In this document: positions 1 to 64,000 of the stretch, piece after piece
Numbering within the stretch: the stretch's first letter is position 1
Layout of the letters: every line of letters begins with the position of its first letter
Origin: Sphingobium sp.
GTDB taxonomy: Bacteria; Pseudomonadota; Alphaproteobacteria; Sphingomonadales; Sphingomonadaceae
Assembly (NCBI GenBank): GCA_017744605.1
Contig: JAGIAZ010000016.1
Span: forward strand, 1 to 64,000
Direction: 5' to 3'
DNA length: 64,000 bases
Notes under the pieces: model-generated
The model's input: the letters and a program-made list of their open reading frames with translations, nothing else
Database searches by the model: none
Told to the model about the DNA's origin: nothing
Program-made: the position numbers and the translations under genes

Positions 1-1
1 C

Positions 2-553
2 AATATCCAGCGCGCCATCGACAAGGCGAGCAAGGGCGACGCGGAGAATTACGAGGAAGTGCGCTATGAGGGCTATGGCCCCGGCGGCGTCGCGATCATC
101 GTCGAGGCGCTGACCGACAACCGCAACCGCACCGCCACCAATGTCCGCACGGCCTTCGCCAAGAATGGCGGCAATCTCGGCGCCAGCGGCGCGGTGAGCC
201 ACGGCTTCGACCGGCTCGGCCTGATCGAATATCCCGCTAGCGCGGGCGACGCCGAGAAGGTCTTCGAGGCCGCCCTGGAAGCCGGGGCCGAAGACGTCTC
301 GTCGGACGAGGACGGCCACCAGATCTGGACCGCGCAGGACATGCTGCACGAAGTCGCCAAGGCGCTCGAATCGGCGCTCGGCGAAGCGGAAGGCGCCAAG
401 CTCGCCTGGAAGCCGCAGACCACCGTCGATGTCGACGAGAGCAACGCCGCCACGCTCATGAAGCTGGTCGACACGCTCGAGGACGATGACGACGTGCAGA
501 CCGTCTGGGGCAATTACGACGTCTCGGACGAGGTCATGGAAAAGCTCGGCTGA
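2..553 (+). CDS. yebC: YebC/PmpR family protein (DUF28), 3' part only
   Basis: The last 183 residues of a YebC/PmpR family protein are present; the reading frame is open to the window edge, so roughly the first quarter of a ~245-residue protein is missing. The family signature around [19 protein letters not shown] and RTA is seen at the start of the visible part. Family members were first described as transcriptional regulators and more recently as ribosome-associated factors that help translation of difficult sequences; which applies here cannot be told. yebC directly upstream of ruv genes is the usual alphaproteobacterial order, although here a desaturase gene and a gene remnant intervene. 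Confidence 0.95.
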
Positions 554-569
554 TGGCGTCTTTCGCCTG

Positions 570-917
570 ATGTTGGCGCTTGTGGTCAAGGCGCGGCTTT
601 CGGCGCGCTGATCGCCGCCATCGCCGAAATCAGACAGCGCCTTCCGACCGTCGCGGCGCTTATTGCCGCCTTGCCGCTCATCTCCGGGCTCGGCACGATT
701 CTGCTCTGGCGGGACCGGCCCGACGCGAAAACATGGTGCGCCATGCCGAGGCGACCGTCCGGCACGTCCTGTTCCGACTGCCGATAGTCCTGGTGATGCG
801 ACCCCGCTGCGGCGGGGCGTGCGCTTCCGGATCGCACTGATCACGGGCTGAGCGCTCGCCGTGCGGCTCTATACGTCGACGACCACCTTCGGACGGCGGT
901 TCGGCCTGCCGATCTGA
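570..917 (+). pseudogene. Decayed small membrane protein gene (DUF3147-like)
   Basis: No single frame is open, but joined frames read like a ~115-residue integral membrane protein of the DUF3147 type. The frame from 570 gives MLALVVKA and then stops. A second frame gives GALIAAIAEI, then AALIAALPLIS and LLWRD. A third gives HAEATVRHVL and LPIVLV, and a fourth LRRGVRFRIALITG, ending near a TGA at 915-917. At least three frameshifts separate these pieces. Family assignment is from memory of the pattern (LIASLPL, WLWRDT, HAEATFW, LRRGVGFW), so it is moderately sure. This accounts for most of the 440-base stretch between yebC and the desaturase. Confidence 0.5.
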
Positions 918-974
918 CCGGCGATTCCGGGGAAAGCTCGGGGGCGATTGTGCCACTTTGGTGATCAAAAAACA

Positions 975-992
975 TTAACCATCGTTAACCAC
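975..992 (+). promoter_or_regulatory. Tandem TTAACCA boxes, possible CtrA half-sites
   Basis: TTAACCAT (975-982) and TTAACCAC (985-992) follow each other with a 10-base period upstream of the desaturase. TTAACCAT matches the half-site described for the alphaproteobacterial cell-cycle regulator CtrA. A third TTAACCAT lies at 58341-58348, between the HD-GYP gene and a small ORF. Binding is inferred from sequence only. Confidence 0.3.
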
Positions 993-1053
993 GGTGGTTT
1001 TCCGCGGCGAATCAGCTATGTCTGCCATCACTAGGTTTTGCGGGGACTGGCAA

Positions 1054-2061
1054 ATGGCGACCAATATGGCGAGCGAGAAGGACTGGCGCGTCCATCCCGA
1101 GGAGCGCGCGCCTGACGGTGATATCGGCCCCATGCCTGGCGTCGTTCATGGCGGCCCGGCAGCGACCGCCAAGCGCATCGAAGTGACCTTTTACGCCCTT
1201 ATCAAGCAGGGCGGCGGCCTGATCGCGATCTGGTATGCGCTGACGCACGCGACCGGCTGGGTCGAGTGGAGCGGCTTCGCGCTGTTCTATGTGCTCGGCA
1301 TCCTGTCAATGTCGCTTTGCTATCACCGCTATTTCAATCACCGCTCGTTCGAAACGTCGCGCCCGATGCAATATGTGCTCGGCATATGGGGCCAACTCGG
1401 CGCCTATGGGTCGCTGCGCAACTGGTGCATCGACCATCGCCGCCACCATGGCCGCACCGACCGTCCGGGCGATGTGCACAGCCCGCATTTCGACGAATAT
1501 GGCCGGGCAATCTCCGGCCGAAAGGGCTTCAAACATGCCCATATGGGCTGGCTGTGGGACGACAGCACGACCGACGCGCGCATCTACGGCAAGGGCCTGA
1601 TCGACGATCCTGTCGTGACCTTCTGCCACCACACGCGGATGTTCTGGTTCATCATCTCGTTCACGCTGATCCCGGCGGCCTGGGGCTATTATCTGGGCGG
1701 CCCGGACAAGATCCTCAGCACCATCCTGATCGCGGGCTGCCTGCGCATGTCGCTCAACCTGCAGTTCATCGCGCTGGTGAACAGCGCCGGGCACAAATGG
1801 GGCAAGCAGCGCTTCACGGGCGAAGGCACCTCGCAGAACAACTGGTTCATCGCGCTGCTGACGCTCGGCGAGGGCTGGCACAATAATCACCACGCCCATC
1901 CGCGCGCCGCGAATGCCGGCATGGCCTGGTATGAGATCGATCCGACGAACTGGGTCATCTGGGTCTTCGAAAAGCTCGGCCTCGTCTGGAACGTGAACCG
2001 GGTGAAGCTGGCCGAGGTCGAAATCCCGGCAGCCGAAACGGCCGAAGCAGCCGCCCATTAA
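1054..2061 (+). CDS. Acyl-CoA/fatty acid desaturase (membrane di-iron)
   Basis: Integral membrane desaturase of 335 residues that would introduce a double bond into a fatty acyl chain (Delta-9 type is the usual member) at the inner membrane. All three histidine boxes that bind the two irons are present: HRYFNH (about 91-96), HRRHH (about 128-132) and HNNHH (about 276-280), with hydrophobic segments between them. The chosen ATG has GGGGA seven bases upstream; an ATG at 1018 and a GTG at 994 are in frame but lack a good ribosome site. It stands alone between yebC and ruvC, preceded by a run with two TTAACCA boxes. The substrate cannot be read from sequence. Confidence 0.9.
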   Translation: MATNMASEKDWRVHPEERAPDGDIGPMPGVVHGGPAATAKRIEVTFYALIKQGGGLIAIWYALTHATGWVEWSGFALFYVLGILSMSLCYHRYFNHRSFETSRPMQYVLGIWGQLGAYGSLRNWCIDHRRHHGRTDRPGDVHSPHFDEYGRAISGRKGFKHAHMGWLWDDSTTDARIYGKGLIDDPVVTFCHHTRMFWFIISFTLIPAAWGYYLGGPDKILSTILIAGCLRMSLNLQFIALVNSAGHKWGKQRFTGEGTSQNNWFIALLTLGEGWHNNHHAHPRAANAGMAWYEIDPTNWVIWVFEKLGLVWNVNRVKLAEVEIPAAETAEAAAH

Positions 2062-2115
2062 AGGCTCCATTGAAGGCTGGTTGACAGATATGGGGCCGTC
2101 CCGCCACGGGGGGAT

Positions 2116-2613
2116 ATGGCGACGATCATCCTCGGCCTCGATCCCGGCCTCGGCACGACCGGCTGGGGCGTGATCCGCGCGGAAGGCAATCGGCTCTCGC
2201 ATGTCGCCAACGGCTCCATCTCGACCGACGCCAAGGCAAGCCTGCCCGAGCGGCTGGTCGCGCTCGACGCGGCGCTTGCGGCGCTGATTGCAGCGCATGG
2301 CCCCGATCAGGCGGCCGTCGAGGAAGTGTTCGTCAACACCAATCCGCAATCGACGTTGAAGCTGGGCCAGGCGCGCGGCGTGATCCTGCTCGGCGCGGCC
2401 AAGAGCGGCATACCGGTCGCGGAATATGCCGCGCGGCTCGTCAAGAAGTCGGTCGTCGGCGTCGGCGGCGCGACCAAGGATCAGGTCCAGGCCATGGTCT
2501 CGCGGCTACTGCCCGGCTGCAAGATATCGGGGCCCGACGCAGCCGACGCCCTCGCCGTCGCGATCACGCACGCGCATTTCGCCGGCGCGCGAGGGGCGGG
2601 CCTCCTCAGCTAA
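2116..2613 (+). CDS. ruvC: Holliday junction resolvase RuvC
   Basis: Endonuclease of 165 residues that cuts Holliday junctions moved by RuvAB. The RNase H-like fold signatures are visible: LGLDPG with the first metal-binding Asp at 9, VEEVF with Glu 69, and GPDAADALA with Asp 141 and Asp 144, matching the four acidic catalytic residues of the family. Length is normal. The ruvA and ruvB genes follow on the same strand but 1.2 kb downstream, separated by two genes on the other strand, so ruvC is probably not cotranscribed with them. The ATG follows GGGGGG by two bases. Confidence 0.96.
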
Positions 2614-2686
2614 GGGCGTCGGCGACGTCCGCGTCAAAGCTATCGCGACGGAGCGCCCAGGCGCTCGGTTCGGCCACATATGCGCT

Positions 2687-3037
2687 TCAGCTCCGCCCCC
2701 AGAACATGAAGCCGACGGCGCCCATGAGGCAGAGAAACGCGCCGAGATGCCGCCAGTGCAGCGGCTCCCCGAGATAGAGGACCATGAACGCGCCGAACAC
2801 GCCCAACGCGATCACTTCCTGCGTGATCTTGAGCTGGCCCGCGCTCCAGCCGCCGGCATAGCCGATGCGGTTGGCCGGCACGGCGAGGCAATATTCGAAG
2901 AAGGCGATGGCCCAGCTCAGCAGGATGACGAGGAAGAGCGGCCGCCCCATCCCGCCCTTGAGGTGCCAGTACCAGGCGACGGTCATGAAGACATTGGAGG
3001 CGAGCAGCAGCGCGATTGTGGGCATGGGCGTGGGCAT
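2687..3037 (-). CDS. DUF486 family small membrane protein
   Basis: A 116-residue hydrophobic protein with four likely membrane segments, of the DUF486 family, which is distantly related to drug/metabolite transporters. Typical features are NVFMTVAWYWHLK near the start, FFEYCLAVPANRIGY in the middle and a short Gly/Trp-rich end. No substrate is known for the family. It lies tail-to-tail with ruvC and downstream of a MarR regulator gene on the same strand (96 bases apart), so MarR might control it. Confidence 0.85.
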   Translation of the reverse strand: MPTPMPTIALLLASNVFMTVAWYWHLKGGMGRPLFLVILLSWAIAFFEYCLAVPANRIGYAGGWSAGQLKITQEVIALGVFGAFMVLYLGEPLHWRHLGAFLCLMGAVGFMFWGRS

Positions 3038-3133
3038 GGACGCGTGATGCCAGCGCGCGGGCGTCGGCGCAAATCATCGGGACTCGTTCGCGGGTCGGGC
3101 GCCCCACATGCGCCCGACCGGATGCAGGACCCG

Positions 3134-3673
3134 TCAGTCGGCGGAGGAGCGCTCGAGGAGCTGCTGCAGCACATCAATGCAATGCTGCAATTCCTCGTCG
3201 GTCAGGCCGTCGAGCAGAGTGCCGCGTTCCGCGTCGACCATCGGCTTGATCGTCGCGACCATCTCCTTGCCCGCTTCGGTCAGCGAGACCAGGCGCGAGC
3301 GCCCGTCGCGCGGATTGTCGATGCGGCTGATCAACCCATCCTTCTCCAGCCCATCGAGCACGCGCACCAGCGTCGGCCACTGCACGTTGAGACGGACGCC
3401 GATGTCGGTCATCGTCGCGGGCTGGCTGCCGAAGGCAATGACGAACATGGTCTGCCAGCGCGCGCGGCTCTGCCCGGTCGCGGCGCGCAGGATATTGTCG
3501 ATATGCGTGCCCCAGGTCCGGCCGGCCATCACCAGCAAGCGAGAGATCCGATACTCCAGATCCTGCCGCGAACCCTGTCGATAATAGTCGTGATAGAACT
3601 GCGCCCAGCTGTCCAGATCACGAGCATGTCCTGCCGGCTCGCGCGCAGCGCCGGTCTTTTGATTATCCTTCAA
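3134..3673 (-). CDS. MarR family transcriptional regulator
   Basis: A 179-residue winged-helix regulator. Central helices carry FGSQPATMTDIGVRL, the recognition region QWPTLVRVLDGLEKDGLI, and the wing DNPRDGRSRLVSLT, all typical of MarR. The flanking helices that form the dimer are Leu-rich. An exact inverted repeat at 3749-3765 in its upstream region fits an autoregulatory operator. MarR proteins usually repress their own and a neighbouring gene and respond to small aromatic compounds; the ligand is not predictable. The gene sits between ruvC and ruvA but reads the other way. Confidence 0.9.
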   Translation of the reverse strand: MKDNQKTGAAREPAGHARDLDSWAQFYHDYYRQGSRQDLEYRISRLLVMAGRTWGTHIDNILRAATGQSRARWQTMFVIAFGSQPATMTDIGVRLNVQWPTLVRVLDGLEKDGLISRIDNPRDGRSRLVSLTEAGKEMVATIKPMVDAERGTLLDGLTDEELQHCIDVLQQLLERSSAD

Positions 3674-3748
3674 CGTGTGCGTCCCTTATCAATTTTCCTT
3701 GGCGCCGTAACGTCAGCTCACGTGCGCGGAAGCTACTTGCAGGATCAA

Positions 3749-3765
3749 AATTGACCCTGTCAATT
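3749..3765. promoter_or_regulatory. Palindromic operator, probable MarR site
   Basis: AATTGAC CCT GTCAATT is a perfect 7-base inverted repeat with a 3-base spacer, in the divergent region between the MarR gene (start 3673) and ruvA (start 3862). Size and AT-rich arms fit MarR operators. It is 76 bases upstream of the regulator start. Binding is inferred. Confidence 0.6.
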
Positions 3766-3861
3766 CCGCAACTCCGGGACATCGATAGGAAGCGCACGAT
3801 TATGGAACAGTCGCGCAGAGAAGCAGTGGAAACGAAGCGGGAACATCGTTAGACAGGGACC

Positions 3862-4464
3862 ATGATCGCACATCTCAAGGGCCTGCTCTTTTCCACCGGT
3901 ATCGATCAGGCGGTGATCGACGTTGGCGGCGTGGGCTATGCGGTCGGCCTCTCGTCGCGCAGTCTCGCGGCGCTCGGGCGGCCGGGCGAGGCGGTCACCG
4001 TCCACACCGAAATGCTGGTCGGCGACGACTTCATCCGCCTGGTCGGTTTCGCAAGCGAAACGGAGCGCGACTGGTTCCGCCTGCTGACCGGCGTGCAGGG
4101 CGTGGGCGCGCGCGTCGCGCTGGCGATCCTCTCGGCGCTCGACCCGACGGACCTGGGCCGCGCGGTCGCCGCGCAGGACAAGGCGATGGTTGCGCGGGCA
4201 AACGGTGTCGGCCCCAAGCTGGCCGAACGGATCGTGCGCGAACTCAAGGACAAGGTCGGCGGCGTCGCGACCGGCCCGCTGCCGATCGGCGCGGCCGCGC
4301 CTGTCGGAGGCGGTTTGCAGGGCGATGCCGTCGCGGCGCTGGCGAGCCTCGGCTTCAAGCCCGGCGAAGCGAGCGCGGCGGTCGGTGCTGCGCTGGAGGA
4401 ACTGGGCGACGGCGCCAGCCTGGACGCGCTGGTGCGGCTGGCGCTGCGGAAGGCGGCGAAGTGA
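3862..4464 (+). CDS. ruvA: Holliday junction branch migration protein RuvA
   Basis: A 200-residue junction-binding protein; tetramers hold the four-way junction and load RuvB. The N-terminal OB domain (about 1-64) begins MIAHLKG and contains GGVGYAV. Two helix-hairpin-helix motifs follow: [13 protein letters not shown] and [15 protein letters not shown]. The C-terminal three-helix domain (about 150-200) that touches RuvB is present after a Gly/Ala/Pro-rich linker. ruvB follows after 140 bases that contain a palindromic repeat. Confidence 0.97.
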
Positions 4465-4490
4465 TGGGTGCCCGGTCTTTCACAATCCCA

Positions 4491-4578
4491 CGTCATGCTG
4501 AACTCGTTTCACCATCCATTCTGGAGCCGACCACCATTGCAAGGCCGCCACGGACCCTGAAACAAGTTCAGCATGACG
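4491..4578. repeat. REP-like inverted repeat (element C)
   Basis: CGTCATGCTGAACTCGTTTCA at 4491-4511 pairs with its reverse complement (one mismatch) at 4558-4578; the 46 bases between are not strongly structured. The same arms, GTCA-CTGAACTTGTTT, recur at 39764-40064. It lies between ruvA and ruvB and would form a long stem in the transcript. Confidence 0.75.
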
Positions 4579-4604
4579 AGACTGGGCGTTAGGATGGATC
4601 GATA

Positions 4605-5633
4605 ATGGCATCCTCCCCCCTCCTTTCCGCCCAGCGCACGCCCGAGGACGCCGATGCGGCGCTGCGCCCCAAGACGCTCGACGAGTTCGTCGGGCAGAAG
4701 GCGGCGCGGGAGAATCTGCGCGTGTTCATCGGAGCCGCCAAGGCTCGTGGCGAGGCGCTCGACCATGTGCTGTTCTTCGGCCCGCCGGGCCTGGGCAAGA
4801 CGACGCTCGCGCAGATCGTCGCGCGCGAGATGGGCGTGGGCTTCCGCGCCACATCGGGTCCGGTCATCGCCAAGGCGGGCGACCTTGCCGCGCTGCTGAC
4901 CAATCTCGACGAGGGCGACGTGCTCTTCATCGACGAGATCCACCGCATGAACCCAGCGGTCGAGGAGATCCTCTACCCCGCGATGGAAGACCGCGCGCTC
5001 GACATCATGATCGGCGAAGGCCCCTCGGCCCGCAGCGTGCGCATCGACCTGCCCAAGTTCACGCTGGTCGGCGCCACCACGCGCCAGGGCCTGCTGACGA
5101 CGCCGCTCCGCGACCGTTTCGGCATCCCGGTGCGCCTCAATTTCTACACGGTGGACGAGCTCGAGCAGGTGATCGCGCGCGCGGCCCGGTTGCTCGGCTT
5201 GCCCGTCGCGCCGGACGGCACGACCGAAATCGCCCGTCGCGCCCGTGGCACCCCGCGGATCGCCGGCCGCCTGCTGCGCCGGGTACGCGACTTCGCTCAT
5301 GCCGCCGGTCACGATATCGTCGACGCCAGGGCCGCGGATGGTGCCCTCTCACGGCTGGAAGTCGACCAGCTCGGCCTCGACGCCATGGACCGGCGCTACC
5401 TCATGATGATCGCCGACATCTACAAGGGCGGCCCGGTCGGCGCGGACACGCTCGCGGCGGGCTTGTCCGAGCCGCGCGACACGATCGAGGATGTGATCGA
5501 ACCCTATCTGCTCCAGCTCGGCCTCATCGCCCGGACCGCGCGCGGCCGCTGCCTCAATCCCGGCGGCTGGAAGCATCTCGGCCTCAACCCGCCTGCCGGA
5601 TCGCAGGACGGGCTGTTCGACCAGGGGAAATAG
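4605..5633 (+). CDS. ruvB: Holliday junction branch migration ATPase RuvB
   Basis: A 342-residue AAA+ motor that drives branch migration with RuvA. Walker [10 protein letters not shown] is at 59-67 and Walker B with FIDEIH ends near 113. Sensor 1 (GATTRQG) and the arginine-finger region (LRDRFG) follow, and the C-terminal winged-helix domain ends with GRCLNPGGW. Length is usual. GGATGG lies just upstream of the chosen ATG. Confidence 0.97.
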
Positions 5634-5841
5634 CGCCTGCGCCGGCACGCGCGCGATCCGATCCGTGCGGTCGCCGCTGTCGGCCATCGATCATGTTCCG
5701 ATTTCAAAGTCACCTATGGCTCGGCTTCTCAAGCGCTTCGCCCGCCAATCGAGTCCGTGCAGCGATGAACCGAGTCTCGTGACCGATGGGGAGAGCCCAA
5801 AGGGGTTCCCCCCGCGACTCGCCTCCATTAGGGTTCCCGCC

Positions 5842-6305
5842 ATGTCGGCGGCGCGCACCCTCATGCCTGCCTCGGGTCTTCTCGAGGACGGAGAACATTG
5901 CTTTCCGGTCCGGGTCTATTTCGAGGACACGGATCTGACCGGCGTCGTCTACCATGCCAATTATCTGCGCTTCATGGAGCGCGCCCGATCGGACATGCTG
6001 CGCATGCTCGGCATCGACCAGCGCGCCGCCAAGGAAGCCGGCGATGGCCATTATGCCGTGACCGATATCGCCGTCCGTTATCGCGCCCCTGCCCGGCTCG
6101 ACGACGATCTCGTCGTGCGCAGCCGCGTCACGCAACTCACGCCGGCGCGCTGTGTTATCGACCAGGCGGTCTGGCGTGGGGAAACCAAACTAACGCAGGG
6201 CAGCGTGACTGTTGCATTCCTCGACCTGACCGGCCGGCCGCGCCGCCAGCCGCCGGCATGGATCGAACTTTTTTCTCTTCATATCGCGAAAGATTCCGCC
6301 TCAGC

Positions 6306-6309
<4 letters not shown>
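5842..6309 (+). CDS. ybgC: Tol-Pal associated acyl-CoA thioesterase YbgC
   Basis: A hot-dog fold thioesterase of 155 residues, first gene of the tol-pal operon. The signature VYFEDTDLTGVVYHANY (about 26-41) with the catalytic Asp and the following RFMERAR is typical. The frame is open further upstream to 5665, but the ATG at 5842 gives the family's normal N-terminus. The stop overlaps the tolQ start by four bases (ATGA), so the two are translationally coupled. In other bacteria YbgC acts on acyl-CoA or acyl-ACP and links to phospholipid synthesis; its part in Tol-Pal is unclear. Confidence 0.93.
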
Positions 6310-7027
<718 letters not shown>

Positions 7028-7028
<1 letters not shown>

Positions 7029-7522
7029 TGGGCGCTTCGCTTCCTTCCGGCCGTCGCGGGCGTTCGGGCCGGGGTTCCGGTGGGGGTCGCTCGCCGATGG
7101 CCGAGATCAATGTGACGCCGCTGGTCGACGTGATGCTGGTGCTGCTCATCATCTTCATGGTGACGGCGCCGTTGCTCGTCGCCGGCGTGCCGATCAAGCT
7201 GCCGCAATCGCGCGCGAAGGCGCTCGACCAGGACAGCAAGCCGGTGACGCTCTCCATCGACGGCAAGGGCCAGGTCTTTCTCGACGAGGCCCCGGTGAGC
7301 GACGACGACCTGCCGCAGCGCTTCGCCGAACTGCGCCAGCAGCTCGATCCCGAAACCCAGCTTTTCCTGCGCGCGGACGCCGGTCTCGAATATGGCCGGG
7401 TCATGCGAATCATGGGCGAGCTCAACCGCGCCGGCCTCAACAAAGTCGCGCTGGTGACCACCGGCCTCGGCCAAACGAGCGACAGCCCGCCAGCCAGCGC
7501 CGGTTCAGGCGAGAAGCCCTAA
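7028..7522 (+). CDS. tolR: Tol-Pal system protein TolR
   Basis: A 164-residue ExbD/TolR protein with one N-terminal membrane segment after a Gly/Arg/Ser-rich cytoplasmic tail. The key Asp of the proton path is at 34 in INVTPLVDVMLVLLIIFMV. The periplasmic domain runs from about 55 to 150 and ends in a Pro/Ser/Gly-rich tail. It starts inside the tolQ stop codon and is followed nine bases later by tolA. Confidence 0.96.
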
Positions 7523-7531
7523 GGTCGCGCG

Positions 7532-8359
7532 ATGGACCGCAGCGAACGCATCGGCCTCGGCGTCTCGGCGACCGGCCACCTGCTGATCATCGCCATGCTG
7601 GCATTCGGCCTGTTCCACTGGAGCATGCCGACGCCGGTCGCGCCGCCGAGCATGGACGTCGCGCTCACCGACAAGATCGCGCTCGAGAGCCGGGCCCAGT
7701 CGCATGAGGCGGTGCAGACCGCACAGGCCGAGGCGCTCGGCGCCAGCGAACCCGACGCCGCGCCGCCCGAGCCGGCCGCCAAACCCGAGCCCGAACCGCT
7801 TCCGAAGCCTGCCCCGAAACCAGTCAAGGCGGAGGAGGCGAAGCCGAACAAGGACAAGGACAAGGACAAGGACAGGGCCAAGCCCAAGACCAGGGCGGAG
7901 CTCGCCAAAGCAATGCAGGACCTTGCCAGGACCGACAAAAGCAAGCCGGCCAAGGCGAATATGCTCGGCGACGTGCTGAAGGGACTCGACGCGCCGACCA
8001 AGAGCGATTCGACCAGCACAGCCGCCGCCGGCAATGCACCGCTTTCCCCGGAAGCGGCGCGCGCGCTGCGGGCCGAGATCACCCGCCAGCTGAAGCCCTT
8101 CTGGCGCGCCCCGACGGGCGTCGATGCCGACAAGCTGATCACGGTGCTGACCTGGCGGCTCAATTCGGACGGGTCGCTTGCATCGGGGCCGACGCTGGTC
8201 AAACAGGACGGCAAGACCGTGAGCAATTTCCCGCAGCAGCAGCTCCATGTCGAAGCGGCGATCCGTGCGGTGCGCGCCGCTGCGCCTTTCCGGCTACCGC
8301 CGGATCTCTATGACAGCTGGAAGTACATCAAAGAATTCAGTTTCGACAAGAGGCTCTGA
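7532..8359 (+). CDS. tolA: Tol-Pal system protein TolA
   Basis: A 275-residue periplasm-spanning protein. A membrane anchor lies near residues 7-30 (GVSATGHLLIIAMLAFGLF), followed by a Pro/Glu/Lys-rich linker to about residue 150 and a C-terminal TolA/TonB-like domain (about 165-275). The linker has a short charged tandem run of Lys-Asp, encoded by about four GACAAG hexamers at 7850-7875, a place where length could vary by slippage. TolA connects the TolQR motor to TolB-Pal. The linker is much shorter than in E. coli, as usual for alphaproteobacteria. Confidence 0.93.
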   Translation: MDRSERIGLGVSATGHLLIIAMLAFGLFHWSMPTPVAPPSMDVALTDKIALESRAQSHEAVQTAQAEALGASEPDAAPPEPAAKPEPEPLPKPAPKPVKAEEAKPNKDKDKDKDRAKPKTRAELAKAMQDLARTDKSKPAKANMLGDVLKGLDAPTKSDSTSTAAAGNAPLSPEAARALRAEITRQLKPFWRAPTGVDADKLITVLTWRLNSDGSLASGPTLVKQDGKTVSNFPQQQLHVEAAIRAVRAAAPFRLPPDLYDSWKYIKEFSFDKRL

Positions 8360-8362
8360 CCC

Positions 8363-9757
8363 ATGAAAAACGCCCCTTTCCGCGTCGCATCTTTTGTCCT
8401 GCTGCTCGGCGGCAGCGCCGCCCTGTTCGCCCAGACACCCAGGCCGCCTGCCCCCACCGCGCCGGCGCCAGGCCAGCCCGCCGCGCCCGAACAGGGCCTC
8501 ACCGGCTCCGTGACGGACGACAAGGGCGACATCATCCGCATCGCCATTCCCGCCATGCCGACACAGCAGGTGACGGAGACCCCCGCCGGATCGACCGAGC
8601 TGCTGGGCGAAAAGATCGCCGAAGTGATCGCCAACGACCTCAAGGGCAGCGGCCTGTTCGCGCCGCAGGGGCCCGCCGGTCTCGCCAGGCCCACCATGGC
8701 CGAAGTGACCGCGCCCGCTTATCCGCGCTGGGCCGGCATCGGCACGGAATCGCTGGTGCAGGGCTTCGTGCGCTCGGCGGGCGGCGACGCGCAGATCACC
8801 GTCGGCTGCTATCTCTACGACGTGGCGCTGAAACAGGAGTTGATCCGCCAGGGCTATGTGGTCGCGCCTCGCGACTGGCGCCGCGCCGCGCACCGCTGCG
8901 CCGATGCGGTCTATTCGCGCCTGACCGGCGAGAGCCCGTTCTTCGACAGCCGCATCGCCTACATCGCCGAGACCGGCCCCAAGGACAAGCGCGTGAAGCG
9001 CCTCGCGATCATGGACAGCGACGGCGCCAACCACCGCTTCATCACCAACGGGCAGAGCCTCGCGCTGACCCCGCGCTGGTCGCCCGACTACAAGTCGATC
9101 GCCTATGTGAGCTATATCGGCCGCACGGTGCGCATCTACCTGTACAATGTCGACCAGGGGAAACAGCGCGTCCTCTATGAGACCAACAACGCCGTTTTCG
9201 CGCCGCGCTGGTCGCCGGACGGCCGCACCCTGCTCTTCTCCATGGCGACGGGCGGCAACACCGACATCTACAAGATCGGCGTGAATGGCGGCAGCGCGAC
9301 GCGCCTGACGGATTCGCCCGGCATCGATGTCGGCGGCTCCTTCTCGCCCGACGGCAAGCAGATCGTGTTCGAGAGCGATCGCTCCGGCGGCCAGCAAATC
9401 TATGTGATGAACGCCGACGGCTCGAACCAGCATCGCATCAGCTTCGGCAACGGGCGCTTCGCGACACCGGAATGGAGCCCGCGCGGCGATCTGATCGCCT
9501 TCACCCGCATCGCCGGCAATTTTCGCATCGGCACGATGACCCCCGACGGCAGTGGCGTGAACCTGCTCACCAACGGCTGGCAGGACGAGGCGCCGACCTG
9601 GTCGCCAAATGGCCGTGTTCTGCAGTTTTTCCGCACCACGCCAGGCGCGAAGGGAGACTCGTCCATCTGGCAGGTCGACCTGACCGGCGTCAACGAGCGC
9701 CGGATTCCGACCCCCGTGGATGGCTCGGATCCGAGTTGGGGACCGCTCTTGCCGTAA
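8363..9757 (+). CDS. tolB: Tol-Pal system beta-propeller protein TolB
   Basis: A 464-residue periplasmic protein. A signal peptide ends near LFAQ, followed by a Pro/Ala-rich stretch, the N-terminal alpha/beta domain (about 50-190) and a C-terminal six-bladed propeller (about 195-464). Blade motifs recur: LAIMDSDGANHRFIT, RWSPDGRTLLF, SFSPDGKQIVFESDRSGG, IYVMNADGSNQHRIS, and TWSPNGRVLQF. It binds Pal and TolA. Three bases separate it from tolA. Confidence 0.96.
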   Translation: MKNAPFRVASFVLLLGGSAALFAQTPRPPAPTAPAPGQPAAPEQGLTGSVTDDKGDIIRIAIPAMPTQQVTETPAGSTELLGEKIAEVIANDLKGSGLFAPQGPAGLARPTMAEVTAPAYPRWAGIGTESLVQGFVRSAGGDAQITVGCYLYDVALKQELIRQGYVVAPRDWRRAAHRCADAVYSRLTGESPFFDSRIAYIAETGPKDKRVKRLAIMDSDGANHRFITNGQSLALTPRWSPDYKSIAYVSYIGRTVRIYLYNVDQGKQRVLYETNNAVFAPRWSPDGRTLLFSMATGGNTDIYKIGVNGGSATRLTDSPGIDVGGSFSPDGKQIVFESDRSGGQQIYVMNADGSNQHRISFGNGRFATPEWSPRGDLIAFTRIAGNFRIGTMTPDGSGVNLLTNGWQDEAPTWSPNGRVLQFFRTTPGAKGDSSIWQVDLTGVNERRIPTPVDGSDPSWGPLLP

Positions 9758-9838
9758 TGGTGTTCACGATCTGGCAATAGTCTTGACTTGAAGGTTCCCA
9801 GGCGGAACCATCACCAACGGAAGACGAGGAGAAAAACC

Positions 9839-10363
9839 ATGCGGAAAGCACCCATTTTACTGCTGGTGACCAGCGCGGCTCTCGCGCTCTCGGCCTGTGC
9901 CAAGAAGGCGCCCCCCGAACTGCCGAAGCCTCCCCAGGATACGGCCCCCACGCCCACACCCACACCCCAGACCTCCACGCCGACGCCGAGCGGGCCGCGC
10001 CCCGGCAGCCAGGCGGACTTCGTCGCCAGCGTCACATCGGACCGCATCTTCTTCGACACCGACAAGAGCGATGTCGACGATGCCGACAAGGCGACGCTGC
10101 AGAGCCAGGCAGCCTGGCTGCAGAAATATCCACAAGTGCGCGTCACGATCGAAGGCCATTGCGACGAGCGCGGCACGCGCGAATATAATCTCGCGCTCGG
10201 CGAGCGCCGCGCCAATGCGGCGAAGAACTATCTCGCCTCGCTGGGCATCGACGCGGGCCGCCTGACCGTCATCAGCTACGGCAAGGAACGCCCCGACGCG
10301 CTGGGCTCGGATGAAGCCAGCTGGGCAAAGAATCGCCGGGCCGTGTCGGTCGTGGTAGAGTAG
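9839..10363 (+). CDS. pal: Peptidoglycan-associated lipoprotein Pal
   Basis: A 174-residue outer membrane lipoprotein. The lipobox LSAC gives the lipidated Cys at 20. A Pro/Thr-rich linker follows, then an OmpA-like peptidoglycan-binding domain with GHCDERGTREYNLALGERRA and the final NRRAVSVVVE. The ATG at 9839 has AGGAG upstream and gives a clean signal peptide; an in-frame ATG at 9788 is rejected. It is the last gene of the tol-pal operon. Confidence 0.96.
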   Translation: MRKAPILLLVTSAALALSACAKKAPPELPKPPQDTAPTPTPTPQTSTPTPSGPRPGSQADFVASVTSDRIFFDTDKSDVDDADKATLQSQAAWLQKYPQVRVTIEGHCDERGTREYNLALGERRANAAKNYLASLGIDAGRLTVISYGKERPDALGSDEASWAKNRRAVSVVVE

Positions 10364-10405
10364 GCTCAACACCGAAACGGCGGATTTTTGCTGTTTCCCG
10401 ACCCA

Positions 10406-10442
10406 TTGAAACCCTCTCGAATTTGATATAATGATGATATCA
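10406..10442 (+). promoter_or_regulatory. Strong promoter with palindromic operator before the SPFH gene
   Basis: A perfect -10 hexamer TATAAT (10427-10432) is preceded by TTGAAA (10406-10411) at a short 15-base spacing. An inverted repeat TGATAT-N7-ATATCA (10424-10442) covers the -10 box, so a repressor bound there would block transcription. The region is very AT-rich for this genome. GGGAGGGT lies just before the ATG of the SPFH gene at 10460. Confidence 0.55.
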
Positions 10443-10459
10443 TAATTCGGGAGGGTAAA

Positions 10460-11356
10460 ATGACCGATTCTGCATCCATTGCCGCGATGTCGGCCAATCG
10501 CGAAAAGCCCATTCGCACGGCGAGCGGCTATGTCATGCTGCTCCTGCTCCTCGTGATCCTCGTGGCGCTGCTCTGGAGCCTCGCCCATGTGAAGGACCAG
10601 CCGGCCTACGGGTTCGCGATCCCGCTGGGCATCTTCGGCATCCTGTTCATCGTCCTGGGCTTCTTCGTCCTCCAACCTAACCAGGTCGCCGCCATCACAT
10701 TGTTCGGCCGCTATCTCGGCACCGAGCGCGAGGTCGGCCTGCACTGGGCCTGGCCGTGGATGGGCCGCAAGAAGCTCTCCGTTCGCGTCAACAACCTGAT
10801 CTCGGAGAAGATCAAGGTGAACGACCTGCGCGGCAATCCGATCGAGATGGCGGCACAGGTGGTCTGGCGCGTCCATGACTCGGCGCAGGCGCTGTACGAC
10901 GTGGACAATTACAAGGCCTTCGTCACGGTCCAGATCGAGGCGGCGGTCCGCGCCATTGGCGCGCGCTACCCTTATGACGACTTCGAGCATGCCGAAGTGA
11001 CCCTGCGCGGCAATCATGACCAGGTTGGCGGCGAGTTGCGCGTCGAGCTGGTCAATCGCCTCGCCGTCGCGGGCATCACCGTCGACGAATGCGGCTTCAC
11101 GCACCTGGCCTATGCGCCCGAGATCGCCGGTGCGATGCTCCGGCGCCAACAGGCCGAAGCGGTCGTCGCGGCGCGCAAGACGCTGGTCGAGGGTGCGGTC
11201 GGCATGGTCGAGATGGCGCTGGGCATGCTGTCCGAAAAGCAGGTCGTCGAGCTCGACGACGAGCGCCGGGCGGCCATGGTCTCCAACCTGATGGTCGTGC
11301 TGTGCGGCGAACGCGATACCCAGCCGGTGGTCAATACCGGCTCGCTCTACCAGTAA
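10460..11356 (+). CDS. SPFH/Band 7 domain membrane protein
   Basis: A 298-residue protein with two adjacent N-terminal membrane segments (about 25-47 and 53-75) followed by an SPFH domain (about 80-230) containing [34 protein letters not shown] and [19 protein letters not shown], then a helical region with [19 protein letters not shown]. Such proteins oligomerise in membrane microdomains and often work with membrane proteases. It has its own promoter and is followed by a ribbon-helix-helix gene and a zinc-ribbon gene, a set I infer to be one operon. Confidence 0.88.
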
Positions 11357-11417
11357 GGCGCGCCATGTCCGAAGCACGCGCGCAACCCGCTCTCGGGCGG
11401 GGCGAGCGGCCCGATCC

Positions 11418-11609
11418 GTGAGCGAACGCAAGTCCTTTGCCCTGCGGCTCGACCCGCTGCTCTACGACGCGCTCGAGCGCGCGGCGGCGGGCGACCTGCG
11501 GAGCATCAATGCCGAAATCGAAATATTGCTGCGCGAGGCCCTCGCGCGGCGCGGGATCAAGGTCGGCCAAAGCGACGCACCCAAACGCGGGCGTCCGCCG
11601 AAAGCTTGA
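11418..11609 (+). CDS. Arc-type ribbon-helix-helix protein
   Basis: A 63-residue protein starting at GTG. FALRLDPLLYDALERAA followed by INAEIEILLREAL matches the beta-helix-helix pattern of Arc/MetJ-like DNA-binding proteins; the C-terminal tail is basic (KRGRPPKA), resembling an AT-hook. It lies 61 bases after the SPFH gene. It could bind the TGATAT-N7-ATATCA operator upstream of that gene, which would make the pair self-regulating; this is inference. Confidence 0.75.
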   Translation: MSERKSFALRLDPLLYDALERAAAGDLRSINAEIEILLREALARRGIKVGQSDAPKRGRPPKA

Positions 11610-11632
11610 TTGATACGCCGGGGAGACTGACA

Positions 11633-11710
11633 GTGCATATGATCCTGACGCGGGCCGCGTACAAACAGCTGGCGGCCAACCGGATCAACGCCCGTTTCGG
11701 CGGGAAATGA
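11633..11710 (+). CDS. Very short ORF, uncertain
   Basis: A 25-codon ORF (GTG at 11633 or ATG at 11639) reads VHMILTRAAYKQLAANR and ends at TGA 11708-11710. GGGGAGA lies seven bases upstream and the next gene follows after 13 bases, so position and ribosome site suit a real gene, but I do not recognise the peptide. It may be a microprotein or a spacer. Confidence 0.25.
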   Translation: MHMILTRAAYKQLAANRINARFGGK

Positions 11711-11723
11711 GGAGGACGGGACG

Positions 11724-11942
11724 ATGGCACCCAGAAGGGACTGCCCGAAATGCGGGGCCTCGATGACCACGGGCTTCATACTCGACGCCGACCAGAATGG
11801 CGGAAAGAAGGTCAGCCGCTGGATCGAAGGCGCGCCGGACAAACGCTGGTACGGCCTTCAGGTCCGCGGCAAGCCGCAGTTCGATATTCAGAGCTACCGC
11901 TGCAACCGCTGCGGCTATCTGGAGAATTACGCGCCGGAATAG
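11724..11942 (+). CDS. Small zinc-ribbon protein
   Basis: A 72-residue protein with two CxxC pairs, CPKC near residue 8 and CNRCGYLE near residue 60, which would bind one zinc. The middle part has WIEGAPDKRWYG and conserved aromatic residues. It resembles the PF20097/DUF6487 type of small zinc ribbons. No enzyme motif is seen. A good AGGAGG site precedes the ATG, and it follows the SPFH and ribbon-helix-helix genes in the same direction. Confidence 0.8.
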   Translation: MAPRRDCPKCGASMTTGFILDADQNGGKKVSRWIEGAPDKRWYGLQVRGKPQFDIQSYRCNRCGYLENYAPE

Positions 11943-11961
11943 GGTCATCCACAACCGTCAC

Positions 11962-11980
11962 TCCCGCTGTCGCGGGAATA
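11962..11980. repeat. Short hairpin repeat, copy 1
   Basis: TCCCGC-TGTC-GCGGGA followed by ATAACG. Nearly the same sequence, TTCCCGC-TTCC-GCGGGAA followed by TAACG, is at 33391-33411. It lies between converging genes and may act in transcript termination, though no U-run follows. Confidence 0.5.
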
Positions 11981-12011
11981 ACGAGATTTTGTTCCGGGGA
12001 GCCGGGCTCTG

Positions 12012-12314
12012 CTAAGTCCGCTTCGTGCCCGTCATGGTCAGCGTGCCGAAGGCGCCGGCATCGATGGTGCCGGTCAACTTGTCCCCGTTGACGATCGCCT
12101 CGCAGGTGAGCGTCATCGGCATCGGCATGGTCATTTCCATGACCCAGGTGAGCCGATTGCCGTCGACCTTGCCGTCCTTGACGTCGAGCGCGCCGAGCGG
12201 CCCGGCATTGGTGCCGTTGAAGCGGTCGCCACTGGCGATCACGGTGAACACGCTCTGCTGGTCGCCCATCGGCGTCTTGGTCACGCAATCATAGGCGCCG
12301 TCGACACTGGCCAT
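12012..12314 (-). CDS. Conserved small protein of unknown function
   Basis: A 100-residue soluble protein without signal peptide. It looks like an all-beta sheet with alternating hydrophobic residues: a start MASVDGAYDCVTKTPMGDQ, then GDRFNGTNAGPLGAL, and an end GAFGTLTMTGTKR. I recognise the pattern as a recurring small hypothetical in proteobacteria but know no function. AGGAGAACGACC precedes the ATG. It is followed on the left by the converging zinc-ribbon gene and lies 26 bases after the M16 gene stop on the same strand. Confidence 0.65.
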   Translation of the reverse strand: MASVDGAYDCVTKTPMGDQQSVFTVIASGDRFNGTNAGPLGALDVKDGKVDGNRLTWVMEMTMPMPMTLTCEAIVNGDKLTGTIDAGAFGTLTMTGTKRT

Positions 12315-12340
12315 GGTCGTTCTCCTTCTCTGCTCGCCCG

Positions 12341-15205
12341 CTATTTGACCGGGTCGCCATTGCTGTCAATCTGCGTGATGGGCATGTTCAACGCCTTGAG
12401 CTGGCCCTCGATCTGCGCCTTGTCGCCGACCACGACCCAGCTGAACTTCGCCGGATCGATGAGCGCACGCGCCGCGGCATCCGCCGAGCTTATGGTCAGC
12501 GCCGCATAGCGCCTGGCCAGGCTCTCGACATAGTCGAACGGCCGGCCGTAGACCGCGTCCGTCTGCATCTGGCCGATCACGTCGCCATTGGTCTCATAGG
12601 CGCCCGGCAAGGCCGCGATATTGCCCTTCACCACCTTGTTGAACTCGGCCTGCGTCAGCCCCTTGGGGCCGAGGAAGTCCCTGATGTCGCCGAGCATCGC
12701 CGCGATCGCGGGGCCGGTCTGGTCGGCCTGCACGGGGGCCTGCACGATGTAGGGACTGCGATTGAGCCGGGCCGAAAGATAGCCCGACACGCCGTATGAC
12801 CAGCCCCGCGTTTCGCGGATGTCGGCATTGAGACGCGAGAGGAAATCGGTGCCGAGGATCGTGTTGGCGGCGTCGAACGCGACCAGATCGTCGCTCCCTT
12901 TGGCGGTCGTGACGAACGCGCCGAGAATCATCGACTGCGGCGATTGCGGCCGGTCGATGAGGAAGATGCCGGGCCTGGCGGGCGGAATCGGGACCGAGAA
13001 ATCCTTGGTCGGCGGCGCCATGCGGTTGGTCGGCCATTTGCCGAAGCGCGCCTCGAGCAGCGGCAGCATGTCCGCCAGGCTCGTGTCGCCGACCACGAAG
13101 ATCGTCGCCTTGCCCGGTGCAAGCCAGCCATCGTGGAAGCGGTGCAGGTCGGCCGGCGTGATCGCCTTGACCGTGTCGGTGTCGCCGATGCCGCCACCGG
13201 CCACGCCGTAGGGATGCGCCTTGCCGTAGACGAGTTGCATGATCGCGCGCGACGCCAGGCCGGACGGCTGGGTCTTCTGCTGCGCGATGCCGGTCAGCTG
13301 GGCGGCGCGCAGCCGCTCCACCTCGGCAGGCGCGAACGCCGGATTACGCACCACGTCGGCGAACAGGTCGAGCGACGGCGCGAGATTGGCCTTCAGCGCG
13401 AAGAGCGAGACGCCGGTGCCGTCCATGGTCTGGGCGGTGGCGATGTTCGCGCCGAGCCGCTCCTGCTGCTCGGCGATCTGGACGGAGTTGAGGCTCGTCG
13501 TGCCTTCCTCGAGCAGCGACAGCATGAGGCGGCCGATGCCCGCCTTGTCCTTCGGATCCGCCGCGGTGCCTGCGTCGAACCGCATGGCGATCTGCACGGC
13601 GGGGATCGCCGTGCGCCGCGCGAGGTGCACCTTGATGCCGTTCGAGAGGCTCGCCGTCTCCACCGTCGGGAAGTCGACATTGGGATTGGGCTCCACCGCC
13701 GGCAGCTTCAGGGTCGGCGTGGGTGGCACGACGTCCGCGCCTTCCTTCGCGGCGCCCGGCGCGCCGACGAGGGCCTCATCATAAGCGTCGCGATCGCCCG
13801 GATCGACGCGCAGCGCGAAGGCCGGGCGCGTGACCCACTTCTGGAGCGCCGCCTTGACGCCCGTGGGGGTCGCGCCGGCCAGCCGCGCCAGATAGGTCTT
13901 ATAATGCGCCGGATCGTTCGAGTAGAGCAGACCCTCGGCCAGCGTCGAGGCCTTGCCGCCGAAGCCGCCGACCACTTCCAGGCCGGAAATCGCGCCGGCG
14001 ACTTCGCGGGTCGCAACGCGCAGCACCTCGTCCTGGGTCGGGCCCTTGGCGACGAGGTCCGCGACGATCGCGTCAAGCCGCTTCGACACGAGAGCGGGAT
14101 CCACGCCCGGCTTCACGTCGACCGTGATGACGAACTGGCCGCCCTGCTCGAGCCCCATCATATAGGACGTGACCGAGACAGCGAGTTGCTCCTTGCGGAC
14201 GAGGATGTTGTCGAGGCGCGAACTGGAAAGGCCGCCCAGCACCGTCGCGCCGATGTTCAGCGCGACGCTTTCGGGATCGTTGATGCCGGGCACGGCCCAT
14301 GCGCGGTAGAGCCGCGTGGCCGCCACGCGGTCATGCATGACCTTGTCGATGCGCCTGGACAGCGTCGGAACGGATGCCGCCACCGGCCGGACCGCGGGCC
14401 CGGACGCTATGGCGCCGAAATATGTCTCGACCTTGGTCTTCGCGGTCGCCGCGTCGATGTCGCCGGCCAGCACAAGGATCGCGTTATTGGGCCCGTAATT
14501 GCTGCGGAACCAGGTCTTCACATCCTCGAGGCTCGCCGCGTCGAGATCGGCCATCGATCCGATCACGTCATGACCATAAGGATGATCGGGAGGGAAGAGC
14601 GCGGCGGTGACCGCATAGTCGACGAGGCCGAAAGGCTGGTTATCGCCCTGCCGCTTCTCGTTCTGGACCACGGCGCGCTGCGCATCGAGCTTGGCCTGGG
14701 TCACGGCGCCCAGCAGGCGGCCCATGCGATCGGCCTCCATGAAGAGCGCAAGGTCGACGGCACCGGTCGGCACGACCTCGATATAGTTGGTGCGGTCATA
14801 GGAGGTGGAGCCGTTGTTGCTGGCGCCCGCCTCGGTCAGCGGATTGTCGAAATTGGGCACATTCTCCGAGCCGCTGAACATCAGATGCTCGAAGAGATGG
14901 GCGAAGCCGGTCTTGCCCTTCGGCTCGTTCTTGGAGCCGACGCGATAATAGACGGTGACGCCGACCACGGGCGCCTTGCGGTCGGTATGGACCAGGACGC
15001 GCAGGCCGTTCGACAGCGTGAACTGCTCATAGGGGATGTCGACCGCTTTCACGAGGTCGGCAAGCGGCGCCGGCTTGATGGCGGGGACGGCCGGCTTCTG
15101 CGCCGCGGCGGCAGTCTTGGCGAAGGCGCCCTGCGGTGCCGCGCTGGTCAGCGCCAGCACGGCCAATGCGCTGCCCAGCGCGAAGCGGCCGAAGATGCGA
15201 TTCAT
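12341..15205 (-). CDS. Periplasmic M16 family metallopeptidase (two-domain)
   Basis: A 954-residue secreted zinc peptidase of the pitrilysin/insulinase family. A signal peptide (about 1-29) is followed by an active M16 unit with the inverted zinc motif HLFEH (103-107) and the downstream acidic site region QRAVVQNEKRQ, then a second M16 unit without the zinc motif ([17 protein letters not shown] region). The two halves form a clamshell that degrades peptides. It is divergent from clpB with about 190 bases between starts. The substrate is unknown; related proteins process small periplasmic peptides. Confidence 0.93.
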   Translation of the reverse strand: MNRIFGRFALGSALAVLALTSAAPQGAFAKTAAAAQKPAVPAIKPAPLADLVKAVDIPYEQFTLSNGLRVLVHTDRKAPVVGVTVYYRVGSKNEPKGKTGFAHLFEHLMFSGSENVPNFDNPLTEAGASNNGSTSYDRTNYIEVVPTGAVDLALFMEADRMGRLLGAVTQAKLDAQRAVVQNEKRQGDNQPFGLVDYAVTAALFPPDHPYGHDVIGSMADLDAASLEDVKTWFRSNYGPNNAILVLAGDIDAATAKTKVETYFGAIASGPAVRPVAASVPTLSRRIDKVMHDRVAATRLYRAWAVPGINDPESVALNIGATVLGGLSSSRLDNILVRKEQLAVSVTSYMMGLEQGGQFVITVDVKPGVDPALVSKRLDAIVADLVAKGPTQDEVLRVATREVAGAISGLEVVGGFGGKASTLAEGLLYSNDPAHYKTYLARLAGATPTGVKAALQKWVTRPAFALRVDPGDRDAYDEALVGAPGAAKEGADVVPPTPTLKLPAVEPNPNVDFPTVETASLSNGIKVHLARRTAIPAVQIAMRFDAGTAADPKDKAGIGRLMLSLLEEGTTSLNSVQIAEQQERLGANIATAQTMDGTGVSLFALKANLAPSLDLFADVVRNPAFAPAEVERLRAAQLTGIAQQKTQPSGLASRAIMQLVYGKAHPYGVAGGGIGDTDTVKAITPADLHRFHDGWLAPGKATIFVVGDTSLADMLPLLEARFGKWPTNRMAPPTKDFSVPIPPARPGIFLIDRPQSPQSMILGAFVTTAKGSDDLVAFDAANTILGTDFLSRLNADIRETRGWSYGVSGYLSARLNRSPYIVQAPVQADQTGPAIAAMLGDIRDFLGPKGLTQAEFNKVVKGNIAALPGAYETNGDVIGQMQTDAVYGRPFDYVESLARRYAALTISSADAAARALIDPAKFSWVVVGDKAQIEGQLKALNMPITQIDSNGDPVK

Positions 15206-15339
15206 GAAACTGATCTCCCGTCAGTGGAGCGCCGGAAGGGGCGTGAAGGACGCGAGCATAGCTGAGCGCCCTATCAGCGCAATATGCCTCACTGTCTTGT
15301 TGCACTGACACACATGACATCGGAAAAAGCGCACCGCCT

Positions 15340-15367
15340 CTTGTGTGGCCGAGACGCAACACTATCT
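15340..15367 (+). promoter_or_regulatory. Possible heat-shock (RpoH) promoter of clpB
   Basis: CTTGTG (15340-15345) and, 15 bases on, ACTATCT (15361-15367) resemble the alphaproteobacterial RpoH elements CTTGAA and CYTATNT (6 of 7 at the -10). It lies 28 bases before the clpB start. clpB is a classic RpoH target, so the match is expected, but it is only approximate. Confidence 0.4.
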
Positions 15368-15394
15368 CGGCGCGGAAGGGAGAGTTCCACCACA

Positions 15395-17974
<2,580 letters not shown>

Positions 17975-18013
17975 CGCGGAGGCACCTTACCCCGGGCTTG
18001 TGTGGGCTTGATC

Positions 18014-18069
18014 GGCGATTGTCCCTCGAGGCAAGGGAATAGCTGTTCCCCGGCGAAGGCTGGGGAACC
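18014..18069. repeat. Degenerate half of element B
   Basis: GGCGATTGTCCCTCGAGG followed by AGGGAATAGCTGTTCCCCGGCG resembles, in reverse orientation, one end of element B at 39782-39942 and 58560-58643. The other terminal repeat is missing; the sequence runs directly into element A copy 1. Confidence 0.5.
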
Positions 18070-18098
18070 AGAGGCTGATTCAGCGATGTTGAACCGCT

Positions 18099-18192
18099 CG
18101 TCATTGCGAGCCCAACGTAAGCTGGGCGAAGCAATCCAGGGACGGGTAGGATCGACCTGGATTGCCGCGCGACTGCGTCGCTCGCAATGACG
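18099..18192. repeat. Element A copy 1 (core 94 bp)
   Basis: The core starts CGTCATTGCGAG and ends CTCGCAATGACG, with inner inverted segments GCAATCCAGG and CCTGGATTGC. Four other copies share this layout (31831-31924, 53719-53811, 55781-55874, 63285-63378). Left flank AGGCTGATTCAGCGATGTTG is shared with other copies; the right end is diverged. It lies between clpB and the next gene. Together with the element B relic it fills the 320-base gap. Confidence 0.85.
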
Positions 18193-18293
18193 ATTCAGAT
18201 CTGCTGGGCACCGACCGGTCCGGAGCGGCGGCAAGCCAGGCAATTCAGGGCCTTGGCCTAAAGCCGAGCTGAAATTGGTCGTTTCTCACGATT

Positions 18294-19628
18294 ATGACCG
18301 TGGGAAGGCCATCCAGGATGTTTACGCCACGCTGGCCGGTCAGCGTGCAGCTTGCGTCGCAATTGAGCGCCGCGAAGGCGGCGGACCTGCGTTCCGCGCT
18401 CGTGCCGGACCTGAAGGCCGAGGATGCACTCACCGCAGCGCATGAGCTCGCCGGCGAGATCGCCCGCGACCAGCAGCTGGTCGACGCCGTCTTTCAGTTT
18501 GAGCAGGGCGACGCCGATCAGGCGCTGGGCGCCATCGGCAGCCTGCTCGAAGCGCAGCCGGACTGGGTGGAGGGTCATGTCGTCATGGCGCAGCTCCTTT
18601 CGCAGACCGGCTCGATCGCCGCGTTTGAGCTGTTCCTGTCCGACACGATTCGCAGTGCGGGCGACGACATCGCGCTCGTCACCACATGCCTGCGCCTGCT
18701 CAGCGAGGCCGGGCGGCATGCGAAGGTGGACGCCCTCATCCCGGTCCTGCGCGCGCGGCATGGCGACCATCTCTTCTTTTCGCTGATCGAGGCGATCACG
18801 GCCAGCGAGACCGACGATCTCGGTCGCGCCGACAGGCAATTCGCGCGCGCCGCCGGACAAGGCGGCCTGCTCTCGCTGCCCCATGTCCGCCATCTCATCC
18901 GCAAGGGCGACGTGACGCAGGCCGCGACGCTGGCCGAAGCGTTCGTAGCCCGGCATCCGCGCCATCAGGGCGCCTGGGGGCTGCTCGCGACGGCGTGGCG
19001 CCTCACCGGCGACAGCCGCCACGACTGGCTGGTGCACCGCCCCGGGCTGGTGCGCACCGTCGATCTCGGCATGCCCGCAGAGACATTGGCCGCACTGGCC
19101 GTCCGCCTCCGCGCGCTCCACGCAACGCGCTGCCAGCCGTCGTTCGACCAGTCGCTGCGCGGCGGCACGCAGACGGCGGGCAAGCTCTTCCGTCGCGACG
19201 ATCCCGAGCTGCGCCACCTGCGCGACCTCATGCGCCGCGCCGTTCGCGCCTATATCGACGCGCTGCCGCCGGTCGACGCCAGCCATCCGCTGCTCGGGCG
19301 CGACCGGTCGCGCTTCAGGTTCACCGAGAGCTGGTCGGCCCGCCTCGTCGACGGCGGCCACCATGTCAGCCATGTTCACCCGCAAAGCACGATCAGCTCG
19401 GCCTTCTACGTCACTTACCCCCAGGATCCGCGCCAGACCGGGCACAGCGGCTGGCTGGCGATCGGCGAACCGCCGGACGACCTCCGCACAGGCCTTGGCC
19501 CCCTGCAGATGATCGAGCCCAAGGTCGGCCAGCTCGTGCTGTTCCCGTCCTTCCTCTGGCACGGCACGCGCCCCTTCCCGCGCGGCGAGCGGATGACGGT
19601 GGCGTTTGATGCGGTGATGGGGGAATAA
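18294..19628 (+). CDS. TPR-containing putative 2OG-Fe(II) oxygenase
   Basis: A 444-residue protein. The first ~250 residues are helical repeats of TPR type (ALTAAHELAGEIARDQQLVDA, ADQALGAIGSLLEAQPDWVEGH). The C-terminal ~110 residues match the putative 2OG-Fe(II) oxygenase family PF13759: ESWSARLVDGGHHVSHVHPQ with candidate iron ligands His 360 and His 362, then GWLAIGEPP, and LVLFPSFLWHGTRPF with His 423 and Arg 433 nearby. The ATG at 18318 (GGAAGG upstream) is an alternative start. It converges with a prolyl 4-hydroxylase-like gene and a TonB receptor. Such oxygenases often sit beside TonB receptors in this group; the substrate is unknown. A decayed relative is at 24541-24728. Confidence 0.8.
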   Translation: MTVGRPSRMFTPRWPVSVQLASQLSAAKAADLRSALVPDLKAEDALTAAHELAGEIARDQQLVDAVFQFEQGDADQALGAIGSLLEAQPDWVEGHVVMAQLLSQTGSIAAFELFLSDTIRSAGDDIALVTTCLRLLSEAGRHAKVDALIPVLRARHGDHLFFSLIEAITASETDDLGRADRQFARAAGQGGLLSLPHVRHLIRKGDVTQAATLAEAFVARHPRHQGAWGLLATAWRLTGDSRHDWLVHRPGLVRTVDLGMPAETLAALAVRLRALHATRCQPSFDQSLRGGTQTAGKLFRRDDPELRHLRDLMRRAVRAYIDALPPVDASHPLLGRDRSRFRFTESWSARLVDGGHHVSHVHPQSTISSAFYVTYPQDPRQTGHSGWLAIGEPPDDLRTGLGPLQMIEPKVGQLVLFPSFLWHGTRPFPRGERMTVAFDAVMGE

Positions 19629-19643
19629 ACGGAGGCTCCACAG

Positions 19644-20636
19644 CTAGAGCGGGCGACCCGGTGGCCCCGACAGATCGAGTGGCTTTGACCGGATCCATTT
19701 CGACAATAGATATTTGGTGCCGCGCTTGACCGGCAGACCGGCGTGCCGGAGGAGCGGCTCCGGCTGGCCGTTTGCGGCAACATTCTGAAACTGCAGGGCT
19801 TCGCCCAGGCCGCCGCGCCACCTTATGTCGAGTTCGGGAAAGGCCGTATCCCCTCCATCGAAATCCGTATTCAGCGCCACCAGAAATGTCACGATGCGCT
19901 GATTTTCGCCGGACGGCAATGTATCGAGATGAAGCTTATACTCGTCGCCCGGGTCATAGCGCAGGACCTGCAACGGCTCGCCCTGCTCATAGCTCGTTCC
20001 TGTCGCAGCAGCGATGCGACGATTGATCGCATGCAGAACAGGATTTTCGAGCACGAACGGAAAGCCGGCAGCTTTTGCGGTTCGGATCGGATCGCGCATC
20101 ATCCGGCCCGTCCCCGGATGGATGACGACCGAGGGCTGTAATCGTGGCTCAACAAGGTCGATCAGATAGCGACATTCGGCTTCGCTCATGAAGCCGACGA
20201 TATTGCTGATGCGAGGCGTCTCATGCTGCAGCGTCTGAACGGGCAGATGGTTTGGATCTCCCCCGTCCGACAAAGCCATGTCGCTGAGCAGTCGCACCTG
20301 CCGCTGCGCCCATTCATCCTGGGCTCCCCGCTTCGCAAGCACGGCCAGCGCCTCTTGCCAGCGCCTCCCCGAGCCACCGGCGCCATTGGCGAGCAGCGCG
20401 ATAAAAGGGTCTTCGGCTTCCTCGATTCCGAGTTGCGCGGCAACGCCGTATAGATCGCGTGCCGCAGCCAAGTCACGCCGCACGAGTTGTCCGGACAGTC
20501 GCCATTCGGCCAGACAGGCTGCGGCCAGACCATCGCCCGATGCCATGCCCTTTTCCAGCAGGGCGTGCGCCTCCCGGACCGCGCCGCGCTGGGCAAGCAG
20601 CGTGGCCTCTCTCGCGACGGATGAATTTTGCGACAT
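19644..20636 (-). CDS. Prolyl 4-hydroxylase-like 2OG-Fe(II) dioxygenase
   Basis: A 330-residue protein. Residues 1-125 form short helical repeats (Sel1/TPR-like). The C-terminal domain is a P4H-type dioxygenase with HxD at His 236/Asp 238 (DEYKLHLDTL), the distal His 298 in LLRHAGLPVKRGTKYLLSKW and Lys 308 for 2-oxoglutarate. It would hydroxylate a peptide or small molecule in the cytoplasm; no signal peptide is seen. ATG at 20636 is chosen over an upstream TTG that would run through the receptor terminator. It lies 72 bases after TonB receptor 1 on the same strand, with a terminator-like hairpin between them that may lower its expression. Confidence 0.85.
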   Translation of the reverse strand: MSQNSSVAREATLLAQRGAVREAHALLEKGMASGDGLAAACLAEWRLSGQLVRRDLAAARDLYGVAAQLGIEEAEDPFIALLANGAGGSGRRWQEALAVLAKRGAQDEWAQRQVRLLSDMALSDGGDPNHLPVQTLQHETPRISNIVGFMSEAECRYLIDLVEPRLQPSVVIHPGTGRMMRDPIRTAKAAGFPFVLENPVLHAINRRIAAATGTSYEQGEPLQVLRYDPGDEYKLHLDTLPSGENQRIVTFLVALNTDFDGGDTAFPELDIRWRGGLGEALQFQNVAANGQPEPLLRHAGLPVKRGTKYLLSKWIRSKPLDLSGPPGRPL

Positions 20637-20652
20637 GGGCTGGCAATAACAG

Positions 20653-20683
20653 CAAAAAGAGGGCCGGAACAATGTCCCGGCCC
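20653..20683 (-). terminator. Hairpin with U-run after TonB receptor 1
   Basis: On the minus strand GGGCCGG and CCGGCCC (20661-20683) form a stem with a 9-base loop, followed by TCTTTTT. It directly follows the receptor stop (20709) and precedes the dioxygenase start (20636), so it would stop or attenuate read-through. Confidence 0.7.
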
Positions 20684-20708
20684 CCCAATTGTTCTCCAAG
20701 CCGGAAGC

Positions 20709-23700
20709 TTAGAAGTTGGCCTTGAAGCCGAGGTAAAGCTGACGGCCGCGAACGCTATAGATGTTGCTGCCATTGCCGCCGCCGGCAACGCGCTCGCCGG
20801 TGCCGGTCGAACCGAGCGGCGGGGTCGCGTTGAACAGGTTATCGATACCGCCGAAGAGCGTGAAGCCCTTGGCGATGCCATTGCCACCCAGTTTCCACTC
20901 GGCGCGGATGTCATGGTAGTAGACAGCCGGGTAACGCGGGATGTCGGAATAGTCGGCGTCCTGCGGCGGATTGCCGTTCAGCGGGTTGAAGTCCTCATAG
21001 GCGTTCACGAACATCCGCCCGATGAAGTGGACCTGGTAGCCGAAGGTGAACTGACCCTTGGTGAGGTCGACGCTCGCGCGCCACTCATTCTTCGGGTTGC
21101 CAAGCTCGCTGAGCAGGCGGTTCTCGAAGGTCGGGATCGCCGGGTTTTCATAGTTGCTGTTCTTGATGTTGTACGTCCAGATGAAGTTGGTGTTCACCGA
21201 AACATCGTCGAACAGACGGTGACGATATGTGATCTGCGTATCGATGCCGCGCCGGATCCGCTTGGCGAAGTTGAACGGTGCGCTGATCAGGGTGTTGCCC
21301 TCGATTTGTCCAACGACTTCACTGAATGGACCCGAGCCCGGACCTGCCCAGCGGCGGAAGAGACCGCAGAATGGATTGCTGAGCGTCGGCTGGTCGTAGC
21401 AGCTGTTGGCAATCTGCTGCGCCGAAAGCGACACGATCACATTGTCGACTTCGATGTTGTAATAGTCGACCGAGATCGTCAGGCCCGGCACCCAGCGTGG
21501 CTGAGCGACCGCGCCGACGGTCAGCGACTTCGACGTCTCCGCCTTCAGATTGGGGTTGACGCCGCTCAGGATCGGCAGAGAGGTGGTGCCAATGCCAGCG
21601 ATATTGCCGATGTTGGCGCCCAGTGCTGCTCGGCAGTTAGGTCCGCGATACTGCGTGCCACCGCCGATGCTGGTCGGCGTGCACGGATCGTTAAAGCCCG
21701 GTGCAAAGTTCGGGATCAGATCGCCGAAGGTTTCGGTCTGGTTCGGCGCACGAACGGCGCGGCTGTAGTTGGCCCGGAAGCGGATATCCTTAACCGGCGC
21801 CCAGTCGCCACCGAAGTTATAGGCCCAGACTGTGCCCGCGCCGCCCTGATATTTGGCAACGCGCGCGGCGCCGGAAAGCGTCAGTTCCTCGAAGAAGGGC
21901 TTGTCCTTCAGGATAGGGAGCGAAAGCTCACCGAAAGCTTCGCTGACCTTGAACGTCGGCGGATCGAAGCTTCCGAACGCAACGGCCGTCGAATTGCCAT
22001 TGGCGGCAAAGTCGTCCTGACCGTAATGCGCATCTTCCTCACGATGTTCTGCACCGATGGCGAAGCCGACCGGGCCACCCCAAAGGTTGAAGAAGCTGCT
22101 CGTGTTACCTGAGATGAATCCCGAGACGACCCTCTGTTCCGCCCACGAATCATTCGTGTAAGGGCGCAAGAAGTATGAGGCCGATGCGCCGTTGTCGGCG
22201 GCACCGAACGGATTGTAGGGAACACAAGCCGCGATATCGGCCGCCAAGCGAGCCGTGTTGAATGCCGTGGTCGAACCGTTCGCCGCCGTCAAAGCCACGG
22301 CCGAAGCCGGGTCGAACTGCGAACGGCACTGGATCTGACCGGTGACTGGATTGCGGCCAGCGTCCATCGCCAGAGAAAAGCGCTGCTTGTCGATATAACC
22401 GCGAGCGTCGGTATGCTCCTTGGTGCGGCCATAGTTGAACGACAATTCGTAGCGGAAGTTATCCCAGAACGAACCACGCGCACCGATCACGGCGCGATAG
22501 GTTTCGCGCGTGAAATACTCGTCGCGGTTACCGATATCAGTCAGACTGCGCGCGATCGCAAAGCGATAGGTGCCAGCCGCGATCGCCGCCTGCTGCGCGG
22601 CGCTTAGCGGGGCGAACGAGTTGCGGGAGCCGGAACCGGGCGTGGCCAGATAATCGCAAGCAGTGGAAACGCTAGGATTACAACCTGAAGCGAGCAGGGC
22701 GGTAGCGATCGTCGAACGCGCTGCCGGGTTCAGAAACGGGTTATCGAGGCGCACGCGTTCACGGAAGTCGAACTGGGTATATTGTCCCTGAATGCCCGTC
22801 GGACCGGCATTACCGCCTACCGTCTTGATGCGGGAATACTTGCCCTCGAAGAACAGATCCAGTGCATCGGCCACTTCGTAGTGCGCCAAAAGGTTGGCAT
22901 TGAAGCGCTGCTGCGACGGCAGGACGGAAATCTGCTGATCTTCGCGGCCGGTCTGGCCATTGCCGCCGATGAAGCTGCCGAGAACACCTGTACCGACGCG
23001 CGAGCCGGTTTCGGGGACGAGCGTACCATCGGGCAGGAAGATATAGTTGCAGTTATAGGGCACGCCGGGCACGACGCCATTGCTGACGCCGGTGCCGCAC
23101 CTGGCGGCATTGGGAGAACCGCTAGCGACCGCAAGCTGCGAGATCGGCACGAGGCCGAAGCGATTGATATTCGCCTGACGGATATCGCGGAAAAAGACGC
23201 GGTCCGGAATGCCGTCGCTGCCATTCGGGAGACCGGCCGGATCGGCATCGTTGATGAGGAGCCCGTCAACCTGGCGCAGGAACGGGATATCCGACGCATA
23301 CACGCGGTCCTGGTTCGAATATTCAAGCGCGAGCGTCACGTTTCCGCGGCCGTCCGCGAAGTTCTTGCCGATCATGCCGGCGACGAACTGGTTCGTGCCG
23401 TAGAGGCCGGGCGTCGAGGTGCCGATCTTGCTGCGGATCTGAATGCCGTCGTAATTCTGCTTCATGACGAAGTTCACGACGCCGGCGATGGCGTCCGAAC
23501 CATAGATTGCCGAGTTACCGCCGGTCACGATATCGACGCGATCGATGAGGTCGGCGGGGATCGTGTTAATATCGACGGAAACGCCATTGTTCAGGATGTC
23601 GGCGGCGACGTGGCGTCGGCCGTTCACGAGAACGAGCGTGCGCTGCGTGCCGAGGCCGCGAAGATCGAGCAGGTTGAGGCCCGCAATGCCGACGCCCAGA

Positions 23701-24032
23701 CCGGGATTCTGTTGCGAGAAGCTGCTCTTCAGCTGCGGCAGGTCATTCAGCGCGTCACCGATATTGGTATTGCCCTGCTGCGTGATGAACGAGTCGCCGG
23801 AGATCGTCGCGATCGGAACGGTCGATTCGAGATTGGGGCGCACAATGCGCGAGCCGGTTACCACGATAGCAACGTTGTCGGTGCTGGAGGCTTCCTCTGG
23901 CTGAGTCGCCTCCTGAGCGTGGACGGGCGCGGCGAGAAGCGCGACTGCCGTAAACGACGTGCTCATCAGCGCCAGTGAGCGGATGGCCGCAATTTTTGCG
24001 CCACCTGCCTGCTTGTTTTTGGTCGATTTCAT
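20709..24032 (-). CDS. TonB-dependent outer membrane receptor 1
   Basis: An 1107-residue receptor. A signal peptide ends at APVHAQ, followed by a plug domain with IVVTGSRIVRPNLEST, LRGLGTQRTLVLVNGRRHV and VDIVTGGNSAIYGSDAIAG, then a long beta-barrel ending in the C-terminal Phe of LYLGFKANF. This is the large carbohydrate/peptide-type receptor family abundant in Sphingomonadales and Caulobacterales. ATG at 24032 has GAGGGAG upstream; the frame runs on to 24215 but that part is untranslated leader. The leader is homologous to that of receptor 2. The ligand is unknown; the adjacent 2OG oxygenases are the only clue. Confidence 0.93.
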   Translation of the reverse strand: MKSTKNKQAGGAKIAAIRSLALMSTSFTAVALLAAPVHAQEATQPEEASSTDNVAIVVTGSRIVRPNLESTVPIATISGDSFITQQGNTNIGDALNDLPQLKSSFSQQNPGLGVGIAGLNLLDLRGLGTQRTLVLVNGRRHVAADILNNGVSVDINTIPADLIDRVDIVTGGNSAIYGSDAIAGVVNFVMKQNYDGIQIRSKIGTSTPGLYGTNQFVAGMIGKNFADGRGNVTLALEYSNQDRVYASDIPFLRQVDGLLINDADPAGLPNGSDGIPDRVFFRDIRQANINRFGLVPISQLAVASGSPNAARCGTGVSNGVVPGVPYNCNYIFLPDGTLVPETGSRVGTGVLGSFIGGNGQTGREDQQISVLPSQQRFNANLLAHYEVADALDLFFEGKYSRIKTVGGNAGPTGIQGQYTQFDFRERVRLDNPFLNPAARSTIATALLASGCNPSVSTACDYLATPGSGSRNSFAPLSAAQQAAIAAGTYRFAIARSLTDIGNRDEYFTRETYRAVIGARGSFWDNFRYELSFNYGRTKEHTDARGYIDKQRFSLAMDAGRNPVTGQIQCRSQFDPASAVALTAANGSTTAFNTARLAADIAACVPYNPFGAADNGASASYFLRPYTNDSWAEQRVVSGFISGNTSSFFNLWGGPVGFAIGAEHREEDAHYGQDDFAANGNSTAVAFGSFDPPTFKVSEAFGELSLPILKDKPFFEELTLSGAARVAKYQGGAGTVWAYNFGGDWAPVKDIRFRANYSRAVRAPNQTETFGDLIPNFAPGFNDPCTPTSIGGGTQYRGPNCRAALGANIGNIAGIGTTSLPILSGVNPNLKAETSKSLTVGAVAQPRWVPGLTISVDYYNIEVDNVIVSLSAQQIANSCYDQPTLSNPFCGLFRRWAGPGSGPFSEVVGQIEGNTLISAPFNFAKRIRRGIDTQITYRHRLFDDVSVNTNFIWTYNIKNSNYENPAIPTFENRLLSELGNPKNEWRASVDLTKGQFTFGYQVHFIGRMFVNAYEDFNPLNGNPPQDADYSDIPRYPAVYYHDIRAEWKLGGNGIAKGFTLFGGIDNLFNATPPLGSTGTGERVAGGGNGSNIYSVRGRQLYLGFKANF

Positions 24033-24510
24033 TGCGAACTCCCTCGAAACGCGATGACGGTCCCCAAAGCCCCTTTGGATCCGATTACATGCGCGTGATG
24101 GAGAATTTCTCGCGGGTGCGAATGGTTCTGTAAAGCGCAGCGGCCCGCTATTGCCGCCTCTTTTGCGTATTTCTGTAGCATTTACGCAACATGAACAGAA
24201 TATGAAGCAGCTCACGTTAAATCACTCGACGCGGTATAATATTTCAAGGACGCATCGTCTTTTGTCATTATCATTTACGTGAACGTCAATCCACGCACCC
24301 TTCGCTCAAAATTCTGGTCACAGTCCTTTTGGACGGGTTTTTCCAAAGCACATGGAAGCCCGTGCGAAATGCACTTCGCGCAATCATTCGACAGGGGACA
24401 CTTCCATGTTGGCCCGCCAAAGCGAGGTAATAATGTTGCTCAAATCGCGTCCTGAGGCTCAACAAGTATCACCGGTCTATTCCCGCTTCCCCGCTATTTC
24501 GATCGACAGG
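24033..24510 (-). repeat. Duplicated upstream region of receptor 1, with M23 tail relic
   Basis: From the receptor start to about 24510 this stretch aligns with 27679-28140 upstream of receptor 2, for example GCGAACTCCCTCGAAACGCG, TTCCAAAGCACATGG and CAACAAGTRTCA. The homology continues past 28091 into the last codons of the M23 gene, so 24460-24510 is a relic of an M23 gene 3' end. No other coding sequence is seen here. It is the upstream arm of a tandem duplication. Confidence 0.75.
24254..24291 (-). promoter_or_regulatory. Conserved 38-bp block upstream of receptor 1
   Basis: Thirty-five of 38 bases are identical to 27894-27931 upstream of receptor 2, far above the surrounding similarity. 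Read on the minus strand it contains GATTGACGTTCACGTAAA then GATAATGACAAAAGACGAT. TTGACG could be a -35 box, and GATAATGA resembles a Fur half-site. It lies about 220 bases before the start codon. Confidence 0.5.
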
Positions 24511-24540
24511 GCAGATCACTCGACTTCTACGCGATCTCCG

Positions 24541-24728
24541 GAGAATTCTGGCTGGCCATCGCGAGCCGCAATGTGCCTCTCGCTGGACCTGCTAGAGATG
24601 ATAGAGGCCCAAGATCAGCCAGCCCCCCCCTTCTCTTCCTCTGGCATGGAACACGTCCCCTTCCAGTGCGGCGAATGCAGACGGCCGCGTTTGACGCCGT
24701 GATGGGGGCGCAGCTCACCCGCAAATAA
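24541..24728 (+). pseudogene. Relic of a TPR/2OG-Fe(II) oxygenase 3' end
   Basis: Frames joined by small shifts give NSGWLAIA, then ARDDRGPR, then LFLWHGTRPLPV, then AAFDAVMGAQLTRK and TAA at 24726-24728. These parallel HSGWLAIGEPP, MIEPK, LFPSFLWHGTRPFPR and VAFDAVMGE of the intact oxygenase at 18294-19628. Only the last ~65 codons remain. It is placed next to receptor 2 exactly as the intact gene is placed relative to receptor 1. Confidence 0.75.
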
Positions 24729-24755
24729 AAAGGGCGGCCCGAAAGCCGCCCTTTT
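24728..24755 (-). terminator. Rho-independent terminator of TonB receptor 2
   Basis: AAAAGGGCGGC-CCGAAA-GCCGCCCTTTT is a perfect 11-bp stem. On the minus strand it is followed by a T-rich run (TTATTTGC), and it lies 20 bases after the receptor stop codon. It also works in principle for the plus strand. Confidence 0.85.
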
Positions 24756-24774
24756 CGTTTCCATTGAGAGGGAA

Positions 24775-27678
24775 TCAGAATTTCGCCCTGACGCCAGCGT
24801 AGAGCATCCTTCCCAAGAGGTCGTATGTGTTGGCCACCGTGTTGGTGCCGGGCCACTGGCTGTTGCCGCCGGCGATGAACGGCGGCTTCTTGTTGAACAG
24901 ATTGTCCGCACCGACATAGAACTCGAACTTCTTGGCCACGTCGAACTTCGCCTGAAGGTCATGATAGGTATAGGCCGAGATCGCATAAGTGCCGCCGCTA
25001 GCCGTCACAGGGCCCATATATTTGAGCCGATATGCGAGCGAGACGGGGCCAATCGTGTAGTTCAGATTGAACGTGAACTGGTCCTTGAAGCCGGTTCCAA
25101 GCTGCTGGCCGGCGTAAATATCGGCTGCGCCCAATTCGTTCGACACCGGCCCATTGGCGAACGGAGTCTGCTCCTGCTTGAACTTGTGGGTGTAAAACAC
25201 ACCGAGGCTAACCTTCTCGCCCTCTGGTGTGAAGTGCGTCTTGAACTGGTAACCGCTTTGAACATCGAGGCCAGCAACATGATAGGATGCGGCATTGATG
25301 CTCACACCGTCGACTTGCGTGATGAAGCCGTTGGCGTTGCGGTGCACATAGTTGCAGAACTCGGCGCTTCCCGTCGCCAGGCACTGCTCGACCGCCGTCT
25401 GGGGATCAATCGTCGCGACTGCGTTGTTGACCTTGATCGAGTAGTAGTCGGCCGTCAGGAAGAAACCGGGCAGGAAACGCGGAGTCACCGTCGCGCCGGC
25501 CGTGAAGGTGTTCGTCGTTTCTGCCGCCAGGTTCGGATTACCGCCGACCAGGCCGAAGATCGTCTGAACCTGCGCCAGCGAGTAAGTATAATATGGATGG
25601 GTCAGCAAATAGTTTTTGACACCCGGCAGGGCAGCGCAGCCAGCAGGCAACGGCCTTTGCGGAGTCGTCACAGTCTCGCCCAGACCATTATTCTGGTCGC
25701 AGGGATCGACGACCTGCTGTGCCGTGTTGCTCTGCGGCGCATACAGTTCGCTGAGGTTCGGAGCCCGCACCGCCCGCGCATAGATCGCCCGGAACGCGAT
25801 GTCCCGCGACGGCGCGAAGGTGCCTCCATATTTATAGCTCCAGGCGCTGCCGACCGTGCTGTAGTCGGAGTAGCGTGCCGCGCCGTTGAGCGAGAGCCGA
25901 TGGACGAACGGCAGATCGCTGAGGACCGGGATATCGAGCTCGAGGAAGGCTTCCTTCGAATCATACTTACCCACTGTATTGCCGGCCGATTGTGCCGAAC
26001 TGAGGCCGGCGATCGTGAAGGCATCATAGATATTCGAGGTCTTCTCGCGATGATATTCGGCGCCCGCGGCGATGCCGACCGGACCGCCGGGCAGGCGGAA
26101 TGGTGAACCGGTGATCGAGAGGCTCACAACATCCTGCCAGTTCTTCTGCAGGAACTGCGAAACAGCCGCCGATTGGCCAGCTGCTGCTCCCGGAACGGTG
26201 ATGCCCTGGCCCGTATAGGTGCCAAGCCACTTGATCTGGGCGGGCGTATAGCTCTGGTTGCCGAACGGGTTGATGGGTACACAGCCGGCAGCGCGCGCAA
26301 CCGGATCGGCGCAAACGATCTGGCCAGCCACCGTGATCGCCTGGAGCGACGCGCCATAATTGTTCATCAAGATCGCGCCAAACGTCGTATTGTCTCGCAT
26401 CTGGCTGTGCTCATACGACAAGTCGTAGTTCCAGCCGGAACCGAGATCGCCCTTCAGGCCGATGACGCCACGATAATAGTCGCGATCGTCATAGGGGCTG
26501 CGGTCGAAGAGGCCATTCGAGCGCTTGAGGAAGTCCACGAAGGAATTCGGGCCCGCGGCCGTCTTGATCGTCGCCGGCATATAGGGATTGTTGCTCGAGA
26601 TTCCGGGAAATGCCGATCCATCGAAGTTGAATACCGACTGGCCTTGCAAGCCGCCATCGTCAACGGCCAGCGGCTCGACCATGCCGTTGGCCTTGGTCTT
26701 GGCATAAGTGAATTCCGCGTAGAGATCCGCAGCCTTGCTGAACTCATAATCGCCGAGCACCGACGCGATGTAGCGCTTGACCGGTGTGGTAAGCAGGCGC
26801 AGGGAGGCTCGGTTGTACCGCTGCGATGCGGCGCCTGTGTAGGGGATCACATTGTTGTTGTTATCGAACGTGTAGGTGTCACCTGCAGCGGTAATGAACG
26901 CACCCTGAGGCGTATAGGCGCTCCCGGTGGGCGAATCGATCTTCGAATAGTCGCGGGCGCTCGAAGGAACTGCACTTTCCTCAACATAGCTGAAATTGGC
27001 GACAACATGGCCCGCTCCGCCGCCAAAGCTCCATCCGCCAGTGCCCGAAAGCAGGACACGATTGCCATCGTTCTCACTGGAGAGCATTTCCTGGCCGTGG
27101 AATTCCAGGCCTTCGAACTTCTTCTTCAGAATGATGTTGACCACGCCCGCGACCGCATCCGAGCCGTAAACAGCCGAGGTGCCGCCAGTCGCGATTTCTA
27201 CATGGTCAATGAGGTCGGTCGGAATGTTGTTGAGATCGACCGCCGACCCGCCGGGCACGCCGACACTGCGACGACCGTTGATCAGGACGAGCGTGCGGGA
27301 TGCGCCAAGATTACGAAGGTTGACCGTCGCGACGCCATTCCCCGAGTTTAGGAAGTTGGAGGCGGAGCGGTCCAGCGACTGACCAGTGATCGGCAGATCG
27401 CGGATCGCATCGAGGAGGTTGGTCTGACCGGCATCATTGATGGCCTGCGCCGATACGACAGCGACAGGCACAGCAGATTCCAGCTCAGGCTTGGCGATAC
27501 GCGAGCCCGTAACGATGATGCTTTCACCGCTCGCCTCGGCGTCGGCAGGGGCGGCGCCCTGTGCATAGACCGGGGCCGCGAAGACCGCCAGCGCCGCACT
27601 GGACGTGCCGACCAGTGTAAGTGCACGCATCGCAGCGATTCTCGCGCGAGATGCTGTTGTGTTTCCGAATTTTTGCAT
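24775..27678 (-). CDS. TonB-dependent outer membrane receptor 2
   Basis: A 967-residue receptor. A signal peptide ends at APVYAQ, followed by a plug with IIVTGSRIAKPELES, LRNLGASRTLVLINGRRSV and VEIATGGTSAVYGSDAVAG, and a barrel ending LYAGVRAKF. It is a paralogue of receptor 1, shorter by 140 residues, mostly in barrel loops. The ATG at 27678 is preceded by GAGGGAG and the N-terminal region (RIAAMRALTLVGTS) parallels that of receptor 1 (KIAAIRSLALMSTS). It has its own terminator and a duplicated promoter region. Ligand unknown. Confidence 0.93.
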   Translation of the reverse strand: MQKFGNTTASRARIAAMRALTLVGTSSAALAVFAAPVYAQGAAPADAEASGESIIVTGSRIAKPELESAVPVAVVSAQAINDAGQTNLLDAIRDLPITGQSLDRSASNFLNSGNGVATVNLRNLGASRTLVLINGRRSVGVPGGSAVDLNNIPTDLIDHVEIATGGTSAVYGSDAVAGVVNIILKKKFEGLEFHGQEMLSSENDGNRVLLSGTGGWSFGGGAGHVVANFSYVEESAVPSSARDYSKIDSPTGSAYTPQGAFITAAGDTYTFDNNNNVIPYTGAASQRYNRASLRLLTTPVKRYIASVLGDYEFSKAADLYAEFTYAKTKANGMVEPLAVDDGGLQGQSVFNFDGSAFPGISSNNPYMPATIKTAAGPNSFVDFLKRSNGLFDRSPYDDRDYYRGVIGLKGDLGSGWNYDLSYEHSQMRDNTTFGAILMNNYGASLQAITVAGQIVCADPVARAAGCVPINPFGNQSYTPAQIKWLGTYTGQGITVPGAAAGQSAAVSQFLQKNWQDVVSLSITGSPFRLPGGPVGIAAGAEYHREKTSNIYDAFTIAGLSSAQSAGNTVGKYDSKEAFLELDIPVLSDLPFVHRLSLNGAARYSDYSTVGSAWSYKYGGTFAPSRDIAFRAIYARAVRAPNLSELYAPQSNTAQQVVDPCDQNNGLGETVTTPQRPLPAGCAALPGVKNYLLTHPYYTYSLAQVQTIFGLVGGNPNLAAETTNTFTAGATVTPRFLPGFFLTADYYSIKVNNAVATIDPQTAVEQCLATGSAEFCNYVHRNANGFITQVDGVSINAASYHVAGLDVQSGYQFKTHFTPEGEKVSLGVFYTHKFKQEQTPFANGPVSNELGAADIYAGQQLGTGFKDQFTFNLNYTIGPVSLAYRLKYMGPVTASGGTYAISAYTYHDLQAKFDVAKKFEFYVGADNLFNKKPPFIAGGNSQWPGTNTVANTYDLLGRMLYAGVRAKF

Positions 27679-28090
27679 TGCGAACTCCCTCGAAACGCGA
27701 CGACGGACCCGTTCGGATCCCCGTTTGATGCGCGTAATGGGAAATTTCTCGCGAGCGCGAACGATCCTGTTAAAGCGCCGCTCTCGGACCCTGTCGTCTC
27801 TTTTGTGCATTTCTGTAACATTTGCGCAACGAACAGGGGAGATGGAGCAAATCGTCCGAAATGGAGCATTTTAGCATAATATTTCAATGATATATCGTCT
27901 TTTATCATTATCTTTTACGTGAACATCAATCAGCACAGCCTTTGCTCAAAACTGCCACATTGAGGGCATCTGAGGACGGTTCCAAAGCACATGGCGCTCG
28001 GCGCACAAATGCACGCCGCGCCATCAATCGAAAGGGAAGCTCCGGCGGGCACGCGTGGAACCAGAGCAACAATGTTGCTCGAAAGGCGCT
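27679..28090 (-). repeat. Duplicated upstream region of receptor 2
   Basis: The 412-base gap between receptor 2 and the M23 gene has no ORF of note and is homologous along its length to 24033-24470. Shared stretches include CTCTTTTG, GCATTTCTGTARCATTT and TTCCAAAGCACATGG. It is therefore a promoter plus leader copied together with the receptor. Confidence 0.75.
27894..27931 (-). promoter_or_regulatory. Conserved 38-bp block upstream of receptor 2
   Basis: This block differs from 24254-24291 at only 3 of 38 positions. On the minus strand it reads GATTGATGTTCACGTAAA then GATAATGATAAAAGACGAT; GATAATGATAA equals the first 11 bases of the classical Fur box, but the second half does not match. It lies about 220 bases before the start codon. 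Confidence 0.5.
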
Positions 28091-28921
28091 CTAAGACTCA
28101 ACAAGTGTCATGGGGTCTATTCGCGCATCCCGCCATTTCACGGCCCAGTGCAGATGTGGCCCGCTGACCCGGCCTGTCGCGCCGATGCGGCCGATCGGCT
28201 GGCCCTGCTTGACCTTGTCGCCCGGCTTCACCAGCAGCTCCCGGCTATGCAGCAAGGCGCTGTTGAGCCCTTCGCCATGGTCGAGGATCAGGAGATTGCC
28301 TTCCAGCGTAAAGGGCTGGGCGGCCGCCAGGACCACAACGCCGTCCGCCGGCGCGACATAGGTCGTGCCGAGCCCGCCGGCGAGATCGACTCCGTTATGA
28401 TAGGCGGCAGGGGTGCCGCGATAGATGCGCTGCGCGCCGAAACGCCCGGAAATCCGGGCCTTGACCGGCCATATGAAGGTCTGCCGCCAACCTTCGCTGC
28501 CGCTGCGCACGGCGCGCGCGGCGGCGATCTGTTCCAGTTCGCCGGCACGCAGCTTCTGGAATTCCTCGCTGCTCTGCGCGCCACCCAGCAACGGCGCGTC
28601 GACCTGCTCGATCTGCCAATTGCCGGACGCAACGGCGAGCCGCTGTTCGACGACAATATCCTGCTGGGTTTCAGCGCGCAGCACGGCTTCGACCGGCGCA
28701 TCGCGATCGAATGCAATGAGGAATCGCCCATCATGCGTAAAATCGATGCGCAGATCGTCAAGCATGAGCAACATCGTGTCGTGAGGCACGGTGCCGCGCA
28801 ATGCGACACCCTGGCGCGGCAGCCCGCTCAGATGGAACGGATTGTCCTCCCGTGCCGAGGCCCGACCGGCAAGCGGCAGGGCCATGAGTCCGGAAACGAA
28901 GGTGCGGCGCGTGATCGTCAT
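28091..28921 (-). CDS. M23 family metallopeptidase (LytM-type)
   Basis: A 276-residue exported protein. The N-terminus MTITRRTFVSGLMALPLAG has twin arginines and reads as a Tat signal. The M23 domain occupies about 150-270 with HNGVDL (zinc His and Asp) and the catalytic HLHW near the end, so it should cut peptidoglycan cross-links or be a close relative. The frame is open to 28972, but ATG 28921 gives the signal peptide. It follows xseA by 47 bases on the same strand. The end of this gene was copied into 24460-24510. Confidence 0.88.
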   Translation of the reverse strand: MTITRRTFVSGLMALPLAGRASAREDNPFHLSGLPRQGVALRGTVPHDTMLLMLDDLRIDFTHDGRFLIAFDRDAPVEAVLRAETQQDIVVEQRLAVASGNWQIEQVDAPLLGGAQSSEEFQKLRAGELEQIAAARAVRSGSEGWRQTFIWPVKARISGRFGAQRIYRGTPAAYHNGVDLAGGLGTTYVAPADGVVVLAAAQPFTLEGNLLILDHGEGLNSALLHSRELLVKPGDKVKQGQPIGRIGATGRVSGPHLHWAVKWRDARIDPMTLVES

Positions 28922-28968
28922 GACGCCCAGTGTAGCATGGGAAGCTGAACGGGAGATGCAGGCGCGCG

Positions 28969-30450
28969 TCAATCGAACAAGTCGGACTGCGGCTTCGAAT
29001 CGGGCGGCTGCCTGGGGCGTTGCGACGACCGCGGCGCCGGCGCGGCACCATCGTCGGTGACGGCGCCAATCACGGCGCCAATCTCGCCATCGGCGAATTT
29101 GAGCGTCACACGGCCGGCCGCACGGGCGTCTTCCTTGCTGCGCACCAATGTATCGCCCACCATGACCCGGGCGAAGCCGCGCGCGAGCGGCGCGTCGGGA
29201 TTGAGCGACTGGAAGAGGCGCGACAGCGCAGCGAACCGCTGTGAGGCATCGGCGATACGGCGTTCCACCAGGGCAGGCGCCAGCCGGACACGCGCCAGCC
29301 GTTCATGCCCGCGCGACACCTGTGCGCGCAGCAAGGCAGGGCGCAGCGCGCCGGATACGTCGGCCAGCTCGTGCCGGGCGACCGCGAGCCTGTGCGAGAG
29401 CCCGCGGCGCAGGCGCTCGGCGAGATCATCCACGCGTTGGCGCGCAGGACCCAGCAAATTGTCGGGCCGCGGCAGGAGACGCCGCTGGGCCTCCAGCCGC
29501 TCGCGCGCGCGCTCCATGCCCCGCGCGACGCAGCGCCCCATTCGCGCCTGCTGCTCCGCGACATAGGCCATGAGCTCGGCCCGGACCGGAACCGCCATCT
29601 CCGCAGCGGCAGTCGGCGTCGGCGCGCGCAGGTCGGCGGCGAAATCGCAAAGCGTCGTGTCGGTCTCATGCCCCACGGCCGAGATGACCGGGATGGACGA
29701 CGCGGCGACCGCCCGCACGACGATTTCCTCGTTGAACGCCCAAAGATCCTCGATCGAGCCGCCGCCCCGCGCTACGATCAGCACATCGGGGCGCGGGATC
29801 GGGCCACCGGGCCGGATCGCGCCGAAGCCGCGCACGGCATTGGCGATCTGCGCCGTCGCCCCATCGCCCTGGACCAGCACCGGCCAGACCAGCACATGGC
29901 TGGGAAAACGATCGGCAAGGCGATGAAGAATATCGCGGATGACCGCCCCGGTCGGCGAGGTCACCACACCGATGACCTTGGGCAGCACCGGGATCGGCCG
30001 GCGCTTCGCCGGATCGAACAGGCCCTCGGCGGCGAGCTGCGCCTTCATCCGTTCGAAGATCTGCATGAGCGCGCCTTCGCCGGCCAGCTCCATGCTCTCG
30101 ATGACGACCTGATACTTGCTGCGCCCCGGATAGGTGGTGAGCTTGCCGGTCGCGATCACCTCGATACCGTCCTGCGCCGCAAAGGCGAGGCGTGCCGCAC
30201 CGCCCTTCCACATCACGCCGTCGATGACCGCCGTCTCGTCCTTGAGGCTGAGATAGACATGGCCGGAGGCGGCGCGCTTGAGGCCGCTGATCTCGCCGCG
30301 AATACGGACATGGCCGAAGCGGTCCTCGACCGTCCGCTTCAGCAGATTCGAGAGTTCCGAAACGGTCAAAGGCACGAGATTGTCGCCTCGCTTTTCCTGC
30401 GCTAACAGGCGGCGGGACATCTCCTCTTCGTCAACGGAATCCTGCGCCAT
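28969..30450 (-). CDS. xseA: Exodeoxyribonuclease VII large subunit
   Basis: A 493-residue subunit of ExoVII, which degrades single-stranded DNA with XseB. An N-terminal OB domain ([33 protein letters not shown]) is followed by the catalytic domain with [14 protein letters not shown] and the signature [17 protein letters not shown], then a long Arg-rich coiled region. The ATG at 30450 has AAGGA six bases upstream. That ATG and the divergent purD ATG share the bases CATG, so the two genes start inside one another. xseB is not in the window. Confidence 0.95.
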
Positions 30451-31732
30451 GAACATCCTTCTGCTGGGCGGCGGCGGTCGCGAGCATGCTCTCGCCTGGA
30501 AGCTCGCGCAATCGCCGCGCTGCACCACGCTCTATGCCGCGCCGGGCAATCCGGGAATAGCCCACCAGGCCAGGCTGGTCGATCTCGACCTTGCCGATCA
30601 CCAAGCCGTCATCGCCTTTTGCGACGCGCACGACATCGGCCTGGTCGTGGTCGGCCCCGAGGCGCCCCTCGTCGACGGCATCGCCGACACGCTGCGCGCC
30701 GACGGGATTCCCGTGTTCGGTCCCAGCAAGGCCGCTGCCCAGCTCGAGGGCTCCAAGGGCTATACCAAGGATCTCTGCATCAAGGCCGGCATTCCGACGG
30801 CGCGCTATGTCCGCACCGCGCGCCAGGCCGACGCCATGGCGGCGCTCGCCGATTTCGGCCTGCCCGTCGTCATCAAGGCGGACGGGCTCGCGGCCGGCAA
30901 GGGCGTGGTCATTGCCGAGACGCGCGACGAGGCCGAGGCGGCGATCGCCGACATGTTCGGCGGCGGCTTCGGCGGGGCCGGGGCGGAAGTCGTGATCGAA
31001 GATTTCATGACCGGCGAGGAAGCGAGCTTCTTCGCCCTGACCGACGGCGTCAGCGTCGTCCCCTTCGGCTCGGCCCAGGACCACAAGCGCGTCGGCGACG
31101 GCGACACCGGACCCAATACCGGCGGCATGGGCGCCTATAGCCCGGCCACGGTGCTGACCCCGGAATTGCGGGCACGGGTCATGGACGAGATCATCCGCCC
31201 GACCGTGACCGGCATGGCGGCCCGTGGCACGCCTTATTCGGGCGTGCTGTTCGCGGGGCTCATGCTCACGCCCGAAGGCCCCAAGCTCATCGAGTATAAT
31301 TGCCGCTTCGGCGATCCCGAATGCCAGGTGCTGATGATGCGCCTTGAGGGAGACCTGGTCGAGCTGCTGCTCGCGACCGCCGAGGGCCGGCTCGGCGACA
31401 CGCCGCCGCCCGTCATGCGGCGGCAGGCGGCGCTGACCGTGGTCCTCGCGGCGAACGGCTATCCCGGCACGCCCGAAAAGGGCTCGCCCATCTCGCTGCC
31501 GCTCGCCGCCGACGGCAGCATGATCTTCCATTCCGGCACGGCGCTGAAGGACGGCGCGCTGGTCTCCAGCGGCGGGCGCGTGCTCTGCGCGACGGCGACC
31601 GGCAGCACCGTCACCCAGGCCCAGGCCGCCGCCTATGGTCTCGCCGACAAGATCGGCTTCCCCGGGGGCTTCTGCCGGCGCGACATCGGCTGGCGCGAAG
31701 TGGCGCGCGAAGCGGAGAAGACCGAAGCATAG
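30449..31732 (+). CDS. purD: Phosphoribosylamine-glycine ligase
   Basis: A 427-residue ATP-grasp ligase for the second step of purine synthesis: phosphoribosylamine plus glycine and ATP give GAR. The N-terminal motif [17 protein letters not shown], the ATP-grasp core ([38 protein letters not shown]) and the signature [14 protein letters not shown] are present. The open frame begins at 30278, but the ATG at 30449 gives the family start. It is divergent from xseA with overlapping start codons, so its ribosome site lies within xseA codons. Confidence 0.97.
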
Positions 31733-31830
31733 GGAATGATGCCGGACCGCTCCTGAGCCTTGACCGACGCTCGGGTGCCGTCCGCTAGATGTGAAGCCTC
31801 AAGAGGCAGATCCATCGATGTTGAACCGCT

Positions 31831-31924
31831 CGTCATTGCGAGCCCGGCTTCAGCTGGGCGAAGCAATCCAGAGGCGGGCAAGTTCGGCCTGGATTGCCGC
31901 GCGACTATGTCGCTCGCAATGACG
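31831..31924. repeat. Element A copy 2
   Basis: Core of 94 bp with the same terminal CGTCATTGCGAG/CTCGCAATGACG and inner GCAATCCA/TGGATTGC arms. The left flank GATCCATCGATGTTGAACC and the right flank CTGCTGGATCGGAGTCTAG match copy 4. The final CTAG (31948-31951) contains the stop codon of the converging CNNM/CorC gene. It sits between purD and that gene. Confidence 0.9.
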
Positions 31925-31947
31925 ATTCAAGCCTGCTGGATCGGAGT

Positions 31948-33264
31948 CTAGCCTTTCGCGGCGCTCACCAGCAGCTTGTCGATCTTGCGCCCATCCATGT
32001 CGACGATCTCGAACCGCCAGCCCTGCTCGCTGAAATGGTCGCCTTCGGCCGGCAGGCGCCGCAACACGGCCAGCGCAAAGCCCGCGACCGTCGCATAATC
32101 GCGCTCTTCGTCGAGCTTGAGTTGGATCCGCTCGGCAAGGGCGTCGATCGCCATCTGGCCCGAGACGAGCAGCGATCCGTCCTCGCGCTCGACCACCATC
32201 GGCTCCTCGTAAAGATCGAGGTCCGAGACGAACTCGCCGGCAATCGACGAGATCAGATCGGCCGGGGTCACGATCCCCTCGAAATGCCCATATTCGTCAT
32301 GGACCATGAGCATCGGCGCATCGGCCTCGCGCAGCACCTTGAGCGCGTCCATGGCATCGATCTGGTCCGGCACGATGGTCGCGGGCTGCATGAGGACGCG
32401 CAGATCGATCGCATTGCCCTGGAACAAGGCCGCCATGACGTCGCGCGCCTGCAGCACGCCGATAATGTCCTCGACCCGCCCCTGGGCCACCGGCAGCCTG
32501 GTGTGCGGCGTCTCGGCCAGCTTGGCGCGAATCTCCTTGAGCGGTGCGTCGGCATCCACCCAGTCGACTTCCGTTCGCGGCGTCATCACTTCGCGCACGG
32601 GCCGGTCGGCGAGTCGCACCACGCCCGAGATGATCGCGCGCTCCTCTTCCTCGATGACGCCGTGGCGCGTCGCCTCGGCGACGATGAGCTGCAACTCCTC
32701 GGTCGTCACATGATGAGGCGATTCCCCGCGCACGCGCAGCAGCCGGAAGATCAGCGCGGTCGATCCCTCCAGCAGCCAGACGAGCGGCGCCGTCGCCTTC
32801 GCCAGCCAGACCATCGCCGGCGCCGTGAGCATCGCGATCGGCTCGGGATTGCGCAGCGCATATTGCTTGGGGACCAGCTCGCCGATGATCAGCGACACAT
32901 AAGTGGTGAGGATGATCGCGATCGCAAAGCCGACATTCTCCGCCGTGTCGGTCCGAACGCCCAGCACCTCCACATAGCGGCCGAGCGGGCCGCCCAGCTT
33001 GTCGCCCGAAAAGGCGCCGGCGAGGACCGAGATGCCGGTGATGCCGATCTGCACCGTCGAGAGGAAACGGCCCGGCGCCGCGCCAAGATCCAGCGCCGCC
33101 TGCGCGCCCCGCTTGCCGGCTTTGGCCAAGGCCTGCAGCCGCGGCCGCCGCGCCGAAACGATCGCAAGTTCGGAAAGCGCGAACAGGCCGTTCAGGGCGA
33201 TGAGCGCGAGCACGATCACGAGATCGAACCAGGGAAAGGCGGGCAGGACGGATGGTGCGGGCAT
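31948..33264 (-). CDS. CNNM/HlyC-CorC family transporter (DUF21-CBS)
   Basis: A 438-residue membrane protein. DUF21 transmembrane domain (about 1-190) with LALIALNGLFALSELAIVSAR and IGITGISVLAGAFSG, a CBS pair (about 215-335; VREVMTPRTEVDWV, DEYGHFEGIVTPADLI) and a C-terminal CorC/HlyC domain (about 350-435). Such proteins are linked to magnesium and cobalt export or resistance; the old name hemolysin is misleading. The stop TAG lies in the terminal CTAG of element A copy 2. Confidence 0.92.
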   Translation of the reverse strand: MPAPSVLPAFPWFDLVIVLALIALNGLFALSELAIVSARRPRLQALAKAGKRGAQAALDLGAAPGRFLSTVQIGITGISVLAGAFSGDKLGGPLGRYVEVLGVRTDTAENVGFAIAIILTTYVSLIIGELVPKQYALRNPEPIAMLTAPAMVWLAKATAPLVWLLEGSTALIFRLLRVRGESPHHVTTEELQLIVAEATRHGVIEEEERAIISGVVRLADRPVREVMTPRTEVDWVDADAPLKEIRAKLAETPHTRLPVAQGRVEDIIGVLQARDVMAALFQGNAIDLRVLMQPATIVPDQIDAMDALKVLREADAPMLMVHDEYGHFEGIVTPADLISSIAGEFVSDLDLYEEPMVVEREDGSLLVSGQMAIDALAERIQLKLDEERDYATVAGFALAVLRRLPAEGDHFSEQGWRFEIVDMDGRKIDKLLVSAAKG

Positions 33265-33390
33265 GGATATCGGCCCCTTGTGCCGGGTTTCGGCGCAAGG
33301 GACAAGGTTTGGTGGTCTTAACCGCCTCTTTCCTCGTCATGCCCGCGTTCGTGGGATCCAGAACATGGGGACGCGCCGTTGCGGCCTGGG

Positions 33391-33411
33391 TTCCCGCTTC
33401 CGCGGGAATAA
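33391..33411. repeat. Short hairpin repeat, copy 2
   Basis: TTCCCGC-TTCC-GCGGGAA followed by TAACG, related to 11962-11980. Just upstream (about 33336-33360) is a second short palindromic stretch, GTCATGCCCGCGTTCGTGGGAT. Both lie in the gap between the marC and CNNM genes. Confidence 0.5.
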
Positions 33412-33459
33412 CGGGCGTGAATATCGATAGAATGGTCGTCGCCAATCCTCATCGACCGC

Positions 33460-34083
33460 TCAAAAAAGATGGCTGCCCTTGAGCCCGTCGATCACGAACT
33501 GCACCGCGAGCGCGGCGAGAATGACTCCGAGCACGCGCGTGATGACCGCCTCGACCTTCTGCCCGAGCAGGCGCATCAGCGGCGCCACCGCCAGCAGGCA
33601 GACCAGCATCAGCAGGAGGTTGGCGAGCAGGGCCGACAGCACCACGAGGCTCGCTTCCATGCCGTCGGCGCGCGCCATCAGCAGCATCGCGGTGGCGATC
33701 GATCCGGGGCCGGCGATCATCGGCATCGCCATGGGGAAGATCGAAACATCTTCGACTTCCTGCGTCTCCTTGACCTTCTGCGCCCGGTCCTCGCGCCGCT
33801 GCGTGCGCTTCTCGAACACCATCTCCAGCGCGATGAAGAACAGCATGATGCCGCCCGCGATGCGGAAGCTCGAGAGATCGATGCCGAGCATGTGCAGCAG
33901 CGGACGGCCGACAAAGGCGAAGGTGATGAGGATGGCCGTCGCGACGATGACCGCACGGATCGCCATGGCCTTGCGATGCGCCGGCGCCGCGCCGCTGGTC
34001 AGGCCGAAGAAGATCGGCGCGCATCCCGGCGGGTCGATGACCACGAAGAAGGACACGAAGGCAGATAGAAACAGTTCGATCAT
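33460..34083 (-). CDS. MarC family integral membrane protein
   Basis: A 207-residue protein with six likely membrane segments, of the MarC/UPF0056 family. Typical residues are FFVVIDPPGCAPIFFGLT at the start and FPMAMPMIAGPGSIATAM in the middle, with a charged cytoplasmic loop (EKRTQRREDRAQKVKETQE) between. The family was once linked to multiple antibiotic resistance, but that was not supported; its role is unknown. The ATG overlaps the stop of the preceding gene by four bases, making it the last gene of a coupled run from yggT. Confidence 0.9.
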   Translation of the reverse strand: MIELFLSAFVSFFVVIDPPGCAPIFFGLTSGAAPAHRKAMAIRAVIVATAILITFAFVGRPLLHMLGIDLSSFRIAGGIMLFFIALEMVFEKRTQRREDRAQKVKETQEVEDVSIFPMAMPMIAGPGSIATAMLLMARADGMEASLVVLSALLANLLLMLVCLLAVAPLMRLLGQKVEAVITRVLGVILAALAVQFVIDGLKGSHLF

Positions 34084-34889
34084 GAACTCTCTTCGACATG
34101 CTCGTCGATGATGGTCATGTCCTTGCCCTGATAGCGCATCTTGATCGTGAGGCTGCGCGCCTTCTCGCCGCTGGTCCAGGCCCAATGCAGGCTTCCGTCG
34201 CGCGACTCGCCCGCGCCACTGGCAGGCGCCGGATCGGGGATGCGGACCACTTCATATTTGGGCGGCTTGGGGCGCTTGTTCCTGCCCGCGCCTTCGCTCC
34301 ATTCGCGCAGGTCGGCCTGGGCCGGCGTCTCGCCTGCCACCTGCGGGCTGACGCCCGGCGCGCGGCGGGCGGGACATTCGGCGATCTTGGCGTCTATGCC
34401 CTCTTCCGCGACATTGGCGCCGAACGGCCTGGTGCTGCCGAAGTCCAGCGCCCATTTATAGCCGCCCTTGTCCTGCTGGCGCCAGACGGTGATGAAGGTG
34501 CCGGTCGCGCCATCGGGGCGCTGCCAGGGTCCGGTCGAAACCGCATAGCTGCCGTCGCAGGCGATGAAGACCTTGCCCGGCTGCCAGGCGACGGCCTTGG
34601 GCGGATCCTTGCGGCCCTTGAGGAAACGCTGCGCATTGGTGGCCTGGGGCAGGAACATGATGCCGTCCCTGTCCGCGGTATCGCGGAAGGCCGTCCACTG
34701 CCCCTTGTCACGCGCCAATTTGGCAAAAGCGATCTCGGCGGCCACCACCGCGCTCGGATTCGCGCTGCCCATGAGGCCGACGCCCCGTGCGCCGAGGCTC
34801 GGCTGCAGCTCGAAGCGCTGCTGCGCGCTCGCGCCGACCGCGCCCGCGAGGAGCGCGGCGGCGGTGAAACGGGCAGCGACGCGGATCAA
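34080..34889 (-). CDS. Secreted protein with NTF2/SnoaL-like domain
   Basis: A 269-residue protein probably starting at TTG 34889, which overlaps the folD stop (TTGA), with GAGGG upstream; no suitable ATG exists. The start [23 protein letters not shown] is a signal peptide. A central part (about 45-165) resembles DUF4440/NTF2-like proteins ([41 protein letters not shown]). The C-terminal half is Pro/Lys-rich and unassigned. It is translationally coupled to folD before it and marC after it. No function can be given. Confidence 0.75.
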
Positions 34890-35782
34890 AGACCCTCGGG
34901 CATCGGCAGCCCTTCGCGGGCCGACGCCGCGACGAGCGTGTTGCGCAGGAGCACGGCGATGGTCATCGGGCCGACGCCGCCGGGGACAGGCGTGATGCCC
35001 GCGCAATGGCTGATGGCACCGGCGGTATCGACATCGCCGACGATCTTGGTCTTGCCTTCTTCGTCCGCCGGAACGCGATTGATGCCGACGTCGATGACGG
35101 TGGCGCCCGGCTTGATCCAGCTGCCCTTGACCATCTCCGGACGGCCGACGGCGGCCACGACGATATCGGCGCGGTGAACGACACCGGCAAGGTCATGCGT
35201 GCGGCTGTGGGCGATCGTGACCGTGCAGCTCTCGCCGAGCAGCAGCGCCGCCATCGGCTTGCCGACGATGTTCGAACGGCCGATGACGACCGCTTCCTTG
35301 CCGGACAGATCGCCCAGCTCGTCCTTGAGCAGCATCAGGCAGCCCATCGGCGTGCAGGGCACCAGAGCGGTCGGATCGCCGACCGCGAGCTTGCCGGCAT
35401 TGACGACATGGAAACCGTCGACATCCTTGGCGGGATTGATCCTGGCGATCACCTCGGCATCGTCGAGATGCTTGGGGAGCGGCAGCTGCACGAGAATGCC
35501 GTCGACGCTCGGATCGCCGTTCAGCTCCTCGACGAGCTCGAGCAGCTCCTCCTGGCTGATCGTCGCCGGGCGCTTGAACTCCAGGCTTTCCATGCCGACT
35601 TCAACCGTCGCCTTGCCCTTGGAGCGCACATAGACGCTGCTCGCGGGATCCTCGCCGACGAGCACGACGGCCAGCCCCGGCTTGCGTCCGGTCTTCGCGA
35701 CGAAATCCGCAACGCCCACCGCGACGCGGCCGCGCAGCTTCTCCGCGAACGCCTTGCCATCAATCGTCTTGCCCAAAGTCAT
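34886..35782 (-). CDS. folD: Methylenetetrahydrofolate dehydrogenase/cyclohydrolase FolD
   Basis: A 298-residue bifunctional enzyme that interconverts 5,10-methylene-THF and 10-formyl-THF with NADP. The catalytic region [17 protein letters not shown] holds the conserved Tyr and Lys; [13 protein letters not shown], the cofactor site [13 protein letters not shown] and the end [11 protein letters not shown] are all present. The start overlaps the DUF167 gene stop by four bases. Confidence 0.97.
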
Positions 35783-36102
35783 GTCCCTGTCAGCTCCTTG
35801 CTCGCGATCTGTCTCAAAAGGTCTTCGGCATCCGGCGTACAGTCCTTGAGCCGCAGGCGCTTTAGCCTGCTCGTGTCCCCTGTCTCCAGCAAAATCGACG
35901 AGGCCGGCAGCTTCAGCGTCCCCGCCAGGAACGCGCGCAACGCGGCGTTCGCCTTGCCCTTGTCGGGCGGCGCGGTGACGCTGGCCTGCAGCCAGTTCTG
36001 GCCCTGCGCATCGGCAAAGACACCGCCGATGCGCTCGCGCGACGATTTCGGCGTCAGGCGGATCGAGAGCAGGAGGTCCGCGCCATCGCGGCGCAGCGGC
36101 AT
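35779..36102 (-). CDS. DUF167 family protein (YggU-like)
   Basis: A 107-residue protein of the DUF167 family. The pattern [18 protein letters not shown], then [18 protein letters not shown] and a final LLRQIA fits. The function is unknown across the family, although the gene is widespread next to yggT, as here. Its ATG overlaps the yggT stop by one base and its stop overlaps folD by four, so it is part of a tightly coupled operon. Confidence 0.9.
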
Positions 36103-36395
36103 TACTGAATGGCGCGCGCGACCGCGCCCAGCACCGGGCCCTGCAGGATGATGATGCCGATCAGCACCACCATCGGCGAGAGGTCGAGCGCGCCGAGATC
36201 CGGCATGATCTTGCGGATCGGCCGGTACATGGGCTCGGTGAGCTTATCGAGCGCGATCCAGATGCTGCGGATCACGTCGTTGCTGGTGTTGATCACGTTG
36301 AACGCGATCAGCCAGCTGAGGATCGCCTGCACGATGATGATCCACCATGCGACGTTGAGAAGGATATATGCCGTTCCGACGAGGGCCTGGCCCAT
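36102..36395 (-). CDS. YggT family membrane protein
   Basis: A 97-residue protein with two membrane segments (about 7-30 and 70-92) and the conserved loop [25 protein letters not shown]. YggT proteins have been linked to osmotic tolerance and, in Gram-positives, to cell division; no precise role is known. First gene of the coupled run yggT, DUF167, folD, NTF2-like, marC. Confidence 0.92.
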
Positions 36396-36476
36396 GGATT
36401 GTTCCTGTGAATGCCTGAAGCGATGCCGAAGAGTCTAGCGCAGCTAATACACCTCGGCAAGGCGGATGGCTTTCAT

Positions 36477-36639
36477 TCCTCGCCCCTTCAGGGGAGAGGA
36501 TAGCGAAACTTGTTGCCGAAGGCAGCTGGTGGAGCTTGGAGAGGGGGAAGTGGTCTCACGCGGCAGAAGCCCCTCTCCAACTGCGCCTAACCGCTTTCAG
36601 CGATAAGGCTCCATATCCTCTCCCCTGAAGGGGCGAGGA
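36477..36639. repeat. Long inverted repeat with 26-bp perfect arms
   Basis: The arm at 36477-36502 (TCCTCGCCCCTTCAGGGGAG plus AGGATA) is perfectly complementary to 36614-36639. Inside, TTGGAGAGGGG and CCCTCTCCAA also pair. The whole 163 bp lies between yggT and argB, both on the minus strand, and would form a branched RNA structure at the end of the argB transcript. Its first six bases after argB lack a U-run. Confidence 0.85.
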
Positions 36640-36643
36640 AAAA

Positions 36644-37552
36644 TCAGAGCCGAACCAGTGTGCCCGCGCCGCGTTTGGTGAAGATTTCGAGCAGCATGAC
36701 GTGCGGGATTCGCCCGTCGAGGATGACCGCGGCATCGACGCCGCCCTCGACCGCCGTCACGCAGGTCTCGACCTTGGGGATCATGCCGCCGGAGATGGTG
36801 TCGTCGTCGATCAACGCGCCGATGTCGGAGGGCTTGAGATCGGAGAGCAGGTTCTTCTCCTTGTCGAGCACGCCGGGCACGTCGGTCAGCAGGAAGAAGC
36901 GCTTGGCCTTGAGCTCGGCCGCGATCGCACCGGCCATGGTGTCGGCATTGACATTGTAGGTGTGCCCATCCGTGCCGATGCCCACCGGGGCGACGACCGG
37001 AATGATGCCTTCGCGCGCGAGGCTGTCGAGGATGCGGCGGTCGACTTTCACCGGATCGCCGACGAAGCCCAGGTCCACATTGCGCTCGATGCCGCTGTTG
37101 GGATCCGGCGCGCGCTTATTGCCGACCTTCTCGCACAGGACGAGCCCGGCATCCTTGCCGGAAATGCCCACGGCCCGGCCGCCCGCGCCTGCGATCCAGC
37201 CGACGATCTCCTTGTTGATCGATCCGGCGAGGACCATTTCGGCGACCTTGGCGGTCTCGGCGTCGGTGACGCGCAACCCGCCGACGAACTTGCTCTCGAC
37301 GCCGAGCTTCTTGAGCATCGCACCGATCTGCGGCCCGCCGCCATGAACGACCACGACGTTGATGCCGACCATCTTCATGAGGACCACGTCCTCGGCGAAA
37401 TCGCGCGCGGCCTCGGGATCGCCCATGGCATGGCCGCCATATTTCACAACGAACGTCTCGCCCGCGTGCAGCTGCATATAGGGCAGCGCCTCGGTGAGAA
37501 TTTCAGCCTTGGCGAGCAGCGCCGGATCGGGCGCATGTGCATTGCCTGTCAT
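36644..37552 (-). CDS. argB: Acetylglutamate kinase
   Basis: A 302-residue amino acid kinase for the second step of arginine synthesis. [24 protein letters not shown], the NAG site [17 protein letters not shown] and [11 protein letters not shown] are present. The N-terminal helix before the kinase fold ([16 protein letters not shown]) is that of arginine-sensitive hexameric enzymes, so feedback by arginine is likely. It follows the queuosine-precursor transporter gene by 16 bases. Confidence 0.96.
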
Positions 37553-37568
37553 GGGGGACCCTTTTTCT

Positions 37569-38222
37569 TTAGCGGTCGAGGCGGCGGCCGAGCGCCACGA
37601 AGACATAGATGAGCGGCGGCACCAGGATCGTCGAGAGCAGCATCTTCGAGATGACCTGCCCTTCCATCACCGGAATGACCGGCTGCACGCCGTAGAAGGC
37701 GACGGAAATGAAGATGACGGTATCGACGATCTGCGACAGCAGCCCGGCGATCCACGCGCGCAGCCAGAGCATGCTGCCGGTATCGCCGCCCTTGAGCCGC
37801 GAGAAGATGGCGACGTTCAGCGTTTGCGAGACACCATAGGCGATGAGGCCGGCGAACTGCATGCGCGCGCCCTGCCCGAGCAGCTTGGCGAAGATCTCCT
37901 GATCGCCCCAGAAGGGCGCGGGCGGCACGAGATGGATGACCGTCATCAGCAGGATCATCGAGACGATGAGCGGCACGAAGCCCCAGCGCACCAGGGCATT
38001 GGCGGCGTCGCGCCCGTGGAGCTCGGCCACCGCGCTGGACAGCACGACAAGCAGCAGGAAGGCGAAGATGCCCGATTCCACCGCCAGGGCGCCAAGCACC
38101 GGCCAGGTGCCGAGCGAGGCGAGCTTGGTGCCCAATATGCCCGCAAGCACGACGAGCCCGCCGTAAAGCAGCGAGAAGACGAACAGCGAGCGCGGCACGA
38201 CGGCAGGAGCGGCTTTGGTCAT
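37569..38222 (-). CDS. Queuosine precursor transporter (VUT/YhhQ family)
   Basis: A 217-residue membrane protein with six predicted segments, of the VUT family. Typical residues are [30 protein letters not shown], and near the end [22 protein letters not shown]. Members take up 7-cyano- or 7-aminomethyl-deazaguanine for tRNA queuosine; tgt, the enzyme using this base, is in the same window at 58690. It is cotranscribed with argB by spacing (16 bases), though no functional link is known. Confidence 0.88.
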
Positions 38223-38452
38223 GTCCTGCCCTTATCGGCTTTGCGTTCCCGCGAAAAGAGCATGTCGTGCAGGGGACGCAATCGCGGACGCAAGGAGAGG
38301 AAAAGGCAGCGATCCATGGGTGCCGGGCGGCACAGGTCCGACAGTTCCGGGACTCCCGCTCACCCCGATTGCCGAGCGCGGCAAGGCGGCTATAACAGGC
38401 CGGTTACGCGGCCCGCTCGGCACGCGCGCCCTGGGGGGGACGGAAAGACGAT

Positions 38453-39754
38453 ATGCCCATCGTGATCGGCCTTGGCGGCATTGCCGTCATTCTCGCCATT
38501 GCCATTCTGTTCTCGAGCAATCGGCGCGCCATCCGCCCCAGGGTCGTCATCCCCGCCTTCCTGCTGCAGGCGGCAATTGCCGTGCTCATGCTCAAGGTGC
38601 CTCTCGGCCGGCAGGCGATCAGCGCGATGGCGGGCGGCGTGTCCGACCTGCTCAGCTATGCCCAGGCCGGCACGAACTTCATCTTCGGGCCGCTTGCGGA
38701 CGCCAAGATCGGCGGCTCCAGCTTCGCCATCTCCGCGCTGCCGGTGATCATCTTCTTCGCGAGCCTGGTCTCGATCCTCTACTATCTCGGCATCATGCAG
38801 CTCGTCGTACGCTGGGTCGGCGGCGCGATCGAGAAGGTGACGGGCGTCTCCAAGGTCGAGAGCCTGTGCGCCGCGGCGAACATCTTCGTCGGCCAGAGCG
38901 AGAGCCCGCTGGTCATCCGCCCCTATCTCGCCGGCCTGACGCCCGCGCAGGTCTTCACCGTCATGACCAGCGGCATGGCCGGCGTCGCGGGCACCATTCT
39001 CGCCGCCTATGCCTCGATGGGCATCAAGATCGACTATCTGCTCGCCGCCTCCTTCATGTCCGCGCCCGGCGGCATATTGATGGCCAAGCTGCTGATGCCG
39101 GACACGGTCAGCCCCAAGGTGCTGGACGAGGAGATCGCCCTCTCCGAGGCGCGGATCAGCGGCAGGGGACCGGCGGCCTTGCTGCCCGAAGGCACGCCGG
39201 GCGAGCCCATGCCCAAAGCCAGCCATGACGAGGAACGGCCCGCCAACATCATCATGGCGGCGGCGCAGGGCGCCCAGACCGGCGTCAAGCTCGCCGTGGC
39301 GGTGGGCGCGATGGTGCTGGCTTTCGTGGCGCTGGTGGCGCTGGCCAACGGCCTGCTCGGCGGCATCGGCAACTGGTTCGGCTATCCCGATCTCAGCTTC
39401 CAGCTGATCCTCGGCAAGATCCTCGCGCCGATCATGTGGCTGCTCAACGTGCCGTGGAACGAGGCGCAGGCAGCCGGCGGCCTGTTCGGCACCAAGGTCG
39501 TGCTCAACGAATTCGTCGCCTTCATCGACCTCAGCCAGATGAAGACGCTCTCGCCGATCACGGTCGCCGTCGTCACCTTTGCCTTGTGCGGTTTCGCCAA
39601 CTTCTCGTCGATCGCGATCCAGATGGCGGTGACCGGGACGCTGGCGCCCAACCAGCGGCCGGTGCTCGCGCGATTGGGCCTCAAGGCGCTGATGGCGGGC
39701 AGCCTCTCCAACCTGATGAGTGCGGCCCTCGTCGGGCTGATGATGAGTATTTAG
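38453..39754 (+). CDS. Nucleoside transporter, NupC/CNT family
   Basis: A 433-residue concentrative nucleoside transporter. The CNT core motifs are seen: CAAANIFVGQSESPLVIRPY, EEIALSEARI after a membrane segment, and FGTKVVLNEFVAFIDLSQM, with the C-terminal gate region GFANFSSIAIQMAVTGTLAP. It would import nucleosides with protons or sodium across the inner membrane. It stands alone, divergent from the argB pair. Confidence 0.93.
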   Translation: MPIVIGLGGIAVILAIAILFSSNRRAIRPRVVIPAFLLQAAIAVLMLKVPLGRQAISAMAGGVSDLLSYAQAGTNFIFGPLADAKIGGSSFAISALPVIIFFASLVSILYYLGIMQLVVRWVGGAIEKVTGVSKVESLCAAANIFVGQSESPLVIRPYLAGLTPAQVFTVMTSGMAGVAGTILAAYASMGIKIDYLLAASFMSAPGGILMAKLLMPDTVSPKVLDEEIALSEARISGRGPAALLPEGTPGEPMPKASHDEERPANIIMAAAQGAQTGVKLAVAVGAMVLAFVALVALANGLLGGIGNWFGYPDLSFQLILGKILAPIMWLLNVPWNEAQAAGGLFGTKVVLNEFVAFIDLSQMKTLSPITVAVVTFALCGFANFSSIAIQMAVTGTLAPNQRPVLARLGLKALMAGSLSNLMSAALVGLMMSI

Positions 39755-39763
39755 CCCTTGGAT

Positions 39764-40064
39764 CGTCACCCTGAACTTGTTGGTGATTATCCCGTTCGAG
39801 CAGAAGTTGTTCCGCGGCGCAGGCCGGGGCCCAGTTTCGATGCGAAGCATCGAACCTACTATTGGACACGCGTCTCTGTTCGGTCTGGACCCCGGCCTGC
39901 GCCGGGGAACAGCCTATTCCTTGTCTTAAGGGTATAATCGCCAACTTGTTTGTGCAGGTACGCCTGCGGCTCTAAGGTCCATCTTTCCAGAGAAACCGCC
40001 GCGGGCCAGGCGGACTGGATGCTGGAGCCGGAGGCGTGCCTGCACAAACAAGTTCAGCATGACG
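39764..40064. repeat. REP-like inverted repeat (element C copy 2), interrupted
   Basis: The left arm CGTCACCCTGAACTTGTT (39764-39781) continues after an insertion as TGTGCAGGTACGCCTGCGG; the right arm ends GGCGTGCCTGCACAAACAAGTTCAGCATGACG (last base 40064) when read through 40033-40064 in two parts. Without the insertion the arms pair almost fully. It lies between nupC and the MFS pseudogene. Confidence 0.8.
39782..39942. mobile_element. MITE-like element B, 161-bp copy with 8-bp target duplication
   Basis: Ends are GGTGATTATCCC at the left and GGGTATAATCGCC at the right, which are imperfect inverted repeats. AACTTGTT is present on both sides (39774-39781 and 39943-39950). Removing the element and one AACTTGTT restores the uninterrupted arm of element C. 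Inside, CGGCGCAGGCCGGGG and CCCCGGCCTGCGCCGGGG are inverted. It encodes no protein, so it must be moved by a transposase elsewhere. Confidence 0.85.
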
Positions 40065-40071
40065 GTGTCGG

Positions 40072-41419
40072 CTAAGCAGCGCCCTTTCCTTTCCGCCCCG
40101 CCAGCACGAAGGTCAGCGCCGTCCCGAGCAGCGCAAGCAGCGCCAGGATCAGGAAGGCCGCGGAATCGTCGCCGGCATGGGCGCCTCTCATGCGGCCCAG
40201 CGTGTCGGGCCCGACATAGCCGCCGAGCATGGCGAGCGCATTGATCCAGGCAATGCCGCCTGCCGCCGCCGTGCCGGAGAGGAAGGCGGTCGGCAGTGTC
40301 CAGAACACGGCCAGCCAGGCCAGCCCTCCGCCCGCCACCAACGACAGCGCGACGACGGACAGCACCGGCTCCCGGCCGCCAAAGGCCAGGAGGAGCAGTC
40401 CCGAGGCCGCGACCAGCGAGGCCATGGTGGCGTGCCAGCGGCGCTCGTTCACGCGATCCGAATGACGCGCGACCAGGACCATCGCCAGCGCGCCCAGCCC
40501 CCAGGGGATGGCCGCGACCAGCCCGACGGCGAAGAAGTCCTTCTTGTCGATGCCGATCTCCTGGACGATCGTCGGCATCCAGAAGTTGAGGGCATTGCTA
40601 TAGACGCCGCGGCAAAAGTCGGCGAGCGCCAGCGCCCAGACGCGCCAGTCGCTGAAGATATCGAGGATGCGCGAGCGCTCCCCATGGAGGGCCTTGCGCT
40701 GCTCGTCGGCAGCGAGTTGCGCCTCGATCAGCGCGCACTCGGCGGGAGTCAGCCAGCGCGCATCGCGCGGCCTGTCGGGCAGCATCGCGAAGATCAGGAT
40801 ACCGATGACGAGTGACGGCAGGGCCTCGATCAGGAACAGCCATTGCCAGCCGCGCAACCCCTGCGCGCCATCCATGAACTGCAGGATCGCACCGGAGACC
40901 GGCGATCCGAAGGCACTCGCGAGCGGGATGGCGATGAAGAACAGCGCAACGACATGGGCACGCCGCGCCGCCGGAAACCAGAAGGTCAGATAGAGCACCG
41001 CCCCCGGAACGAAGCCGGCTTCCGCCACGCCCAGGATGAAGCGCAGCAGGTAGAAGGTGAACTGCGCGTCGGTGCAGCCGAAGGCCGCGGAGATCGGTCC
41101 CCAGTACATGTGACCGGTGAACATGAAGGCGCCCGAAGCGAGGCTCCATGTGATGGCGATGCGCGCCAACGCGATTGAGGATGAGGTTGCTCGGCAGCTC
41201 GAACAGGAAATAGCCGATGAAGAAGATGCCGGCGCCGAAGCCGTAGACCTCGTCGCTGAACTGGAGGGCGCTCGCCATCTGCAGCTTGGCGAAGCCGACA
41301 TTCACCCGATCGAGGAAGGCGACGAAATAACCCAGGAAGAGCAGCGGCACGACCCGCCACAGGACCTTGCGATAGGCCGCGCTTTCGAAGGCGCTCTTGT
41401 CCCGCGTCGCTATGGCCAT
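40072..41419 (-). pseudogene. MFS transporter (ACS-like), frameshifted
   Basis: The N-terminal part is in one frame from ATG 41419: WRVVPLLFLGYFVAFLDRVN, then FFIGYFLFELPSNLILNRVGA. The remainder is in another frame from about 41165: IAITWSLASGAFMFTGHMYW to the end GKGAA. The shift is near 41160-41166. In this family the sequence after NRVGA is usually RRWIARI, and here those residues are missing between two GCGC runs, which fits a short deletion. Members import organic acids such as tartrate or phthalate. Either the gene is dead or the shift is a sequencing error. Confidence 0.8.
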
Positions 41420-41672
41420 GCCCTCTCCCCCCGTCGCACAGGCTAGAGGCTTGGCGCGCCCGCAACAAGCGGCAGCTTTTCATCATAACGGCTCAAAAAG
41501 CGGCTGTCTGGCACGCTGCCTTTTCCCGTCATTGGTCCCCGGAAGTTGACCCGACGTCAATGGCGAGGCAGGCGCCATGACGATTCGCTCGACATCGCTC
41601 AGGCAGCGAAATTGATTAGCCTCGCTTCGCGCGCTGCGCTTCTATCAGGCGCGCAGCCCGACACGAGACCGC

Positions 41673-41698
41673 ACCTTCCGCGCGGCGACGCGGAAGGT
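41673..41698 (-). terminator. Strong hairpin, possible terminator
   Basis: ACCTTCCGCG-CGGCGA-CGCGGAAGGT is a perfect 10-bp stem located just after the stop of the Cys-repeat protein gene (41712, minus strand). No U-run follows, so termination would depend on the stem or on Rho. The rest of 41420-41711 shows no gene. Confidence 0.5.
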
Positions 41699-41711
41699 CG
41701 TCGCGCGTTGT

Positions 41712-42134
41712 TCAGCTTTTCAGGCGCTTGTTGCATGCGCTCCAATATTGCGGCCAGGTCTGGCCCGCCGGCGTCTTGTGCGCCGCCTTGTCGGCCTGCC
41801 ACATCTTGCCGCATTGGCGCTCGCGATCATACATCGCCTTCTGAGCCGGCGTGGGCTGGCCGTTCGAGCGCGCCACAGCCGGCTTGGCCGCCGACATCGC
41901 CCCGGAAGCGGCTGCGGATGCCGGAGCAGGGGTGGCGGACTTCATGCCCGCGCGACATTGCGCGAGATATTTGTTCCACGTCTGACCGGCCGGCAGCTGA
42001 TTCGCCTTCTTGGCTGCCTGATATTTCGCGCCGCAGACCTGCATGGCATTGTCTGCCGCTGCGGCAGGCCCCGTAAAGACAAGCATGCCAATGGCGGCGG
42101 CACCGATAGTCGCAATGAATTTGAAGCGCGTCAT
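41712..42134 (-). CDS. Secreted protein with two Cys-pair repeats
   Basis: A 140-residue exported protein (signal peptide ending AAAA near 27). It has two copies of one motif, joined by an Ala/Pro/Ser-rich linker (62-95): C34 to C60 with PAGQTWNKYLAQC, and C108 to C134 with PAGQTWPQYWSAC. Both pairs are spaced 26 residues, so each unit likely forms one disulfide-bonded helical hairpin. I know no function; similar single or tandem units occur in alphaproteobacterial periplasmic proteins. It stands alone. Confidence 0.8.
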   Translation of the reverse strand: MTRFKFIATIGAAAIGMLVFTGPAAAADNAMQVCGAKYQAAKKANQLPAGQTWNKYLAQCRAGMKSATPAPASAAASGAMSAAKPAVARSNGQPTPAQKAMYDRERQCGKMWQADKAAHKTPAGQTWPQYWSACNKRLKS

Positions 42135-42260
42135 GGCCTCTCTCCCAAATGGACTTGGAGAGAATGCGCCTCACAGCCCCGGGGTGTCAAGACGTGCTCC
42201 AGATTGTTGATTTACCGCCTTTTCCGAACCGTGGGATGAGCCCAGCCGACTTGAAGATGC

Positions 42261-43130
42261 CTAACGGGTCGGCACGGGCTCCGCGCCCGAATAATCATAG
42301 AATCCCTTGCCGGTCTTGCGGCCCAGCCAGCCGGCCTCGACATATTTGACGAGGAGCGGCGCGGGGCGGAATTTGGGGTCGCCGGTGGTCGTGAAGAGCA
42401 CCTTGCAGATCTCGAGGCAGGTATCGAGCCCCACGAAATCGGCGAGCGTGAAAGGACCCATCGGGTGATTGAGGCCGAGCCGGATCGCGGTGTCGATGTC
42501 GCGTACATTGGCGACGCCCTCGCCGAGCGCGAAAGCGGCCTCGTTGAGCATCGGCATGAGGATGCGGTTGACGATGAAGCCGGGCGCATCGAAGGCGTGC
42601 ACGACCTCCTTGCCGAGCGTCCTGGCGAAATCGGCAACGGCCGCGACCGTGGCATCGGACGTGCCCAGGCCCCGAATGACCTCGATGAGGCCCATGACCG
42701 GCACGGGATTGAAGAAGTGCACGCCGATGAAGCGCGCCGGATCCTGGCTGGCCTGGGCAAGCCGCGTGATCGGAATGGACGAGGTGTTGGAGGCAAGGAT
42801 CGCCCCGGGGCCGAGCAGCGGTGCCACTTCGCCAAATATCGCGCGCTTGATTTCCTCGCGCTCGGTCGCCGCCTCGATCACGAGATCGCATTTGGCGAAG
42901 GGCGCCACCTCGCCGATCGGCGTGATGCGAGCCAGCGCCGCATCTGCGTCCGCCGCATCGAGCTTGCCCTTTTCGACGGCGCTCTTGAGGCGCTTGGCAA
43001 TGCCCGCCTTGCCCGCCTCGGCGCGCGCGACATCCACATCGCGCAGCAGCACTTCGAATCCGGCCTGCGCGCTGACTTGCGCAATGCCCGCGCCCATCTG
43101 GCCCGCACCGATCACGCCGACGATCCGCAT
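42261..43130 (-). CDS. 3-hydroxybutyryl-CoA dehydrogenase
   Basis: A 289-residue NAD(P)-dependent 3-hydroxyacyl-CoA dehydrogenase. The Rossmann motif [13 protein letters not shown] is at the N-terminus. [10 protein letters not shown] and [17 protein letters not shown] carry the catalytic Ser and His, and [17 protein letters not shown] and [18 protein letters not shown] complete the family pattern. It acts in fatty acid or butanoate metabolism (PHB cycle, beta-oxidation). It stands as a single gene, divergent from the DUF1176 gene. Confidence 0.93.
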
Positions 43131-43179
43131 GTCCTGCCTCCGTTCAAGGGCACTCTACCCCTGCCCGGGCAAGTGCATT

Positions 43180-44370
43180 ATGACGGGGCCGATGACAAGG
43201 CCGCTCTCCCGTTTTCTGCTGGTTTCGGTACTCCTGCTGGGCAGCATTTCAGCCGGAGCGCAATCGCTGCCACAGCCCGCCATGCCGCCCCAGCAGGTTC
43301 AAGCGCAAACTCAGGCGCAGGCTCTGCCACCGACGCCAACAGCTGGCACGCCGGCGCTGGGGCGTCTGCGCGTGTTCGACGACTGGGCCGTGGCGTGCGA
43401 CAATCGCCTCAGCTGCAGTGCGGTCTCGCTGCTTCCGCAGGGCGCCGGCGAGGCTTATTCGGTGCTGGTCTGGATCGGCCGCGAGGGCGGACCTGACGGC
43501 GAGGCGACTGTCGAGCTGTCGGGCGCCTATGAGCTGCGCGGCAAGATCGACCTCTTCGTCGACAATGTGTCGGCAGGCCAGCTCATCGCCGCACGCGATA
43601 TGGCGCGGGCCAACGGGCCGAGCGCACTCAAGCTCATCCGGCGTCTCGGCAGCAGCTATTCGTTCGACCTGCGCGTGGGCAAGGCCAGCATCGCCGCCCC
43701 GTCGCTGAGCGGCCTTGCCCAGGCATTGCGCTACATGGACGAGCAGCAGGGCCGCGTCGGCAGCGCGGGGGCGCTCGCGGCGATCGGCGACAAGCCGGCA
43801 AGCCTTGCACGGCCGCTGCCGGAAGACATTCATTTCCCGATGGCTGCGACCGACATGCCGCTCACCGGTCCGGTCGAGCTCACCGCCGAGGAACAGCAGG
43901 GCGCGCGGGCTCTCGCCAAATGCGGTGGTCGACCGCGTGAACTGCCCATCGACCTGCACCCGCTCGACGCGGGCCATGTGCTGGCGCTTATCGCCTGCGA
44001 CGCGGGCGCCGACAACGTCTCGAGCATCGTCCTCGTCGGCATGGGCGGCTCGGGCGCGCGCAACTTCCAATATGCGCGCTTCGACCTGATGCCCGGCGCC
44101 ACAGGCGAGCCCGGCGTGCCGCCGCTCATCGTCAACGCGCAATGGAACCCGGTGCGGGGATCACTGTCCAGCTTCGCGAGGGGCCGGCCGCTCGGCGACT
44201 GCGGCACCAGCGAGACCTATGTCTGGGACGGAACGATGTTTCGCCTGACGCAGGCGCGCGCCATGCCGGTCTGCCGCGGCGCCTGGGAATGGCCTGTGCT
44301 GTGGTCGGCAACGCCGCGCGAAGCCGGGCCGGTCAGGACTGCAAGCGGCGGAGCGGCGCGGTCTCCCTGA
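43180..44370 (+). CDS. DUF1176 domain secreted protein
   Basis: A 396-residue exported protein with a signal peptide ending near SAGAQ. A Gln/Pro-rich stretch is followed by the DUF1176 domain (about 65-390), which starts with FDDWAVACDNRLSCSAVSL, the family hallmark, and ends with TYVWDGTMFRLTQARAMPVCRG. Cys residues are spaced for disulfides. A second in-frame ATG at 43192 gives an equally good signal peptide. The function of the family is unknown. The 3' end overlaps a transporter gene fragment on the other strand. Confidence 0.88.
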   Translation: MTGPMTRPLSRFLLVSVLLLGSISAGAQSLPQPAMPPQQVQAQTQAQALPPTPTAGTPALGRLRVFDDWAVACDNRLSCSAVSLLPQGAGEAYSVLVWIGREGGPDGEATVELSGAYELRGKIDLFVDNVSAGQLIAARDMARANGPSALKLIRRLGSSYSFDLRVGKASIAAPSLSGLAQALRYMDEQQGRVGSAGALAAIGDKPASLARPLPEDIHFPMAATDMPLTGPVELTAEEQQGARALAKCGGRPRELPIDLHPLDAGHVLALIACDAGADNVSSIVLVGMGGSGARNFQYARFDLMPGATGEPGVPPLIVNAQWNPVRGSLSSFARGRPLGDCGTSETYVWDGTMFRLTQARAMPVCRGAWEWPVLWSATPREAGPVRTASGGAARSP

Positions 44371-44450
44371 GGCCGAACGCCAGGAGGCCGCAGGCGATGG
44401 CGAGTGCCATGCCGATATAGCAAGGCGCAACCCGCGTCGGCGTACGCTCT
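44333..44450 (-). pseudogene. C-terminal fragment of an MFS transporter
   Basis: On the minus strand, in frame to TGA 44333-44335, the sequence reads YIGMALAIACGLLAFGL then RETAPLRRLQS. A last membrane helix followed by RETAP is the usual end of MFS organic acid:H+ symporters. Upstream the frame loses similarity and reaches the gallate dioxygenase gene. It lies directly downstream of that gene on the same strand, so it may be the relic of a gallate transporter. It overlaps the last 38 bases of the DUF1176 gene. Confidence 0.45.
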
Positions 44451-44497
44451 CAGCCTCGCGCGGGATGGGCGCGAGGGTCGGTACTGCTCCTCGAAAC

Positions 44498-45757
44498 CTA
44501 CTGTTTGCCGGCCACCGAGTAAGTGATCGCTGCATTCCGCGTCTTCTGGAACTCGGGAACGGTCAGGCCCTTGAAGGCGGCATAGACGTCGATATTCCCG
44601 ATGCCGAGCACGGCCGCCATCTTCTCCAGCATGAAGAAGATCACGCCATAGTGGATCATGCCGATCCAGTTGCGGCTGCGGATCAGGTCCTTCTCCTCGT
44701 CGCTGAGATCGCTCTCGGCGAAGAGACCTTCCTGATCCTCGACGAAGCGCTTGCGGAAGTCGGGTTCGATCAGGCGGTGCAGGAAGTGATTGATGCGGAA
44801 GCCCTTGACCGCCCGGTCGATCGTGAAGGGATAGGTGCCCTCGATGTCCTCGGCGCCGGCCAACTCATGCCTGGCGCGGGCGCGCAGGGCCTCATCGCTC
44901 TCCGCGGGCGGCGTCGCGTCGCCCAGATCCCTGAAGAGCATGGTGGCGATGGCGGTCATGGACGGCAGGAAGTAGCTCTGGTGGAGCTTCTCGACCTTCT
45001 CTGAGAGCGCGCCCCGCATCAGCAGCCACATGACGATCTCGGCGCCTTCCCAGCCGCCGAGCTTGGCGAGGTCGACGACCGTTTTGTCGAGCAGCGATTC
45101 GGGATTGTTGGTGAGGCGCTCCATGAACTCCATGTCCCAGGGCGTGTTGTTGAAGCCGGCGCGCTCGCCATGGACCTGATGCGACAGGCCGCCGGTGCCG
45201 GCGATCACCACCTTGATATCCTTGGGATAGGACTGAATCGCGCGGCGCAGGGACCGGCCGAAATTCCAGAAGCGCCTGGCCTTCGGGATCGGCTGGTGGA
45301 GCACGCCGCACTGGAGCGGGATCAGCTTGCAGGGCCAGCTGCCATTGTCGTGCGGCAGGAGCACCGAAAGCGGCGAGAAGGCGCCATGGTCGAGCCCCAT
45401 GCCCTGCCAGTAGGCCAGGTCGAACTCATCGGCGACGAGACACTCGGCGATATGCTGGGCGAGCGCCGGATCGCCCTTGATCGCGGGCAGGTCGCGCTTG
45501 CCGCCGCCCTCGTCGGCCGGCGAGAATTCCTCGCCGATCCCGAGCGCGAAGGCCGAATAATGCGTGAAGAAGGAGGTCATGTGATCATTGTAGACGTACA
45601 GGATCGCATCGGGCTTCTCCGCCGCCAGCCACTGCTTGACCGGCTCGAACCCCTCGAAGATCGGCGCCCACACCGGATCGTTCTGCTTGTTCGCATCCTT
45701 GGCGAACGCGATGGTGGGCGTATGCGAAACGGCGAACCCGCCGACGATCTTGGCCAA
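44498..45757 (-). CDS. galA: Gallate dioxygenase (fused LigB-LigA type)
   Basis: A 419-residue extradiol dioxygenase that opens the gallate ring to 4-oxalomesaconate. The N-terminal ~280 residues are the catalytic LigB-type domain (GFAVSHTPTIAFAKDAN, YVYNDHMTSFF, GTGGLSHQVHGERAGFNN) with iron ligands among these His residues. The C-terminal ~130 residues match the small LigA-type subunit (GFRINHFLHRLIEPDFRKRF, IHYGVIFFMLEKMAAVLGI). Length and sequence are very like Sphingobium DesB. The start is TTG at 45757 (LAKIVGGF) with GGAAGGAGAGG upstream; no ATG fits. A LigB-family gene precedes it on the same strand. DesB-like enzymes may also act on 3-O-methylgallate. Confidence 0.93.
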   Translation of the reverse strand: MAKIVGGFAVSHTPTIAFAKDANKQNDPVWAPIFEGFEPVKQWLAAEKPDAILYVYNDHMTSFFTHYSAFALGIGEEFSPADEGGGKRDLPAIKGDPALAQHIAECLVADEFDLAYWQGMGLDHGAFSPLSVLLPHDNGSWPCKLIPLQCGVLHQPIPKARRFWNFGRSLRRAIQSYPKDIKVVIAGTGGLSHQVHGERAGFNNTPWDMEFMERLTNNPESLLDKTVVDLAKLGGWEGAEIVMWLLMRGALSEKVEKLHQSYFLPSMTAIATMLFRDLGDATPPAESDEALRARARHELAGAEDIEGTYPFTIDRAVKGFRINHFLHRLIEPDFRKRFVEDQEGLFAESDLSDEEKDLIRSRNWIGMIHYGVIFFMLEKMAAVLGIGNIDVYAAFKGLTVPEFQKTRNAAITYSVAGKQ

Positions 45758-45885
45758 AAGCCCTCTCCTTCCATCTTTGCGGAGCGGTTGAATCGCCCGC
45801 AGACGCCGAGCATGTCGCATGGAGTTTGTATGCGAGGCAAACGAAATGATCTGGCGCAAGCCGGCAAAGCTGCCGGACTGCAGGT

Positions 45886-46704
45886 TCAAGCGAACCTGTA
45901 GGCCGAGACAGCGCCGCCCAGGACGAGTTCGCCATAATCGTGGACGCCCGCAGCGCCCGAAGCGCCCGCCGCGACCATGAGCGGCAGCAGATGCTCCTCG
46001 CGCGGGTGGCAGAAGCGCGCATAGGGCGCCTGCGACCATTGCGCGAGCAAATCGGCCCGCTCGGGCAGCGGCGCGGTCGCGGCCTGCGTCAGCCAATGAT
46101 CGAACGCGCTCGAAGGTTCGGCGACACGCGGATCGCCATAAGCGCGCAGATTGTGAAAGCTCATCCCCGAGCCGAGGATCAGGACGCCTTCGTCGCGCAG
46201 AGAGGCGAGCGCCTGTCCGGCACGCAGATGCAGCGCGGGGTCGAGGCCCGTTTCGAGGCTCATCTGGACCAGCGGAATGTCCGCATCCGGAAAGGCGACC
46301 TTCATCGGCACGAACACGCCATGATCGAAGCCGCGCGATGGATCGATGCCGGCCGGAATACCAGCGCCGGTCAGCAGCTCGACGCCGCGCGCCGCCAGCC
46401 ATGGCGCGCCGGGCGCCGGATAGGTCAGCTCGTATGTGTGCGGCGGGAAGCCATAATAATCGAAGATCAGTCCCGGCCTTTCGGCGCCGGTGAAGCCGAA
46501 GCCGCCGCGGGTTTCCCAATGACCCGAGATGATCAGGATCGCGCGCGGCCGCTCGGGCAGGCTCGCCGCAAGGCCGCGCAGATAGGCCTCCATCCCGGCC
46601 CAGTTTCCGTCGGGATCGGGCATGAAGAAACAGGGGCCGCCGCCGTGCGGGATATAGAGGCTCGGTTGGCGGGCGGGGTTCGATGCGGGTGCTGGAGCGG
46701 CCAT
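45886..46704 (-). CDS. DODA-type LigB-family extradiol dioxygenase
   Basis: A 272-residue single-domain member of the 4,5-DOPA dioxygenase (YgiD/DODA) family. Metal-binding and catalytic residues are visible: SLYIPHGGGPCF with His 20, LIISGHWETRGGFG, FDHGVFVPMKVAFPDADIPL, LGSGMSFHNLRAYG and PREEHLLPLMVAAGA. The substrate is a catechol, not predictable further. It is 128 bases upstream of the gallate dioxygenase in the same direction, which suggests a shared role in aromatic ring cleavage. Confidence 0.9.
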   Translation of the reverse strand: MAAPAPASNPARQPSLYIPHGGGPCFFMPDPDGNWAGMEAYLRGLAASLPERPRAILIISGHWETRGGFGFTGAERPGLIFDYYGFPPHTYELTYPAPGAPWLAARGVELLTGAGIPAGIDPSRGFDHGVFVPMKVAFPDADIPLVQMSLETGLDPALHLRAGQALASLRDEGVLILGSGMSFHNLRAYGDPRVAEPSSAFDHWLTQAATAPLPERADLLAQWSQAPYARFCHPREEHLLPLMVAAGASGAAGVHDYGELVLGGAVSAYRFA

Positions 46705-46830
46705 TCATGCTATGTAGGAGATCGCGCGCCGGAACGACAGGGGGCGCCTCGCCATCGGTTGCAGCAGAATGACTCGACTCTCGATTTTGATAAGAACAAA
46801 ATGGGAACATAAACCGATTCGGAGATGATT

Positions 46831-47394
46831 ATGACTGCCGTGCCAGCGCATTCGCCCCTGCTTTATCGCTATTTCTTCGCCTTGCTGCCCGATGAGATCA
46901 CCGGACGGCGCGTCCGCGCTTTTTCCGAGGGGCAGTTCGGCACGAAGGGATTGATGCGGGCCGATCGGCTGCATGTCACATTGGCCATCACGGCGGATTT
47001 CGACGCGCATTTTCCGGCGTTGATCGAAGCGCTCCGCCGCGCCGGCGAGACGGTCGCGGCCGAACCGTTCACGCTGGTCCTGGACCAGCTGAGCCGCGGA
47101 AGGGACATGGCAGCCCTGCGGCCCGCGCATAGCCTGCCACCGCTGCGCACGCTGCAATCCGCGATCGCCCGCGCCATGACCGATCAGGGCGTGCCAATGC
47201 GGCCGCAATGGCGGTTCAACCCGCATGTGACCCTGATCTATCGCAAGGGCGAGCCGGTCGTCCGGCCGGTGCCCGATCTCGGTTGGCGGGTCCGCGAGTT
47301 CGTGCTGATCGAGAGCGTCGTCGGCCTGACTCGGCATAATGTGCTGGGCCGATGGACGCTCAGTGCGCCGCAGCCTTCGCTCTTTTCCGAATAG
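46831..47394 (+). CDS. 2'-5' RNA ligase/cyclic phosphodiesterase family (ThpR-like)
   Basis: A 187-residue 2H phosphoesterase with both HxT motifs, LHVTLAI and PHVTLIY, about 80 residues apart. Members hydrolyse 2',3'-cyclic phosphates or join RNA 2'-5' in vitro; the physiological substrate is uncertain. ATG 46831 has GGAG seven bases upstream, whereas the in-frame ATG at 46825 lies directly on that site. It ends with QPSLF. Two small conserved genes follow. Confidence 0.88.
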   Translation: MTAVPAHSPLLYRYFFALLPDEITGRRVRAFSEGQFGTKGLMRADRLHVTLAITADFDAHFPALIEALRRAGETVAAEPFTLVLDQLSRGRDMAALRPAHSLPPLRTLQSAIARAMTDQGVPMRPQWRFNPHVTLIYRKGEPVVRPVPDLGWRVREFVLIESVVGLTRHNVLGRWTLSAPQPSLFSE

Positions 47395-47455
47395 GGGCAG
47401 CGAACATGAGGGAACATTTGAGGGAACGTCCGGCGCCACCGCGCATTCATCACCC

Positions 47456-47602
47456 ATGATCCGCAAGCTCAGTTCCGGCCAGTACCGCATCTATTCGCGC
47501 AAGACCGACGAAAACGGGAAGCGCCGCAATCTCGGGACGTTCGAGAGCAAGGAGGCTGCGCAGAAGCACGAGCGGGAAATCCAGTATTTCAAACATCACT
47601 GA
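47456..47602 (+). CDS. Conserved 48-residue protein
   Basis: A small basic protein: MIRKLSSGQYRIYSRKTD, then GKRRNLGTFESKEAAQKHER and IQYFKHH. The pattern LxSGxYRxYSRKxD, RRNLGTF and HERxxQYFK recurs in many proteobacteria and I regard it as a real microprotein family. The frame is open upstream to 47339, but that overlaps the previous gene. It is followed 18 bases later by the DUF3175 gene, with which it seems to form a pair. Function unknown. Confidence 0.75.
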   Translation: MIRKLSSGQYRIYSRKTDENGKRRNLGTFESKEAAQKHEREIQYFKHH

Positions 47603-47620
47603 GCCGAGAGAGGCAGGGGC

Positions 47621-47908
47621 ATGCCGCATAAGCGCAACTGGCCGCAGGACGTGACCGAGCACAGCCACGCGCTCGATCTCGAACGGGACGTCTTCAAGGG
47701 ACATGACCCCCGCGAAATCGCCCAGTCGCTCAAACGCTCGGCGGAGGCGAGCGGACGCCGCAACGCCACGCCGTTTCGCTCGGCCATGTCGATGCTGACC
47801 TTCTACATCAACCGCGCCGGCTCGGGCCTCGACGAGGAGCAGCGCCGTATCCTCGAGCGGGCCAAGGAGGAACTGCGCACGCTCTTCCACAAGCCGCCAA
47901 AGGACTGA
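47621..47908 (+). CDS. DUF3175 family protein
   Basis: A 95-residue soluble protein of the DUF3175 family: WPQDVTEHSHALDLERDVFKG, IAQSLKRSAEASGRRNATPF, then RSAMSMLTFYINRAG. Helical and charged, without signal peptide. The function is unknown. GAGAGAGGCAGGGGC lies upstream of the ATG and it follows the 48-residue gene closely. Confidence 0.88.
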   Translation: MPHKRNWPQDVTEHSHALDLERDVFKGHDPREIAQSLKRSAEASGRRNATPFRSAMSMLTFYINRAGSGLDEEQRRILERAKEELRTLFHKPPKD

Positions 47909-48011
47909 CGCAGCAGCGCGCGCTGAGCGTCCCGAACGACGCAAAGTGCGCGCTCGACACGCGGATCGGAAGCGATAGGATCGGGGCGGTTCCATCTGGG
48001 GGAGTCGATCC

Positions 48012-48506
48012 ATGCTGCTCGGTTTGTCTCTGGTCCAATTCACGGTGCTTCACGTCATCATCAGTCTCATCGCCATCGCGGCGGGGCTCATCTTCTATGG
48101 CGCGCTCAGCACGACCGGCCGCTGGCCCGGCTTCGTGCACGGTCTCTTCATCGACTTCACCGTGCTGACATCGGCGACGGGCTTCTTCTTCCCGTTCAAG
48201 GGCGGCCCTCCGTTCATCTTCGGCGTCATCTCGATCGTGCTACTCGCCACGGCGCTGGTCGCCCAATATGCGGGCGCGCTGCGGGGCGGCTGGCGGCGCA
48301 TCCATCTCGGTACGGCCCTGGTCGCACAGTGGCTCAACATGGTCGTGCTCGTCGTGCAGAGCTTTCAGAAGGTGCCCACGCTCAAGGCGCTGGCACCGAC
48401 CGGAGCCGAACCGCCGGTGCTGGCGGGGCAGGCCCTGATGCTGCTCATCATCCTGTTCTTCGCCTGGAAGACGATCGTCCGGCCCGCAGCACCCGCCACC
48501 GCATAA
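48012..48506 (+). CDS. Putative integral membrane protein
   Basis: A 164-residue protein with four to five membrane segments (about 5-30, 50-68, 72-95, 108-125, 138-158). It begins MLLGLSLVQFTVLHVIIS and includes PFKGGPPFIFGVIS and LVAQWLNMVVLVVQSFQK. No cofactor-binding motif is clear. GGGGGAG precedes the ATG. It converges with a DUF2306 gene. I do not recognise a named family. Confidence 0.75.
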   Translation: MLLGLSLVQFTVLHVIISLIAIAAGLIFYGALSTTGRWPGFVHGLFIDFTVLTSATGFFFPFKGGPPFIFGVISIVLLATALVAQYAGALRGGWRRIHLGTALVAQWLNMVVLVVQSFQKVPTLKALAPTGAEPPVLAGQALMLLIILFFAWKTIVRPAAPATA

Positions 48507-48521
48507 ACCCGCTTGCGGGCG

Positions 48522-49058
48522 CTAGCTGAACAGCCAGTGCCCGATCAGGCGGCCAAATGGCAGGGTGAAAAAGCCCGCGACCAACAGAGCGCCGATGACC
48601 ATGCCGCGCACGGCCCGGCGATGGCGCTTGTGGTCATGCCGGCGCGCGTAAAGCACGATCAGCGGCACTTGTACGATCGTCAGGATCGAGAGCAGGTGGA
48701 TGTAGGAGAAGTGGCCGGGATTGAGCACCTTCACGAACAGGCTGATAAAGGCAGTGCCGAACAGGGCGGCGGCCCAGATCCAGCCGAGCAGGCGATGCTG
48801 GCCATCGCCACGGCGGCGCAGCAGATTGACCGGCGTCAGCACCAGCGCGACGAGGATGGTGGCGATATGCGCCCAGACCACGGGCGGCACGCGGCCCCAC
48901 TCATCCCGCCCCTTGAACAGAGCGACCAGCACCAGCAGCAGAAAGCCGGACGCGGCGAGCGCAAGGATGCGGTCGAAGGTGTCGGGCGCGGTGGAGATGC
49001 GCGCGGCGGGCCGGGCCTCCGCCTCGGCAATCGCGACCTCGATGGGCGAACTGCTCAT
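48522..49058 (-). CDS. DUF2306 family membrane protein
   Basis: A 178-residue protein with four membrane segments. VVWAHIATILVALVLTPVNL, GDGQHRLLGWIWAAAL and HFSYIHLLSILTIVQVPL follow the DUF2306 pattern of spaced His and Arg residues within membrane helices, which suggests haem or metal binding but is unproven. ATG at 49058 is the first sensible start; the open frame upstream has no membrane character. It converges with the preceding membrane protein gene. Confidence 0.8.
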   Translation of the reverse strand: MSSSPIEVAIAEAEARPAARISTAPDTFDRILALAASGFLLLVLVALFKGRDEWGRVPPVVWAHIATILVALVLTPVNLLRRRGDGQHRLLGWIWAAALFGTAFISLFVKVLNPGHFSYIHLLSILTIVQVPLIVLYARRHDHKRHRRAVRGMVIGALLVAGFFTLPFGRLIGHWLFS

Positions 49059-49468
49059 CGACAGCTCGCGGCAAGAAGCTTCGCGGCGAAACAGTGTCGC
49101 GTGTCGGTCATACTGTCCCCCACTGTCTGGCGGCAGGATATTGGCGAAGGGACAGGCCAGGAGGAAGCCGATTTTTGTCCGCCCAGTGCGCGAAAGGTTC
49201 TGAAAGTTCCGGGTCCAGGAACAAAAAAATCGCTCCCCTCGCGGCCCTGCCCCGTCCGCGCCGCGCAAGGCCGTCCATGGTGGCGGTCGGTAAGCCTCGT
49301 GCATCGGGAAATGTGTCTGCGATTGAAAGCCCATGCCCGGAGCGAGGCATGAATCGGCGCATGTAGGACAGGGGAAATTCGCCGCGGGGCGCGACCATCG
49401 TCGGCGCGGCTGGACATTGCCCGCGCCAGCGGCCATCCGGCGGGACGCATGCAGACAGGAGCGAACCC
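49059..49468. other. 410-base region without a recognised gene
   Basis: Several open frames cross this stretch, but none has a ribosome site, family pattern or consistent codon use. Short inverted words occur (TTCC-GGGTCCA-GGAA near 49208-49222). The last part carries the AGGAG site of the PhnA-like gene. I see nothing else in it. Confidence 0.5.
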
Positions 49469-49783
49469 ATGACCGGCGAAGATGACGACTATGTCTATGA
49501 CGAAGCGAGTGGCGAATGGATGCCGGCGAGCGAATTGGCCAAGCGCGTCGGCGATGACGGCACCGAAGCCATCGAGGTACGCGATGCGGTCGGCAACCTG
49601 CTGCAGGACGGCGACCAGGTGACGCTCATCAAGGATCTGGACGTGAAGGGCGCAGGGCAGACGCTGAAGCGCGGCACGCTCATCAAGTCGATCCGCCTGA
49701 CCGGCGACCCGCAGGAGATCGACTGCCGTTATGAGGGAATCAAGGGATTGGTGCTGCGGGCGGAGTTTGTGAAGAAGCGGTAG
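49469..49783 (+). CDS. PhnA/YjdM family protein, without zinc ribbon
   Basis: A 104-residue protein. The C-terminal ~70 residues match the PhnA (YjdM) domain: VRDAVGNLLQDGDQVTLIKD, LKRGTLIKSIRL, then IDCRYEGIKGLVLRAEFVKK. The N-terminal zinc ribbon of the E. coli protein is replaced by a short acidic stretch (DDDYVYDEASGEWMPA). Despite the old name there is no proven role in phosphonate use. AGGAG lies nine bases before the ATG. Confidence 0.88.
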   Translation: MTGEDDDYVYDEASGEWMPASELAKRVGDDGTEAIEVRDAVGNLLQDGDQVTLIKDLDVKGAGQTLKRGTLIKSIRLTGDPQEIDCRYEGIKGLVLRAEFVKKR

Positions 49784-49844
49784 AGCCATGATGCGGGAGG
49801 CTCTGGAGATCGCACAGTGCCGTTATCATTATTGAGCGAGCGCC

Positions 49845-50234
49845 TCAGCCCAGCGTGATGAAGATCTCCGCCTCGATCACCCATTGCCCGCCGACCTCAC
49901 GCCACTTGGCGGTGTAGATGCCTGAGGCGGTGGGGGTATCGGCGCCCTTCTCGACGCCCCGCCACTCGCCCTGCTCCAGTGCGATGGGCTCGACGGGCGA
50001 GGCGATGATGGTGGCGGGGACGCGCTCATAGACGAGGCGATGCGGCGAAGCGAATTCGCGCCGCCAGACCATCACCTGCGCATTGCGCCCGGCGATGACG
50101 GCGCTGTCCGTCCCGGTCACCATGACGCAATCGCGGGCGAGGATGGGTCCGATGGCCGCGGTGTCACCATCGGCAATGGCGCGGTTGAAGGCGGCGCGGC
50201 GGGCGCGAATGAGGAGATCGGGGGTGGTGGTCAC
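49845..50234 (-). CDS. DUF4440/NTF2-like protein
   Basis: A 129-residue protein with the NTF2-like pattern: RRAAFNRAIADGDTAAIGPIL, then RDCVMVTGTDSAVIAGR, WRREFASPHRLVYERV and a closing YTAKWREVGGQWVIEAEIF. Such folds serve as small enzymes or ligand binders; no catalytic residues can be named. It follows the dodecin gene by 36 bases on the same strand. A short copy of its 5' end is present at 50612-50647. Confidence 0.82.
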   Translation of the reverse strand: MTTTPDLLIRARRAAFNRAIADGDTAAIGPILARDCVMVTGTDSAVIAGRNAQVMVWRREFASPHRLVYERVPATIIASPVEPIALEQGEWRGVEKGADTPTASGIYTAKWREVGGQWVIEAEIFITLG

Positions 50235-50270
50235 CTGCGCGGATCAGGCCGGTCTGCCCGCCGGCTCCGT

Positions 50271-50471
50271 TCAATCGACGACGAAGGTCACCGCCATCGT
50301 GACGCGCCATTCGGTGATCGCGCCGTCGCTGACCACGCCCTTGACGTCCTTCACCCATACGCCCTGGATATTCTTGACCGTCTCGGACACCTTGGCCACG
50401 CCGGCCTTGACGGCCGCCTCGACGCCGACGGCCGAGGACGCGACGATTTCAATGGTTTTCGCTATTGCCAT
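50271..50471 (-). CDS. Dodecin family flavin-binding protein
   Basis: A 66-residue protein: MAIAKTIEIVASSAVGVEAA, then SETVKNIQGVWVKDVKG and TEWRVTMAVTFVVD. This is the dodecin pattern; twelve copies form a hollow shell that stores riboflavin or FMN. The Trp in the QGVWVKD stretch sits where dodecins stack the flavin. The upstream in-frame Met residues are not needed. It precedes a DUF4440 gene. Confidence 0.92.
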   Translation of the reverse strand: MAIAKTIEIVASSAVGVEAAVKAGVAKVSETVKNIQGVWVKDVKGVVSDGAITEWRVTMAVTFVVD

Positions 50472-50611
50472 GACATGCTCCATTGCTGAGGCCCGCCAGC
50501 CGGATTGCATCCTATTGCACCAAGCGAGTCAAGGCGATGGATGGGCGCCGATGGGGCCAACCGTTGCGCATGGGAGGCGGGGCGTTCCGGCCAGCCCTCG
50601 CGGTGACGGCG

Positions 50612-50647
50612 GCGTCACCGTCCGCGATGGCGCGGTTGAAGGCGGCG
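50612..50647 (-). pseudogene. Fragment of a DUF4440 gene 5' end
   Basis: On the minus strand this reads PAAFNRAIADGDAA, nearly the same as RAAFNRAIADGDTAA in the gene at 49845-50234. At the DNA level about 35 bases align with four mismatches to 50162-50197. Nothing further of that gene is recognisable, so it is a small relic between dodecin and the toxin-antitoxin pair. Confidence 0.5.
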
Positions 50648-50661
50648 GGCTCGGTCGGGGA

Positions 50662-51051
50662 TCATGGAGCGACGATATGCCGACGGAACCAGTCGGCCAG
50701 CTCGGCTTCGGCGAGGTCGCCGGCGGCGAGCGCCTCGAAGGCGACGACAAGTTCCGCGTCGGTAGCATCGAACGCGTAGCCGTTCAGCGCAAGAAAAGTT
50801 TCCGCGACGACGGCCGCCGTCCGCTTGTTGCCATCAACGAAAGGATGGTTGCGGGCAATGCCGAACGCATAGGCAGCAGCCAAGGCGGCAATGTCCGGCT
50901 CACCATAAGCGACCAGTTGCTGCGGCCGGGCCAGGGCGCTTTCCATGAGGCCGATGTCGCGCACGCCGTCCCCGCCGCCATGCTCCGCAATCTGCTCGGC
51001 ATGGATGGCCAGCGCTACGTCCGATCTCACCCAAATGACGGGATCGATCAT
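50662..51051 (-). CDS. Doc-type (death-on-curing, Fic fold) toxin
   Basis: A 129-residue Fic/Doc protein. The motif HPFVDGNKR at 69-77 holds the catalytic His and the phosphate-binding Asn-Lys-Arg residues; as in Doc, the variant with Lys rather than Gly predicts phosphorylation of EF-Tu rather than AMPylation. GVRDIGLMESALARPQ and LALNGYAFDATDAELV are also typical. The ATG lies two bases after the stop of an AbrB-type antitoxin gene, so the two are coupled. Confidence 0.92.
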   Translation of the reverse strand: MIDPVIWVRSDVALAIHAEQIAEHGGGDGVRDIGLMESALARPQQLVAYGEPDIAALAAAYAFGIARNHPFVDGNKRTAAVVAETFLALNGYAFDATDAELVVAFEALAAGDLAEAELADWFRRHIVAP

Positions 51052-51053
51052 GT

Positions 51054-51281
51054 CTACTTTGCGAGTTCTCGCAGCGCCCGCTTGCGCCGCGCCATCACCT
51101 CGCGTGCCGCCTCCATCTGGGCTTCGAAATCCGGATCGGCAGCGAGAAGCTCGATGCCGCCCGGCTTCAGCACGACCGACAATGTCTCGCCCACGCCGGC
51201 ATTGAGATGCGCGAGCAGCTCCTTGGGCAGGATGACACCGGCACTGTTGCCGACTTTGGTGATCTTGAGCGGCGTGTTCAT
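51054..51281 (-). CDS. AbrB/MazE-type antitoxin
   Basis: A 75-residue protein with the swapped-hairpin DNA-binding domain MNTPLKITKVGNSAGVILPK and LLAHLNAGVGETL, then a helical tail (MEAAREVMARRKRALREL) that should neutralise the Doc toxin encoded next. AbrB-type antitoxins with Doc toxins are a known combination. A perfect palindrome six bases upstream of the ATG is a likely autoregulatory operator. Confidence 0.9.
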   Translation of the reverse strand: MNTPLKITKVGNSAGVILPKELLAHLNAGVGETLSVVLKPGGIELLAADPDFEAQMEAAREVMARRKRALRELAK

Positions 51282-51286
51282 ACAGC

Positions 51287-51296
51287 TGTTATAACA
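51287..51296 (-). promoter_or_regulatory. Palindromic operator of the toxin-antitoxin pair
   Basis: TGTTATAACA is a perfect 10-base palindrome in an AT-rich patch right before the antitoxin start. It overlaps a possible -10 box, which fits repression by the antitoxin. If the -10 is right the transcript has a very short leader. Confidence 0.5.
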
Positions 51297-51415
51297 ATAA
51301 TGACGTGACGTGTCGAGGTAGGGTAGTCCGTCCCGCGACGATGGCGCACATGAATGCAGGGCAACATTCATCGGCCCTTGTCGTCTACCGGATCATAAGC
51401 CGAAGTGAATGATCC

Positions 51416-53590
<2,175 letters not shown>

Positions 53591-53647
53591 CTAGGCCCGT
53601 GGGGACGGATAGTCCAGCGGATCGGATGCACCGTGTTTCTGCGAAAG

Positions 53648-53681
53648 CAGTCGAGAAGAGTCACGTGCCTCTTCTCGACTG
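53648..53681. repeat. Perfect 13-bp inverted repeat
   Basis: CAGTCGAGAAGAG-TCACGTGC-CTCTTCTCGACTG. The loop holds the palindrome CACGTG. It lies between the riboswitch and element A copy 3. It may be a terminator for the DUF6152 transcript or a binding site upstream of thiC; no U-run follows on either strand. Confidence 0.7.
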
Positions 53682-53718
53682 GAGACCGGCGGCGCTGCAC
53701 GTGTCCTGGGGCCTGAAT

Positions 53719-53811
53719 CGTCATTGCGAGCGACGCAGTCGCGCGGCAATCCAGGCCGATCTTACCCGCCCTGGATTGCTTCGCCCGGCTAAAGCCAGGC
53801 TCGCAATGACG
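53719..53811. repeat. Element A copy 3 (opposite orientation)
   Basis: A 93-bp core inverted relative to the other copies. At its far side GGATCAGCCTCTAG (53829-53842) is the reverse complement of CTAGAGGCTGATCC, the left end seen in copy 5. The other end is diverged. With the hairpin at 53648 and the riboswitch it fills the space between thiC and the DUF6152 gene. Confidence 0.88.
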
Positions 53812-53859
53812 AGCGGTTCAACATGGATGGATCAGCCTCTAGACCTGGCTTCGTCGCGG

Positions 53860-54240
53860 TCAGGTGCCCGGCGGCGAGAAGCCGACCTTGGCGCCACCCG
53901 CCGTGGTGAAGGCGACGATGTAGCCGCCGTCCGTGCCGTCGTGCATCGGCGCGTAGGTGATCGAGATCTTGTCGCCGACCTTCACCGAGTCCCGCACATA
54001 GCCCGCGCGGAAGAAGTTGCTGGCGCTATGCCCCTCGAAATCCCAGTCGCGCGTGCCCTTGGCGTCCTTGATGGAGAGCAGCATGTGGGTGTGCGGATTG
54101 AGCACCTTGATCGCCTTGACCGTGCCGGTCGTGGTGACCGGCTTGCGGAAGTCGAACATGGCGGCGGAATGATGTGCGGCGACGGGAATGGCCACCGCGG
54201 TCGACATTATGGCGGCAACAGCCAGGACATGACGGTTCAT
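53860..54240 (-). CDS. DUF6152 family secreted protein
   Basis: A 126-residue exported protein. The signal peptide ends in VAAH; the mature protein starts HHSAAMFDFRKPVTTTGTV and goes on with LNPHTHMLLSIKD and WDFEGHSASNFFRAG. The HHS start after the signal peptide is the mark of the DUF6152 family and suggests metal binding at the N-terminus. Function unknown. It follows the next gene upstream by 20 bases as the second gene of a pair. Confidence 0.85.
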   Translation of the reverse strand: MNRHVLAVAAIMSTAVAIPVAAHHSAAMFDFRKPVTTTGTVKAIKVLNPHTHMLLSIKDAKGTRDWDFEGHSASNFFRAGYVRDSVKVGDKISITYAPMHDGTDGGYIVAFTTAGGAKVGFSPPGT

Positions 54241-54260
54241 GAGTAGATCTCCTCCCGACC

Positions 54261-55064
54261 CTATTTGTAGACGTCGATGACGTCGCTCATCTTCGCGGTG
54301 ACCGGCTTGCCGGCCTTGAGCTGCTCGCGCCGGGCGTCGAGCAGCGAGAGCCACGGCTCCTCGGTGCAGTTATAGGCCATGATGTGGCCGTCCTTGAGCG
54401 GCATCCAGCGCTTCTTGAAGCTCACCGGCGCGGTGTAATAGACCGGGTCGGTCATCGTCGCCTCATAGTCGAGGATCTTGCCGACCGCCGCGTCCGGAGT
54501 CAGCGTGATGCGCTCGACGATCTTCGCCTGGTCGCTGTGCGGGAGGCTGCGCTGATCCTGCCCGTCGGACAGGTCGGTCGTCACGACGACCAGCGTGTCG
54601 CCCTCCCAATGGCCCTCCGAATAGCCCTGCCGCACCGGCAGGCGCTTCTCGGGCGGTGTGCCGCGGCCCGGCATATAGACGCGGCGCGTCTCGCTCTCGA
54701 CCTCGTAGATGATCGTCAGCTGCTCGGGACGATGGATGAACTCGATGGGATAGCCGCCGGCCGACTGCATCATCGTCGGCATGCCATAAGGCACGCAATG
54801 CGCGCCGGGATTGTCGCCCTCGATGGCGAGCTTCACATATTCGTCGCGCAGCCGCTTGCCCTCGGGCGTGAACGGCGGCTCGGGCTGGGCAATGCCGCCC
54901 ACACTGCGTCCGGCGCCGCCGCCAGCCTCGCCAGGCGCGCGATAGGTCGTCCAGACACCGGAAAAATCGCGCGCCGGCGACAGCGCCTCGTCGGCCGCCA
55001 GTGCAACAGTGCTCGGAGCGAGCACACACAAACTCAATGCGGCAACAGCTCCCGCCAAACGCAT
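54261..55064 (-). CDS. Secreted protein of unknown function, paired with DUF6152
   Basis: A 267-residue exported protein (signal peptide ending ALAA). The mature part begins with DFSGVWTTYRAPGEAGG and includes EPPFTPEGKRLRDEYV, HCVPYGMPTMMQSAGGYPIE, YEVESETRRVYMPGR and YSEGHWEGDTLVVVTTDLSD. I recognise this pattern as a recurring partner of DUF6152 proteins in sphingomonads and other environmental proteobacteria, but no activity is known. AGGAGGAGAGG precedes the ATG. Confidence 0.8.
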   Translation of the reverse strand: MRLAGAVAALSLCVLAPSTVALAADEALSPARDFSGVWTTYRAPGEAGGGAGRSVGGIAQPEPPFTPEGKRLRDEYVKLAIEGDNPGAHCVPYGMPTMMQSAGGYPIEFIHRPEQLTIIYEVESETRRVYMPGRGTPPEKRLPVRQGYSEGHWEGDTLVVVTTDLSDGQDQRSLPHSDQAKIVERITLTPDAAVGKILDYEATMTDPVYYTAPVSFKKRWMPLKDGHIMAYNCTEEPWLSLLDARREQLKAGKPVTAKMSDVIDVYK

Positions 55065-55189
55065 CACAACCTCTCCTCCTGCGGCATTATGTTTGCCGCT
55101 GCCCAAGCAATGCCACAAACGGGGATATCTGCAATAGCCGATGGGGACAGTGTGTTGCGCCGCCGGATGCGGGTTGGTCACGCTACCCC

Positions 55190-55636
55190 TCAGGGACAGT
55201 TGGGAAAACCGCAGTGCGCGAGCGCATAGCCGGGTGCGTCCGCGCGCCCGGTGAGGCCGGCAAGGACGAGCAGCGCGCCGATGACAATGGCGACCATGCA
55301 GGCAGGCCGGAGGATCGGGCGGAAGACCGCGAAGAGCCGCACCATGACCGCCGGCGCCACCAGCATGAGCACCCCTTCGACCGCGAAGATCCAGCCGACG
55401 ACGCTGATGACGATACCGAGCGGCGTGATCCACTCCCGATGGACCATGAGCCAAACCGCGCCGATGGCGAAGGCGAAGACACCGAAGGCCAGCATCAGGC
55501 CGGGCGAATCCCGCATCTCCTCATAGAGCCGGTCGATGCGGTCGGCGGGCGCGAGCAGCATGGCGAGCGACGCGACGACGATGTAGACGCCGAGCGCCAC
55601 AGCGAGATGCAAGGTGAGGAGCATGAAGACGCTCAT
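55190..55636 (-). CDS. Small integral membrane protein
   Basis: A 148-residue protein with four membrane segments (about 3-28, 45-63, 70-92, 102-122) and a short Cys-containing tail (HCGFPNCP). The ATG at 55636 lies eight bases after AGGAG; an ATG at 55642 is directly on that site. I do not recognise the family. It is upstream of the DUF6152 pair on the same strand, 125 bases away. Confidence 0.65.
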   Translation of the reverse strand: MSVFMLLTLHLAVALGVYIVVASLAMLLAPADRIDRLYEEMRDSPGLMLAFGVFAFAIGAVWLMVHREWITPLGIVISVVGWIFAVEGVLMLVAPAVMVRLFAVFRPILRPACMVAIVIGALLVLAGLTGRADAPGYALAHCGFPNCP

Positions 55637-55780
55637 CGGCATTCTCCTGGACAACGCCTTAACGGAAAGCCCACGCCGGCGGTTCCACCTCGGGCTTCAT
55701 GCCATGCCTGGAGTTGCAAGACAAACGGGCGGCCCAATCCTGGCAGGCGCCCAGGACGGATCCATCGATGTTGAACCGCT

Positions 55781-55874
55781 CGTCATTGCGAGCACGGCAT
55801 AAGCTGGGCGAAGCAATCCAGGGGCGGGCAAGATCGGCCTGGATTGCCGCGCGACTGCGTCGCTCGCAATGACG
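55781..55874. repeat. Element A copy 4
   Basis: Core of 94 bp, almost identical to copy 2 including the flanks GATCCATCGATGTTGAACC and CTGCTGGATCGGAGTCTAG. The final CTAG (55898-55901) holds the stop codon of the MipA/OmpV gene. No gene is seen in the rest of 55637-55897. Confidence 0.9.
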
Positions 55875-55897
55875 CTTCAGCTCTGCTGGATCGGAGT

Positions 55898-56773
55898 CTA
55901 GAAGGTATATGCGACGCCCGCGCCCATCAGCCACTGGGCCTTCGCGCCGCGCACCGAGATGATCGGCGAGCGCGCGACATTGCCGAGCATGCGCGAATAG
56001 GACACGCCGCCGACCAGCGCGAACCCGCCATTGGCGAGATTATGGTCGAGATCGTAGAAGGTGAGCAACGACAGGCCCGCGCTCTTCCAGCCATTATGGG
56101 CGCTGTAGACCGGAAGGCCAGTGGCAGCGGAGCCGGACGGCGTCACGTCGAAATAATAATGCGCATAATTGCCGTCGACATGCTCGGCCGTGAGGCTGAG
56201 AACGGCGGCGAAGGCCCTGGACAGCGGGGTCAGATAGCTGACCGTCGGCTGGACGACCGTGCCCTTGTGCACATCGGCGACATCCCACCGCACATCCACG
56301 CCGATCGACAGGCTGTCATAGGGATTGGTCAGGCGGCCGATGCTGATGCCGGCATTGGCGCCGGCCTCGATGGCAATGCCCCGCCGGCCGAGGGCGTAGA
56401 CGATGGGATCGTGGATCTGCTGGTTGCGGTCGAAGCGGGCGCGGGCAACCGGACCGAAGGCAAAGGAGACCTTGCTGCCCGGAAGATCCCTCACGACATC
56501 GAGCGCGAGCCCCGCCGGGCGCGGCGAGATCGTCAGGCCGCCGAGGCTGCCCTGGAGGCCGATGACGGGGAACGGCACATAGCTGTCCGACCCCTCATAG
56601 GCAGGCCCGTAAGCGGCGCCCGCGCCGACGGTGAGATAGTCGCCGTCGAACACGGTCGGGGTGGCCGACGCATCGGGACTTTTTGACAGCGGATCGGCGG
56701 GCGGCGCCTCTTGCGCGCGCACCGGAGAAACGATCATCAGCAGCGCGAGAGGGGCGGAAAGGGCTACGCGCAA
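55898..56773 (-). CDS. MipA/OmpV family outer membrane protein
   Basis: A 291-residue outer membrane barrel protein. A signal peptide ends in VRAQ. YLTVGAGAAYGPAYEGSDSY, then VIGLQGSLGGLTISPRPAG and VGGVSYSRMLGNVARSPI are typical of MipA/OmpV, and the chain ends with the aromatic residue Phe as barrel proteins do. Members are linked to scaffolding of murein enzymes (MipA) or to antibiotic and osmotic stress; the role here is open. The stop TAG sits in the end of element A copy 4. Confidence 0.9.
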   Translation of the reverse strand: MRVALSAPLALLMIVSPVRAQEAPPADPLSKSPDASATPTVFDGDYLTVGAGAAYGPAYEGSDSYVPFPVIGLQGSLGGLTISPRPAGLALDVVRDLPGSKVSFAFGPVARARFDRNQQIHDPIVYALGRRGIAIEAGANAGISIGRLTNPYDSLSIGVDVRWDVADVHKGTVVQPTVSYLTPLSRAFAAVLSLTAEHVDGNYAHYYFDVTPSGSAATGLPVYSAHNGWKSAGLSLLTFYDLDHNLANGGFALVGGVSYSRMLGNVARSPIISVRGAKAQWLMGAGVAYTF

Positions 56774-56873
56774 ACGAAAACTCCGGGCAGTGGGCTGCGC
56801 TCCCTAGCTGGGAACTCATTCTCCAGGATCAACCGCATGACGCCGAAAACGTGACGAAGCGCGCCGGGTTCCG

Positions 56874-58253
56874 TCAGCTCTCGCGGGCGAGGGCCGCCCT
56901 GAGTGCCGCGAAGCACTCGGCGTCGATGGCCTTGCCGACCTCGCCTTCCATGATGGCCAGCGCCTCATCGACCGGCAACGCGGCGCGATAAGGCCGATCC
57001 GCGGTCAGCGCGTCATAGAAATCGCAGACCGTGATGATGCGTGTTTCAAGGCTGATGGTGCGGGCGTCGAGCTGCAGCGGATAGCCTGTGCCGTCGAGCC
57101 GCTCATGGTGCGCGCCGGCGATCATCGCCATGTCCCCCAGCACCGCGATGCGGCCCAGGATCGCGGTCGTGTGCGCGGCATGGTTCTGCATGACATGCCA
57201 CTCGTCGGCCTCGAGCTTGCCGGGCTTTTCCAGAATCCTGCTGGACACGCCGAGCTTGCCGACATCGTGGAGGATGGCCGCGCGGCGCAAGGCGCGGCGC
57301 GCTGGCGCGGCCATGCCCATCGCCTTTGCGACGACATCGGCATAATGACCGACGCGCTTGCTATGCCCGGCGGTATAGGGGCTCTTCGCGTCGATCACTT
57401 CGCCGAAGGCGACGGCGATGTCGTCGAGATAATCCTCATCGATGGCCATATGCGGGCCGGCCGGCTCGATGGCGCTGACCATGGCCTGCATGGTGTCGGA
57501 CCAGAGTTCGCGCCAGATGGAGCCGTCCTCGGCAAGCCTGGTGAACGCGCGGCAAAGCGCGGGATCGAGCCATTGGCCCGAGCGGCTCGCGACCTCGGCC
57601 AGCGCCCCCGCGGCGCCACGGCCCATGAAGAAGGTGTCGACGACCTGCGTGAGCAACGCGATGCGCGAGCCGAGCGGAATGGCTTCGCCGGCCAGGCCTT
57701 CGGGCTTCCCGCCGCCGTCCCAATGCTCGTCGAGGCTATGGATGGCAGCTGCGACCTCCTCCGAAAAGCGCAGCTTGCGCGCAATCTCGGCGCCACGCAC
57801 GCAGCGCGCCTGGATGAGCGAACGGACGATGGCCTCGCCATTTTTGAGGATGTGGCCGATCGCCTTCGCGCGCTCGACGAAGCTGTAGCCCTCGCCGGTC
57901 TTCCTGAAGACGAAGCCGAGGACCGAGCCGAGATCCGTGCCGAGCTGCTTATAGGCCTGCTTGAACGCGCGATCGTCGGTCAGATAGAGCTCGGCGATGC
58001 GGGCGGCGTTGGACGAGCAGCCCAGGTCCTTGAGCATCACCGCATAATAGAGGTCGCGCCGCGCGGTGCCCTCGATGCCGAGAGCGTCGGCGAGACGCAT
58101 GGCGATCCAGGTGCAGCGGAGGGAATGCCCCTCCGGCTGACCTTCGGCGAGGTCGAGCGCATAGCTGAACGCGCCCAATATGTCGGAGAGGGTGGCGGTG
58201 AGCGCGGGACGCGCGGCGAGAGACATATGATCGTGCAGCATGGAGGCCGCCAT
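56874..58253 (-). CDS. HD-GYP phosphodiesterase with degenerate first HD domain
   Basis: A 459-residue cytoplasmic protein with two related helical domains. The C-terminal one (about 270-440) is a complete HD-GYP domain with HDVGKLGV and HHERLDGTGYP, expected to hydrolyse cyclic di-GMP. The N-terminal one (about 20-235) keeps the layout but has MLKDLGCS where HD is expected and EHWDGGGKPEGL in place of HHExxDGxGYP, so it has probably lost catalysis and may sense a ligand. No response receiver domain is present. It is a single gene; a TTAACCAT box lies 90 bases upstream. Confidence 0.88.
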   Translation of the reverse strand: MAASMLHDHMSLAARPALTATLSDILGAFSYALDLAEGQPEGHSLRCTWIAMRLADALGIEGTARRDLYYAVMLKDLGCSSNAARIAELYLTDDRAFKQAYKQLGTDLGSVLGFVFRKTGEGYSFVERAKAIGHILKNGEAIVRSLIQARCVRGAEIARKLRFSEEVAAAIHSLDEHWDGGGKPEGLAGEAIPLGSRIALLTQVVDTFFMGRGAAGALAEVASRSGQWLDPALCRAFTRLAEDGSIWRELWSDTMQAMVSAIEPAGPHMAIDEDYLDDIAVAFGEVIDAKSPYTAGHSKRVGHYADVVAKAMGMAAPARRALRRAAILHDVGKLGVSSRILEKPGKLEADEWHVMQNHAAHTTAILGRIAVLGDMAMIAGAHHERLDGTGYPLQLDARTISLETRIITVCDFYDALTADRPYRAALPVDEALAIMEGEVGKAIDAECFAALRAALARES

Positions 58254-58367
58254 GTTGCGGCGAAGCTCTCAAGGGAATGTTGCCCGGGCTGGTTAATGTC
58301 GACGAACCGTGCGCAATAGGCGGCCGACCGCAAGCGCTTGTTAACCATCCTTCGCTACGCCGGACTC

Positions 58368-58547
58368 ATGGCACGCAAGACCAGGATTTCCGACCGCGTA
58401 ACGCTGGCCCTGCGGCTGGCGGACGGCACGCGCGTCGAGGTCGAGGCCGGCGTCCACTGCATGCGCTTCATCGGCCGCTACAGCCGCATCTCCGCCTTCG
58501 GCCCGCTCGGCACGCGCATCACCGCCCAGCTGGTGGCGCGCAACTGA
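58368..58547 (+). CDS. Small basic protein, uncertain
   Basis: A 59-residue ORF from ATG 58368: MARKTRISDRVTLALRLADG, then VEAGVHCMRFIGRYSRI and GTRITAQLVARN. No family is recognised, and no clear ribosome site is seen. Its amphipathic beta pattern and placement downstream of a TTAACCAT box are weak support. It could be a shadow. Confidence 0.35.
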   Translation: MARKTRISDRVTLALRLADGTRVEVEAGVHCMRFIGRYSRISAFGPLGTRITAQLVARN

Positions 58548-58559
58548 TCCCGCCTGGAG

Positions 58560-58643
58560 GGTGATGATCCCGTTCGAGCAGGTCGCTGTTCCCCGGCGCA
58601 GGCCGGGGAACAGCCTATCCCTTGTCTTAAGGGTATAATCGCC
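58560..58643. mobile_element. MITE-like element B, 84-bp copy with 8-bp target duplication
   Basis: Left end GGTGATGATCCCGTTCGAGC and right end AAGGGTATAATCGCC match the ends of the 161-bp copy at 39782-39942. GCCTGGAG stands on both sides (58552-58559 and 58644-58651). In between lies the perfect hairpin CTGTTCCCCGGC-GCAG-GCCGGGGAACAG. It is a shorter internal form of the same element, located just before tgt. Confidence 0.85.
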
Positions 58644-58689
58644 GCCTGGAGGGGCTGTCATCTCGGCTCGGGCGCGCTAAAGCGCCCGG

Positions 58690-59868
58690 ATGACGCAGCT
58701 TCACGCCCATAGCGCCCGCGTGCCCGCCGATCCGGGCAAGACGCGTTTCGCCTTCGCGGTCCATGCGACCGACGGCAAGGCGCGCACGGGCGAGATCGCC
58801 ATGATGCGCGGGACGATCCGCACGCCGGCCTTCATGCCGGTCGGCACCGCCGCGACGGTGAAGGCCATGCGCGCGTCCGAGGTGCGGGCGAGCGGCGCCG
58901 ACATCATTCTGGGCAACACCTATCATCTCATGCTGCGCCCCGGCGCGGAGCGTGTCGCGGCGCTCGGCGGCGTGCACAAGCTCAGCGGCTGGGAGCGGCC
59001 GATGCTGACCGACAGCGGCGGCTATCAGGTGATGAGCCTCTCCAAGCTCGCCAAGGTGACCGAGAACGGCGTCAGCTTCGCCAGCCATCTCGACGGATCG
59101 AAACATATGCTCTCCCCCGAGCGGTCGATAGAGATCCAGCGGCTGCTGGGCTCGGACATCGTGATGTGCTTCGACGAGCTGGTGCCGACCACGACGACGC
59201 GCGAGGAGCAGGCGCGCGCCATGGAGCGGTCGATGCGCTGGGCGGCGCGTTCGCGGGCGGGTTTCGACGCGGGCGGCGAGCATGCGCAGCGCGCCACCCT
59301 GTTCGGCATCCAGCAGGGCGCGCTCGACGCCGAGTTGCGCAAGCAGAGCGCGCAGGCGCTGACCGACATCGGCTTCGACGGCTATGCGGTGGGGGGCCTG
59401 GCGGTCGGCGAGGGACAGGAGGCGATGTTCGAATGCCTCGACCATTGCGTCGACCATCTGCCTGCCGACAGGCCGCGCTATCTGATGGGCGTCGGCAAGC
59501 CGGACGACATCGTCGGCGCGGTCGAACGCGGCATCGACATGTTCGATTGCGTGCTGCCGACCAGGTCCGGCCGCAATGGCCAGGCCTTCACCTGGGCCGG
59601 GCCGCTCAACATCCGCAATGCCCGCTTCGCCGAGGATCTGGCCCCGCTCGACCCGCGCTGCGCCTGCCCGGTCTGCAGCGATTATAGCCGCGCCTATCTC
59701 CATCATCTGGTAAGGGCCGGCGAAATGCTCGGCGCCATGCTGATGACGCAGCACAATCTCTGGTTCTACCAGCAGTTGATGGCGGGATTGCGGGAAGCGA
59801 TATCGAACGGACGGCTCAGCGACTTCGCCAGCCGCTTCCGGACGGATTATGCGAGCAAGGCGTTCTAG
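58690..59868 (+). CDS. tgt: Queuine tRNA-ribosyltransferase (TGT)
   Basis: A 392-residue enzyme that exchanges guanine 34 of certain tRNAs for preQ1 on the way to queuosine. The TIM barrel carries [12 protein letters not shown] and [35 protein letters not shown] contains the second catalytic region, and the zinc site is [17 protein letters not shown]. The next gene (YdeI-like) follows after nine bases. The transporter for queuosine precursors is at 37569 in this window. Confidence 0.96.
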
Positions 59869-59877
59869 GAGGCGTGG

Positions 59878-60162
59878 ATGAGCGACGATTTCCTCCAGGG
59901 CACGGTGCACGAGGCGGCGGACGATATGCGCGCCGCCATCGCTGCCGACCCGGCTGTGCTCGGCCTGTGGCAAAGCCTGACACCGCTCGGCCGCAACGAG
60001 TTCATCTGCTGGGTGGAGGACGCCAAGCAGTCCAAGACCCGCGAGAAGCGCATTCGCCGCACCATCGAGGACATGCAGGAGGGCAAGCGCCGCCCCTGCT
60101 GCTGGCCGGGCTGCATCCACCGCACCGACAAGGCGCGGAGCCCTCGCAGCAATGGGCGATGA
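59878..60162 (+). CDS. YdeI/OmpD-associated family protein
   Basis: A 94-residue protein matching the YdeI/OmpD-associated domain: SLTPLGRNEFICWVEDAKQS, then TREKRIRRTIEDMQEGKRR and PCCWPGCIHR. The conserved WVExAK and RIxRTIE residues are clear; the Cys-rich end could bind metal. Members were linked to bacteriocin protection or cell-surface changes without a mechanism. It starts nine bases after tgt. Confidence 0.85.
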   Translation: MSDDFLQGTVHEAADDMRAAIAADPAVLGLWQSLTPLGRNEFICWVEDAKQSKTREKRIRRTIEDMQEGKRRPCCWPGCIHRTDKARSPRSNGR

Positions 60163-60190
60163 TCGACCGGAAGCAGTCCAAGGCACAGGC

Positions 60191-60574
60191 ATGACCGAAC
60201 GCAATCTGACGACAGAAGCCGCCAACAAGCAGATCGTGCTCGACATGTGGTATCATGTGATCTGCCGGCGCGATCTCGCCGCCGCGCCGCGCTATATCGC
60301 GCAGGATTATATCCAGCACAGCCCGAGTACCGGTCAGGGCCTCGCCGCGCTGATCGATTTCCTGAAAGCCGAGCTGGGCGGCGGCGAACCGCGCGAGGCG
60401 GCGATGACGCCGTTCGAGCTCGTGATGGCCGAGGGCGACCTCGTCCAGCTGATGTTCAAGCGGCCGATCCCAGATCCGCACAGACCTGGCGAGACGGCCC
60501 ATGTCTGGTGGCACGACAGCTATCGCGTGAAGGACGGCCTGATCGTCGAGCATTGGGACAGCGCGATCCAATGA
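60191..60574 (+). CDS. SnoaL-like polyketide cyclase family protein
   Basis: A 127-residue protein of the SnoaL/NTF2-like fold. ANKQIVLDMWYHVICRRDL, YIAQDYIQHSPSTGQGLAAL and the C-terminal WHDSYRVKDGLIVEHWD are typical of the predicted aldol-condensation subgroup. It would be a small soluble enzyme, substrate unknown. The stop overlaps the glnE start by four bases. An ATG at 60152 is in frame but overlaps the previous gene. Confidence 0.85.
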   Translation: MTERNLTTEAANKQIVLDMWYHVICRRDLAAAPRYIAQDYIQHSPSTGQGLAALIDFLKAELGGGEPREAAMTPFELVMAEGDLVQLMFKRPIPDPHRPGETAHVWWHDSYRVKDGLIVEHWDSAIQ

Positions 60575-63258
60575 CCGACGCAGCGGCAGAAGCGCTCGCC
60601 CGCGCCCGCGCCCATTCGCCGTTCCTGGCGCGGCAGATGGACGTGTTTCCCGACATTGTGGCGCAGCTCGCGGCGGGCGATTTCGAGGTGGCCTGGGTGA
60701 GCGCGCTGACGCTGGCGGAGGATGCATCGGCGGATAGGCGGTTGCGGCGCAGGCGGAGCGCGGCGGCGCTGGTGGCGGCGGTGGCGGACCTCGCACGCGC
60801 GTGGGACTTCGACCGCGTCACGCGCCGCCTCTCCGACTTTGCCGATATGAGCGTGGATGCGGCGCTGAGCGCAGCCTTCGCCGAGCGCTATCCGGACGAT
60901 GGGCCGCGCGGCATCGCCGTGATCGCGCTCGGCAAGCACGGCAGCCAGGAGCTCAACTACTCCTCCGACATCGATCCGATCCTGCTCTACGACCCGGACA
61001 CCATCCCGCGCCGGGCGCGCGAGGAACCGGACGAGGCGGCGCTGCGGCTGGCCAAGAGGATGGTCCAGCTGCTCTCCGAACGGACGGCCGACGGCTATGT
61101 GTTCCGCGTCGACCTACGGCTGCGGCCGACCCCCGAAGCGACGCCGATCATCCTGCCGGTCGATGCCGCGATCGGCTATTATGAGAGCGCGGCGGTCGGC
61201 TGGGAGCAAGCAGCCTTCATCCGCGCGCGCGCCAGCGCGGGCGATATGACGCTCGGGCATGAATTCCTGGCCGCGATCCGGCCGTTCGTCTGGCGGCGCA
61301 GCCTCGATTTCGGGGCGATCCGGGCGATCAGCGACGTCTCGCGCAAGATCCGCGCCCATTATGGGAGCGGCCAGCGTTTCGGGCCGGGCTATGACCTGAA
61401 ACGCGGGCGCGGCGGTATCCGCGAGATCGAATTCTACGCGCAGGCGCACCAGCTGATCCACGGCGGGCGCGACCCGGCGCTGCGGCAGGGCGCGACGCGC
61501 GAGGCGCTGAGCGCGCTCAGCGCGGCGGGCATCATCCGCCCCGAGGTCACGGCGCGGCTGGATGAGGCCTATGTGATGCTGCGCACGGTCGAACATCGCC
61601 TCCAGATGGTCGACGACCGGCAGACGCATGAGCTGCCCAGGCCCGCCGAAGCGATGGACAATGTCGCGCAGCTCCATGGTCTGGCGGACGGCACGGCGCT
61701 CCTGCAGTCGCTCCATCCGCACGTCGAGGCGGTCGGCCTGCAGTTCGACGAACTGGTCGGCGAGGATGAGGAGACCGCCGAGCGCATGCCCGAAGGCGAC
61801 GCGCTGGCGGATTGGCTGGCGGCGCAAGGCGTGACCGACATCGAGCCCTTCATGGCGCGGATCGCGCGCTGGCGCGACGGGAGCCTGCGCGCGCTCAAAA
61901 GTGCCCCGGCACGCGAGGCGCTGGAGGAATTGCTGCCCGGCCTCATTCGCCAGATCGCCCAGGCGCCGGCGCCCATCATGGCGATCAACCGCCTCGACGA
62001 TGTGATTGCCGGCCTGCCATCGGCGGTGAACCTGCTGCGGCTGCTGGTCGCGCGCCCGGCGCTGGCGCAGACCCTGGTGCTGATCCTGGCCCACGCCCCG
62101 ACACTGTCCGCCGCGCTGGCCCGCCATCCGGCGCTGTTCGACGGGCTCATCGACCAGAGCGCGCTCGACCTGCCGCCCAGCGTGCCCGATCTCGTCGCGG
62201 ACATGCGGCGGCGCGACACCAGCCGCGATTTCCAGGAAGTGCTCGACCATGTCCGCCGGGCTGTCGGGGAGCGCCGCTTCGCGCTGGGCGTGCAGCTGGT
62301 CCAGAGCGAGAGCGATCCGATCGAGGTCGGCAAGGGCTATGCGCGGGTCGCCGAGGCGGCGGTCGACGTGCTCGCTCATGCCGCCATATCCGAATTCGAG
62401 GCGGCGCATGGCAAGGTCCCCGGCGGCGATCTCGTCATCCTCGCACTCGGGCGCTTCGGCGGCGGGCTGCTGACGCACGCGTCCGATCTCGACCTCATCT
62501 TCCTTTTTACCGGCGATTTCCACGCCGAGTCCGATGGCCCTCGCCCGCTCGGCGCGACGCTGTATTTCAACCGTCTGGCCACGCGCGTCATCAATGCGCT
62601 CTCGGTCCAGACGGCCGCCGGCGCGCTCTACGAGGTGGACACGCGCCTGCGCCCCTCCGGCACGCAGGGACCGCTGGCGGTCAGCTTCGAGAGCTTCGCG
62701 CGCTACCAGGCGGAAGCGGCGTGGACGTGGGAGCATCTCGCCCTCAACCGGGCGCGGGTCGTGTTCGGGCCAGCGAAAGCCCGCGCCGAGCTGGAGGGCA
62801 TCATCGCAAAAACGCTGCGCGCCGAACGCGATGCCGGCGAACTGATACGCGGCGCGGTCAAGATGCGGGCCGACATCGCCACGCACAAGCCGCCGGCCGG
62901 GCCGCTCGACGTGAAGCTCGTCCCGGGCGGGCTCGTCGACCTCGAATTCCTGATCCATGTGACCCAACTGACGCGCCGCACCGGCTTCGCGCCCGATCTC
63001 GCAACCGCGCTCGATCAGCTTGTCGCCCAAGGCCTGATCGACCCGGCGCTGCGCCCCGCGGCGGATCTGCTCACCCGCTATCTTGTCGTCTCGCGCCTCG
63101 TCACGCCGGGCTCCACCGAGCCGCCCGAGGAGAGCCGCTGGCTGGTCGCCAAGAGCTGCGGCGCGACGGACTGGACCGAGCTGCTTGCCCGAATCGAGAC
63201 GGCACGGCAGAGCATTTCGGCAGGCTGGAATGAAATCGTGGCAGGCACACGGGACTAG
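60571..63258 (+). CDS. glnE: Bifunctional glutamine synthetase adenylyltransferase/deadenylase
   Basis: An 895-residue enzyme that adenylylates glutamine synthetase when nitrogen is plentiful and removes the AMP when it is scarce. It has two nucleotidyltransferase domains: the N-terminal deadenylase with GKHGSQELNYSSDIDPILLY and the C-terminal adenylylase with GRFGGGLLTHASDLDLIFLF, each holding the paired Asp residues. A central PII-sensing region (KRGRGGIREIEFYAQAHQL) is present. The ATG overlaps the SnoaL-like stop (ATGA). The stop TAG lies in the CTAG end of element A copy 5. Confidence 0.96.
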   Translation: MTDAAAEALARARAHSPFLARQMDVFPDIVAQLAAGDFEVAWVSALTLAEDASADRRLRRRRSAAALVAAVADLARAWDFDRVTRRLSDFADMSVDAALSAAFAERYPDDGPRGIAVIALGKHGSQELNYSSDIDPILLYDPDTIPRRAREEPDEAALRLAKRMVQLLSERTADGYVFRVDLRLRPTPEATPIILPVDAAIGYYESAAVGWEQAAFIRARASAGDMTLGHEFLAAIRPFVWRRSLDFGAIRAISDVSRKIRAHYGSGQRFGPGYDLKRGRGGIREIEFYAQAHQLIHGGRDPALRQGATREALSALSAAGIIRPEVTARLDEAYVMLRTVEHRLQMVDDRQTHELPRPAEAMDNVAQLHGLADGTALLQSLHPHVEAVGLQFDELVGEDEETAERMPEGDALADWLAAQGVTDIEPFMARIARWRDGSLRALKSAPAREALEELLPGLIRQIAQAPAPIMAINRLDDVIAGLPSAVNLLRLLVARPALAQTLVLILAHAPTLSAALARHPALFDGLIDQSALDLPPSVPDLVADMRRRDTSRDFQEVLDHVRRAVGERRFALGVQLVQSESDPIEVGKGYARVAEAAVDVLAHAAISEFEAAHGKVPGGDLVILALGRFGGGLLTHASDLDLIFLFTGDFHAESDGPRPLGATLYFNRLATRVINALSVQTAAGALYEVDTRLRPSGTQGPLAVSFESFARYQAEAAWTWEHLALNRARVVFGPAKARAELEGIIAKTLRAERDAGELIRGAVKMRADIATHKPPAGPLDVKLVPGGLVDLEFLIHVTQLTRRTGFAPDLATALDQLVAQGLIDPALRPAADLLTRYLVVSRLVTPGSTEPPEESRWLVAKSCGATDWTELLARIETARQSISAGWNEIVAGTRD

Positions 63259-63284
63259 AGGCTGATCCGTTCACATTAGCCCCT

Positions 63285-63378
63285 CGTCATTGCGAGGCCG
63301 GCTTGAGCCGGGCGAAGCAATCCAGGGACGGATAAGACCGGCCTGGATTGCCGCGCGACTGCGTCGCTCGCAATGACG
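63285..63378. repeat. Element A copy 5, both ends preserved
   Basis: Core of 94 bp. Here both outer ends are visible: CTAGAGGCTGATCC from 63255 and GTCGTCTAG to 63405, so the full element spans about 151 bp. The left CTAG overlaps the glnE stop codon (TAG at 63256-63258). It lies between glnE and bcp. Confidence 0.9.
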
Positions 63379-63487
63379 ATTCAGCTCTGCTGAATTGTCG
63401 TCTAGGGTGCCACTATGCGGGGTTGTGTTCACACGCCCTCGGCTCCTGCCTCGGCAGGAGCACCGGCTTGATGCGAAGGAGGAATAT

Positions 63488-63952
63488 ATGCTCGGCGAAG
63501 GCGACAATCTGCCCGATGTGACGCTCAAGGGCGCGGACGGCGAAGCGCTCAAGCTCTCGGCCTATCGCGGCAAGCCGGTGGTGGTCTATTTCTATCCCAA
63601 GGCCGACACGCCGGGCTGCACCACGGAGGCGATCGACTTCACCGGCCTCATCGACGGCTTCGGCGCGCTGGGGGTTCCCGTCATCGCCATCTCCAAGGAC
63701 CCGATCCGCAAGCTCAATCGCTTCGCCGAGAAGCACGGGCTTGCCGTCACATTGGCCTCCGACGAGGATGGCAGCGTGTGCGAGGCGTTCGGCACCTGGA
63801 TCGAGAAGAGCCTCTATGGCCGCAAATATATGGGCATCGCCCGCGCGACCTTCCTCGCCGACGCCAAGGGCACGATCGTCAAGGTCTGGCCCGCGGTGAA
63901 GGTGAAGGGCCATGCGCAGGAGGTGCTCGAGGCGGTGAAGGGGCTGGGTTGA
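63488..63952 (+). CDS. bcp: Peroxiredoxin, Bcp/PrxQ family
   Basis: A 154-residue thiol peroxidase that reduces hydroperoxides. The active site is YPKADTPGCTTEAIDF with the peroxidatic Cys at 44. The position five residues on, Cys in E. coli Bcp, is Ile 49 here, so the classical resolving Cys is absent; the only other Cys is 98 in SVCEAFGTW, which could resolve as in some PrxQ enzymes. AAGGAGG precedes the ATG; the in-frame upstream stretch to 63395 overlaps element A. Confidence 0.93.
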   Translation: MLGEGDNLPDVTLKGADGEALKLSAYRGKPVVVYFYPKADTPGCTTEAIDFTGLIDGFGALGVPVIAISKDPIRKLNRFAEKHGLAVTLASDEDGSVCEAFGTWIEKSLYGRKYMGIARATFLADAKGTIVKVWPAVKVKGHAQEVLEAVKGLG

Positions 63953-63978
63953 GAGGGCGGCCCGGGAAAACCACGCCG

Positions 63979-64000
63979 TTCGTGTCGAGCGAAGTCGAGA
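63979..64000. repeat. Start of another palindromic repeat, cut by the window end
   Basis: CGTTCGTGTCGAGCGAAGTC and the following bases include TGTCGAGCGAAGTCGAGA, half of a palindrome of a kind common between genes in this group. The other half lies outside the window. Confidence 0.35.

Follow-up and report, generated by a model that had tools for sequence, protein, structure and literature searches.

A probable IS1595-family miniature element with REP-like cargo in a Sphingobium genome, flanked by 8- or 9-bp target duplications and often placed at palindrome centres

The window analysed in this work is the 64,000-nucleotide stretch formed by bases 1-64000 of contig C7 of a Sphingobium assembly (genome G000; 3.37 Mb, 86 contigs, 80.79% complete). 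It harbours two copies of a short element, here called B. Copy 1, the long form (161 bp), lies at 39782-39942 on the forward strand, between perfect 8-bp direct repeats of AACTTGTT (39774-39781 and 39943-39950, both forward). It starts with the left terminal sequence GGTGATTATCCCGTTCGAGCAG (39782-39803, forward) and ends with the inverted right terminal sequence GGCGATTATACCCTTAAGACAA (39921-39942, reverse). Copy 2, the short form (84 bp), occupies 58560-58643 on the forward strand between perfect 8-bp repeats of GCCTGGAG (58552-58559 and 58644-58651, both forward). Both elements, with their terminal repeats and 8-bp flanking repeats, had been proposed in the original prediction, and re-reading the letters confirmed their coordinates and sequences, with the qualification that the terminal repeats are imperfect (12 of the first 16 bases match in copy 1 and 11 of 16 in copy 2). 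The base just after the right AACTTGTT of copy 1 is an extra T; from these letters, copy 1 may possibly have originated with a 9-bp AACTTGTTT duplication that lost one T at the left junction.

Copy 1 is inserted into an older REP-like hairpin (39764-40064), with its left arm at 39764-39781 and 39951-39981 and its right arm at 40016-40064. Stretches 39943-39981 and 40016-40054 form arms of 39 nt that are 85% complementary, and the outer arms (39764-39785 and 40043-40064) are 86% complementary. This pairing agrees with the earlier claim that deleting B and one repeat rebuilds the left arm opposite an intact right arm. Rejoined without B, the target folds poorly. Pieces related to this hairpin are present elsewhere in the genome, and a sequence match at 4554-4575 on the reverse strand marks an empty REP hairpin of the kind targeted, GCTGAACTTGTTTCAGGGT. 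Genome-wide, the intact REP hairpin has 21 matches at three mismatches or fewer, 9 of them exact; among the 21, at least C14:10501-10522 forms the edge of a B copy.

A similarity search of the genome gave 116 matches to B or its parts; 40 of 80 first-look candidates were scored, and the census may be incomplete. Searching for the ends at up to three mismatches gave 26 left and 23 right matches, and the reversed-pattern controls gave 0. There were 29 two-ended copies, copy 1 included (25 from a scan of fetched loci and 4 located in printed sequence), 52-166 bp long, or 313 bp with a nested insert, with imperfect terminal inverted repeats (TIRs). Loci L003, L034, L036, L037, L039, L041, L047 and a left end near C14:31092, where an end is lost or decayed, stand outside the 29. 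Perfect direct repeats of 8 bp flank four copies (L001, L002, L005 and window copy 1, L019) and perfect repeats of 9 bp flank four others (L010, L021, L028 and L035); nine copies have one mismatch, four have two and eight are worse. The original prediction was to be abandoned if most copies lacked 8-bp duplications. Perfect 8-bp repeats are indeed confined to the four copies named, which partly counts against it, but 8- or 9-bp repeats with at most one mismatch were found in 17 of 29 true pairs, compared to 56 of 812 mispaired flanks of different copies. Chance as the source of the duplications was ruled out by this mispaired control. That the direct repeats stem from chance or from recombination between REPs is scarcely credible: the flanks of six copies (L014, L018, L022, L024, L033 and L038) come from two halves of an inverted REP pair, which speaks for it, but perfect repeats are also found at sites that are not REPs (L001, L002, L005 and L010).

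Five of the eight poorly flanked copies (L014, L018, L022, L024 and L033, with B inverted in L024) are bordered on each side by approximately 40 bp of homologous flank. These common outer flanks fit a single insertion copied inside a larger repeat, and by their letters the five look like one such insertion copied later. L047 is also among the B copies inside a larger repeat with a common flank of approximately 40 bp per side. L007, L020 and L038 are without a direct repeat, and are either unexplained or eroded. L003 (C6:44669) and L034 (C6:32466), which are outside the counts, are the left and right halves of an apparent single B copy, about 12 kb apart; AACCTGGTT adjoins each half, GGTATAGC-like letters and a repeated CCCCGGCCTGCGCCGGGG border each, and perhaps a larger element was inserted into the cargo of this copy. 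In L010 (C4, near 48700) and L011 (C14, near 10400), a palindromic insert of about 148 bp (GAGCATCGAGCC...CACCGCTC) breaks the B copy close to its right end; the insert seems to duplicate TA, and part of its sequence also stands alone beside L049. The middle of the cargo is inverted in L007, L024, L032, L037 and L040, compared to the other B copies.

One insertion could be compared with orthologous junctions. Copy L002 (C7:97775-97858) lies between the genes for porphobilinogen deaminase (hemC) and uroporphyrinogen-III synthase (hemD), as identified by Pfam. It duplicates GCATGATC, in which the hemC stop and the hemD start overlap; with both signals inside the duplicated letters, both genes remain whole. 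Of 25 relatives, 13 had a match to the joined flank, and the junction was readable in 12 of these 13 (L247 was without a hemC match). It was uninterrupted in all 12, reading GTGA, which in L248 stands after 18 extra bases. The empty sites expected from the original prediction were thus found insofar as the insertion is absent, but the target 8-mer itself is not conserved in relatives at that distance. The uninterrupted junction also argues against chance or recombination as the origin of the direct repeats.

The interior of B is a pair of inverted REP-like palindromes in the form of about 160 bp and one palindrome in the 84-bp form. In copy 1, this REPIN-like cargo spans 39808-39911, with inverted arms at 39808-39834 and 39885-39911 around a spacer; in copy 2, the lone REP-like palindrome lies at 58585-58614, with 13-nt arms that are 100% complementary. 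Two inverted REPs acting as a unit, which is what defines a REPIN, are thus present in the long-form cargo only. The short form can, on its letters, be derived from the long one by a deletion between repeated GCCGGGG letters. In most copies of this genome, 25-34 bases of shell stand outside the cargo on each side. At 18014-18068 in the window, a solitary REP-like piece related to the cargo was matched without shell ends, and in genome G028 the interior is present without the shell at at least eight places (8 of 40 candidates scored). L049:2549-2600 (C14), on the other hand, is a 52-bp copy of B made of shell only, placed in a REP with a direct repeat of 8 of 9 bases. Since the interior is itself a REP- or REPIN-like palindrome, B is, judged from its letters, a MITE shell around REP-like cargo.

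The inverted palindrome pair and its shell-free occurrence in G028 would also be expected if B was a REPIN-type unit moved by a RAYT (REP-associated tyrosine transposase), the flanking repeats being incidental. Perfect duplications of 8 and 9 bp are not expected of RAYT units, which are not known to make a target-site duplication (TSD). The conserved shell outside the palindrome and the shell-only copy L049 point the same way, making movement by a RAYT most improbable. The features of a MITE were found in B: it is short and non-coding, has TIRs and many copies, shows duplications on insertion and, in relatives only, has ends in common with an autonomous element. The original prediction that B is a non-autonomous MITE and not a passive REP is supported by these duplications, the empty junction and the IS1595 ends in relatives, which are described below.

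A partner transposase had been predicted to exist, from families such as ISL3, IS66 or IS1595. No IS1595 transposase was found in the B-bearing assembly itself (81% complete), while IS1595 transposases (PF12762) were present in three of six genomes tested. In genome G209, a match to the left end of B and a transposase lie within one 1635-bp insertion sequence (IS) with ends GGCGATTATCCCCTTGCGACAA and GGTGTTTATCCCTTTCGAGCAA and an 8-bp TSD; its transposase has domains PF12760 and PF12762 and matches NF033547. By locus, both domains were detected in L113 and L126, and NF033547 in L113 and L114. The left end of B shares 19 of 22 bases with the right end of the G209 IS, and its right end likewise shares 19 of 22 with the best IS1595 end. 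Relatives of the G209 transposase were found at 33 loci in named genomes, in 30 of 94 genomes of the genus and in 42 of 397 genomes of the family at 1e-60, with 0 in the B-bearing genome. The expectation of a partner is thus borne out by IS1595 insertion sequences with like ends, but in relatives only. Searched for in plasmids, the ends of B had no match. Searched in 397 genomes, the left-end pattern had matches in 26. The loci read were sorted by eye: two (L096 and L109) are MITEs and two others (L092 and L086) IS ends; L095, L097 and L103 resemble shells but show no clean direct repeat, and most of the rest look unrelated.

We scanned 88 loci for IS ends, leaving out L112, L115-L118, L148-L150 and L181 (repeats, fragments or loci without an end pair). 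These gave 49 TSD-supported end pairs, 45 distinct ISs after removal of duplicates and 44 ISs with a perfect TSD; the other 39 of the 88 loci were cut by contig ends, truncated or had ends outside the pattern used. The TSD of L142, with 7 of 8 bases, is doubtful. These partner ISs measure 1.3-3 kb, and the one in G209 is large enough to hold a 165-aa ORF that belongs to no Pfam family. GGYGATTATCCCCTT and then ACAAGTA, ACATGTA or CATACGT make up the typical ends, and most copies have a terminal GG. As in the IS1595 family, the partner ISs have a DDE domain with a zinc ribbon, and an 8-bp TSD in 36 of 44 cases. We infer that an IS1595 transposase moved B in this lineage. Other TIR families with 8-9-bp duplications (IS1, ISL3, IS66 or IS256) were weighed as a source of the partner. 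IS1 makes duplications of 8-9 bp, and the start of B, GGTGATNAT, resembles the IS1 end. However, an IS1 partner was rejected, as PF03400 had 0 matches in the B-bearing genome and only two weak matches in 61 genomes of the genus, with no matching end pair there. IS1595 insertion sequences of bacteria of the same family share the end letters of B (GGYGATTATCCC ends) and its REP target; with the search among these rivals covering IS1, a partner from another family is very unlikely.

The duplications of B are not of one fixed length. Among the 17 copies with at most one mismatch, 9-bp repeats were found at 10 of 12 REP sites compared to one of five other sites (L010) (Fisher p 0.03, with sites sorted by eye). 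Window copy 1 and L011 have 8 bp despite their REP sites, the former in a REP variant that folds poorly. The predicted 8-bp duplication holds perfectly for both window copies, but the family as a whole has TSDs of 8 or 9 bp. MITE-sized elements with IS1595-type ends were found at REP centres in five further genomes, with 12 elements: L096 and L109 in G474; L211 and L218 in G326; L214, L225, L231 and L235 in G334; L216, L226 and L232 in G214; and L223 in G292. Nine of the 12 have perfect 9-bp direct repeats and three have one mismatch. The G474 MITEs were found by the left end alone; the other ten came from a pattern in which the REP centre was itself required (29 matches in 8 of 397 genomes, several without a partner end; reversed control 0) and so they show breadth and not preference. 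The interiors of these MITEs differ between genomes and look palindromic by eye. An inverted-repeat routine marked the cargo in full in L096 and the G334 copies, and in part in L211, L223 and the G214 copies; in L218 and L109 it picked up the TIRs instead.

The ISs show a similar variation. The 44 perfect TSDs comprise 36 of 8 bp, six of 9 bp and two of 7 bp. All six 9-bp TSDs are at REP hairpin centres: AACTTGTTT in L123, L126 and L136, AACTCGTTT in L206, GACCTGATC in L134 and AATCAAGTT in L135. Four 8-bp TSDs (L182, L192, L201 and L124) are at the centres of other palindromes, and 32 of the 36 8-bp sites are not palindromic; the arm score used for palindromic sites is reached by about 2% of random positions. 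A palindrome centred on the TSD (at least six of seven arm bases complementary) was present at 9 of 43 sites compared to 4 of 2064 other offsets (binomial p 2e-16, the sites not being fully independent; L208 was dropped for its short flank). The association of 9 bp with a palindrome has a Fisher p of 3e-5, again for sites that are not fully independent. In nine of ten palindromic sites, two stem pairs per side lie inside the TSD, so that the TSD equals the loop plus 4; L124 has one. Folding of two palindromic sites gave the same stems. Inside the TSDs of the 32 non-palindromic 8-bp sites, pair complementarity was 0.31-0.38, which we do not count as evidence of symmetry. GCTTGAC, or GTCAAGC as its complement, lies at the TSD edge in five IS1595 insertions (L151, L155, L156, L158 and L159) and is possibly a second target motif. 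In the transposase tree (44 rows, with fragments L147, L159 and L206 out and L190 and L197, which have AACTTGTTT repeats, added) one supported clade holds five of the seven 9-bp rows, and the 9-bp cases are accordingly not all independent. L134 and L197 lie elsewhere, L197 in a 13-row clade that otherwise has 8 bp.

The 9-bp length and the centring could equally arise if a transposase dimer bound half-sites defined by their sequence (CCYGRA..., on both strands) in duplex DNA, with no folded hairpin; we give this an even chance. Letters like CCCYGRACTTG are common to the two main REP targets, the poor folding of the window target fits such a mechanism, L012, L019 and L021 use variant REPs that lack a good right arm, and one transposase clade is found at the same REP type in five of five cases. 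Against it, palindromes with other stems (L182, L192 and L201) were entered by other transposases at an equivalent point with respect to the loop.

Taken together, B is very probably a MITE of the IS1595 family with 8- or 9-bp TSDs, frequent targets at palindrome centres and REP- or REPIN-like cargo. A DDE transposase encoded elsewhere would recognise both ends of B (roughly 25-30 bp), and its staggered cuts at insertion would produce direct repeats of 8 or 9 bp. Often the target would be the exact centre of a palindrome, above all the REP hairpins CCCTG-AACTTGTTT-CAGGG and CCCCG-GACTTGATC-CGGGG. In these hairpins, cutting within the stem, two base pairs away from the 5-nt loop on either side, would give 9 bp, while palindromes with a 4-nt loop and ordinary sites would give 8 bp. 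The REP hairpin is a preferred and not an accidental kind of target, and target geometry may set the stagger. More tentatively, and at slightly less than even chances, sphingomonad IS1595 transposases may read a palindromic or folded target that sets the TSD at loop plus 4, and their MITEs may repeatedly carry REPIN-like palindromes. If this is true, TSD length would belong to the target and not to the transposase, and IS1595 shells and REP-like units would each spread by way of the other. TSD length, usually taken as a fixed family trait, varies here with the kind of target in one IS group and in one MITE family of a single genome, and because loops of both 4 nt and 5 nt exist among the natural targets, the cause of this length can be tested. 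Travelling as the cargo of a transposase-driven shell is also a possible concrete route for the spread of REP-like palindromes.

Insertion into hairpin loops is known for IS1397. IS1595 MITEs and REP-targeting ISs are each already known separately. The IS1595 family is listed with the groups ISPna2, ISH4, IS1016, IS1595, ISSod11, ISNwi and ISNha5 (PMC8101967). The partner ISs resemble this family in their DDE_Tnp_IS1595 domain and zinc ribbon, mostly terminal GG and prevailing 8-bp TSD, and differ from it in the 9-bp TSDs, all at REP centres, in their length and in the room for a further ORF in G209. Variable TSDs are also described for the related Merlin group (8 or 9 bp; PMC8101967) and IS1016 (7-9 bp; PMC12561309); the portions available of these sources mention no link between length and palindromes. 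An IS1595 MITE of Haloquadratum walsbyi, related to ISHwa6, has 165 bp, an inverted repeat of 25 and a direct repeat of 8 (PMC3852290). To the extent that this MITE is described there, B is like it in being short and non-autonomous, with IS1595 ends and an 8-bp direct repeat, and unlike it in the REP-like cargo and the REP-centre targets with 9-bp repeats. The cargo of B is like the REPIN/RAYT system, as far as the available excerpts describe it, in its two inverted REP-like palindromes (PMC3116915, PMC8266576), whereas in B the REPIN-like unit rides in an IS1595-type shell with TSDs. Among the matches listed in open-licence literature, there was no report of palindrome-centred insertion or loop-following TSD length in IS1595, or of IS1595 MITEs with REPIN-like cargo. 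REP targeting is known for members of IS3, IS110, IS4, IS256 and IS5, at least in the sections available of PMC1525189. According to the same sections, ISRm22 of Sinorhizobium meliloti inserts into REPs just at the axis of palindromy, as B and the partner ISs often do, but it differs in its 6-bp repeats, and no target-linked change in length is mentioned for it there. With the elements described here, IS1595 joins the families for which REPs serve as landing sites.
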